A stretch of DNA of 31,758 nt from a virus. The notes below the pieces were generated by a model that searched no databases, was not told the DNA's origin, and was given only the letters and a program-made list of their open reading frames with translations. Below are positions 1 through 31,758 of this stretch, in pieces. How positions within the stretch are numbered: the first letter of the stretch is position 1; each line of letters starts with the position of its first letter. A program made the position numbers and the translations under genes. Location: IMG/VR virus record IMGVR_UViG_3300042556_001197, positions 1 through 31,758 of that record; one strand, 5' to 3'.

Positions 1-2
1 GC

Positions 3-563
3 TACGCCGCCGTCTACAACCGTCTTTCGCTTGACCTTGGCGGGTTCAAAGAGGAGATCCTGCCGGGCGCGTTCGACAAGATCCTGAGCCGCCAGCGAGG
101 CAAGGGCGACGTGGTGGCCCTGTTCAATCATGACAGCAACATCGTCCTCGGTCGCACGTCTTCCGGCACGCTGGAACTCTCGTCTGACGAGAAGGGCCTG
201 CGGTACGTGGTGACGCCGCCCGTGAGCCGGGCTGACGTGCTCGAGCTCATCCAGCGGCGTGACGTGCGTGGCTCGTCGTTCGCCTTCACGGTGGACCCGA
301 AGAACGAATCGTTCCGCACCGGCGAAGACGGCAAGGCAGTGCGGCAGATCCGCGAGGTGAGCGGTCTTTACGACGTTGGCCCGGTTCTGGTGCCCGCTTA
401 CCCGTCAACGTCGGCCGGCGTCGCCATGCGTTCCTACGAAGCGTGGCTGGCGTCGCAGACCGAGCCCACGCCCGAGCCTGCGGCCCAGGCGGATCGTTCG
501 CGTTCGGCCCTGCGGGGCGTCGCCGCCGCCTGGGCTGCTTCTCTGAGGCTCCGCAATGGCTGA
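3..563 (+). CDS. HK97-family prohead protease (5' truncated)
   Basis: This serine protease processes the capsid precursor and scaffold during prohead maturation. The reading frame is open to the window edge, so the N-terminus is missing and 186 residues are visible. They match the family in order: a DLGGFKEEI...PGAF segment, the VVALFNHD block carrying the catalytic His (about visible residue 43), LGRTSSGTLEL, and GSSFAF carrying the catalytic Ser (about residues 91-92), followed by a GLYDVGPVLVPAYPST block. The C-terminal 45 residues are low-complexity and Ala/Arg-rich. The major capsid gene follows after one tiny ORF, as expected for this module. Portal and terminase genes should lie just outside the left edge. 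The family call is firm; only the start is unknown. Confidence 0.93.
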   Translation, partial: YAAVYNRLSLDLGGFKEEILPGAFDKILSRQRGKGDVVALFNHDSNIVLGRTSSGTLELSSDEKGLRYVVTPPVSRADVLELIQRRDVRGSSFAFTVDPKNESFRTGEDGKAVRQIREVSGLYDVGPVLVPAYPSTSAGVAMRSYEAWLASQTEPTPEPAAQADRSRSALRGVAAAWAASLRLRNG

Positions 564-726
564 CGCCCGCTGCACGTGCGGCGAGAAGTTGCGGTGCCGT
601 TCTTCGCGCCCATGCGGTGACGAGCGGCAGCGGTATCTACGCTGCCCGCGATGCGGTGCCCGTGGCGTGGTGTTTGTGAAAACAACACTTTCTGAAGTGC
701 GCTTCTGCAAGAGGGGTGCCCGCTAG
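556..726 (+). CDS. small Cys-rich zinc-ribbon-like protein (56 aa)
   Basis: A short ORF starts with ATGGCTGA, so its start overlaps the protease stop codon, which suggests translational coupling. The product is very basic and has seven cysteines. They are arranged as CTC and later Cys residues in the first half, then LRCPRCGARG, a typical zinc-ribbon knuckle. Tiny zinc-finger ORFs are often found beside phage morphogenesis genes, but no function is known to me for this one. The stop lies 45 bases before the capsid start. It is probably a real gene because of the coupling and the intact CxxC motifs. The main doubt is its short length. Confidence 0.6.
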   Translation: MADARCTCGEKLRCRSSRPCGDERQRYLRCPRCGARGVVFVKTTLSEVRFCKRGAR

Positions 727-771
727 TGCGACCGTGAACTCCATCGGCAATACCGCCGGCGGAGAACACAC

Positions 772-2091
772 GTGGACAACCTCAAGAAGCTGCAGGACGA
801 GGCCGTTACCCTCGCCAACCGGATCGACGCCGTGCGGGCCATCGAAGGCGACGCGGACAAGATCGCCGAGCGTGACCTCGAGCTCGAGACGCTGACGGCC
901 GACGCCGGCAAGCTCGCCAAGAAGATCGACTTTGAGAAGTCGGTTGCCGAGTCGGCGAAGAATCTCCGCAGCGTGGTGGATCGCTGCTCGCCGGCCCCCG
1001 AGGCCACCGAGGAGCGGAGCGAGAAGGTCCGCATCGAAGCGGTCCCGTTCTCGGGTCGGCTCCGTGCGTTCGGGAACGCCAAGGACGCGTACTCGGTCGG
1101 CATGTGGTTCAAGGCCAAGGGCGGCGACGTTGAGGCTAAGCGGTGGTGCCAGGACCACGGCGTTGAGGCTCGTGCCCAGGGTTCGACCGGTTCCACGACC
1201 GGCGCGGCCTTCGTGCCCGACGTTCTCTCCTCGACCGTGATCCGGCTCGTGGACCAGTACTCCGCGTTTGCTCAGAACGCCACCAACGTTGTGATGCCGA
1301 GCGACGTGCTGCTGTTCCCGCGTCGGACTGCCGGTGCGACCGCGTACTGGATTGACGAGAACTCGGCAATCACCGCCAGCGACCCGACCTCCAACCAGGT
1401 CACGCTGACGGCGAAGAAGGTGACCGGGGCGGTGGTCATCGCGTCGGAGCTCCTGCAGGACTCCATCGTGTCGATCGCCGACTGGATCGCTGCGGAACTG
1501 TCGCTGACGCTCAGCAACGCCGTGGAAGCGGCTGCGTGGAGCGGCAACCCGAGCAACGCCCCTGCCGTGGCTGGCCTTGTGACCAGCCACACGGGTGGCC
1601 TGCTGGCGTCTTCGGCTGCCACCTACGCGGCGTCGCTTGTGACGGCTGCCGGTGACACGCCCGACGAGGTCACGAAGGCCAACCTTCTGGCGATGATGGC
1701 TGCGGTTCCGCAGCACTCGCGTCAGGGCGCCAAGTGGTTCTGCTCGCCGTTCTTCTTTGCGACGTGCATGCAGAACCTCGACCTCGCCCAGGGCGGGTCG
1801 GTTGGTCTGGCGGCTGGCATGGGTCCGACCTTCCTGGGTTCGCCGGTGGTCCTCACCGACCGGCTCCCGAGCGGTGCGGACTCGACGGGTGCGATCATGG
1901 CCCTCTACGGGAACATGGCGAACTCGAGCTACTACGGCATCCGCCAGGCCATCGAGATCGCGTCCAGCGATCAGGTGAACTTCCTGTCGGATCAGACCGT
2001 GATCCGTGCGGTGGCTCGCGTGGCGATCACGCACGCTAACCTCGGCACCTCGACGGTAGCCGGCCCGATCATCGGCCTGGTCGGTGCGTGA
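772..2091 (+). CDS. major capsid protein, HK97 fold
   Basis: The 439-residue product forms the icosahedral shell. Residues 1 to about 75 are charged and predicted coiled coil (DNLKKLQDEAVTLANRIDAV onward), resembling the delta/scaffold region that the adjacent protease removes. The body is typical of HK97-type capsids: GSTTGAAFVPDVLSSTVIRL, then FPRRTAGATAYWIDEN, a VTLTAKKVTGAVVIASELLQDS segment (E-loop/P-domain region) and a C-terminal DQTVIRAVARVAI strand. It starts with GTG at 772 behind a GGAG ribosome binding site seven bases upstream; no better ATG exists in frame. A GC-rich hairpin follows the stop. The identification is confident from fold signatures and position. Confidence 0.92.
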   Translation: MDNLKKLQDEAVTLANRIDAVRAIEGDADKIAERDLELETLTADAGKLAKKIDFEKSVAESAKNLRSVVDRCSPAPEATEERSEKVRIEAVPFSGRLRAFGNAKDAYSVGMWFKAKGGDVEAKRWCQDHGVEARAQGSTGSTTGAAFVPDVLSSTVIRLVDQYSAFAQNATNVVMPSDVLLFPRRTAGATAYWIDENSAITASDPTSNQVTLTAKKVTGAVVIASELLQDSIVSIADWIAAELSLTLSNAVEAAAWSGNPSNAPAVAGLVTSHTGGLLASSAATYAASLVTAAGDTPDEVTKANLLAMMAAVPQHSRQGAKWFCSPFFFATCMQNLDLAQGGSVGLAAGMGPTFLGSPVVLTDRLPSGADSTGAIMALYGNMANSSYYGIRQAIEIASSDQVNFLSDQTVIRAVARVAITHANLGTSTVAGPIIGLVGA

Positions 2092-2122
2092 GCCTGACGG
2101 CTTGACGTGAAGTGGAAACTGG

Positions 2123-2151
2123 GCGGGCCGCTCCAAATCGGGGCGGCCCGC
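2123..2151 (+). terminator. hairpin terminator candidate after capsid gene
   Basis: GCGGGCCGC (2123-2131) and GCGGCCCGC (2143-2151) form a perfect 9-bp GC stem with an 11-base loop, starting 31 bases after the capsid stop. The downstream TCTCGTTTG is only weakly T-rich. It may partially terminate or protect the 3' end of the highly expressed capsid message, while allowing some read-through into the tail operon. Confidence 0.55.
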
Positions 2152-2171
2152 TCTCGTTTGCGAGGTTGACA

Positions 2172-2906
2172 ATGCTGGTCAAGGTCGGCGGCACGGAAGT
2201 TGACATCCGTGTGGAAGCGATTCTGTCGATGCCGAGGCTGTCGTTTACTGCCAATCACTTCGCCTGGGCTCAGGCACTGATGCCGCTCGGCATTCGCCCT
2301 ACGATGGGCACCGGTGCGTTCTGGAGCCAGGTCAACACGCGGGTGATGGAGCAGTTCATCGACAAGGCTGAGTACCTGTTGTGCATTGATTACGACACGT
2401 TTTTCACCAAGGAAGACATCGAGCACCTGTTCGCCTTGGCGATGACGTTCCAGTGCGACGCCATCACTGGGCTGCAGACGAAGCGGGAAGACGGTCGCCC
2501 GATGCTCACGCTCAAGGGCATGCTGGACAACCCGCCGCCAGACGGCAGCACCAAGGTCGATAAGGAATGGTTTGCCGAGCCCGTGCAGGAAGTTGACTCG
2601 GCACATTTCGGCCTCACGGTCATCAGCACGGCCGCTCTCAGGCGGTGCAAGAAGCCATGGTTCTGGGAGCAGCCAGATCCGAACGGTGGCTGGGGTGAAG
2701 GCAGGCGCGACTCTGATATCTGGTTCTGGGCGAATTGGCGGGAAAGCGGCAACCGCGTCTTCGTCTCGCCGCGCATCGTGCTAGGCCACGGAGAGTATGT
2801 CGTTACGTGGCCCGGCAAGAATCTCAGCAGCCCTGTTTTTCAGTGGGCCACGCAGTTCACGACCACGCTCAAACGTCCTGAGTCTGCATGGAGTGTCCCC
2901 CAATGA
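2172..2906 (+). CDS. glycosyltransferase-like protein (GT-A type) in the head module
   Basis: The product has 244 residues from the ATG at 2172, chosen because GAGG lies just upstream and an earlier in-frame GTG at 2112 would read through the terminator hairpin. A short hydrophobic strand, YLLCIDYDT, carries a DxD-like motif (D73 and D75), as used by GT-A enzymes to bind metal and nucleotide sugar. Later blocks include DAITGLQTKREDG, VDSAHFGLTVIS and a GWGEGRRDSDIWFW segment resembling the EDxxF-type region of such enzymes. Position between capsid and connector genes suggests that it modifies virion or cell-surface structures. The next gene overlaps its stop. The fold call is from motifs only; donor and acceptor are unknown. 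Confidence 0.65.
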   Translation: MLVKVGGTEVDIRVEAILSMPRLSFTANHFAWAQALMPLGIRPTMGTGAFWSQVNTRVMEQFIDKAEYLLCIDYDTFFTKEDIEHLFALAMTFQCDAITGLQTKREDGRPMLTLKGMLDNPPPDGSTKVDKEWFAEPVQEVDSAHFGLTVISTAALRRCKKPWFWEQPDPNGGWGEGRRDSDIWFWANWRESGNRVFVSPRIVLGHGEYVVTWPGKNLSSPVFQWATQFTTTLKRPESAWSVPQ

Positions 2907-3142
2907 AGAAAATCACATTTACCCGCGCGTGGCGTGCCTACCGCAAGGGGCAGTCAGTTGAGATGACGGGCGGGCTGGCGACGCAGCTGGTTGCCCAGGG
3001 CGTGGCCATCGAAGACCGGCAGCAGGATCTGATCGAGACTGCCGCCATCGAGCACGACGCCGAGACGGCAGACGCCACGCCTAGGAGACGAGGACGCCGT
3101 GCAGTACCGAAGTCTGACCAGAGCGACGCCGCCAGCGGTTGA
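2903..3142 (+). CDS. small head-module protein, unknown function
   Basis: The product has 79 residues, with its start overlapping the previous stop by ATGA. The N-terminal part (KITFTRAWRAYRKGQSVEM followed by GGLATQLVAQGVA) resembles short beta-rich proteins commonly found between capsid and connector genes of siphoviruses. The C-terminal third is acidic, then ends in a basic RRRGRR stretch. Its last 44 bases overlap the connector gene in another frame, which may explain the odd composition of its tail. I know no experimentally established role for this family; a structural or chaperone role is only suggested by position. Confidence 0.6.
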   Translation: MKKITFTRAWRAYRKGQSVEMTGGLATQLVAQGVAIEDRQQDLIETAAIEHDAETADATPRRRGRRAVPKSDQSDAASG

Positions 3143-3713
3143 GCCCGTCACGCTTGCCGAGGCCAAGGCCCACCTGCGGGTCGATACCAGCGACGATGAC
3201 ACCTACATTGGCACGCTGATCGCTGCGGCCCGTGAGTGGTGCGAAGAGTATCTCGACCGCACGCTGGTGCATACGCAGTGGGTGGTGCGGTTTGACACGT
3301 TCCCGCCGGACGGGACGCACGACATCGAACTGCCTCGCCCGCCAATGGCTGCCGCTGGCACAACCACGGCGGTTGCTCTGACGTTCACGTTTGAGAACGG
3401 CACCACGTCCACCTACTCGACGGCGAGCTACCGTGTGGACCGGGCCGGCACGCCTGGCACCGTGAAGACGCTCTACGGCCAGACGTGGCCGCCGCATCTG
3501 CGGGATGACAACGCCATCAGCGTGACGTGGTGGGGCGGCTATGGGGCGAGCGGCACGAGTGTGCCGGCCGCGATCCGGCACGCGATCCTGATGCTGGTGG
3601 GCCACTGGTACGACGGTGCCCGCAGCGGTGTGCTCACTGGCAGTATTTCCAAGGAAGTCGAGTTCGGCGTGAAGTCCCTTCTCGACTCGCAACGCTGGGG
3701 CTCTTACCGATGA
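3099..3713 (+). CDS. head-tail connector protein (gp6-like)
   Basis: The 204-residue protein resembles the HK97 gp6 / phiE125 gp8 connector families. These form a ring beneath the portal and join head to tail. The diagnostic region is near the N-terminus: VEPVTLAEAKAHLRVDTSDDDTYIGTLIAAAREWCEEYLDRTL, an alpha-helical DNA-packaging adaptor segment. Beta-rich middle strands follow, then VPAAIRHAILMLVGHWYD, typical of the C-terminal helix. The GTG start at 3099 is preceded by GAGGA five bases away and overlaps the previous gene by 44 bases; an ATG would truncate the conserved helix. The head closure gene follows with an ATGA overlap. Confidence is high. Confidence 0.85.
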   Translation: MQYRSLTRATPPAVEPVTLAEAKAHLRVDTSDDDTYIGTLIAAAREWCEEYLDRTLVHTQWVVRFDTFPPDGTHDIELPRPPMAAAGTTTAVALTFTFENGTTSTYSTASYRVDRAGTPGTVKTLYGQTWPPHLRDDNAISVTWWGGYGASGTSVPAAIRHAILMLVGHWYDGARSGVLTGSISKEVEFGVKSLLDSQRWGSYR

Positions 3714-4030
3714 TCGACGCCGGCCGGCTCCGCGAGCGAGTCACGGTGCAGATTGCCAGCGGCACGACGAACGCCCTCGGCGAGCAGGTGCTGTCGTGGA
3801 GCAATTCGTCGGCCGTGTGGGCAAGCGTGGAAGGCGTGAGTGCACGCGAGTCGCTGGGGCTTGGCCAGCAGGAGATCGGAGTCACGCATCGCGTGCGGAT
3901 GCGTTACCTGCCGGGGCTGACGCAGAACATGCGTTTCGCCTGGCGGTCCCGCACGCTGGAGATTGTTAGCCTGCTCGAGCGTGGCAACCGTAGCGAGCAC
4001 GAGATCATCTGCCAGGAGACGATCCCGTAA
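3710..4030 (+). CDS. head closure / head-tail adaptor protein
   Basis: This 106-residue protein matches the phage head-tail adaptor family (SPP1 gp16 / HK97 gp7-like). It opens with IDAGRLRERVTVQ, continues through NALGEQVLSWSN and VWASVEGVSARE, then THRVRMRYLPGLTQNMRFAW and ends in LEIVSLLERG. These are the normal landmarks of this small beta-barrel that plugs the connector after DNA packaging. The ATG at 3710 overlaps the connector stop (ATGA), with GGGG about ten bases upstream; in-frame extension upstream lies entirely in the connector gene and is unlikely. The next gene starts on the last base of its TAA stop. Confidence 0.85.
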   Translation: MIDAGRLRERVTVQIASGTTNALGEQVLSWSNSSAVWASVEGVSARESLGLGQQEIGVTHRVRMRYLPGLTQNMRFAWRSRTLEIVSLLERGNRSEHEIICQETIP

Positions 4031-4818
4031 TGGCAGGCGTCTTTGCCGGCGGCAGCGATAGGCCGCTAATTAAGCTGGCGCTGGGCAAAGGCAAGAAGGC
4101 GAAAGCCCTGTTTGCACTAGAGCCGCTCGAAGACGTGGCGGCCGAGCTCAAAAGGCTGCCGCGAGACATCAGCACGAAGTACCAATTGCGTGCGCTCAAG
4201 AAAGCGGCGAAGCCAGGCCAGGAAGCGTTGCGTAAGAACGTCGCCGCCCTTGGCGAAGTCACAGGCAACCTGCTGGCGAGCGTCAGCCAGGTGTCGCGGA
4301 AGTACACGAACAACAAGGCGAAGCTGCCAGTGGGCGTGGTCGTGGTTGGCTTTCGTCGCCCGGTGAACAGCAAGAGCCAGAAGGGCGCGACGCCAGCTTT
4401 CATCGGCGGCACCGTGCTTAAGGGCCCCAACAGGGCCTATCACTCGCACCTCGTGGAGTACGGCACCAAGGCCAGGACGCCGGGCTTTAAAACTAAAACT
4501 ATTCGGCGCGGTCGCGTCATTTTGGGCGGCCGAATTCGCACAAGACTGGAATCCCGGCAGAAGGTTTCCGACAACCGTAGCGGCGTGCTGTCGTCGTTCA
4601 AGACGCGAGGCCCGTTCTTCCGGCCTGGCGTCCGCCGCTACCCCGTGGACTTTATCGCCACCGGCACTGTTCGTGGAAGCCCGGCCCGTAGGCCGCTGAC
4701 GCGGGCCTTTCAGTCCACGCAGAGCCAGATGCAGAGCATCCTAGACGTGGAGATGCGAAAGGCACTGTCCGCAGCGATCCGTGCCACCCAGAAGAAATAC
4801 GGAGACTTCGGCCTATGA
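4030..4818 (+). CDS. HK97 gp10-like neck/tail morphogenesis protein (long variant)
   Basis: The 262-residue protein fits the HK97 gp10-like family, whose members help complete the neck or tail. Recognisable parts are the helical LRALKKAAKPGQEALRKNVA, the SHLVEYGTKARTPGF loop (the HxxEfGT hallmark) and RRPLTRAFQSTQ near the end, corresponding to the conserved ARPFLRPA block. The protein is about twice the usual length, because of an extended basic N-terminus and an Arg/Lys-rich insert after the EYGT motif. ATG at 4030 shares its A with the previous stop. The next gene overlaps by ATGA. Function is assigned by family and position. Confidence 0.78.
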   Translation: MAGVFAGGSDRPLIKLALGKGKKAKALFALEPLEDVAAELKRLPRDISTKYQLRALKKAAKPGQEALRKNVAALGEVTGNLLASVSQVSRKYTNNKAKLPVGVVVVGFRRPVNSKSQKGATPAFIGGTVLKGPNRAYHSHLVEYGTKARTPGFKTKTIRRGRVILGGRIRTRLESRQKVSDNRSGVLSSFKTRGPFFRPGVRRYPVDFIATGTVRGSPARRPLTRAFQSTQSQMQSILDVEMRKALSAAIRATQKKYGDFGL

Positions 4819-5225
4819 AATCGCCAGAAGCCGTGCTGCGTACCGCCCTGGTCAGCAGCACAGCCGTCACGTCGCTAGTGAGTTCACGCATCTACCCGGT
4901 GCTCGCACCGGCGTCGGCATCCCTGCCTTTTGTCACATGGCGGCGTACCGGCATCCAGCGAGAGCAGACGCTGCGAAACCCGATGGGCATGCCCCGTGTC
5001 ACCCTGGAGTATCAGGTGTACGGCGTCACGTATGACCAGACCCGTGAGGTGGCGGACGCCATGCGTGTGGTTCTGGATGGATACGGTGGGCAGTCGGAAA
5101 ATACGGTTGTGGACCAGGTGTCGTTGGAGAACGAATCCGACGACTTCGTTTCACTCGGTGGTGCCGAGATGCCACCGGCGTATCAGATCACGCAGACCTA
5201 CGACATCCGCTGGCAGGAGAGCTGA
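4815..5225 (+). CDS. tail completion protein (DUF3168-like)
   Basis: The product has 136 residues and is a good match to DUF3168, tail terminator or completion proteins that cap the tail tube at the head-proximal end. It begins SPEAVLRTALVSSTAVTSLVSSRIYPV and continues LPFVTWRRTGIQRE. It then shows VTLEYQVYGVTYDQTREVADAMRVVLDGY and ends in a YQITQTYDIRWQ strand, the same order of strands and helix as family members. The start overlaps the preceding stop by ATGA. The tail tube genes follow immediately, as expected. Confidence 0.82.
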   Translation: MKSPEAVLRTALVSSTAVTSLVSSRIYPVLAPASASLPFVTWRRTGIQREQTLRNPMGMPRVTLEYQVYGVTYDQTREVADAMRVVLDGYGGQSENTVVDQVSLENESDDFVSLGGAEMPPAYQITQTYDIRWQES

Positions 5226-5228
5226 CGA

Positions 5229-5606
5229 ATGGCCACGACCCCGCATTCCGGTTCCGGCACGACGTTTTCTTTCGCTGGCGTGAACTACACCGTCACGAGC
5301 ATCACCTACACGATCGGTGCCACCGGCGGCGGGGCCGACAACATCGACATCTCGCACCTCGGCCAGACCACAGGGGCCAGCGTTCTTTCGATTGCTCGAC
5401 CGCTGATTGGCACGCAGGGCGGCGACACGGGCAAGAGCGTCAGCATCGAGTACATCGGCACCAGCGTCATCGCCCAGAACACGACGGGCACGCTGGCGAT
5501 CACCGGCGGCATCAGCGTCTCGGCGACTGCGACCTGCAACTCGTCTTCTGTCACGCTGACGGTGAACGACGCCATCCGTGGTTCGGCCGAGTTCCAGTTG
5601 GCTTGA
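5229..5606 (+). CDS. tail tube-like protein 1
   Basis: The product has 125 residues, Thr/Ser/Gly-rich and beta-strand-rich, with no recognisable enzymatic motif. The pattern TTFSFAGVNYTVTSITYTI...ADNIDISHLGQ is typical of small major tail proteins, in which a first strand pair is followed by a Asp/Ser-His-Leu turn. A VSIEYIGTS and GTLAITGGISVSATATC region supplies further strands. The next gene shows the same plan, with a matching GTLTITGG strand, so the two look like tandem paralogues. Position between tail completion and chaperone genes supports a tail tube role. Which of the two is the main tube subunit cannot be told. Confidence 0.7.
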   Translation: MATTPHSGSGTTFSFAGVNYTVTSITYTIGATGGGADNIDISHLGQTTGASVLSIARPLIGTQGGDTGKSVSIEYIGTSVIAQNTTGTLAITGGISVSATATCNSSSVTLTVNDAIRGSAEFQLA

Positions 5607-5621
5607 GCCACGGAGGGTTCC

Positions 5622-5942
5622 GTGGCCACGTACAGCACTGGGATAGTCGCCAGTTTCGGCGCGACCACGTTCGCCGAAATCTCGGATCTGTCGTGGTCTT
5701 ATGGCGGCAGTCTTCCGAAAGGCCGTTCGTCCACGTGGACCGATGACGTTGGCACGGTGTCTCTCACGTGCCTCAGTTCCACCGGCGTGGCGACTGCCAG
5801 TTACGGAACGCGTGGCACGCTCACGATCACGGGCGGCGGCGCAAACTTGACGTGTACCGCAGTCTATGAAGGCGTGAACGTCGCGCCCGAGTTGAACGGC
5901 GTGACCCGTTACACCGTGACGTTCCGACTACTCGACGGGTGA
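5622..5942 (+). CDS. tail tube-like protein 2
   Basis: The product has 106 residues and starts with GTG at 5622 behind a strong GGAGG seven bases upstream. The composition is like that of its neighbour: ATTFAEISDLSWSYGG, then DDVGTVSLTCLS, TRGTLTITGGG and a terminal TVTFRLLDG strand. The likely fold is the beta-sandwich of phage tail tube or tail-decorating proteins. It could instead be a minor tail protein or an Ig-like decoration of the tube. The chaperone genes follow after three bases. The assignment rests on composition, size and synteny. Confidence 0.6.
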   Translation: MATYSTGIVASFGATTFAEISDLSWSYGGSLPKGRSSTWTDDVGTVSLTCLSSTGVATASYGTRGTLTITGGGANLTCTAVYEGVNVAPELNGVTRYTVTFRLLDG

Positions 5943-5945
5943 ACC

Positions 5946-6299
5946 ATGGCAGTATTGACGCGAGATCAGATTGAGCAGGCTAGCGACGCCAAGATCATCA
6001 AGATTCCGGCGTGGGGTGGCGAGGTGTGCATCCGCCTGATGACCGTGGGCGACCGTGACAGCTACGAAGTGAAGCTGCTCGAGGCGCAGTCCAAGGCCGT
6101 GCCGGTGATTCCCGACTTTCGCTCTGAGCTGCTCGCCCGCTGCCTGTGTGATGACAAGGGCGTGCTGCTATTTCCCGGTGACGAAGGCGTGGCGGCCCTG
6201 CGTCGCAAGAGCGTCGACCAGATTCACGGATTGTGGAAGGCGGCACTGAAGCACAACGCATTAACCGAGGAGGAGATCGAGAAACTGGCGGGGGAATGA
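5946..6299 (+). CDS. tail assembly chaperone-like protein, first ORF
   Basis: The product has 117 residues, with RLMTVGDRDSYEVKLLEAQSK, FRSELLARCLCDDKGVLLFP and a helical VDQIHGLWKAALKHNALTEEEIEKLAGE end. This order resembles tail assembly chaperones of siphoviruses (lambda gpG-like in role), which coat the tape measure before tube polymerisation. It sits exactly where such a gene is expected, upstream of a second short ORF in the -1 frame and the tape measure gene. Its stop overlaps the start of that ORF at GGGGGAATGA. In many phages the two ORFs are joined by programmed frameshifting; here a normal ATG restart is equally possible. Confidence 0.72.
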   Translation: MAVLTRDQIEQASDAKIIKIPAWGGEVCIRLMTVGDRDSYEVKLLEAQSKAVPVIPDFRSELLARCLCDDKGVLLFPGDEGVAALRRKSVDQIHGLWKAALKHNALTEEEIEKLAGE

Positions 6300-6604
6300 A
6301 CGCCAGGCCGAGCTTGCGATTCAAGTTCGACCTGGCCTCACACCTCAAGAAGACGGTAGCTGACATCGACGCGATGGACTCCCGCGAGTTCTCGTACTGG
6401 ATCGCCTACAGCCGATGGTTTCGCCCGCTGGATAACCCGTGGCTACAGACGGGAATGCTGGCAAGTTCAGTCCTGGCTCCCTACTGCAAAAACAAAGTCC
6501 CCGACGCTCAAGACTTCATTCCCATCGAAGGCCACGCCCCGCAGCACCCGACGCAGATCGCTGAGACGCTCAAGCAGATGGCGGCCGACCTCGGCCAAAA
6601 GTGA
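6296..6604 (+). CDS. tail assembly chaperone-like protein, second ORF
   Basis: The product has 102 residues from the ATG at 6296, which overlaps the previous stop. The frame is -1 relative to the first chaperone ORF. The segment IDAMDSREFSYWIAYSRWFRPLD resembles the helical REFxxWxAY motif of lambda gpT-like extensions and other tail assembly proteins. The end, TQIAETLKQMAADLGQK, is helical. The reading frame is open upstream to 6233, so a frameshift fusion GT-type product is possible. The tape measure gene starts three bases after its stop. Confidence 0.68.
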   Translation: MNARPSLRFKFDLASHLKKTVADIDAMDSREFSYWIAYSRWFRPLDNPWLQTGMLASSVLAPYCKNKVPDAQDFIPIEGHAPQHPTQIAETLKQMAADLGQK

Positions 6605-6607
6605 AAC

Positions 6608-8806
6608 ATGGCAACTCTTGGCATTGGATTTCAGTTGTCGGCATCTGCCGTGGGTATGGCCCAAGGCATCAACGCCGGCGTCGTGGAGCTGCAGAAGCTT
6701 GGCTACGCCGCCAAGCAGACGGCCCGCGATGTCTCGACGCTGAAGACGCTGGAGATTTCCAAGGCGTTCATCAGTGGCATCTCTTCAATCGCCAACACGT
6801 TTCAGGCGTTCACGAGCGGGGCGCTCAATGCCATCGACAACACGCGGCAACTGGCCGCTAGTCTGGGCGTTTCGTACCAAGAGTTGCGCACGCTGCAGGT
6901 GGCGGCCGACTTGTCCGGTGCATCCAGCGAAGAACTGGCCAAGGCGTTCACGCGGGCACAGGTGACGATCAGCAAGGCCGCTGGTGGAAGTAAGGAAGCC
7001 ACGAAGGCCCTGTCGGCCCTGGGGCTGTCCGTGGACGACTTGGCAACGCAGACGAGCACGCAGCAGTTCCAGGCGATTGCCACGGCCATCAACGGCATTG
7101 AGAACCCTGCCCAGCGTGCAGCTGCCGCTGTCGCCATCTTTGGCAAGAGCGGCGCATTGCTGCTGCCGACGTTCCGCGAGTTGCCAGAGAATCTGAAGAC
7201 GGCCCAGACTTTCCTGGGCGGGTTCCGCGACGGCGTCAACGGCATCAGCCCAGACAAGATCGACGCCATTGGAGACTCGTTCGGGCTTGCCGGCCAGGCG
7301 ATGCAGGAGCTCGCCGGCCGCATCCTGACGCAGTTGCAGCCGGCCCTGACGCAAGGGACCGACAACTTCATCAAGTTCGTGCAGAGCATCGACGTGCCGG
7401 CTGCTGCACGGACCCTGAGTGCGCTGCTTGAAGACGTTGGCAACGCGCTGGCGTTCGTCGGTCGCGTGGCGGTGCCGCTGGCCCAGAATCTGCTGCCGGC
7501 GATTGGCGGATACCTGGCGTTCATCAACCGGCAGGCGATTGCGGGCGCTATCACCGGACTTGCTTCAGCGTTTGCGGCTTCAGCCCGCGCGGCCCTTGGC
7601 TACAGTGCAGCCGCTGGCACTGCCGCAACTGCGACAGTTGGTCTCGGCGTTGCGATCCGTAGCGTGCTTGCGTCCACGGGTATCGGTCTTCTTGTTGTCG
7701 GTCTCGGGCTCGCCAGCGGTGCCCTGCTGGAATGGTCCATCGCAGGTGAAAATGCCGGGTCTAACACAGAGCTAGCGATTGCCGACACTGAAGCGGCCAT
7801 GAATCGTTTCCGCCAGGAAACCGACCGGGCCGGCGTCGCCGCTTTCAATCTCGGTGAAGAGGTGAAGAAGGCCCTGAAGGTGCCAGAGGAAATTAGCATC
7901 GACGAGTTTGCTCAGGGTGCGTTGAGCGAAGCCCGCTCCGCTATTGTCTCGCTAGCCAAGGAACTTGGCGGACTCGACAAGGTTCCGGCCGACGTGCTCG
8001 AGCGGTTCAACGGCATCCGCGACTACGCCAGCGAGATCACTGCAGAGGTGCAGAATCAGGAACTGGCGTTGCGATTCGTAGATCAGAACTCGCAGGCTTT
8101 GATAGCCACAGTGCAGCGGCTAACTCAGGCTGAGAAGGACAAGGCGGAGGCTGCCAAGGCGTCGGCCGATTCTGCCCGCAAGGCTGCAGAAGAGTCTCGC
8201 AAGCGTGTCGCTGAGCTCGCGTCGCAAGGGCTCACAGCTGCCGAGTCTTCTCGCGTCCAGTTGAACCGCGATCTGCTGGACATCGCCAACGAGCAGCGAG
8301 CCGCAGAGGAAGCGTTGCAGGCGGCACGCAAGGCCGGCGATGCTGCGGCTTTGTCGGCAGCCAACGAGCGTCTGCGTCTCGCCCAGGCCGCGACGGCAGA
8401 AGCCAAGGCCCAGGATCGACAGCGGCAACTCGACGCTCTCGGCATTGACGACAAGCTGCTCAAGCCGGCCACTACGATTGCGGACCAGTTCAAGGCCGTA
8501 CGCAAGGCATTCGACGCCAAGCTCATCGACGGCGGTGAAGCCCGACAGGCATTGCGGAACCTTGCCGCAGAAGGCGTTAAGATCCGCCAGGAGATCGCAG
8601 CCGAGTTGAGCCAGCCCGCACGCCAGGCCCTGCAGGTGAACGACATCCGTTCCCAGGAAGGTCTCTCGCAGTTCTTAGCCTTGGCGAGTGGCCGCGAAGA
8701 CCCGGCGGTCGAGCAACGTCGCGAGCAACTGAACAAGCTCGAGGAGATTCGCCGCGAGTTGGCAAACGTCGGCGCTCGCCCGGTTGACATTCTCGGGGGC
8801 GCGTGA
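6608..8806 (+). CDS. tail tape measure protein
   Basis: At 732 residues this is the longest gene in the window, as is usual for the protein that sets tail length. It is Ala-rich and largely helical. Around residues 90-210 the sequence GVSYQELRTLQVAADLSGASSEEL followed by ALSALGLSVDDL and AVAIFGKSGALLLP is the standard N-terminal tape-measure signature. Hydrophobic segments lie near residues 295-320 and 340-375 (GLGVAIRSVLASTGIGLLVV region), suited to membrane insertion during DNA ejection. Residues from about 500 to 600 are coiled coil (KDKAEAAKASADSARKAAEE). The stop overlaps the next start by one base. Shorter than many, it implies a tail of perhaps 100 nm by the usual residue-length rule. 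Confidence 0.92.
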   Translation: MATLGIGFQLSASAVGMAQGINAGVVELQKLGYAAKQTARDVSTLKTLEISKAFISGISSIANTFQAFTSGALNAIDNTRQLAASLGVSYQELRTLQVAADLSGASSEELAKAFTRAQVTISKAAGGSKEATKALSALGLSVDDLATQTSTQQFQAIATAINGIENPAQRAAAAVAIFGKSGALLLPTFRELPENLKTAQTFLGGFRDGVNGISPDKIDAIGDSFGLAGQAMQELAGRILTQLQPALTQGTDNFIKFVQSIDVPAAARTLSALLEDVGNALAFVGRVAVPLAQNLLPAIGGYLAFINRQAIAGAITGLASAFAASARAALGYSAAAGTAATATVGLGVAIRSVLASTGIGLLVVGLGLASGALLEWSIAGENAGSNTELAIADTEAAMNRFRQETDRAGVAAFNLGEEVKKALKVPEEISIDEFAQGALSEARSAIVSLAKELGGLDKVPADVLERFNGIRDYASEITAEVQNQELALRFVDQNSQALIATVQRLTQAEKDKAEAAKASADSARKAAEESRKRVAELASQGLTAAESSRVQLNRDLLDIANEQRAAEEALQAARKAGDAAALSAANERLRLAQAATAEAKAQDRQRQLDALGIDDKLLKPATTIADQFKAVRKAFDAKLIDGGEARQALRNLAAEGVKIRQEIAAELSQPARQALQVNDIRSQEGLSQFLALASGREDPAVEQRREQLNKLEEIRRELANVGARPVDILGGA

Positions 8807-9672
8807 TGGCCGTCATCTCCTACCGCGAAGTCATACCGCGTACGGCGTCACACAAGTTTGGCGAAAGCCCGACCGCCGAGCGAAAGTACATCGTCACAGT
8901 TGACGAGCCGACTGCGACGCAAACGCTGGTCGATGCTGTCGGGATTTTGCATGCGTCTGGCCATCCCGAGTTTTCGTACCTGAAGTGCCTCAACATTCAG
9001 GTCACGGAGACAGATCGGCATCACGCCGAAATCACGTACAGTTACGAACTTCCGCAGCAGGGAGAACTTGACCCCAACCCGCTGGCACGGCCCGACGTGT
9101 GGTCATTCTCCACTGGCGGTTCCCAGGTGCCTGCGCTGGTTTACTACGACGGCAGCGGCAACGGCAGCAAGAAGCCGCTGCAGAATACGGCCAAGGATTT
9201 CTTTGAGGGGCTGACCACGCTCGAGGCGGAAGTGCGGGCGTCGATCTCGGGCAACCGCCCTGCGTTCCCGCTGGCCAATGCGGCCGGTGTCACGAACAGC
9301 GTGAACTCGTCTTCTTACCTGGGCGGCGCCGCTCACACTTGGCTGTGTGCTGGGATCAGCGGGCAGCAGGCCACCGAGGTGGTGAACGGCACAGAGTTGC
9401 GGTATTGGCAGATTACCGTCGAGCTCGTCTATCGGGCCAGCGGCCACAACCTGCTGCTGCCGAATGTCGGCTGGAACTACCTCGAAGGCGGCGAGAAGAA
9501 ACGCGTCTGGGTAAAAGACCCAGAGTCTGGCGAGAAGGTGGCGTCCGGCTCGCCGCGAGCGTTGACCAATGCAGGCGGGCTCAAGGCTGACGATCAAGAG
9601 CCCGACATTCTCACTCGCCGCGTGTACCCAGAAGCAGACTTTTCCAATTACTTCGGCACGCCGCCGTTCTAA
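8806..9672 (+). CDS. tail/tip structural protein, unknown family
   Basis: The product has 288 residues from the ATG at 8806, overlapping the tape measure stop by one base; a GTG three bases earlier is an alternative. I recognise no catalytic motif. The sequence is rich in beta-strand and aromatic residues (NIQVTETDRHHAEITYSYEL, LRYWQITVELVYRASGHN), with a long loop-rich C-terminus ending in YPEADFSNYFGTPPF. The position directly after the tape measure is that of a distal tail or baseplate hub protein in siphoviruses, so this role is inferred. The next gene follows behind an AAGGAG site. Confidence 0.6.
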   Translation: MAVISYREVIPRTASHKFGESPTAERKYIVTVDEPTATQTLVDAVGILHASGHPEFSYLKCLNIQVTETDRHHAEITYSYELPQQGELDPNPLARPDVWSFSTGGSQVPALVYYDGSGNGSKKPLQNTAKDFFEGLTTLEAEVRASISGNRPAFPLANAAGVTNSVNSSSYLGGAAHTWLCAGISGQQATEVVNGTELRYWQITVELVYRASGHNLLLPNVGWNYLEGGEKKRVWVKDPESGEKVASGSPRALTNAGGLKADDQEPDILTRRVYPEADFSNYFGTPPF

Positions 9673-9681
9673 GGAGCACCG

Positions 9682-10050
9682 ATGCCAGACATCAGTTACA
9701 CGATCACCGGCCAGGTCAGTAAGGGGCCCCTGTCGCAGTCCTTCGCTGCGTCTGGCGTCACGGCCGACATCGCCACGGCTGGCGTGCTCTCGGTCACGCT
9801 GAACCTGGGCACGGCCGTCACGCAGATCTCCACGGCCACTCTCGGCTCGCTGGGGTTGTGCTTCGCCCGCTCGCTGGCGAGTGCCACCACGCACACGGTG
9901 AGCTTCGGCCGTTACGTTGGCGGAACGCTGTATGAAACCGCCCGGCTAAAGGCTGGCGAGGCCGCTGTGCTGCGGCTTGCGGCTGGGGACTACGCTGCCA
10001 AGTCGGCCGTCCAGGGCACCCGTCTGGTGCTCACCGTCTACGAGGACTGA
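9682..10050 (+). CDS. small tail-module protein, unknown
   Basis: The product has 122 residues and starts behind AAGGAGCACCG. It is beta-rich (ITGQVSKGPLSQSFAASG, LSVTLNLGTAVTQIST, HTVSFGRYVGGTLYET, GTRLVLTVYED). The alternating pattern suggests a beta-sandwich such as an Ig-like or jelly-roll module. No signal peptide, transmembrane segment or catalytic motif is evident. Its place among tail-tip genes suggests that it is part of the virion, possibly decorating the tip. The function is otherwise unknown. Confidence 0.6.
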   Translation: MPDISYTITGQVSKGPLSQSFAASGVTADIATAGVLSVTLNLGTAVTQISTATLGSLGLCFARSLASATTHTVSFGRYVGGTLYETARLKAGEAAVLRLAAGDYAAKSAVQGTRLVLTVYED

Positions 10051-10053
10051 GCC

Positions 10054-10542
10054 GTGGCACAGAAGCCAGACGGCAAAGCCGCGAAGACCGAGCGGGTGAC
10101 ATTCACTCGCCCGGCGGCCGAGCGTATTGCCAAGACCGTGCGGCGCGTTGAGCAGGGCGACCGTGGGGCGGAGCCGCTGACATTTGATCGCATCGGCGGC
10201 GGCATGCCTTACCGCCTGAGCGTCGCCGCGTTTACTGGTGCATGGGCGACTGGCGAATCCAAAACGGTAACGCTGGTGGGTAGCACAAACACGGCGACCG
10301 TCTACAACTGGTGCAACGCAGCAGATGATGGCGGGCACGTCGTTTTCGGCAAAGCCAGCGGCACCAACAGTGCCGTGGAAATCACCATGGGCAGCACTGC
10401 TACCTGCCGCATGACGCTCGGTGGCGTAGACCTGACGGAGCTGGCTGGCTATGACGCCGCCTCCGTCCAGCTGCTAGGGCATAACACCACAGGCCCGTGC
10501 CTGGTGTGGTACTCGGTCACCACCTGCTCAACCGCCGCATGA
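10054..10542 (+). CDS. tail-module protein, unknown
   Basis: The product has 162 residues, starting with GTG at 10054 behind GAGGA. A basic N-terminus contains RVTFTRPAAERIAKTVRRVEQGDR, a motif I associate with small structural proteins of environmental and planctomycete-type phages. The rest is beta-rich (PYRLSVAAFTGAWATGESKTVTLVG, VVFGKASGTNSAVEITMG). Two or three Cys residues lie near the end. The gene is followed, with an ATGA overlap, by the Cys-rich gene, so the two are probably co-translated. A tail-fibre or tip accessory role is inferred from location only. Confidence 0.6.
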   Translation: MAQKPDGKAAKTERVTFTRPAAERIAKTVRRVEQGDRGAEPLTFDRIGGGMPYRLSVAAFTGAWATGESKTVTLVGSTNTATVYNWCNAADDGGHVVFGKASGTNSAVEITMGSTATCRMTLGGVDLTELAGYDAASVQLLGHNTTGPCLVWYSVTTCSTAA

Positions 10543-11273
10543 CGCTCATCACGTTTCAAGACGGCAAGCCCGTCCTGCGTGACGGAAAGGTAGGGACGGA
10601 GCAGGAGTGCTGTTGCGGGTGCACTCCGTGCGCTTGTGAGAAAGCAGTGGATTACACGTTCAATCAGCGCGGCAAATGGGAGCTGGGCGACACGCCACCA
10701 GAGCCAACTGAAGGCGAGGCGACCGCTTATAACGCCAGCGATTCATGCTATTTGCAGACCCTTACGCCGTGCCAAACATGCTTCGATTTTGATATCGTGC
10801 CGGATGGTGACATATGTGTTTGTGGGAACGGTGGATGCTACGAAGGCTTTGAGCCGGTCGATTTCATCATATGCGAGTTTACAGACAACCCAGACGTGCG
10901 CGACCCGCCTCCGATTTGGTGGGTGTCTGTTGAGCTGGCACCGTGCATGCGGCTTCTGTGTAATGCCGCTGGCGAATACACGCTGGAAGTGTGCCAATTG
11001 CAATACTGCGCCGGCGCAGAAAGCAATCGCGGAAGGCTTACAAAACGCTCGTTCTCAATCGTTCTTGATGAAACAGGCTGCCCCGAATCATTAGGCGACG
11101 AACTGACCTCAAGCGTGTCTGATTGGTATGGTCCTGATGGCGGGTGCCAATGGAAACCGCTAACGGAGCCGCATCCAATCTTCAACATTGACAGCGACTA
11201 CTGCAACAAAGACTGCTGGCAGGGGATCAATATGGACACCGTAGCTATTCGCGACTTGAATCCCCTCCCATGA
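10539..11273 (+). CDS. cysteine-rich tail-region protein
   Basis: The product has 244 residues, of which I count 21 cysteines, an extreme content for an intracellular or virion protein. It starts at the ATG overlapping the previous stop. The N-terminal TLITFQDGKPVLRDGKVGTE leads into ECCCGCTPCAC, followed by spaced Cys pairs (TPCQTCFDF, GDICVCGNGGC, LAPCMRLLC). The arrangement suggests metal clusters or disulfide-stapled small domains, as in some receptor-binding tips. The 10640-11260 stretch is visibly more AT-rich than neighbouring genes, which hints at separate ancestry. Tip or adhesin function is inferred from position; no family is recognised with certainty. Confidence 0.65.
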   Translation: MTLITFQDGKPVLRDGKVGTEQECCCGCTPCACEKAVDYTFNQRGKWELGDTPPEPTEGEATAYNASDSCYLQTLTPCQTCFDFDIVPDGDICVCGNGGCYEGFEPVDFIICEFTDNPDVRDPPPIWWVSVELAPCMRLLCNAAGEYTLEVCQLQYCAGAESNRGRLTKRSFSIVLDETGCPESLGDELTSSVSDWYGPDGGCQWKPLTEPHPIFNIDSDYCNKDCWQGINMDTVAIRDLNPLP

Positions 11274-11572
11274 TTCGCTGTCACCTGCGACACCTTGAGG
11301 CCCGATGCCGCGAGCGTGGCTACGCGCTGGAGCAGGTGCGACCGTGCATTGTCAGCGAGCGCGGTGCGGTCATCACGGTTGACGAGACGCACCCCGCGTA
11401 CCCGCGAGCGAAGCCCGGCCTGGGCGACATGGTGGCCGCTGGCCTCGACGCCATCGGCGTCACCAAGGAGCGGGTGCAGGCCGTGGCATCTGCGGTCGGC
11501 GTCAAGGACTGTGGGTGCAAGAAGCGGCAGGAAGCGTTAAACAACCTGGGCCGGAAGTTCGGTATCGGTTGA
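11270..11572 (+). CDS. small tail-module protein with CGCKKRQ motif
   Basis: The product has 100 residues, its start overlapping the previous stop. It begins MIRCHLRHLEARCRERGYALEQVRPC, with regular Cys and His residues, continues with VDETHPAYPRAKPGLGDMVAAGLDAIGVTKERVQA and ends KDCGCKKRQEALNNLGRKFGIG. The CGCKKRQ-type ending recurs in short phage proteins near tail genes and may bind a metal. I recall related proteins in planctomycete-type prophages but cannot name an established function. The gene closes the tightly overlapping tail operon; the next start is 35 bases away. Confidence 0.62.
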   Translation: MIRCHLRHLEARCRERGYALEQVRPCIVSERGAVITVDETHPAYPRAKPGLGDMVAAGLDAIGVTKERVQAVASAVGVKDCGCKKRQEALNNLGRKFGIG

Positions 11573-11607
11573 CGCCCCCGCTACCGTGGCGTGGGAAAGG
11601 ACTCGCC

Positions 11608-11751
11608 ATGGCCGGCTGGCTCATCATTCTCACTGGCGGCATCTACGCAGTCGTTGCCGCGGACCTCGCGTGGCACGGGAAGACCGGGCTGGCGATTGCT
11701 TACCTGGGCTATGCGTTTGCGAACGTCGGACTCTACATGGCGGCGAGGTGA
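11608..11751 (+). CDS. tiny two-helix membrane protein (47 aa)
   Basis: The ORF starts at ATG 11608 behind a clear GGAAAGGA ribosome binding site. It encodes two hydrophobic helices, GWLIILTGGIYAVVAADLAW and GLAIAYLGYAFANVGLYMAA, joined by a short HGKT turn. This is compatible with an inner-membrane hairpin. It lies between tail and metallopeptidase-like genes with three bases to the next start. Such small proteins can be holin-like, superinfection-exclusion or simply uncharacterised. The strong RBS and clean amphipathic pattern argue that it is real. Confidence 0.6.
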   Translation: MAGWLIILTGGIYAVVAADLAWHGKTGLAIAYLGYAFANVGLYMAAR

Positions 11752-11754
11752 CGC

Positions 11755-12048
11755 ATGCCCGACGATCACGTCTTCACTTTGAACGGCGACGAGCGGTGGC
11801 TCATCCGGTTCACCACATTGAAGGGTGCGGCCTACGGGTACACGTTCAGCCAGAAGGCGAAGAACCCGCGAATTATCTTAGACGCTCGCATGCGTGGGCG
11901 GAAGAAGCTCGAGGTGCTGGTGCACGAGCTGCTGCACGCCTTGAATCCGACGCAGAGCGAAGAGCACGTCGAGCAGCAGGGCAAGGACATCGCACGGGTG
12001 TTATGGAGTCTCGGTTACAGGGAGGTGCAGGATGGCGAAGACGAGTAG
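11755..12048 (+). CDS. small HExxH zinc metallopeptidase-like protein
   Basis: The product has 97 residues. The segment LEVLVHELLHALNPTQSEEHVEQQGKDIARVLW has the zinc-binding HELLH motif at residues 57-61 and a Glu pair about eight residues later, plausible as the third ligand. This resembles minimal gluzincin or SprT-like cores seen in small phage proteins. The N-terminal FTLNGDERWLIRFTTL could form the beta-sheet edge preceding the active helix. The substrate is unknown; a role in host protein turnover or virion maturation is speculative. The 3' end overlaps the next gene by 17 bases. Confidence 0.65.
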   Translation: MPDDHVFTLNGDERWLIRFTTLKGAAYGYTFSQKAKNPRIILDARMRGRKKLEVLVHELLHALNPTQSEEHVEQQGKDIARVLWSLGYREVQDGEDE

Positions 12049-12280
12049 TTTGCTTGATGAAGTGAAGGCGAACCTGAAAGACCGCCGTGGGCCTGCGTCG
12101 TGGATCGACTTGCTACCAGCCGACCTGGCCGCAGAGGCAATAGCGATCAAGGCCCAGTGGCGTGACGGCAAACTGGCGACCACGAAAACCGCACTGGCCC
12201 ATAGTCTCGCAAAGGGATTGCAGGCTCGCGGCGTGAACATCGGCCACTCGGGAGTAACCAGATGGCTCGAAAAACCCTGA
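12032..12280 (+). CDS. small HTH-like protein, unknown
   Basis: The product has 82 residues, starting behind a strong GGAGG about seven bases upstream. The first half is helical and charged. The second half, TALAHSLAKGLQARGVNIGHSGVTRWLEKP, looks like a helix-turn-helix. This could bind DNA as a regulator or as a packaging-type recognition protein. It overlaps both neighbours, by 17 and 19 bases, so it is translated with the metallopeptidase and metallophosphoesterase. Position and size would also fit a terminase small-subunit-like factor, but evidence for that is lacking. Confidence 0.55.
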   Translation: MAKTSSLLDEVKANLKDRRGPASWIDLLPADLAAEAIAIKAQWRDGKLATTKTALAHSLAKGLQARGVNIGHSGVTRWLEKP

Positions 12281-13338
12281 CCTCTGAAGTGGCGGACTCA
12301 CTCGCCAACGTCACCCAACTCGCGGCCGACGCGGAACTCGCGCGGCTGCGCTCTGAGGTGGCATCGCTGAAGGGCCGCTACAAGGCGGCACTGTCGCAGA
12401 TCGACAAGGAACGCGAGCGGGCGGATTCCATGCTTTCGCTCCAGGGCGTGAAGCCCGTGCGGCCAAAGGTCGCGTCGAAGAAGTCAGCCAAAAAACATGA
12501 CGCCACAATGGTGCTGATGCTCAGCGACGTGCACTGCGAAGAGCGAGTCGCGCCCGAGACGGTCAACGGCGAGAACGACTACTCGCTCGAAGTCTGCGAG
12601 CGGCGACTAGATGAACTGCTAAACCGTTTCTTCCTCATGCTCGATCACGAGCGACACCTGACCGACGTGCGGCGTGTTCTCGTCTGGCTGGGTGGCGATT
12701 TCATCACAGGCCACATCCACCCAGACTGCGCCGAGGTGGCGCAACTCTCACCGCAGAACGCCACGCTGTGGATCCAGGGCAGGCTTCGCGGAATCATCGA
12801 CGCGATAGCGGAAAGAGTCGATTCTGTAGTAGTGGCCACGAACGCAGGCAACCATGGGCGCAGCACGGAAAAGAATCGCATCGCCACGGAACTCGATCAC
12901 TCGTGGGAACAGTACATGTTCCAAGTGCTGCGGCGTGAGGAGAAGAATCCTAACGTCTCGTGGCAGATCGGAACGGGCCATCTCAACTACATCGACCTTG
13001 ACGGGTTCATCGTTCGCACCTGCCACGGTCACAACATCCGCTACGCCGGGGGCGTCTACGGTCTGGCACTGCCGGCCAGCAAGGCGATTGCCGCGTGGGA
13101 CGCTCACCGCCGGGCCGACCTGACAGTGTTCGGCCACTACCACACCTGGGGCTGGCTGCGTGGTGGGCGGTATGTGAGCAACGGCTCGGTGATTGGACAC
13201 TCGCCGTACGCTGTGGCCATCAAGGCAAGCCCGGAGCGGCCATGCCAGGGATGCGTGGTCATCGACCACGGCAGGAAGGAAGTCACGAAGGCGTACCCGC
13301 TGTTCTGCGACGGCGATCTACGAAAGGGGACACCATGA
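12262..13338 (+). CDS. calcineurin-like metallophosphoesterase
   Basis: The product has 358 residues. After an N-terminal coiled coil (residues 15-60) comes a complete metallophosphoesterase motif set: SDVHCE (D89, H91), GGDFITG (D146), NAGNHGR (N197, H198), CHGHN (H255) and FGHYHTW (H292, H294). All expected metal ligands are present, so the enzyme is probably active. It may act on nucleic acid 3' phosphates, nucleotides or phosphodiesters; the family does not fix the substrate. Similar genes occur in several phages near tail or replication modules. The start overlaps the previous gene by 19 bases, and the next start overlaps the stop (ATGA). Confidence 0.88.
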   Translation: MARKTLTSEVADSLANVTQLAADAELARLRSEVASLKGRYKAALSQIDKERERADSMLSLQGVKPVRPKVASKKSAKKHDATMVLMLSDVHCEERVAPETVNGENDYSLEVCERRLDELLNRFFLMLDHERHLTDVRRVLVWLGGDFITGHIHPDCAEVAQLSPQNATLWIQGRLRGIIDAIAERVDSVVVATNAGNHGRSTEKNRIATELDHSWEQYMFQVLRREEKNPNVSWQIGTGHLNYIDLDGFIVRTCHGHNIRYAGGVYGLALPASKAIAAWDAHRRADLTVFGHYHTWGWLRGGRYVSNGSVIGHSPYAVAIKASPERPCQGCVVIDHGRKEVTKAYPLFCDGDLRKGTP

Positions 13339-13859
13339 GCACGACACTTGAAGCGGCTAACGAGACACTCCGCAATGCGGTGCGCACCAGGCTGGACGCG
13401 ACGCCAGCAGATGATCCGAAGATGGTGGGCTATGTGTCGCCGGCTGTAACGGAACCTCTGCAAGAAGTTGCAGAAGCAGAGGAAAAGCAACACGTCAGCG
13501 AGACCTATGCCGAGTGGGACAGGCTGCGTGGCGACGGGCTGACGCAGACCGGCGTGCACCCAACAAGCCAGGCGTACTTCGATCTACTGGACCGCATGAA
13601 GGCTCTGCATAGTTCCAAGAGCCGCGACTACGGCAGCGAGCACGACCCGCTGGCCAACATTCGCAACGGTGCCGTGTTCGTCGGCATTGAGCCGTGGAAG
13701 GGCGCGATGGTTCGCCTGTCCGACAAGGTGACGCGGCTGGCCACGTTCAACCGCACTGGCACGCTCACGCACGAGGGAGTCGAGGACAACCTCATGGATC
13801 TGGCTTCGTATGCCCTGCTGGCTCTGCTGCTGTACCGGGAGGAGAACGGTGCCATCTGA
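13335..13859 (+). CDS. DUF1599 / nucleotide-modification-associated-like protein
   Basis: The product has 174 residues from the ATG at 13335, behind GGGGA. The C-terminal half carries the diagnostic pattern: HSSKSRDYGSEHDPLANI, then GAMVRLSDKVTRLATF and VEDNLMDLASYALLALLLYRE. This is like DUF1599 (often called Nmad1), an all-helical MazG-like domain found in phages and linked computationally to nucleotide or base modification. The N-terminal half is a charged, probably disordered extension. A role in nucleotide pool handling is plausible but unproven here. It overlaps the next gene by 11 bases. Confidence 0.72.
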   Translation: MSTTLEAANETLRNAVRTRLDATPADDPKMVGYVSPAVTEPLQEVAEAEEKQHVSETYAEWDRLRGDGLTQTGVHPTSQAYFDLLDRMKALHSSKSRDYGSEHDPLANIRNGAVFVGIEPWKGAMVRLSDKVTRLATFNRTGTLTHEGVEDNLMDLASYALLALLLYREENGAI

Positions 13860-14061
13860 GCCCCTCTCCGACGCCTACCTCCAGCAGTGCGAGTTCGACG
13901 CCCGCAAGTTCCAGGGCACTTGGGACCAGGGCACGAGCGGCACGCTCGCGGCGCACGTCATGCGTCTGCTTGCCGAGTTGTCGCGAGTGAAGGGCCGGCT
14001 GGCCGTGACGATTGCACAGCGGGATGAGCTGCCGTCGCTGTCGCAGATCCGTGGAGATTGA
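13849..14061 (+). CDS. small protein at end of late operon, unknown
   Basis: The product has 70 residues. The GTG at 13849 is chosen because GGGAGGAG lies just upstream; an upstream ATG at 13810 would give a Cys-rich extension inside the previous gene. The sequence SDAYLQQCEFDARKFQGTWDQGTSGTLAAHVMRLLAELSRVKGRLAV is mostly helical, resembling short phage coiled-coil proteins. No motif suggests a function. It is the last + strand gene before the convergent integrase, and the large hairpin begins at its stop codon. Confidence 0.6.
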   Translation: MPSEPLSDAYLQQCEFDARKFQGTWDQGTSGTLAAHVMRLLAELSRVKGRLAVTIAQRDELPSLSQIRGD

Positions 14062-14129
14062 GCCGGGCGGCGGGTCGAGGCGGCGTAGGGTCATCCTTTC
14101 CCCCGCGACGCCTCCCCGCTTGCCCGGCT
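14061..14129. terminator. long inverted repeat between convergent genes
   Basis: Three nested stem segments pair in register: AGCCGGGC (14061-14068) with GCCCGGCT (14122-14129); GCGGG (14070-14074) with CCCGC (14115-14119); and GAGGCGGCG (14077-14085) with CGACGCCTC (14106-14114), one mismatch. The apical loop is about 20 bases. It sits between the end of the rightward late operon and the 3' end of the leftward integrase, so a bidirectional terminator is the simplest reading. A role in the phage attachment site, which often lies beside the integrase, is possible. The rest of the gap to 14145 shows nothing else. Confidence 0.6.
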
Positions 14130-14145
14130 CGTCCTACCTACTTCA

Positions 14146-15087
14146 CTACCTAGTTTCCGTGTTGCTACCCAATTCAGCCGCTGGCCTGTCTCCTCCCTGC
14201 GGCGGCTCGTTCAGGTCGAGCGGCGGCAGGTAGTCCAGGGCCGACTGCTGGCCCGTGATCGAAACGTCGATGTAATGATCCTTTGTCGTTTTCGGATTGG
14301 AATGCGAAAGGTGGTCCGTGGCATCGCCGCCCCCTGCTTTCACGTATGAACCGCTCGCCTTGCGAATGGCGTGGAATCCCCTCGGTTTGACGCCGGCCCG
14401 CTGGCACAGCAGCCTGAGCGATTGGAATAGGCTGCTGGGCCGACGGTGCTCGAGCCACGGCCAGACGAGATCGGCATCCGCCCTGCGGTAGCGACGCAGC
14501 TGCTGGGCCAGGTCAGGGTGGATCGCACGCTGGATCGTCTCGATGCCACCCTTGCGGGTCTCGCCCAAGAACGTAATGCGGCAGGCGTCGAGCTCCACCT
14601 CCGACCACCGCAGCCGCAGGTGGCTGCCGATCCGCTCGCCCGTGTACCAAAGGGACTGAATCAGTGTCATCCATAGCCATGGGGCTGGCACGCCACCAAT
14701 TGAGCCGTGTGCCGTTCTGGCCGCTCTGACGAGTGCAGACACCTCGGCGACCGTGTAGCCCAGTGGGGGCCGCGTGGGAACCCGCAGGCGTGGCAAATCA
14801 GGGAACTCGGCAGCGATCCGCTTTCTCGCGGCGAAGTTCCACAAAGCGCTGATGTGGGCCTTGTCCTTCGCCACGCTGGCCGGCGAGCAGACCTTGCCGC
14901 GGTGCGGTGTGACGGCCCGCCATCGCAAGAACTTCGCAATCACCAGATCGTCAAAGTCGGTAGTTTCCGGCTCCCGCTGCAGAAAGTCTTTTAGCCGGTC
15001 GATGGAATGGCCGAAGAGCACCACGCTCCTGGCCGACAGGTTGTGCAACGGTGCGTACCGCTCGTGCAAAAGCTCCCGAATCTTCAT
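14146..15087 (-). CDS. int: tyrosine recombinase (phage integrase)
   Basis: The 313-residue product catalyses site-specific integration and excision. Residues 1-90 form a SAM-like DNA-binding domain; the catalytic domain follows. The full active-site set is visible: R152 (TGERIG), K179 (RKGG), H239 and R242 (HAIRK), H262 (HSNPKTTKDHY) and nucleophile Y272. The start at 15087 was chosen because GGGAGG lies seven bases upstream on the minus strand; a longer frame reaches 15159 without a ribosome site. It is the only gene on this strand and faces the late operon. It lacks an obvious IntI-specific insertion, so it looks like a normal phage integrase rather than an integron one. Confidence 0.93.
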   Translation of the reverse strand: MKIRELLHERYAPLHNLSARSVVLFGHSIDRLKDFLQREPETTDFDDLVIAKFLRWRAVTPHRGKVCSPASVAKDKAHISALWNFAARKRIAAEFPDLPRLRVPTRPPLGYTVAEVSALVRAARTAHGSIGGVPAPWLWMTLIQSLWYTGERIGSHLRLRWSEVELDACRITFLGETRKGGIETIQRAIHPDLAQQLRRYRRADADLVWPWLEHRRPSSLFQSLRLLCQRAGVKPRGFHAIRKASGSYVKAGGGDATDHLSHSNPKTTKDHYIDVSITGQQSALDYLPPLDLNEPPQGGDRPAAELGSNTETR

Positions 15088-15118
15088 CTGACTGCCTCCC
15101 GTTTGGTGTTGTAGCGGC

Positions 15119-15142
15119 AGTATACACAAGTTCAGTGTGTAC
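15119..15142 (-). promoter_or_regulatory. integrase -10 box within an imperfect palindrome
   Basis: On the minus strand TATACT (15119-15124) is a good -10 box lying about 30 bases upstream of the integrase start. No clear -35 was found 16-18 bases away. It overlaps an imperfect palindrome at 15120-15142: GTATACAC and GTGTGTAC arms (7 of 8 pairs) around a 7-base centre. This looks like an operator controlling integrase. The right-arm complement GTACACAC recurs at 15656-15663 in the opposite early promoter. Confidence 0.45.
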
Positions 15143-15268
15143 GACTTTCCTGCTCCCATGCCCTCCGCTACTACTTTTGTTCACTAGTTCGATTGTCGCG
15201 GTGTTGGGACTGCGATTCTCGGATTGGCGGAAGTGGGCGGATTCTGCTGGATGCGGCGGCAGGACAGT

Positions 15269-15297
15269 TTGACTGCGAACTATCGGCAACCTAGTAT
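15269..15297 (+). promoter_or_regulatory. promoter for excisionase-like gene
   Basis: TTGACT (15269-15274) and TAGTAT (15292-15297) are separated by 17 bases, a sigma-70-type promoter. The predicted transcription start falls at about 15304, on the A of the ATG, so the message may be leaderless. No Shine-Dalgarno sequence precedes the gene, in agreement with that reading. The interval 15143-15268 contains no other feature I can support. Confidence 0.6.
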
Positions 15298-15303
15298 TTG
15301 GGC

Positions 15304-15582
15304 ATGATCGCTATGGCAGACTTTGCGCCGGGCAAGTGGCTCACCGTATCCGAGGCCGTCGAGTACATGGGGTGCTCCGAGGCGTGGGTGCGGACACTCC
15401 TGGGCGCTGGCAAGCTCCGCGGAGCGAAGCGGATCGGCCAGCGGGTCTGGCTCATCCCCGAGGCCGCCGCCACCGAGGCCAAGGCGGGCCTGACGACCAG
15501 GGCCAATGGCAAGCGGCATCTCGCCAAGCGGCCAGCCGCCAAACGGAAGACGGCCAAGAAGGCCGCACGTCGCCGGAAGTAG
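15304..15582 (+). CDS. excisionase / MerR-like HTH DNA-binding protein
   Basis: The product has 92 residues from ATG 15304 (89 from the ATG at 15313). Residues about 6-55 are a typical excisionase-family winged HTH: GKWLTVSEAVEYMGCSEAWVRTLLGAGKLRGAKRIGQRVWLIPEA. The tail (residues 55-92) is Lys/Arg/Ala-rich, resembling histone-like or AT-hook-like DNA-binding tails, and would increase nonspecific affinity. Divergent placement next to the integrase suggests that it is Xis or a regulator of the switch. The likely leaderless start is unusual. A TTG at 15298 is not a better start. Function is inferred from fold and position. Confidence 0.75.
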   Translation: MIAMADFAPGKWLTVSEAVEYMGCSEAWVRTLLGAGKLRGAKRIGQRVWLIPEAAATEAKAGLTTRANGKRHLAKRPAAKRKTAKKAARRRK

Positions 15583-15628
15583 CGTTTCCCCCGCGAAAAC
15601 GCCCCCAAAAAAATCTTTTCTCACCCAC

Positions 15629-15657
15629 TTGACGCCTAAGTGACGATAGCCTAGAGT
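15629..15657 (+). promoter_or_regulatory. early promoter
   Basis: TTGACG (15629-15634), 17 bases, TAGAGT (15652-15657). The layout is the same as in the excisionase promoter. It reads toward the gene at 15709, whose leader would begin at about 15664. An A-rich and C-rich stretch (15601-15620) lies upstream. Confidence 0.6.
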
Positions 15658-15662
15658 ACACA

Positions 15663-15685
15663 CGTCAGGCACATGAGACCTGACG
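15663..15685 (+). promoter_or_regulatory. operator-like palindrome at the early promoter start site
   Basis: CGTCAGG (15663-15669) and CCTGACG (15679-15685) form a perfect 7-bp inverted repeat with a 9-base centre. It begins where transcription should start from the adjacent promoter. This is the classic position for a repressor operator. It could alternatively form a hairpin in the 5' leader. No dedicated repressor with a peptidase domain was recognised in the window. Confidence 0.5.
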
Positions 15686-15708
15686 CAACGCCAGCCGGGA
15701 GACGAACG

Positions 15709-16008
15709 ATGAAGACCGCCACCAAGACCGCCGCCGCCAAGTTTGTTGCCGCCGCCCGTGAGGCTGGATGGAAGATCAGCAGCCGCGAAAACGTGGTCAC
15801 GATCACCAAGCACTTCACCGCTGGCAGCCGTGAGGAGTTCGTCAAGCTGGACGGCGAGTATTACGGCATCCTGTCGCTCGTGAAGGCTCGCGGCGGCAGC
15901 ATGTGGGGCACGGACGGCTCGGGGGTCGGCGGCTACTCGGCCATGCTGCACGGCTGCTTCACCATGAACATCAGCGGCGTCAGCCCGGCGTTCATCGCCG
16001 CGATCTGA
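15709..16008 (+). CDS. small early protein, unknown
   Basis: The product has 99 residues. The ATG at 15709 follows GGGAGACGAACG; an in-frame ATG at 15673 lies inside the operator-like palindrome and is unlikely. An Ala/Lys-rich helix (KTATKTAAAKFVAAAREAG) precedes beta-rich VVTITKHFTAGSREEFVKLDGEYYGILSLVKARGG. A Gly-rich stretch and a short terminal helix follow. I recognise no family. As the first gene of the early transcript it is likely to be a regulator or a host-takeover factor, but that is inference. Confidence 0.6.
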   Translation: MKTATKTAAAKFVAAAREAGWKISSRENVVTITKHFTAGSREEFVKLDGEYYGILSLVKARGGSMWGTDGSGVGGYSAMLHGCFTMNISGVSPAFIAAI

Positions 16009-16076
16009 CCGCACATCCTCGCCCGCTGGCACCTGGGCCAACGGGCACGACACCACGAGACGAAAGGAACCGAACG

Positions 16077-16436
16077 ATGAACGACCAAATCAAAATCCTT
16101 GGAACGAGCGACGAAGACACCTGCGGCTGCTGCGGAAAGACGAACCTCAAGCGGACGGTTCGCGTTGAGGTGAGCGGCGAAGAGCAGCACTGGGGCGTCA
16201 TCTGTGCTAGCAAGATTCGCGGCGGCAGCGGCAACGCGACCGACATCAAGTATTTGTCTCGGTTCGCGAAAACTGTTGACGCCGTCCGCGCAGCGGTCGC
16301 CAATGGCGGCAGCGATAGCGAAATCATGCGTGCCAATCGCGAGAACTTTCCATGCGTTGTCCGCGATGGCGTTGTCAAGTTGTGGGCTTCTCGCCACAAC
16401 GGAAAGCATGACGCCGAAATCCTCATGGCCAACTGA
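16077..16436 (+). CDS. zinc-ribbon early protein
   Basis: The product has 119 residues from ATG 16077, behind GAAAGGA. The N-terminal part has DTCGCCGKTNLKRTVRVEVSGEEQHWGVICASKI: a CxCC pair and a later VICAS cysteine, arranged like a small zinc-binding ribbon. The rest is helical (FAKTVDAVRAAVANGGSDSEIM) and then beta-rich with Arg/His residues. Such proteins often bind DNA or RNA, but no specific family is recognised. It follows the previous gene by 68 bases, a gap with only a ribosome site. Confidence 0.62.
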   Translation: MNDQIKILGTSDEDTCGCCGKTNLKRTVRVEVSGEEQHWGVICASKIRGGSGNATDIKYLSRFAKTVDAVRAAVANGGSDSEIMRANRENFPCVVRDGVVKLWASRHNGKHDAEILMAN

Positions 16437-16526
16437 CAATTCAAGGGTGGGGCCACCCGGCCTGCCGACAGCTGCGAAACGGGTGGCAATCGCACACAGG
16501 ATTACCCGGCCAGGGAGGGCCGCACT

Positions 16527-16670
16527 ATGAAACGCCAATGGAACGCCGCCATGCAATCGCTCGTCTTGATCCGCATGGGCCAGGAACTGGGCACCGACTC
16601 GAGCTTGGCCCAGAACATCGCCCACGCGATCGATTTCGTCATCGGAACGCTGACTAGGTTTCTCTCTTGA
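16527..16670 (+). CDS. tiny protein (47 aa), unknown
   Basis: This ORF starts at ATG 16527 behind GGGAGGG. The sequence RQWNAAMQSLVLIRMGQELG followed by SLAQNIAHAIDFVIGTLTRFLS is amphipathic and helical, with a mildly hydrophobic C-terminal half. No function can be assigned. The good ribosome site and its place in the early operon support it. The end is only two bases before the direct-repeat region. Confidence 0.5.
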   Translation: MKRQWNAAMQSLVLIRMGQELGTDSSLAQNIAHAIDFVIGTLTRFLS

Positions 16671-16672
16671 CG

Positions 16673-16706
16673 AACTGACGCTACTCGTTAGCCTAACTGA
16701 CGCTAC
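16673..16706. repeat. 12-bp direct repeat pair upstream of second early promoter
   Basis: AACTGACGCTAC occurs at 16673-16684 and again at 16695-16706. The spacing is 22 bases, about two helical turns, so a protein could bind both on one face. The region 16671-16814 has no gene. It lies 54-87 bases upstream of the 16760 promoter, as expected for an activator or repressor site. Confidence 0.5.
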
Positions 16707-16759
16707 GCCAAACAGGTGTACGCAATTTCCAGTCCCCTCATTTTGTTGGTTGCCCCCGC

Positions 16760-16787
16760 TTGACGCCCCACTGAACGCCGGTATAGT
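16760..16787 (+). promoter_or_regulatory. early promoter with near-consensus -10
   Basis: TTGACG (16760-16765) and TATAGT (16782-16787) are separated by 16 bases, the best promoter in the window by match. It reads into the gene at 16815, which has an AAAGGAG ribosome site at 16803-16809, and then probably into recT. Confidence 0.65.
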
Positions 16788-16814
16788 TGCCACCCAAACC
16801 CAAAGGAGACACGC

Positions 16815-17087
16815 ATGCACGCCGATCCCCACGCCCGCGAATACCTCGCCGCCGTCGCCGCAATGCCCGAGCACACCCTATCGAGCGGCACCACCAGCTA
16901 CCGCGACGGCACGCTCGTCACCACCTACGCGGTCGGCGACCGCATTCGGTTCATCGACAAGGGCCAGACGCTGGCTGGCGTCGTGGTCGAGGTGCTCACC
17001 GAGGACACGTACCACGTGCGTCGGCATGTGCCCGACCACGGCAACCTGCACTACGCGGTGACGGCCGAACAAATTGTGCCGTTCTGA
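16815..17087 (+). CDS. small early protein with SH3/KOW-like segment
   Basis: The product has 90 residues and a strong AAAGGAG ribosome site. Following a helical N-terminus, residues 35-65 (TYAVGDRIRFIDKGQTLAGVVVEVLTEDTYHVRRHV) form a beta-hairpin pattern typical of small SH3-like or KOW barrels. These often bind RNA, DNA or proteins. The final YAVTAEQIVPF completes a strand. No known family is assigned. A 156-base gap to recT shows a weak palindrome near 17214-17224 (TTCGCGAA) and the GAAAGGA site, but no gene. Confidence 0.58.
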   Translation: MHADPHAREYLAAVAAMPEHTLSSGTTSYRDGTLVTTYAVGDRIRFIDKGQTLAGVVVEVLTEDTYHVRRHVPDHGNLHYAVTAEQIVPF

Positions 17088-17243
17088 ACGAAGCAAAGGA
17101 CCGCCCAGCGTCGGAGACGCAGGTGCGGAAGGAGGCGGCAGGGAGCCGCAGACCACGGAAGGACGAGCCACCCGCCGAGCAGGACGCAGAGCGGGATTTT
17201 CATAGGACATTCGCAATTCGCGAAACACGAAAGGACGCGCGAG

Positions 17244-18092
17244 ATGAGCACGGAGATCAGCACCCAGCGGGCCAGCGGCTTGGCCCTTCAATCGTTCGAT
17301 GACGCCTACCGATTCTCCAAGATGGTGTCGGCGTCGGAGTTCGCCCCGAAGGATTTTCGCGGCAAGCCCGAGTCCTGCATGCTGGCCATCCAGCACGGCA
17401 GCGAGGTTGGCCTGTCCCCGATGCAGAGCCTGCAGAGCATCGCGGTTATCAACGGACGGCCCACGATCTGGGGTGACGCTGCCCTGGCCCTGGTGCAGAG
17501 CAGCCCGGTCTGCGAGTACGTCCGCGAGTACACCGAGGGAGACGGCGAGCAGCTGGTCGCCGTGTGCGAGGCCAAGCGGCGAGGCTACCCGACACCCACA
17601 ACGGTGCGGTTCTCGGTGCCCGACGCCAAGAAGGCGGGGCTGTGGGGCAAGGCCGGGCCTTGGCAAAACTACCCGGCTCGAATGCTGACGCTGCGAGCAC
17701 GTGGCTTCGCCTTGCGTAACGCATTCGCCGACGCTCTGCGTGGGCTTATTACGGCCGAAGAGGCACAGGACTACCCGACGGTTGCCCCGGCCCACGAGCC
17801 CGTTGTGGTGCGTCCGAAGCTTGACGCCCCCGCGGCGGCACAGACGACGGCCGCTTCGGGTGCGATGGCGAACGTCAGGCTGCTGGTGCAAAAGACCAAC
17901 AACCTCGATGTGCTGGCGTCCTACCGTCAGCGAGTGCACCAGCGGCATGCCGATGGCACGTTCACCGAGGCCCAGCGTGACGAGTTGATCGGGCTGATCG
18001 ACACGAAGTGCGAGTGGCTTGAGAGCGAGCCCGAGGACAACGGCCAGGAGTTCGCCGCCGAAGCCGCCGGATCGGAGCAGACCAATGCGTAA
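17244..18092 (+). CDS. recT: RecT-family single-strand annealing protein
   Basis: The product has 282 residues. Conserved RecT sequence is clear: AYRFSKMVSASEFAPKDFRGKPESCMLAIQHGSEVGLSPMQSLQSIAVINGRPTIWGDAALALVQ, later FSVPDAKKAGLWGKAGPWQNYPARMLTLRARGFALRNAFADALRGLITAEEAQDYP. RecT proteins anneal complementary ssDNA and mediate recombination during phage replication. The last 80 residues are helical and less conserved. The gene starts behind GAAAGGACGCGCGAG and overlaps the next start by eight bases. A RecE, Exo or YqaJ exonuclease is usual beside it but is not recognised in this window. Confidence 0.85.
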   Translation: MSTEISTQRASGLALQSFDDAYRFSKMVSASEFAPKDFRGKPESCMLAIQHGSEVGLSPMQSLQSIAVINGRPTIWGDAALALVQSSPVCEYVREYTEGDGEQLVAVCEAKRRGYPTPTTVRFSVPDAKKAGLWGKAGPWQNYPARMLTLRARGFALRNAFADALRGLITAEEAQDYPTVAPAHEPVVVRPKLDAPAAAQTTAASGAMANVRLLVQKTNNLDVLASYRQRVHQRHADGTFTEAQRDELIGLIDTKCEWLESEPEDNGQEFAAEAAGSEQTNA

Positions 18093-18345
18093 GCGACACC
18101 CGCTCGCCGAAGAGCCGCTGACGTTCAGCGGCAATGACATCGCGAATCTGCTGCACCACAGCGGCTACACGCGGTTTGCATCCTACGTGCGGCAGATGGA
18201 TCGGCAGGTGCGAGACATCAATCGGCTCGAGGCGTCATGGGCTGCACAACTCGCAGAGATGGTGAAGCGACTGCACCAGTACGAGCCGCCTGCGCCGCTG
18301 GTCAACGACAGAGGCGGCAAACCAGGACCAATGAGCGACGGTTGA
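18085..18345 (+). CDS. small helical protein after recT, unknown
   Basis: The product has 86 residues and its start overlaps the end of recT by eight bases. It begins RKRHPLAEEPLTFSGNDIANLLHHSGYTRFASYVRQMDRQVRDINRLEASWAAQLAEMVKRLHQYEPP, a helix-rich protein with a coiled-coil-like core. The C-terminus is Pro/Gly-rich. It may accompany RecT, but no similarity to exonuclease motifs is visible. Downstream is a 156-base structured gap. Confidence 0.58.
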   Translation: MRKRHPLAEEPLTFSGNDIANLLHHSGYTRFASYVRQMDRQVRDINRLEASWAAQLAEMVKRLHQYEPPAPLVNDRGGKPGPMSDG

Positions 18346-18420
18346 ACCAACGGCACGCGGTTGCCTGAGCGGCTCACAGCTGCATCCGCCCGTAGAGCCG
18401 GCCCAGTGCGGACCAACGCC

Positions 18421-18464
18421 GGCAGTCGCAGCCTCTTCTCCCAGAGGTGATGCGACCGAGTGCC
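18421..18464 (+). other. structured intergenic region (ncRNA or terminator candidate)
   Basis: In the 156-base gap from 18346 to 18501, a nested hairpin is visible: GGCA (18421-18424) with TGCC (18461-18464), GTCGCA (18425-18430) with TGCGAC (18451-18456), CCTCT (18432-18436) with AGAGG (18443-18447), and a 6-base loop. There is no U-tract. A second stem CCGGC/GCCGG lies just upstream, and CCCC/GGGG follows near 18463-18477. The cluster may be an RNA element, terminator or leader for the gene at 18502. It is not a tRNA. Confidence 0.4.
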
Positions 18465-18501
18465 CCACGTCACGGGGCTAATACACACGAAAGGATGCGT
18501 G

Positions 18502-18822
18502 ATGAACCACTACGGCATCGAAGGCTGTGCCGGCCCGCTCTTCGCCGCTCGAGCCCCGTCCGTCAAAGGCTCGGCCACCTCGGCCGCAGCTGCCGACTCG
18601 CTCGGGCCGGCGACGCTGAACGCACTACAGCGGCGTGTGCTTGAGCTGCTGCGGGAGAACCCGCACGGTCTCACAGACGAGGAACAGCAGGCCGCTTTGG
18701 CAATGAACCCGTCCACGCAGCGGCCACGGCGGATCGAACTTGCACGGCGTGGTCTTGTGGTCGAGGCCGGGACGCGGAAGACGGCTAGCGGACGGATGGC
18801 CACGGTTTGGAGGGTGGCGTGA
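18502..18822 (+). CDS. winged-HTH regulatory-like protein
   Basis: The product has 106 residues, starting behind GAAAGGATGCGTG. After a flexible N-terminus, residues 38-106 form a winged HTH: LQRRVLELLRENPHGLTDEEQQAALAMNPSTQRPRRIELARRGLVVEAG followed by an Arg/Thr beta-hairpin wing, RKTASGRMATVWRV. Such domains are found in small phage regulators and replication helpers. The stop overlaps the GIY-YIG gene start. It probably acts on DNA, but the target is unknown. Confidence 0.7.
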   Translation: MNHYGIEGCAGPLFAARAPSVKGSATSAAAADSLGPATLNALQRRVLELLRENPHGLTDEEQQAALAMNPSTQRPRRIELARRGLVVEAGTRKTASGRMATVWRVA

Positions 18823-19589
18823 TGCCTACAGTCGTTGCCTTGTGGCCTGACAATACGACCAGCGTTGTTGTGCTTGAACCGTCGTGGACGCCGCTCGATT
18901 TGTTTTATGAGCTGGACCACATCGGCGATCCGCTGGCTGCCAAGGTGTGGATTTTAAAGCGTCAGCCGGAAGGCTCTGTTCACGTCACATTTGATTGGAA
19001 TAGGCGCGACGAACACAGACTTCCGATGGACTTGAGCGGCAGTGCTGACGTTGGGCAAACGGACCAGAAACTGCACCCAAAGACGAAGGGGCTACGAATC
19101 AAGAAGGCTGGATATGAAGGCAAGGTCAAGCGGTTTGAGTGGCCCGCTGGAATAGTGAGGCAGTTCCTTTTTGCGTCTTGGCGTGACGCAGCAAGAAACC
19201 CAGAGGCCAGAGAGGCAATCCTTGCGGCTGAGTGCGGCAAATTACTTAACACTTTGCCTACGCCTCCGCCTCCGCTTTACACGGCAAGGGATGTCAACGC
19301 CATGGACCCGTTCTCTGGCGTGTACATCGCTTGGAATAGTGACGGAACAGCACACTATGTAGGAGAAAGTATCAACGTTCCTTCTCGTGTTCAGGCATCG
19401 AGGCCAGAGATTGGCGACAGGATGGTTGGGGTATTGCACTGCGACAAGAACGACAGACTTCGTATTGAGGCTCTTTTCGTCGGGCTTCTAAATCCGGCTG
19501 GCAATGGCGCTTCAAATTTGCGTGCGGCCCAAAGGGATTCGCAAAGGTCTAAGCGCGTACAGGAGGCCACGGATGGCACGCACTCGTAG
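18822..19589 (+). CDS. GIY-YIG nuclease domain protein with unknown N-terminal domain
   Basis: The product has 255 residues from ATG 18822, behind GGAGG. The C-terminal 95 residues have the GIY-YIG layout: GVY (166-168), HYVG (178-181), R189, E216 in RLRIEALFV and N228 in LLNPAGN, so the catalytic Tyr, Arg, Glu and Asn positions are filled. The first 140 residues (VVALWPDNTTSVVVLEPSW, KQFLFASW-type helices) match nothing I know. Base composition is lower in GC than the flanking genes, consistent with later acquisition. It may be a homing-like, resolvase-like or anti-host nuclease. It overlaps the replication initiator by 17 bases. Confidence 0.68.
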   Translation: MPTVVALWPDNTTSVVVLEPSWTPLDLFYELDHIGDPLAAKVWILKRQPEGSVHVTFDWNRRDEHRLPMDLSGSADVGQTDQKLHPKTKGLRIKKAGYEGKVKRFEWPAGIVRQFLFASWRDAARNPEAREAILAAECGKLLNTLPTPPPPLYTARDVNAMDPFSGVYIAWNSDGTAHYVGESINVPSRVQASRPEIGDRMVGVLHCDKNDRLRIEALFVGLLNPAGNGASNLRAAQRDSQRSKRVQEATDGTHS

Positions 19590-20475
19590 CATCAAGCCGT
19601 CGTTCTTCAAGAACGAGTACCTGGCCGAGTGCGAGCCGATGGCTCGTCTGCTCTTCGTCGGGCTTTGGACGCTGGCCGACAGCCAGGGCCGGATGGAGTT
19701 CCGCCCGCTGCGGATCAAGGCCGAGCTCTTCCCGTATGAGAACTGCGACATCGTCGGCCTGCTCAAGCAGCTGGCCGACAGGGGCTTCGTCCGAGCCTAC
19801 GAATCGGGCAACGTGAAGGTGCTTGAGATCCCGACTTTTGGGGAGCACCAGAGGTGTCACCCAGACGAGCGTGACGAAGGGCTGCCTCCACCCGACGAAT
19901 CGGCGGAAACCATCGTTTTTCCCGAGCGAAACGCAAAGCCGGGAAATCCAACGCTGGAGCCGGGAAATCCCCCGGCTTCTTGCGCCTTATATCCTTCTAC
20001 CTCTAATCCTTCTACCTCTAATCCTTTGGGTGCTCCGAGCACGCCGCAGCGGCGGCGATGCTCGAAGCCGGCCGATCCGCTTCGGTGGTCTGCGGAATCG
20101 GGCTGGGAAGGAATCACCGACGCTGACCATGCGGAATGGTCACAGGCTTACCCGGCGGCTGACCTTCCCGTTGAACTCGCCAAGGCCAATCAGTGGCTGA
20201 AGGCGAACCCCAAGAAGGCACGCAAATCGAACTGGCGACGCTGGCTCACCACTGTGTGGCTGAGCAAGTGCCAGGATCGTGGTGGCACCCACCGAGAGGC
20301 TGCACGGCAGGCGACACCGCCGCCGGTTGACCAGGCGAAGAAACGCTACTGGCGTGGCGATGCCGGCCAGAACATGACCGAGCGTGAGTACGCCATCTGG
20401 CGCCGAGACAAGCAAGGTGCAGGCGTAGTAACTGCGCTTGCCACGACACTCAAACTCAAGGACGAGAGCCTATGA
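19573..20475 (+). CDS. phage replication initiator-like protein
   Basis: The product has 300 residues. Its N-terminal winged-helix region, RTRSIKPSFFKNEYLAECEPMARLLFVGLWTLADSQGRMEFRPLRIKAELFPYENCDIVGLLKQLADRGFVRAYE, is a well known type in phage replication initiators and DnaD-like replisome organisers. A low-complexity linker (residues 120-170) follows, then a C-terminal helical region (WSQAYPAADLPVELAKANQWLKANPKKARKSNWRRWLTTVWLSK) likely to contact helicase loader or helicase. The linker DNA contains a candidate origin. The gene overlaps its neighbour on both sides. The initiator call is by family pattern and context. Confidence 0.78.
   Translation: MARTRSIKPSFFKNEYLAECEPMARLLFVGLWTLADSQGRMEFRPLRIKAELFPYENCDIVGLLKQLADRGFVRAYESGNVKVLEIPTFGEHQRCHPDERDEGLPPPDESAETIVFPERNAKPGNPTLEPGNPPASCALYPSTSNPSTSNPLGAPSTPQRRRCSKPADPLRWSAESGWEGITDADHAEWSQAYPAADLPVELAKANQWLKANPKKARKSNWRRWLTTVWLSKCQDRGGTHREAARQATPPPVDQAKKRYWRGDAGQNMTEREYAIWRRDKQGAGVVTALATTLKLKDESL
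19938..20027. other. candidate replication origin inside the initiator gene
   Basis: Two exact 12-bp repeats GCCGGGAAATCC lie at 19938-19949 and 19959-19970, spaced 21 bases (two helical turns). The second is also part of an inverted repeat, GCCGGG/CCCGGC (19959-19964, 19971-19976). They are followed at 19985-20027 by a pyrimidine-rich, AT-richer tract. This is the lambda-O arrangement of iterons plus unwinding region inside the initiator gene. Confidence 0.5.
19992..20026 (+). repeat. 15-bp tandem repeat in initiator gene
   Basis: TCCTTCTACCTCTAA is repeated exactly at 19992-20006 and 20007-20021, with a partial third unit TCCTT. In protein it gives PSTSNPSTSNP. The strand bias (almost only pyrimidines and A on the + strand) suggests an unwinding or primase region rather than coding need. 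Confidence 0.75.
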
Positions 20476-20693
20476 CCACCACGCAGCCGCCACCCGCCAC
20501 CGACCGCCAGCGAGAGATCCTTGCGTTCGTCCGCGAACGCACCGCGCTCTGCGGCCCGACAGTCCGCGAGATATGCGACCACTTCGGGTTCCGTTCTCCC
20601 AACGGTGCGATGTGCCACATCCGTGCCCTGGAGAAGAAGGGGCTGTTGCGTCGCCGTGCCCGTCAGACTCGTGGAATCGAGGTGGTGTCATGA
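20472..20693 (+). CDS. LexA-like DNA-binding domain without autoprotease
   Basis: The product has 73 residues and overlaps the initiator stop by ATGA. It is almost only the LexA N-terminal winged HTH: TDRQREILAFVRERTALCGPTVREICDHFGFRSPNGAMCHIRALEKKGLLRRR. The C-terminal S24 peptidase domain of LexA/CI repressors is absent, and no remnant follows. It may repress phage or host SOS-type promoters without being cleavable, or modulate the lysogeny switch. The next gene starts on its stop (ATGA). Confidence 0.82.
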   Translation: MTTTQPPPATDRQREILAFVRERTALCGPTVREICDHFGFRSPNGAMCHIRALEKKGLLRRRARQTRGIEVVS

Positions 20694-20926
20694 GGCCACG
20701 CCGCCAGGTCTCGCCGCGGGCGATTGCGAACGCATGCCTGCGTCGCGCGTGGGATGACGACGTTGACGACCGCAGCCGGCGGTTGCTCGAGCGGGCGTCG
20801 CTTGTGATCGAGCAGCTGATGGAGCGTGTGACGAGCAACGCCAAGTGTTTGGAGATTGTCGAGGCCGAGTTGGCGTCGCGTAGTTTTCCGTTGCTGGACG
20901 ACGAAGACCCGGGGATGGGGCTATGA
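20690..20926 (+). CDS. small helical protein, unknown
   Basis: The product has 78 residues and begins at an ATG overlapping the LexA-like gene stop. It reads RPRRQVSPRAIANACLRRAWDDDVDDRSRRLLERASLVIEQLMERVTSNAKCLEIVEAELASRSF, a strongly charged helical protein. It may contact DNA or replication proteins. Nothing specific is recognised. The next start overlaps its stop by ATGA, making a chain of coupled genes. Confidence 0.58.
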   Translation: MRPRRQVSPRAIANACLRRAWDDDVDDRSRRLLERASLVIEQLMERVTSNAKCLEIVEAELASRSFPLLDDEDPGMGL

Positions 20927-21171
20927 CCGCAGAGCAGTTTGTGCTGATTGCGATTGGCCACCTGACGCTTGCCGGCACGTTCGTGCTGGGCGTTTTGGTG
21001 GGAGTGTCGATGAAGAAAGGACAGAACGATTATGGCCGCAACGAAGGAACGCAAGCGGAGTGGTGGCGTGACATTGAGCGTCGCCGATCTGAGGAGTGCT
21101 CTCGCCGCTGTCAGTCCGGCGGTGCCAAGCCGGGCACCGAAGCCGGTGCTGACGAACGTGCGTCTGGGTGA
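20923..21171 (+). CDS. small membrane-anchored ORF overlapping the sliding clamp gene
   Basis: The product has 82 residues, coupled by ATGA to the previous gene. Residues 5-29 form a clear hydrophobic helix (FVLIAIGHLTLAGTFVLGVLVGV), followed by a charged cytoplasmic tail. Its last 140 bases overlap the sliding clamp in another frame, where the tail becomes Arg/Glu/Gly-rich. The coupling and clear membrane helix favour translation. The C-terminal half may be unconstrained. A holin-like or membrane-anchoring role cannot be decided. Confidence 0.45.
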   Translation: MTAEQFVLIAIGHLTLAGTFVLGVLVGVSMKKGQNDYGRNEGTQAEWWRDIERRRSEECSRRCQSGGAKPGTEAGADERASG

Positions 21172-22141
21172 CGGGCTCGTAACCGGCACGGACCTCGAGG
21201 TGCGGATCGACGCCGCCATCGACTACCACGGCGATGCCATGCTGCTGCCGCACGGACGGCTCATGGCGATCCTCGGCGCTGCCGGAGGTGACGAGGTGAC
21301 GCTGGAGACGAAGGGGACGCAGTGCGTCGTGCGGTGTGGCCACGGCACGTGGACGCTGCCCGTCGAGGACGCGGCTGAATACCCGATCTGGGAGCCGGCG
21401 GACGCCAAGCCGGTGACTCGGCTGCCGGCGGACCAGTTCGCTCGGGCGGTGCGTGGCGTGGTGTTCGCGGCTGACCAGGAGTCCAGCCGGTTCGCCCTCG
21501 GGGCCGTGCTCGTGGACGTGAAGGACGGCGTGGTCACGTTCGTGGCCACGGACGGCCGCCGGCTGTGCTCGTGCGAGATGGAGCATGACCTGGCGGTGGA
21601 TGACAGCACGACGCTCGTGCCGAGCCGGGTGATGCAGATCCTCGCCCGCGTCGCCGTTGCGGCGGGGGATGGCTCTGTGCAGCTGGAGGCCACCGGCAAC
21701 GAGCTGCTGGCCACGATTGGCGGCACGACCGTCACGGCTCGGCTGACCGATGGCCGGTTCCCGCGGTGGCGTGACGTGATCCCGTCGGATGGCGGCGAGC
21801 CGACTACGGTGCTGGCCACGGAGTTGCTGTCGGCGACCAGGGCGGCGGCAATCGTGACGAGCGAGCAGTCGAAGGGGGTGCAGTACACGTTCACTGCCGA
21901 GGGCATCCACCTGCACGGGCAGTCGGCCGAGGCCGGCGAGTCGAGCGTGACGTGCGACATCGTGGAGGCCGGCAAGGCGTGCACGGTGAAGCTCGATCCG
22001 GTGTTCGTCAGGGAGTGGCTGTCGGGCCTGCCGGCCGACGGCGAGCCCACGGTGAGCGTCCAGGCCACCGACGCACAGTCAGCCGTGGTGCTCCGCACCG
22101 ACACGTTCACTGGCGTCATCATGCCGCTGGCTACGGAGTGA
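21032..22141 (+). CDS. dnaN: DNA polymerase III sliding clamp (beta subunit)
   Basis: The product has 369 residues and shows the three-domain beta-clamp pattern. The start, VADLRSALAAVSPAVPSRAPKPVLTNVRLGDGLVTGTDLEVRID, is followed by ...TGTDLE-type strand pairs. The middle contains VVFAADQESSRFALGAVLVDVKDGVVTFVATDGRRLCSCEME, a strongly conserved block. The end, VLRTDTFTGVIMPLATE, matches the C-terminal MPxx signature. The clamp encircles DNA and confers processivity on the host polymerase. No polymerase gene is visible, so it probably recruits host Pol III or other clamp-binding proteins. The start follows AAAGGACAGAACGATT. Confidence 0.92.
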   Translation: MAATKERKRSGGVTLSVADLRSALAAVSPAVPSRAPKPVLTNVRLGDGLVTGTDLEVRIDAAIDYHGDAMLLPHGRLMAILGAAGGDEVTLETKGTQCVVRCGHGTWTLPVEDAAEYPIWEPADAKPVTRLPADQFARAVRGVVFAADQESSRFALGAVLVDVKDGVVTFVATDGRRLCSCEMEHDLAVDDSTTLVPSRVMQILARVAVAAGDGSVQLEATGNELLATIGGTTVTARLTDGRFPRWRDVIPSDGGEPTTVLATELLSATRAAAIVTSEQSKGVQYTFTAEGIHLHGQSAEAGESSVTCDIVEAGKACTVKLDPVFVREWLSGLPADGEPTVSVQATDAQSAVVLRTDTFTGVIMPLATE

Positions 22142-22143
22142 CC

Positions 22144-22452
22144 ATGGAGAACCAGACGGCATTGATCCTGACGCGAATGTGGATGGCTGGCGAGACGGCC
22201 GAGTCGATTGGCAATCGCTTCGGCGTCTCGGCCAGTACGGCGTACAAAATGGCGGCCCGGTATAAGCTGCCGGCACGGCCAACGCGGCCGTGTCAGGTAT
22301 CGCGTGACCCGTCGCCAGACGAGATCGAGCGGATGAAGGCGGAACTAAAGGCACGTCACATCGCGGAGCGCATGGCGGAAGACGTGACTACCACGCACAG
22401 CAAAGTGTCGCAATGGCGGCGCCGGATACATCAACCGAGAGGTGTGGCATGA
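22144..22452 (+). CDS. GcrA-like HTH protein A
   Basis: The product has 102 residues. Residues 5-45, ALILTRMWMAGETAESIGNRFGVSASTAYKMAARYKLPARP, match the GcrA-type helix-turn-helix used by small regulators and phage proteins. The C-terminal half, RDPSPDEIERMKAELKARHIAERMAED, is a charged helix. A second protein at 26555 has the same RDP(S/T)PxEIE hinge and helix, so they are paralogues. The start is two bases after the clamp stop. It probably binds DNA; the regulated genes are unknown. Confidence 0.7.
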   Translation: MENQTALILTRMWMAGETAESIGNRFGVSASTAYKMAARYKLPARPTRPCQVSRDPSPDEIERMKAELKARHIAERMAEDVTTTHSKVSQWRRRIHQPRGVA

Positions 22453-22676
22453 GTGATCTTGTGCCGCCGATGATGCCTGACGATCTGGATGCGCTCATCC
22501 AGGCGATGGAGCGAGTGCAGCAGTTAGAGGCGGAGGTCGCACGCCTGCGGCTCACCGAAGCGGAGCGGGAGGCGATTGCGTGGTTTGCGGCGTACGCCGA
22601 CACGCCCGGAGAGGAGCGGCACGCGGCCGTGCTGGAGAAACTGATTGCACGGTGTCGCGTGGATTTTGACCGATAA
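22449..22676 (+). CDS. small coiled-coil protein with LTEAEREA motif
   Basis: The product has 75 residues; its start overlaps the previous stop by ATGA. A coiled-coil segment (MERVQQLEAEVARLRL) is followed by LTEAEREAIAWFAAYADTPGEERHAAVLEKLIARC. The L(T)xxERE motif and the final LxxLxxR pattern recur in the small ORFs downstream. It is the last gene before the cassette-like region. No function is known. The gap to 22747 holds only a GAAAGGA ribosome site. Confidence 0.6.
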   Translation: MSDLVPPMMPDDLDALIQAMERVQQLEAEVARLRLTEAEREAIAWFAAYADTPGEERHAAVLEKLIARCRVDFDR

Positions 22677-22747
22677 TCAGCGAAAACCGCGAAAATAGGC
22701 GGCGATCATCACTGACCACAGAGAGCAGCCCGAGAAAGGACGTTGAT

Positions 22748-22981
22748 ATGACACAGAACGAACTGGCCGAACGGCTGCGAGACATGAGCGACGCGCTCAA
22801 CATTTGCGGTGCCGATTACAGTGACGTTTTGCTGGACGCGGCGAGAGAACTGGACCGCAGGAGTTGGATTCCGCAGCCCACGCTCACCGACGAGGAGCGG
22901 CAGGTGATATTTCGCGCGATGTATCGGGTTGTTGGCGCAGATTCCGCAAAACTCTGGTCGCTGTTGGAGCGCACGAAGTGA
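22748..22981 (+). CDS. cassette-like small ORF 1 (LTDEERE protein)
   Basis: The product has 77 residues, starting behind GAAAGGA. The N-terminal half is helical and the C-terminal half is PQPTLTDEERQVIFRAMYRVVG followed by AKLWSLLERTK. A 20-base stretch encoding LTDEER (22881-22900) recurs exactly in two further ORFs downstream. The TGA stop forms the left end of repeated stem-loop E1. Related LTDEERE proteins are abundant in phages, but I know of no assigned function. Confidence 0.6.
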   Translation: MTQNELAERLRDMSDALNICGADYSDVLLDAARELDRRSWIPQPTLTDEERQVIFRAMYRVVGADSAKLWSLLERTK

Positions 22982-23026
22982 GAACGCCAGCGATCAGCGG
23001 CTCGTCCGCTGCATCGCTTGGTTCTC
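22980..23026 (+). repeat. attC-like stem-loop E1
   Basis: The 47-base element begins on the stop codon of ORF 1 with GAGAAC and ends with GTTCTC. Internal pairs are GCGAT with ATCGC and CAGCGG with CCGCTG, leaving an extra C on the right arm and a loop of five bases. The ends form a terminal box separated from the inner stem by an unpaired spacer. ORF 2 starts 17 bases downstream. Structure and alternatives are discussed under the findings. Confidence 0.8.
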
Positions 23027-23043
23027 AACGAATGGAGGCAATC

Positions 23044-23277
23044 ATGGATGGCAACGAGAAGGCGCGGTTCGATTCACAGCAGCAGGCATTGTTCCGACAG
23101 TGGATCACATCGCCATCGGCAGGTTACGTCCGCCAAAACCCTGACGGCACTCCATACCGCGAGCCGCAGCCCGCGCTCACCGACGAGGAGCGGGAGGCGT
23201 TGCGCGGGATGCTTCCGACGATCATGTACGAACCGCACAGGAAGGCGATTGAGTCGATACTGGCACGGCTTGGTTGA
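23044..23277 (+). CDS. cassette-like small ORF 2 (LTDEERE protein)
   Basis: The product has 77 residues, start chosen because GGAGG is seven bases upstream; an ATG 12 bases earlier overlaps that site. It has a polar N-terminus (NEKARFDSQQQALFRQWITSPSAGYVRQNPDGTPYREP), then QPALTDEEREALRGMLPTIMYEPHRKAIESILARLG. The C-terminal part is related to ORFs 1 and 4. Its TGA stop is the left end of element E2. Function unknown. Confidence 0.58.
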   Translation: MDGNEKARFDSQQQALFRQWITSPSAGYVRQNPDGTPYREPQPALTDEEREALRGMLPTIMYEPHRKAIESILARLG

Positions 23278-23363
23278 GAACGCCAGCGATCAGCGGCCCG
23301 CGACCGCTGACGAAACTACAACCAGACGGCGGCATCGCGGGTCCGCTGCATCGCGTGGTTCTC
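23276..23363 (+). repeat. attC-like stem-loop E2 with extended apical arm
   Basis: The ends and inner stems are the same as E1 (GAGAAC to GTTCTC), but the apical part is expanded to about 46 bases between the CAGCGG and CCGCTG arms. The expansion contributes CCCGCG (23297-23302) pairing with CGCGGG (23336-23341), so the stem is prolonged. The length variation is confined to the loop end, as in variable terminal structures of attC sites. Confidence 0.8.
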
Positions 23364-23383
23364 TGGGAATCAGAGAGGGAACA

Positions 23384-23506
23384 ATGAGCGAAACAGCGGT
23401 TATCGTCCTGGCTTTGGCGGTATTCGTCGTGATGATGGGCGCATTGTCTATCGGGTTCCCGCACAAGCCCAGCCATCGGCCTCGCTGGCATCGGCGACGC
23501 CGCTGA
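23384..23506 (+). CDS. cassette-like small ORF 3, membrane protein (40 aa)
   Basis: ATG 23384 lies behind GAGGGA. The product is a single transmembrane helix (AVIVLALAVFVVMMGALSIGF) followed by a basic tail, PHKPSHRPRWHRRRR, giving an N-out or N-in anchored micropeptide. It is the only ORF in the set without a repeat element directly behind it. No function is known; membrane-active micropeptides are common in phages. The 64-base gap downstream has an AAGGAG ribosome site. Confidence 0.5.
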   Translation: MSETAVIVLALAVFVVMMGALSIGFPHKPSHRPRWHRRRR

Positions 23507-23570
23507 ATTGCGCTCTTGAGCGAAAGTGGAGACGTAGAACGACAAGGATCAGGAGCGGCAAGGAGAAGAC

Positions 23571-23897
23571 ATGACCAAACCAAACGACACCAACGAGCCG
23601 TCTCTTGCATCCGCTGGTTCTCACGGGGAGCCAGTTGCGTGGGCTGTGATGCTTGCTGACGGCCAGCGAATCTACGATGTCTATGGCATCGAGGAAGAGG
23701 CCAAGGCGATTGACGAGGCTGTTACAGGGAATCACGGCGTCGTCCCGCTTTACCGCTCGCCGACGCTCACCGACGAGGAGCGGGAGGCGGTGGACAGGGT
23801 GAGGATCGCGTTCCGCGACATGGATCACAACGACATGACAATGCAGCAGATTGAAGATTACGAAGCGATCTGCGACCTACTGGAACGAACGAAGTGA
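23571..23897 (+). CDS. cassette-like small ORF 4 (LTDEERE protein)
   Basis: The product has 108 residues, behind AAGGAG. It starts TKPNDTNEPSLASAGSHGEPVAWAVMLADGQRIYDVYGIEEEAKAIDEAVTGNHGVVPLYRSP, a block often seen in phage small proteins (EPVAWAV...VVPLYRxP), then TLTDEEREAVDRVRIAFRDMD and a terminal AICDLLERTK. The last residues and DNA match ORF 1, including LLERTK and the stop codon fused to the element. Function unknown. Confidence 0.6.
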   Translation: MTKPNDTNEPSLASAGSHGEPVAWAVMLADGQRIYDVYGIEEEAKAIDEAVTGNHGVVPLYRSPTLTDEEREAVDRVRIAFRDMDHNDMTMQQIEDYEAICDLLERTK

Positions 23898-23942
23898 GAA
23901 CGCCAGCGATCAGCGGCTCGTCCGCTGCATCGCGTGGTTCTG
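23896..23942 (+). repeat. attC-like stem-loop E3
   Basis: This 47-base element is nearly identical to E1 (it differs mainly in TCGCGTGG versus TCGCTTGG and at the 3' edge). It begins on the stop of ORF 4. The identity with E1 extends into the last codons of the preceding ORF, suggesting that ORF end and element were copied together. Confidence 0.8.
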
Positions 23943-23968
23943 TGAGCGTAGAAAAACGAGGTGAAGTC

Positions 23969-24178
23969 ATGGACGATATTGTTGAGATCGCAAACTACCG
24001 AATCACAAGCGGCCAGGAATCCGACATATACGGCGACGTTGAACTTATGGGGCGTCTTGTCGCCGTGATCGCCAAGTTGCAGAAGCAGCGGCAGGAACTG
24101 GTAGACGCTCTCCGGCAGACCCGAGACACCTACGGCGGTGCTTTCGTCCCGGCGTTTGTTTCGCTGGAGTGCGAGTAG
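23969..24178 (+). CDS. cassette-like small ORF 5, unknown
   Basis: The product has 69 residues from ATG 23969, behind GAGGTG. It begins DDIVEIANYRITSGQESDIYGDVELMGRLVAVIAKLQKQRQELVDALRQTRDTYGG, partly coiled coil. It does not carry the LTDEERE motif, so the set is not one protein family. Element E4 follows its TAG stop after four bases. Function unknown. Confidence 0.55.
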   Translation: MDDIVEIANYRITSGQESDIYGDVELMGRLVAVIAKLQKQRQELVDALRQTRDTYGGAFVPAFVSLECE

Positions 24179-24182
24179 CCAC

Positions 24183-24229
24183 AGAACGCCAGCGATCTGC
24201 GGCGTTAGTCCGCAGCATCGCGTGGTTCT
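24183..24229 (+). repeat. attC-like stem-loop E4 with compensatory change
   Basis: The ends AGAAC and GTTCT and the GCGAT/ATCGC stem are preserved. The inner stem reads CTGCGG with CCGCAG, where E1-E3 have CAGCGG with CCGCTG. An A-T pair is swapped to T-A on opposite arms, which is direct covariation. The loop is seven bases (CGTTAGT) instead of five. Confidence 0.8.
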
Positions 24230-24260
24230 ATTTCGCGGAGTAGTTTAGGTGGTGCAGAAC

Positions 24261-24494
24261 ATGAGTAAGCGCACTCAAGGCCCACGTTCGAGTCGTGGCT
24301 CCGCGATTTCACAGAAGGACAGAGAGACGCTTCGCAGGCTGGATCGTGGCATTCACTGGATTGATGAACGCCTGGAGTTGTGGGTGGTGTTTTATGACGG
24401 CCGCGAGCGAAAGCGGCTCCAGAAGCGACGGGACTCAATGGACGAACGAAGGCGGCTACTGAGGCTGCGGATGAAGGGCGTCGGCAAGAAATAG
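24261..24494 (+). CDS. cassette-like small ORF 6, basic helical protein
   Basis: The product has 77 residues from ATG 24261, with AGGTGG upstream; a GTG at 24249 is an alternative. It is very basic: SKRTQGPRSSRGSAISQKDRETLRRLDRGIHWIDERLELWVVFYDGRERKRLQKRRDSMDERRRLLRLRMKG. It is probably helical and nucleic-acid-binding. A perfect hairpin follows at 24502 and ends the array. Function unknown. Confidence 0.55.
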   Translation: MSKRTQGPRSSRGSAISQKDRETLRRLDRGIHWIDERLELWVVFYDGRERKRLQKRRDSMDERRRLLRLRMKGVGKK

Positions 24495-24501
24495 AACAAG
24501 A

Positions 24502-24527
24502 ATTAGGCTGCCAGTTCGCAGCCTAAT
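24502..24527. terminator. perfect 10-bp hairpin ending the small-ORF array
   Basis: ATTAGGCTGC (24502-24511) and GCAGCCTAAT (24518-24527) pair perfectly around a 6-base loop, eight bases after ORF 6. There is no T-run on the + strand; on the minus strand the hairpin is followed by a T-richer stretch. It probably stops transcription in one or both directions. A second, 6-bp hairpin (ACGGCG/CGCCGT, 24580-24602) lies further along the gap to 24641. Confidence 0.5.
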
Positions 24528-24641
24528 ACGGCGACCAACCGAGTTTCGCGGCGGCTAGGCAGACACGCGACCGAGAAAGACGGCGACGCCGGATAACGCC
24601 GTGAAGGATGCCCGGCTTGACATGCTCGCGATAGTGCGGGC

Positions 24642-25145
24642 ATGGCGCTTACCAGAGAAACCGTTACCGGGATTGACCCAGGCCCGCGCGACTCTTCGTA
24701 CGTCGTGTGGAACGGCGCTCGCGTTGTGCGTTCTGGCGATATGCCAAACGCCGAGCTTGCTGCGTACTTGGATTCTTCGTGCGACCCTGTTGCGTGCGAA
24801 TGGATTGAGTCCTTTGGCATGGCGGTTGGCCGCGAGGTTTTTGAGACGGTTTTCGCAATCGGCATGTTCTCGCAGCACGTTCGTAGCCTGCGGCTTGTTC
24901 CTCGCCGCGACGTGAAGATGCACTTGTGCCAATCGCCGCGAGCCAAGGACGGCAACATTCGACAGGCTCTGATTGACAGGTGCGGCGCAGTTGGCACCAA
25001 GAAGTCGCCAGGCCCGCTTTACGGCATTTCTCAGCACCGATGGGCGGCGCTAGCTGTTGCCGTCACTGCGTTTGACATCTCAGCGACAGAGCACGAGGCA
25101 ACTTTTCATTTGACGGAGGCACGGACTACCGTGCGGATCGGATGA
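24642..25145 (+). CDS. RuvC-like Holliday junction resolvase
   Basis: The product has 167 residues with an RNase H-like core. VTGIDPGPRDSSYVVWNG has the first acidic residue (D12); ACEWIESFGMAVG holds the second acidic site (E53/E56); QHRWAALAVAVTAFD near the end holds the His and Asp expected for the C-terminal acidic pair (D145). This is the normal arrangement of RuvC and phage resolvase families, which cut branched DNA before packaging. It begins at ATG 24642 without a clear Shine-Dalgarno site, as at the excisionase gene. The next start overlaps its stop (ATGA). Confidence 0.75.
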   Translation: MALTRETVTGIDPGPRDSSYVVWNGARVVRSGDMPNAELAAYLDSSCDPVACEWIESFGMAVGREVFETVFAIGMFSQHVRSLRLVPRRDVKMHLCQSPRAKDGNIRQALIDRCGAVGTKKSPGPLYGISQHRWAALAVAVTAFDISATEHEATFHLTEARTTVRIG

Positions 25146-25675
25146 GCAACGCCAGCCTCTACCGCTACCTAACTGAGCACTGCCAACGGCACAAGGTCGA
25201 GCACTACCTCGAGATCGGCACCCGTGAAGGCGACTCGCTGCGAATCGTGCTGGAGAACGCCGCGGCCGACCTGCTCTCGGTCTGGGTGGCGGATCTTTGG
25301 GGCAGCGACTACGGCGGCAGCGGACGCGGCAACCACCAGCACATCGAGCAGCTGCTGGACGATTTCAGTTTTAACGGACGCCGTGTGTTTCTCGACGGCA
25401 ACAGCCGACACACGATCCCGGCGCTAATGCCCGAGAAGGCCGAAGCGTTCGATTTTGTGCTTGTGGACGGCGACCACTCATACGAAGGCGGCATGGCCGA
25501 TCTGGTGAACGTCTGGCCGCTCGTGAAGCCCGGCGGCTGCGTGGTGTTCCATGACATCTTGCACCCGGCTCACCCGGATCTCATGCAGTGCTTTGACGAG
25601 TTCGTGGCGAAGCACAATGCACCGCACGAAATCATCACGGAAGGCTACGGCCTCGGAGTCGCGTGGAAGAAATGA
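25142..25675 (+). CDS. class I SAM-dependent methyltransferase
   Basis: The product has 177 residues. HYLEIGTREGDSLRIVL (residues 21-37) is the SAM-binding motif I, and SVWVADLWG provides an acidic motif II. FDFVLVDGDHSYEGGMADLVNVWPLVKPGGCVVFHDILHP is the motif seen in Methyltransf_24-type enzymes, common in sugar and polysaccharide biosynthesis. No target-recognition domain of a DNA methylase is present. It overlaps the next gene, a glycosyltransferase, by ATGA, so the pair may modify a glycan on virion or host surface. Confidence 0.8.
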   Translation: MSNASLYRYLTEHCQRHKVEHYLEIGTREGDSLRIVLENAAADLLSVWVADLWGSDYGGSGRGNHQHIEQLLDDFSFNGRRVFLDGNSRHTIPALMPEKAEAFDFVLVDGDHSYEGGMADLVNVWPLVKPGGCVVFHDILHPAHPDLMQCFDEFVAKHNAPHEIITEGYGLGVAWKK

Positions 25676-26580
25676 ACATTCCCGACCACCTTATCTACCC
25701 GTTGGAACCGTTCGCCGAGCTATTCCAAAAAAGGTATGAGGATGGCGTAACACGACTAGCCAATTCCAAGCTCGCCTTCGTCGGGCTGGCCCGCAACTGT
25801 GCCGTGCGGCTGGCTGAGAACCTCGGGCGGCTCGAGCACCTTGTGCGGTCGTGCAAGTCGTGGGCACTGCACATCGAAGAGAACGACAGCACCGACCAGA
25901 CGCTTCAGGTGCTCCAGGAGTTTTCCGATGCGTATAAGCAGGCCACGTTTACTTCGCAGACTCTGGGCCGCGAGCACTACGGGGCCGAGTTCGCAGGCCG
26001 CAGGACGATTGCCCTGGCCGAGTACCGCGATGCGTGCCAGCGGTGGGTGCGTGATTGTGCCGCCGACGCCGACTATGTGATCGTCATCGACTGGGACCAG
26101 TGGGGCGGGTGGTCGCACGCCGGGGTTCTCAACGGCATCGGATGGCTCGTGCAATTGCAGGGGGCCTACGGCATGGCCAGCGTCTCGCTCAACGAGTTCA
26201 CGATGCTAGGCATGAGCGAGGATCGCAAGCCGAAGATCGGCAAAGGATGGACGCACTACGATGCCTGGGCGTTGCGTGGAGTTGGGCAGTCTCGTTGCTA
26301 CTTTGATGACTACACCGCTGGCCTTGGCGGCTGGAAGCATCAGTGGCTGCCGCCGGTTGGCTCGCCTCCCGTGCTCGTCTCGTCTGCATTCGGCGGGCTG
26401 TGCATCTACCGCACCGAAGCCTTCCTGCAAGGCACATATGACGGCGTGAAAGACTGCGAGCACGTTCCGTATCACGCAAGCGTCGCCAAGGCGACGGGCC
26501 AGCACCTTTACCTGAACCCGTCGCAGCGATGCGTTATGGCTTGGATGACCGACAATGAAGGGCTGCACGGCGACCATTAG
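25672..26580 (+). CDS. glycosyltransferase family 2-like protein
   Basis: The product has 302 residues. Near the N-terminus, LAFVGLARNCAVRLAENLGRLEHLVRSCKSWALHIEENDSTDQT is the usual start of a GT-A enzyme, and VIVIDWDQWG has the DxD-like metal motif (D140, D142). C-terminal FGGLCIYRTEAFLQG resembles the acceptor-side helices of these enzymes. The start overlaps the methyltransferase stop. It differs from the capsid-adjacent enzyme at 2172 in length and sequence, so they are not recent duplicates. The substrate is unknown; decoration of a surface or DNA-base-linked sugar is possible. Confidence 0.72.
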   Translation: MNIPDHLIYPLEPFAELFQKRYEDGVTRLANSKLAFVGLARNCAVRLAENLGRLEHLVRSCKSWALHIEENDSTDQTLQVLQEFSDAYKQATFTSQTLGREHYGAEFAGRRTIALAEYRDACQRWVRDCAADADYVIVIDWDQWGGWSHAGVLNGIGWLVQLQGAYGMASVSLNEFTMLGMSEDRKPKIGKGWTHYDAWALRGVGQSRCYFDDYTAGLGGWKHQWLPPVGSPPVLVSSAFGGLCIYRTEAFLQGTYDGVKDCEHVPYHASVAKATGQHLYLNPSQRCVMAWMTDNEGLHGDH

Positions 26581-26917
26581 CGTTGCCGCTTTCCGCGCCG
26601 ATTGGCTGACGCACATGCCGATGAGGGCACTGTGCGAGCGGTGGACCATTTCCCGCGACCAAGTCATCAGGCTAAAGCACGTCTGGCATTTGCCGCCCCG
26701 GCACGACAGGCGACTACGGGCCAAGCCGGTGCGACAGCGTGACCCGACGCCCCGCGAGATCGAGCAGACCAAGAAAGAGATCCAGGCGACGTGGAGCGAG
26801 GAAGTACGCGAGGACCGCCGCGTAATCAAAAGCCAGCCCGTGACGCTCAAGCGTATCGAAATGACAGACGAAGCCTTGGACGCGTTCGAGGACCAGGCCG
26901 GCGAGGTGCAGTGGTGA
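26555..26917 (+). CDS. GcrA-like HTH protein B
   Basis: The product has 120 residues, with its start inside the last 26 bases of the glycosyltransferase. Residues 10-46, VAAFRADWLTHMPMRALCERWTISRDQVIRLKHVWHLPP, resemble the GcrA-type HTH. The next block, RDPTPREIEQTKKEIQATWSEEVREDR, matches the hinge of protein A at 22144. Later residues, RVIKSQPVTLKRIEMTDEALDAFEDQ, form a helical tail. It is likely to bind DNA. The start is not fully certain because the N-terminus has no good ribosome site. Confidence 0.62.
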   Translation: MKGCTATISVAAFRADWLTHMPMRALCERWTISRDQVIRLKHVWHLPPRHDRRLRAKPVRQRDPTPREIEQTKKEIQATWSEEVREDRRVIKSQPVTLKRIEMTDEALDAFEDQAGEVQW

Positions 26918-27180
26918 GCGGCAACGATCACGTACACCGGCGGATCGTCGTGGAGTACGGCCAGCTGTACGCCTACTGCTACATGACTGACGCCAACGGC
27001 AAGGTGCTCGAAGAGGAGACGTTCAAGCAGCCGTTACGGCTCGACAAGCGGGACATCGCAGACGAGGCGGATGACTGCTACCGCTCGGCGTGGGATTGGC
27101 TGAACGACACCGTAAACGTGACGCCGCTGCAAGGCACCGACAACGACGAGGCAGAATCGGGTGAGGAGGACACGCCGTGA
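26914..27180 (+). CDS. small acidic protein, unknown
   Basis: The product has 88 residues, with a GTG start overlapping the previous stop and GAGGTG upstream. It begins SGNDHVHRRIVVEYGQLYAYCYMTDANGKVLEEETFKQPLRLDKRDIADEADDCYRSAWDWLNDTV and ends in a very acidic tail, DNDEAESGEEDTP. The strand-rich first half and acidic tail may mimic DNA, but this is speculation. The next gene begins on its stop. Confidence 0.55.
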   Translation: MSGNDHVHRRIVVEYGQLYAYCYMTDANGKVLEEETFKQPLRLDKRDIADEADDCYRSAWDWLNDTVNVTPLQGTDNDEAESGEEDTP

Positions 27181-27476
27181 ACTACGAAGCCACACCCGCC
27201 GAGCTCGACAAGTACGGATCGAACCTCAACATCTGGCAGCAGATTCAACTGCTCTCGGCCTGGTCGCCGCTGATCGGCTACGGCCAGCGGCTCGTCAACG
27301 AGATCGACCCGTACAAGAAGAGCATCATCGTCGGTGAGGCGTGCGAGTGGCTCGCGGCCAAGACGAAGAGCGTGGCCGACGATCAACTTGTGCGGCTGCT
27401 GTCGGACCTGCTGCGGACCAAGGAAGGCGAAGCGCTGGTGCGGTTCCTTGTGCTCCAAGTCGAGGGCCGCAAGTGA
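27177..27476 (+). CDS. small helical protein, unknown
   Basis: The product has 99 residues and a GTG start coupled to the previous gene (GTGA). It is helical: NIWQQIQLLSAWSPLIGYGQRLVNEIDPYKKSIIVGEACEWLAAKTKSVADDQLVRLLSDLLRTKEGEALVRFLVLQVEG. I recall such sequences in planctomycete-type prophages, without a known role. No membrane helix or catalytic motif is evident. The next gene starts on its stop codon. Confidence 0.58.
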   Translation: MNYEATPAELDKYGSNLNIWQQIQLLSAWSPLIGYGQRLVNEIDPYKKSIIVGEACEWLAAKTKSVADDQLVRLLSDLLRTKEGEALVRFLVLQVEGRK

Positions 27477-28081
27477 ATGCTGACTTGGCATTTCGTGCCG
27501 TCGCCGTCGCTCTGGCGGTGGTTTTGGCGTTGGCTCCGCACCGGCAGCAGATCGCCGACGCGGCGGGCCGGCTGTACGCCGCCGGCAAGTCCCGCTCCGG
27601 GTTGATCGGCCGCTTTGCCGCCATCGCCCTACTGATCGCCGCCGCGTGGGGAAAGGTGCCGCTGCCGCAGCTGCCTGCCAGCCCCGTGGCTCCCGTGACC
27701 GTCGAGACACCGAGTGCCGAGATGCAGACGTTGGTGCAGCCGATTGCCGATGCCCTTCGTGGTGCCTCGCCCGTGGACCGTGCCTTGTGGGCCGAGGTCT
27801 GGACGAAAGCGGCGACGGTAGCGGCCGGAGACGCGGTCACGACCGAGGTGGTGTTCACGGACACTCGCTCGCTGCGGGCGTTCACCGCTCTCGCCGTGGA
27901 CATCGCGTGGCGCCGCATCGGGCAGCATGTGCCGGGCGGTAACGAGCCGCTACGGGCCGCCGTGGAGGCCGCCTACGCGGTCGCTGTGGGCAAGGACGTG
28001 GTTCCGGTCACGGCTGACCTCCGAGCCCGCTACGTGGCGTTCTGTCGTGCCGTGGCGTGGGCCGGCGTCGGGAGGGGCTGA
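27473..28081 (+). CDS. membrane protein upstream of the papain-like protease
   Basis: The product has 202 residues, with a GTG start overlapping the previous stop (GTGA). Two hydrophobic segments lie at residues 5-22 (LAFRAVAVALAVVLALAP) and 45-62 (LIGRFAAIALLIAAAWG), followed by a soluble domain rich in Ala and Val: RSLRAFTALAVDIAWRRIGQHV and so on. Orientation could place the soluble domain outside. It may work with the downstream protease or belong to the lysis set. No family is recognised. Confidence 0.6.
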   Translation: MNADLAFRAVAVALAVVLALAPHRQQIADAAGRLYAAGKSRSGLIGRFAAIALLIAAAWGKVPLPQLPASPVAPVTVETPSAEMQTLVQPIADALRGASPVDRALWAEVWTKAATVAAGDAVTTEVVFTDTRSLRAFTALAVDIAWRRIGQHVPGGNEPLRAAVEAAYAVAVGKDVVPVTADLRARYVAFCRAVAWAGVGRG

Positions 28082-28084
28082 CGC

Positions 28085-29008
28085 ATGGCCGAGCATGGAA
28101 TGGGCTACGTGCCCGATCCCGAGGGCGCCGAGGCGTTCGTGGCAACGCTGCCGCACCCGACGCTCTCGACGGCCGGGCCTGACCTGCAGGCCGCCAACCA
28201 AGACGTGCTTCTGTACCCGGCCCTGCTGGCGTGCTCGCCGGGCTGGCGTCGCGGCTCGCAGGGCAACGTCGGTTCGTGCGTGGGCTGGGGCGCGAGCCTG
28301 GCGGTTGACGTGCTGGCTGCGTGCGACATCCACTGGCGGAAAGATGCGGAGACGTGGGCTGGCCGCACGATCGAGGCGAGCCTGTACGGATTCAGCCGAG
28401 TGGAAGCCCGCGGCCAGCGGTCGAACACGGGCGGCGACGGGTCCACGGGCTTTCACGCTGCCAAGGCCATCCGTGACTTCGGCTGCCTGCACTACGGCGT
28501 GGACTACGGCGGCACGATCATCCGCGAGGAAGGAAAGCAACAGAGGGATCGTGACTGGGGCCGCAACGGCGTGCCCAACGTGCTCGAGCCGTTCGCGAAG
28601 GAGCGACGGTGCAGCGAAACGACGCTGGCCACGTCATTTCGAGAGGCGGCTGCCGCGATCAGCAACGGCTACCCGGTCGTTGTGTGCAGCGGCCAGGGCT
28701 TCAGTATGACGCGGGATGCAGACGGCTTTTGCAAGGCCGGCGGCGTCTGGTGGCATTGCATGTGCCTGATCGGCGTCCGATTCGGCAAGCGGCCCGGCCT
28801 GCTCTGTGCTAACTCGTGGGGCGACTCCAATACCACGGGAAAGCACTTTCCTGCCGACATGCCCGAAGCGGTGCGCAACTGCTCATTCTACATTGACGCT
28901 GACGTGTGTGACCGGATGCTGTCGGGCCGTGATTCCTACGTCTACGCCGGCTACAGCGGCTTCAAGCCGACGCAGATGCCCGACAACTGGCTGCGGGGGA
29001 TTCTGTGA
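28085..29008 (+). CDS. papain-like cysteine protease (C1A-type)
   Basis: The product has 307 residues, behind GGGAGGGG. The active site of papain-fold proteases is visible: SQGNVGSCVGWGA (Q59 for the oxyanion hole, catalytic C65), GVWWHCMCLIGVR (catalytic H224) and LLCANSWGDS (N243 in the NSWG motif). Order and spacing agree with family C1A. No classical signal peptide is present, so a holin or other route would be needed for export. It precedes a lipoprotein and holin-like genes. It may act as a lysin on protein envelope layers, or process virion proteins. Confidence 0.82.
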   Translation: MAEHGMGYVPDPEGAEAFVATLPHPTLSTAGPDLQAANQDVLLYPALLACSPGWRRGSQGNVGSCVGWGASLAVDVLAACDIHWRKDAETWAGRTIEASLYGFSRVEARGQRSNTGGDGSTGFHAAKAIRDFGCLHYGVDYGGTIIREEGKQQRDRDWGRNGVPNVLEPFAKERRCSETTLATSFREAAAAISNGYPVVVCSGQGFSMTRDADGFCKAGGVWWHCMCLIGVRFGKRPGLLCANSWGDSNTTGKHFPADMPEAVRNCSFYIDADVCDRMLSGRDSYVYAGYSGFKPTQMPDNWLRGIL

Positions 29009-29295
29009 TGCGATTCCTGGTCGCACTCCTGGTCGTGACCGCCGGCTGCGTTGCCACGCTGCCGAGCGACCACGGCATCACGGCAGACATCGCGTGCGAG
29101 ACCTCGCGGATGGTCGTGCAGATGCGGCAGCAGATCCCGCCGACGCCTACGCCGCCCAGCGACGGCAAATGCCAGAACTGCGACGGGCGTGGCTACGTCG
29201 GTGATGGCACGGTCAAGGTGACTTGCCAGCCATGCGGCGGCACGGGCCGCGAGCCACAGAGCGTATGCGTGGAGGGCTGCCGTGACGCTCGCTGA
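29008..29295 (+). CDS. putative lipoprotein with DnaJ-type zinc motif
   Basis: The product has 95 residues from the ATG at 29008, overlapping the protease stop. MRFLVALLVVTAGC is a signal peptide with lipobox ending at C14, so it is probably a lipoprotein. The C-terminal half has CQNCDGRGYVGDGTVKVTCQPCGGTGREP, two CxxCxGxG repeats like the DnaJ zinc centre. In this position it could be a spanin-like or envelope-associated protein, but no i-spanin partner is clear. The stop overlaps the next start by 14 bases. Confidence 0.62.
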   Translation: MRFLVALLVVTAGCVATLPSDHGITADIACETSRMVVQMRQQIPPTPTPPSDGKCQNCDGRGYVGDGTVKVTCQPCGGTGREPQSVCVEGCRDAR

Positions 29296-29635
29296 CCTGC
29301 AATCGCACGTCTACCACGAACTCCCAGTGCTGCAACGCACCGTAACAGGGCGTCGCATTGTGTATCGGCTCGTTGCATCCGCCGTGCGGCACTGGCCCGG
29401 CATGGTGCTGCGGCAATGCGACGCCGGCGAGGCCAACGTAGTGGGCGTGCATTTTGGGCGTCAGCTCGAACGGATCGCCCGCCGCGAATACGGCATGGGC
29501 ATCATCCTCACGCTGGTGCTGTCTGCCCTCATCTCCGAGGTGGTGAAGATCCTGCTGCGCTGGTGGATGGAGCGGCAGGAAAACCAGACCGCGATGTATG
29601 CCATGACGCACAGCATGCGAGGCAGCCATGACTGA
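29282..29635 (+). CDS. small membrane protein, lysis-region
   Basis: The product has 117 residues, GTG start at 29282 inside the end of the lipoprotein gene. The N-terminal 70 residues are soluble (TVTGRRIVYRLVASAVRHWPGMVLRQCDAGEANVVGVHFGRQLERI). A strong membrane helix, MGIILTLVLSALISEVVKILLRWWM, follows, then a short polar tail. The topology fits a holin or an inner-membrane partner. It overlaps the next gene by eight bases. Confidence 0.58.
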   Translation: MTLADLQSHVYHELPVLQRTVTGRRIVYRLVASAVRHWPGMVLRQCDAGEANVVGVHFGRQLERIARREYGMGIILTLVLSALISEVVKILLRWWMERQENQTAMYAMTHSMRGSHD

Positions 29636-29852
29636 CGCCGCGAAAGACACCATGTTCGGCATCATGGAGCGATGGGGCTTTCCGGTGTTGGTTGCCGTTG
29701 CCGCTGGCTGGATTCTTCGGAATGACGTGTTGCTGCCTCTGGTAGAAGAACATCGTGCGTTCGTAAAAGAGCTGGGCGAGACGCAACGCGAGATTGGCAA
29801 GGCGATCGGCGAGCAAACGCGGCTGCTATATGCGTTACAGCCGAAGGAGTGA
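29628..29852 (+). CDS. holin-like protein (BhlA/UviB-type topology)
   Basis: The product has 74 residues. One membrane helix (FPVLVAVAAGWILRNDVLLPLV, residues 18-39) is followed by a long coiled coil, EEHRAFVKELGETQREIGKAIGEQTRLLYAL. The length and topology match the BhlA/UviB group of small holin-like proteins. The position within a protease and lipoprotein cluster supports lysis. No experimental information is available from the sequence. Confidence 0.65.
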   Translation: MTDAAKDTMFGIMERWGFPVLVAVAAGWILRNDVLLPLVEEHRAFVKELGETQREIGKAIGEQTRLLYALQPKE

Positions 29853-29855
29853 GCC

Positions 29856-29918
29856 ATGGAACACACGCTGCTGATCCTGCTGATCGTCGCGGTATTTGTG
29901 CTGGCAGTGAGAAGGTAA
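29856..29918 (+). CDS. membrane micropeptide (20 aa)
   Basis: A strong AAGGAG ribosome site at 29844-29849 precedes ATG 29856. The product is EHTLLILLIVAVFVLAVRR, one hydrophobic helix with positive end. It lies three bases after the holin-like stop and four before the adhesin start. The spacing and ribosome site make translation plausible; the tiny size is the main doubt. Confidence 0.45.
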   Translation: MEHTLLILLIVAVFVLAVRR

Positions 29919-29922
29919 CCAA

Positions 29923-30702
29923 ATGGCGATGAACAACCGGCTGCTGCGGCCACGGGCCAGCGGATTCGACCCGCGCACCATCCCGAATCTGGGCATGTGG
30001 CTGGACGCGAGCAACGGCGGCAGCCTGACGCTCAACGGGAACACCGTCAGCGAGTGGCGCGACCTGTCGGGCAACGGGCGGCATGTCGCGCAGGACACCG
30101 CCGCGTCGCAGCCGAATGCGGTGAACCGCACACAGAACGGCCGGCGCGTCCTCGACTACACGGGCGGCCAAGAGATGCTTGGCAACGCCGCGACGCTGGG
30201 GCTTCTGCGAAACGTGAGCGGGGCGACGATCATCGCGGCCGTCAAATGGGACGCGCTGTCCACGATTTCGCTCGGCTATACGGCCGTAATCTTTTCGTCT
30301 GGAGCCAATTCCACGCAGGCCCGCGCGGCTCTCGCCTCTGTTGCTCCGGTAGTGAACAGTTTGTCGGTTGGCGGTCGCCGACTTGACGCCAATACATTCG
30401 CCCGGGCAGACGGCACAGGGACGACTAATCCGAGGATCGCGTCGGCCGTGTGCGACTACGCCAACTCGGACGCATTCATCTACGCCGACGGTTCTCTCGC
30501 CGGCAGCAACACGTCGTTCCAGACCACCGGCAACACGTCCGACACCGATAGCCTGGCCGTCTCTGTCGGCGGCGGCAACGGCGCGAACCTGCTGGACGGC
30601 TGGATCGGCGAGGTACTGGTGTGGCCCCGCGTGCTCACCGACGCCCAGCGGTTGCAGGTTGAGCGGTACCTCGGGCGCAAGTGGGGCATCACCGTTGCAT
30701 GA
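29923..30702 (+). CDS. LamG/concanavalin-like adhesin (tail fibre/tip candidate)
   Basis: The product has 259 residues. The pattern NLGMWLDASNGGSLTLNGNTVSEWRDLSGNGRHVAQ, then RRVLDYTGGQEMLGN, and late LDGWIGEVLVWPRVLTDAQRLQVERYLGRKWGI is that of LamG or concanavalin A-like lectin domains found in phage tail proteins and planctomycete secreted proteins. These usually bind carbohydrate. It has no signal peptide. It is probably part of the receptor-binding apparatus, although it lies away from the main tail cluster. The next gene overlaps its stop. Confidence 0.75.
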   Translation: MAMNNRLLRPRASGFDPRTIPNLGMWLDASNGGSLTLNGNTVSEWRDLSGNGRHVAQDTAASQPNAVNRTQNGRRVLDYTGGQEMLGNAATLGLLRNVSGATIIAAVKWDALSTISLGYTAVIFSSGANSTQARAALASVAPVVNSLSVGGRRLDANTFARADGTGTTNPRIASAVCDYANSDAFIYADGSLAGSNTSFQTTGNTSDTDSLAVSVGGGNGANLLDGWIGEVLVWPRVLTDAQRLQVERYLGRKWGITVA

Positions 30703-30977
30703 GATACTTCCGCTCCACGCCCGCAGTGTACGCAAGCATCTGCGCCCAGTTGGACGCGGCTTACGGGTACCCGAACGCGCAGACGAAGACCGCGCGGACG
30801 CTGCCGCTGGTGGCGGACCTGCCGAGCGACGATCAGGGGCGCGTGTACCTACGCATTTCGGCAGAGTATTGCGCCTACAACCTGCCAAGCGAAATGCTCC
30901 CGCAACTCATTACCAGCGGTGCCGTTGAGGAGATCACCGCCGAGCAGTACGCGGCGACGCTGCCGCCAGGCGACTGA
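30699..30977 (+). CDS. small virion-region protein, unknown
   Basis: The product has 92 residues, with start overlapping the adhesin stop (ATGA). It begins RYFRSTPAVYASICAQLDAAYGYPNAQTKTARTLPLVADLPSDDQGRVYLRISAEYCAYNLPSEMLPQLITSGAVEEITAEQYAATLPPGD. It has mixed alpha/beta pattern. I recall similar ORFs next to adhesins in planctomycete-type phages; the role is unknown. An accessory to adhesin assembly is a guess from the tight overlap. The 88-base gap downstream has a weak TCGGG/CCCGA hairpin (31032-31046) and a ribosome site. Confidence 0.58.
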   Translation: MRYFRSTPAVYASICAQLDAAYGYPNAQTKTARTLPLVADLPSDDQGRVYLRISAEYCAYNLPSEMLPQLITSGAVEEITAEQYAATLPPGD

Positions 30978-31065
30978 CCGCAAACTGCACGATACGCCCC
31001 GCCACCGCGTAGGCTGGACGTAGGCCACGATTCGGGCACGACCCGAGCCATACCAGGAGATGACG

Positions 31066-31422
31066 ATGAGCGACTCGATCATCACGCGTAAATCCCGCGA
31101 CCTCGACATCACCCTGCACACGGCCACGAGCCTGGCCACCACGCTCGATATGCGTGACGTTGCCGGGGCTGTGCTCTCCATTGGCACGATCTCCACCAAC
31201 GCCAGCACGCTGCAGATGTGGGTGAGCCCATCGAGCACCGGCACCTTCCGCCGGCTATTCAAGACGGACGGCAGCGTCTGTGACCTTACCCTGTCGGCCT
31301 CAAGCACGGACGGGCGAGCCTACTCGCTGCCCGACGAAGTGTTCGGTGCCGAGTTCCTGAAGATCGTCTCGTCCACGACGAACAGCACCGGCACCACCGG
31401 TGTGGTGATGTTCAAGAGCTGA
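31066..31422 (+). CDS. small beta-rich virion-like protein
   Basis: The product has 118 residues. ATG 31066 is chosen because AGGAG (31055-31059) lies six bases before it; the ATG at 31060 abuts the site. The sequence is beta-rich: LDITLHTATSLATTLDMRDVAGAVLSIGTISTNASTLQMWVSPSSTGTFRRLF, then SLPDEVFGAEFLKIVSSTTNSTGTTGVVMFKS. It resembles small head-decoration or tail-tip beta-sandwich proteins. The HNH gene starts on its last base. Its role is unknown. Confidence 0.58.
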   Translation: MSDSIITRKSRDLDITLHTATSLATTLDMRDVAGAVLSIGTISTNASTLQMWVSPSSTGTFRRLFKTDGSVCDLTLSASSTDGRAYSLPDEVFGAEFLKIVSSTTNSTGTTGVVMFKS

Positions 31423-31758
31423 TGCCGCAACGGATCCCAACCCACAAGCCGCTCAGGCTGCGTACCGCCGCAAGGCGTGACGAGAGCGGACGGCCTAACG
31501 CGGCGGCGCGTGGGTATTGCGGCAAGGCACACAGGCGGTGGCGTCAGGCGGTCCTGACGCGGGATGGGTTCGCGTGCGTGGATTGCGGACGCATCGACCA
31601 GGCGAACCATGCCGACCACGTCGTGCCAATCGCTCAAGGCGGCGAGCGGTATGACATGAGCAACGGTGCGTGCCGCTGCTCGGCGTGCCACGCACGCAAG
31701 ACGATGCGTGAGCGTGGCGAAGTGTTGCAAAATGCAACAAACCGGGGGCGGTCGGCAT
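31422..31758 (+). CDS. HNH endonuclease (3' truncated by window edge)
   Basis: The frame is open to the right edge, with 112 residues visible. WRQAVLTRDGFACVDCGRIDQANHADHVVPIAQGGERYDMSNGACRCSACHARKT is a classic HNH domain with CVDC and CSAC zinc pairs around the DHVVPIAQGG core. The ATG shares its A with the previous stop. HNH proteins encoded next to terminase genes aid DNA packaging in many phages. The small terminase gene is therefore expected just beyond the right edge. Confidence 0.88.
   Translation, partial: MPQRIPTHKPLRLRTAARRDESGRPNAAARGYCGKAHRRWRQAVLTRDGFACVDCGRIDQANHADHVVPIAQGGERYDMSNGACRCSACHARKTMRERGEVLQNATNRGRSA

Follow-up and report, generated by a model that had tools for sequence, protein, structure and literature searches.

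Small ORFs of a phage genome, set between hairpins that resemble integron recombination sites, raise the question of whether these hairpins are attC sites and, if so, which enzyme would move the genes that they accompany. The window, that is the whole stretch of 31,758 nucleotides that was analysed, is the IMG/VR virus record IMGVR_UViG_3300042556_001197, and it encodes a major head protein, a tape measure protein, an exonuclease, a replication initiator and a tyrosine recombinase. Another record, IMGVR_UViG_3300044858_002901 (31,427 bases; our loci L094 and L100), is identical to the window, when read in reverse, across the 18.7 kb that were compared; it probably represents the same virus or is a duplicate entry. 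Being the same sequence, L094 and L100 were rejected as a close relative of the window and excluded from later statistics. An earlier note on the locus had described four stem-loops, E1 to E4. All four are present and fold as claimed, with an AGAAC:GTTCT end box, an unpaired spacer (GCCA against GTG or TTG), a GCGAT:ATCGC stem, an inner CAGCGG:CCGCTG stem and a variable loop, but they are not the full set, and a fifth, degenerate element (Eb) has to be added. The features of the locus are the following.

22748-22981, + strand: ORF upstream of E1, the last gene outside the array, with its stop codon within the R box of E1.
22980-23025, + strand: E1, a short-loop attC; first cassette unit about 22985-23280, ORF 23044-23277.
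23276-23363, + strand: E2, a long-loop attC without a start codon (the host-like form); unit about 23281-23539, ORF 23384-23506.
23538-23619, + strand: Eb, the degenerate attC, with an RBS and an ATG (23571) in its loop; unit about 23540-23900.
23571-23897, + strand: ORF of 108 aa whose start lies within the Eb hairpin; it reads across the GTT end of this attC.
23896-23941, + strand: E3, a short-loop attC; unit about 23901-24186, ORF 23969-24178.
24182-24229, + strand: E4, a short-loop attC whose inner pair is a compensatory T-A; unit about 24187-24496, holding a tRNA-like gene and ORF 24249-24494.
24233-24307, + strand: tRNA-like gene of the last cassette, a weak call made by ARAGORN only, with an ambiguous anticodon and no Rfam tRNA match.
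24488-24550, + strand: right end of the array, GAAATAG-AAC and then a terminal site of form a (AAGAATTAGGCTGCCAGTTCGCAGCCTAAT), probably attI-like.
14146-15159, - strand: phage tyrosine recombinase, not an IntI (it has no TIGR02249 match and lacks the insertion of IntI proteins); probably the integrase of the phage itself.

Each of E1 to E4 has a single additional C in its right arm. The inner stem covaries, with A-T in E1-E3 and T-A in E4, and among 108 short-loop elements the same inner pair is A-T in 79, T-A in 24 and A-A in five. The inner-stem pattern occurs four times in the window against 0.22 expected, three of these four being elements of the E1-E4 set. The elements had been thought to end in GTTCT; the true end is GTT, and the next bases are specific to the cassette (CTC, CTG, ATG, ATC, CGC, AGC, GGT). 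The hallmarks of an attC hairpin are all there, namely paired R boxes AAC/GTT, an unpaired central spacer, an L-box stem with an extrahelical base, and a variable loop. As for the canonical core RYYYAAC...GTTRRRY, AAC...GTT is kept and most sites read GTTC rather than GTTR. The earlier note was right that the GTTRRRY core is missing, but this is no more than a relaxed consensus: GTT with five cassette-specific bases acts as the R box. With five elements and no IntI, the window fits the definition of a CALIN, which has two or more attC sites and lacks a neighbouring intI. An Rfam search of the whole window gave no relevant match and the hairpins fall in no curated structured-RNA family, in agreement with the view that they are not a known Rfam RNA; blastn of 22900-24310 against INPHARED phage records found no match. 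We also observed that unrelated cassette proteins have a C-terminal segment in common, PTLTDEEREA..., often ending in LLERTK or RLG, which is encoded in the window at 22544-22586, 22876-22918, 23169-23211 and 23759-23801 and in many cassettes of other phages too. A tRNA-like sequence carried as a cassette, recognized by eye, also lies just past the attC at about position 554 of locus L025 (reverse strand).

Matches to the core motif were found in at least 119 stretches of IMG/VR, and the motif is rare in cellular contigs (20 matches, mostly chance matches within genes). An architecture finder, which requires AAC, spacer, GATC box, inner stem, loop, GCAT box, spacer and GTT in this order, detected 393 elements in 198 viral loci and none in shuffled loci. 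Three further collection scans brought the set to 534 elements and 278 cassettes in 271 IMG/VR viral loci, these counts being lower bounds as the finder misses degenerate sites (L074, about 930-972; L204, about 14110-14193). A phylum-wide scan with the exact attC motif revealed an array in G001 only, the remaining matches being at control level; Rhodopirellula-like elements served as a lead only. The hairpins are members of this large integron attC family.

In integrons the crossover falls in the R' box, and the bases adjoining GTT are those of the neighbouring cassette. R-box complementarity therefore characterizes the pair of ends of a single cassette and not one linear attC. Taking one cassette per body cluster (n=142), we compared the bases after GTT of element i with those before AAC of element i+1. 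Matches at GTT+1 to +5 reached.87,.92,.82,.78 and.70, against expected values of.57,.74,.43,.29 and.36, and complementarity dropped to chance from GTT+6 onward. The mean run was 4.10 versus 1.45 in permuted pairs (sd.12, maximum 1.85 of 5000 permutations), and a single element's own two ends gave runs of 1.57 and 1.70, near chance. In the window, CTGTG after E3 pairs with CACAG before E4 and not with GTGAG before E3, and the sequence after E4, CTATTTC (GTTCTATTTC), pairs over 7 nt past GTT with the GAAATAG that precedes the terminal AAC (24495). This test is symmetric and blind to orientation. End complementarity is the mark of cassettes that once existed as integron circles and, together with the hairpin features, it bears out the attC-like architecture proposed for the elements.

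The partner of each attC was sought in bodies that occur in two contexts. The upstream attC sites were more alike than the downstream ones in all 15 comparisons (about nine independent families). Loci L064 and L069 have identical cassettes in a changed order; one of the shared units shows 100% identity over its attC, leader and body, starting at AAC, and a different attC follows it. The upstream attC sites of several shared bodies are similar, not identical (73-93%), and the pair L119/L152 displays the opposite pattern to this co-travel, and therefore homologous exchange within elements also happens. On the coding strand the extrahelical base sits in the right arm, and in IntI-attC complexes the extrahelical bases, T12'' and G20'', are on the double-prime side (PMC3053210). 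On the planctomycete contig L202, intI and the cassette ORFs are on the strand opposite to that of the phage setting of the attC family, in the usual ORF-attC order, and a conserved non-attC site closes the phage arrays on the right side. Because of the extrahelical base, the attC co-travel, the attI position and the planctomycete chromosomal integrons, we take the phage coding strand to be the attC bottom strand, which for the window is the + strand as written (E1). These four lines point to C-attC-ORF-stop-AA as the mobile unit, read on the coding strand, with the gene inverted relative to ordinary cassettes. The single-gene cassettes and their precise unit-wise shuffling, both predicted earlier, were borne out, the unit boundary being AA|C, or G|TT when read on the non-coding strand. 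The attC had also been expected at the cassette 3' end, as in cassettes of CALINs and integrons, but it is found 5' of the ORF with which it travels.

The closing site was detected in 26 phage loci, window included, in three forms: a (five loci, the window among them), b (14) and c (7). A profile built from the phage c sites only scored 21.3, against a shuffled maximum of 11.5, about 230 nt beyond the stop codon of intI in the planctomycete genome sequence L407 (within L419), and form c is identical to the L419 attI at 18-23 of 30 positions, with shuffles reaching at most 16-17. The attI candidates by intI in L202 and L203 line up with form c by eye, their profile scores not being clearly above shuffles (L203 is marginal, at 13.1 versus 12.5 shuffled), and L419 alone stands clearly above shuffles among the three chromosomal candidates. 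Forms a (the window's) and b have no visible match to chromosomal attI. Judged by its sequence, form c is attI-like; forms a and b are attI-like by position only.

Many attC sites also appear to provide the start of the gene. In 234 of 298 long-loop elements the loop contains an ATG whose ORF continues across GTT and spans at least 30 codons. The ATG-to-GTT length modulo 3 is distributed 200:33:1, and in nearly all frame-1 elements the length itself, from the ATG to the GTT end, is 40, 43, 49, 55 or 58; a second start-in-loop class (..PLHRVV) uses a different frame. An SD-like motif precedes the ATG in 210 of the 234, versus 28% in shuffles, and cassettes have their own SD and start in 103 of 120 cases after a short-loop attC versus 45 of 126 after a frame-1 start-in-loop attC. 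About three quarters of the long-loop attC sites have a Shine-Dalgarno sequence and a start codon in the hairpin loop, and the ORF starts inside its own attC. In the window, the Eb leader MTKPNDTNEPSLASAGS is fused in frame via GTT to HGEPVAW.... Fused bodies match the DNA methylase, N6/N4 methylase, HNH and Dam families, several of them from a few residues past the junction. Substitutions in the leaders by codon position (51:52:68) have a weak bias, and the leaders are therefore perhaps simple disordered tails; these counts weakly suggest protein-level constraint on the leaders, which would be translated as the N-terminus of the cassette protein. Several DNA methyltransferase bodies and one HNH nuclease body were also noted among the cassettes of L043, L045, L047, L107, L153 and L174, as in earlier phage CALINs.

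The array of the window has no intI beside it, as a complete integron would. IntI above the cut-off was found in none of 50 whole element-bearing records, and 43 IMG/VR loci with IntI-like genes, collected with a planctomycete IntI query, contained no elements of the window's attC family. The recombinase of the window was considered as an IntI and rejected, since it has neither a TIGR02249 match nor the IntI insertion. Of 343 planctomycete genomes, 55 encode IntI. L204, an intI-bearing Cyanobium contig, carries, at 13157-14193, three phage-type cassettes with inverted genes between two classical attC sites. They abut a host MazEF-like cassette at GCG|TTAGAGAG, and the junction recurs at a tandem duplicate of the MazEF-like cassette. 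These exact junctions indicate that a cellular integron enzyme very probably handled attC sites of the window's type, and they are indirectly in line with recombination by IntI via the folded bottom strand. The elements had been interpreted as a separate single-strand recombination or mobile-hairpin system. This view does not hold, as this attC family also occurs, together with intI, in the chromosomal integron of a planctomycete, and phage-type cassettes are precisely joined within the cyanobacterial one.

We consider it very likely that the locus is a phage-borne integron cassette platform without an integrase, in which IntI supplied by the host would move inverted attC-ORF units. Units made of one attC hairpin and then one small ORF follow each other in series up to the attI-like site from 24495. 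IntI, probably supplied in trans by the host (most likely a planctomycete), would bring the coding strand, that is the attC bottom strand, into its hairpin form and cut it at AA|C (G|TT on the opposite strand), and units could thereby be excised, reordered or captured as circles; such movement may be going on at present. With the genes inverted, each gene has the attC as its 5' end. A Shine-Dalgarno sequence and a start codon lie in the loop of many units, and the right arm encodes a short leader (e.g. MSDDNTQDAAEPSPASAGS) in frame via GTT into the body.

Another enzyme could be imagined, the phage's own tyrosine recombinase (the 14146-15159 family), repurposed for attC hairpins and acting instead of host IntI. 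We regard this as unlikely. A single PF00589 tyrosine recombinase is encoded in 36 of the 50 element-bearing records, and 14 of 15 sampled (L375-L389) form with that of the window one clearly homologous family, but a common integrase is expected anyway among related temperate phages. Moreover, this family is devoid of the IntI insertion, four of the largest element-bearing records (G013, G017, G030 and G033; 122-205 kb) have no PF00589 recombinase, and phage-type cassettes are precisely joined in the intI-bearing chromosomal integron. The cassettes could also be read in the classical orientation, each ORF followed by its own attC and cut at GTT on the coding strand. Elements that begin at stop codons would suit this reading and the symmetric complementarity test allows it, yet it is highly improbable given the upstream attC co-travel (15/15), the right-arm extrahelical base, the terminal site on the right, the intI and classical cassettes of L202 on the opposite strand, and the start codons in the attC upstream of the ORF.

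Two explanations dispense with a site-specific enzyme or make attC secondary. The promoter-stem-loop (PeSL) mobile regulatory cassettes of T4-type phages are reportedly stem-loops between small hypervariable early genes, which carry promoters and shuffle via homologous recombination. The hairpins of the window likewise are stem-loop modules among small hypervariable genes, whereas PeSL have no R-box complementarity, attI or circular cassettes. Linkers of this kind would account for conserved elements among small hypervariable ORFs at one genome position, for the exchanges that took place inside some elements and for different leaders upstream of the same body. However, they do not predict the 5-base complementarity past GTT between cassette ends about 300 nt apart, absent in an element's own ends, and they leave unexplained the terminal attI-like site and the junctions with chromosomal cassettes; this reading is strongly disfavoured, even less probable than the classical orientation. 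Least probable of all is that the hairpins are mainly RNA elements controlling translation or termination of a phage operon. The RBS and start codons in the loops, and the location of the elements after a stop and ahead of a start codon, as in an operon, speak for such a role, but there is no Rfam match, and the end complementarity, the unit reordering and the use in a chromosomal integron would have no explanation. RNA control may be an additional role rather than an alternative.

Integron arrays in phages are already known. Qi et al. (2023) reported 17 CALINs in 10,705 genomes, the typical ones in the usual orientation, with phage attC sites that were recombined by IntI1 when tested and an inactive Shewanella prophage CALIN that has an attI at its start (PMC9892861). 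The arrays described here resemble them as intI-less attC arrays in phages with MTase cassettes, but they occur in hundreds of contigs, their genes are inverted relative to attC, the R box is mostly GTTC rather than GTTR, the start codon lies in the hairpin, and an attI-like terminal site recurs. The sedentary chromosomal integron of planctomycetes has the same attC family and R-box rule (Planctomycetaceae MAG L202, six attC sites with intI) and, in L419, an attI of the phage terminal form c type beside intI. It differs in having intI, the classical gene orientation, longer loops without start codons, and toxin-antitoxin-like cargo where the phage arrays carry small phage proteins. In class 1 integrons, ORF-11 and ORF-18 place a start codon in the recombination site and an ORF across the crossover, which aids cassettes without translation signals (PMC8876359). 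Phage attC sites share both traits, but ORF-11/ORF-18 lie in attI and encode a short coupled peptide, whereas in the phage array the start is in attC and gives an N-terminal leader on the cassette protein. We found no description, in the open-access literature searched, of inverted cassettes whose start codon lies within the loop of the attC, nor of the abundance of this attC family. Phage CALINs are not new; what is new is a variant in which inverted cassettes that donate a start are set on an attI platform lacking an integrase.

On a wider scale, we lean towards the view that widespread integrase-less phage integrons, each an attI-like site with inverted cassettes, use host IntI in trans, that their attC hairpins double as translation-start modules, and that they have one cassette pool in common with host integrons, even across phyla. 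If so, each recombination event would relocate a gene and keep or swap its 5' leader, the attC being the 5' end of genes, and the platform would depend on a host enzyme. This would explain how small, fast-changing phage genes are shuffled as precise units and would link phage mosaicism to the host integron, with L204 as a candidate route for phage genes into chromosomal integrons. The virus thus appears to borrow the gene-shuffling machinery of its host and to reshuffle its small proteins with it.
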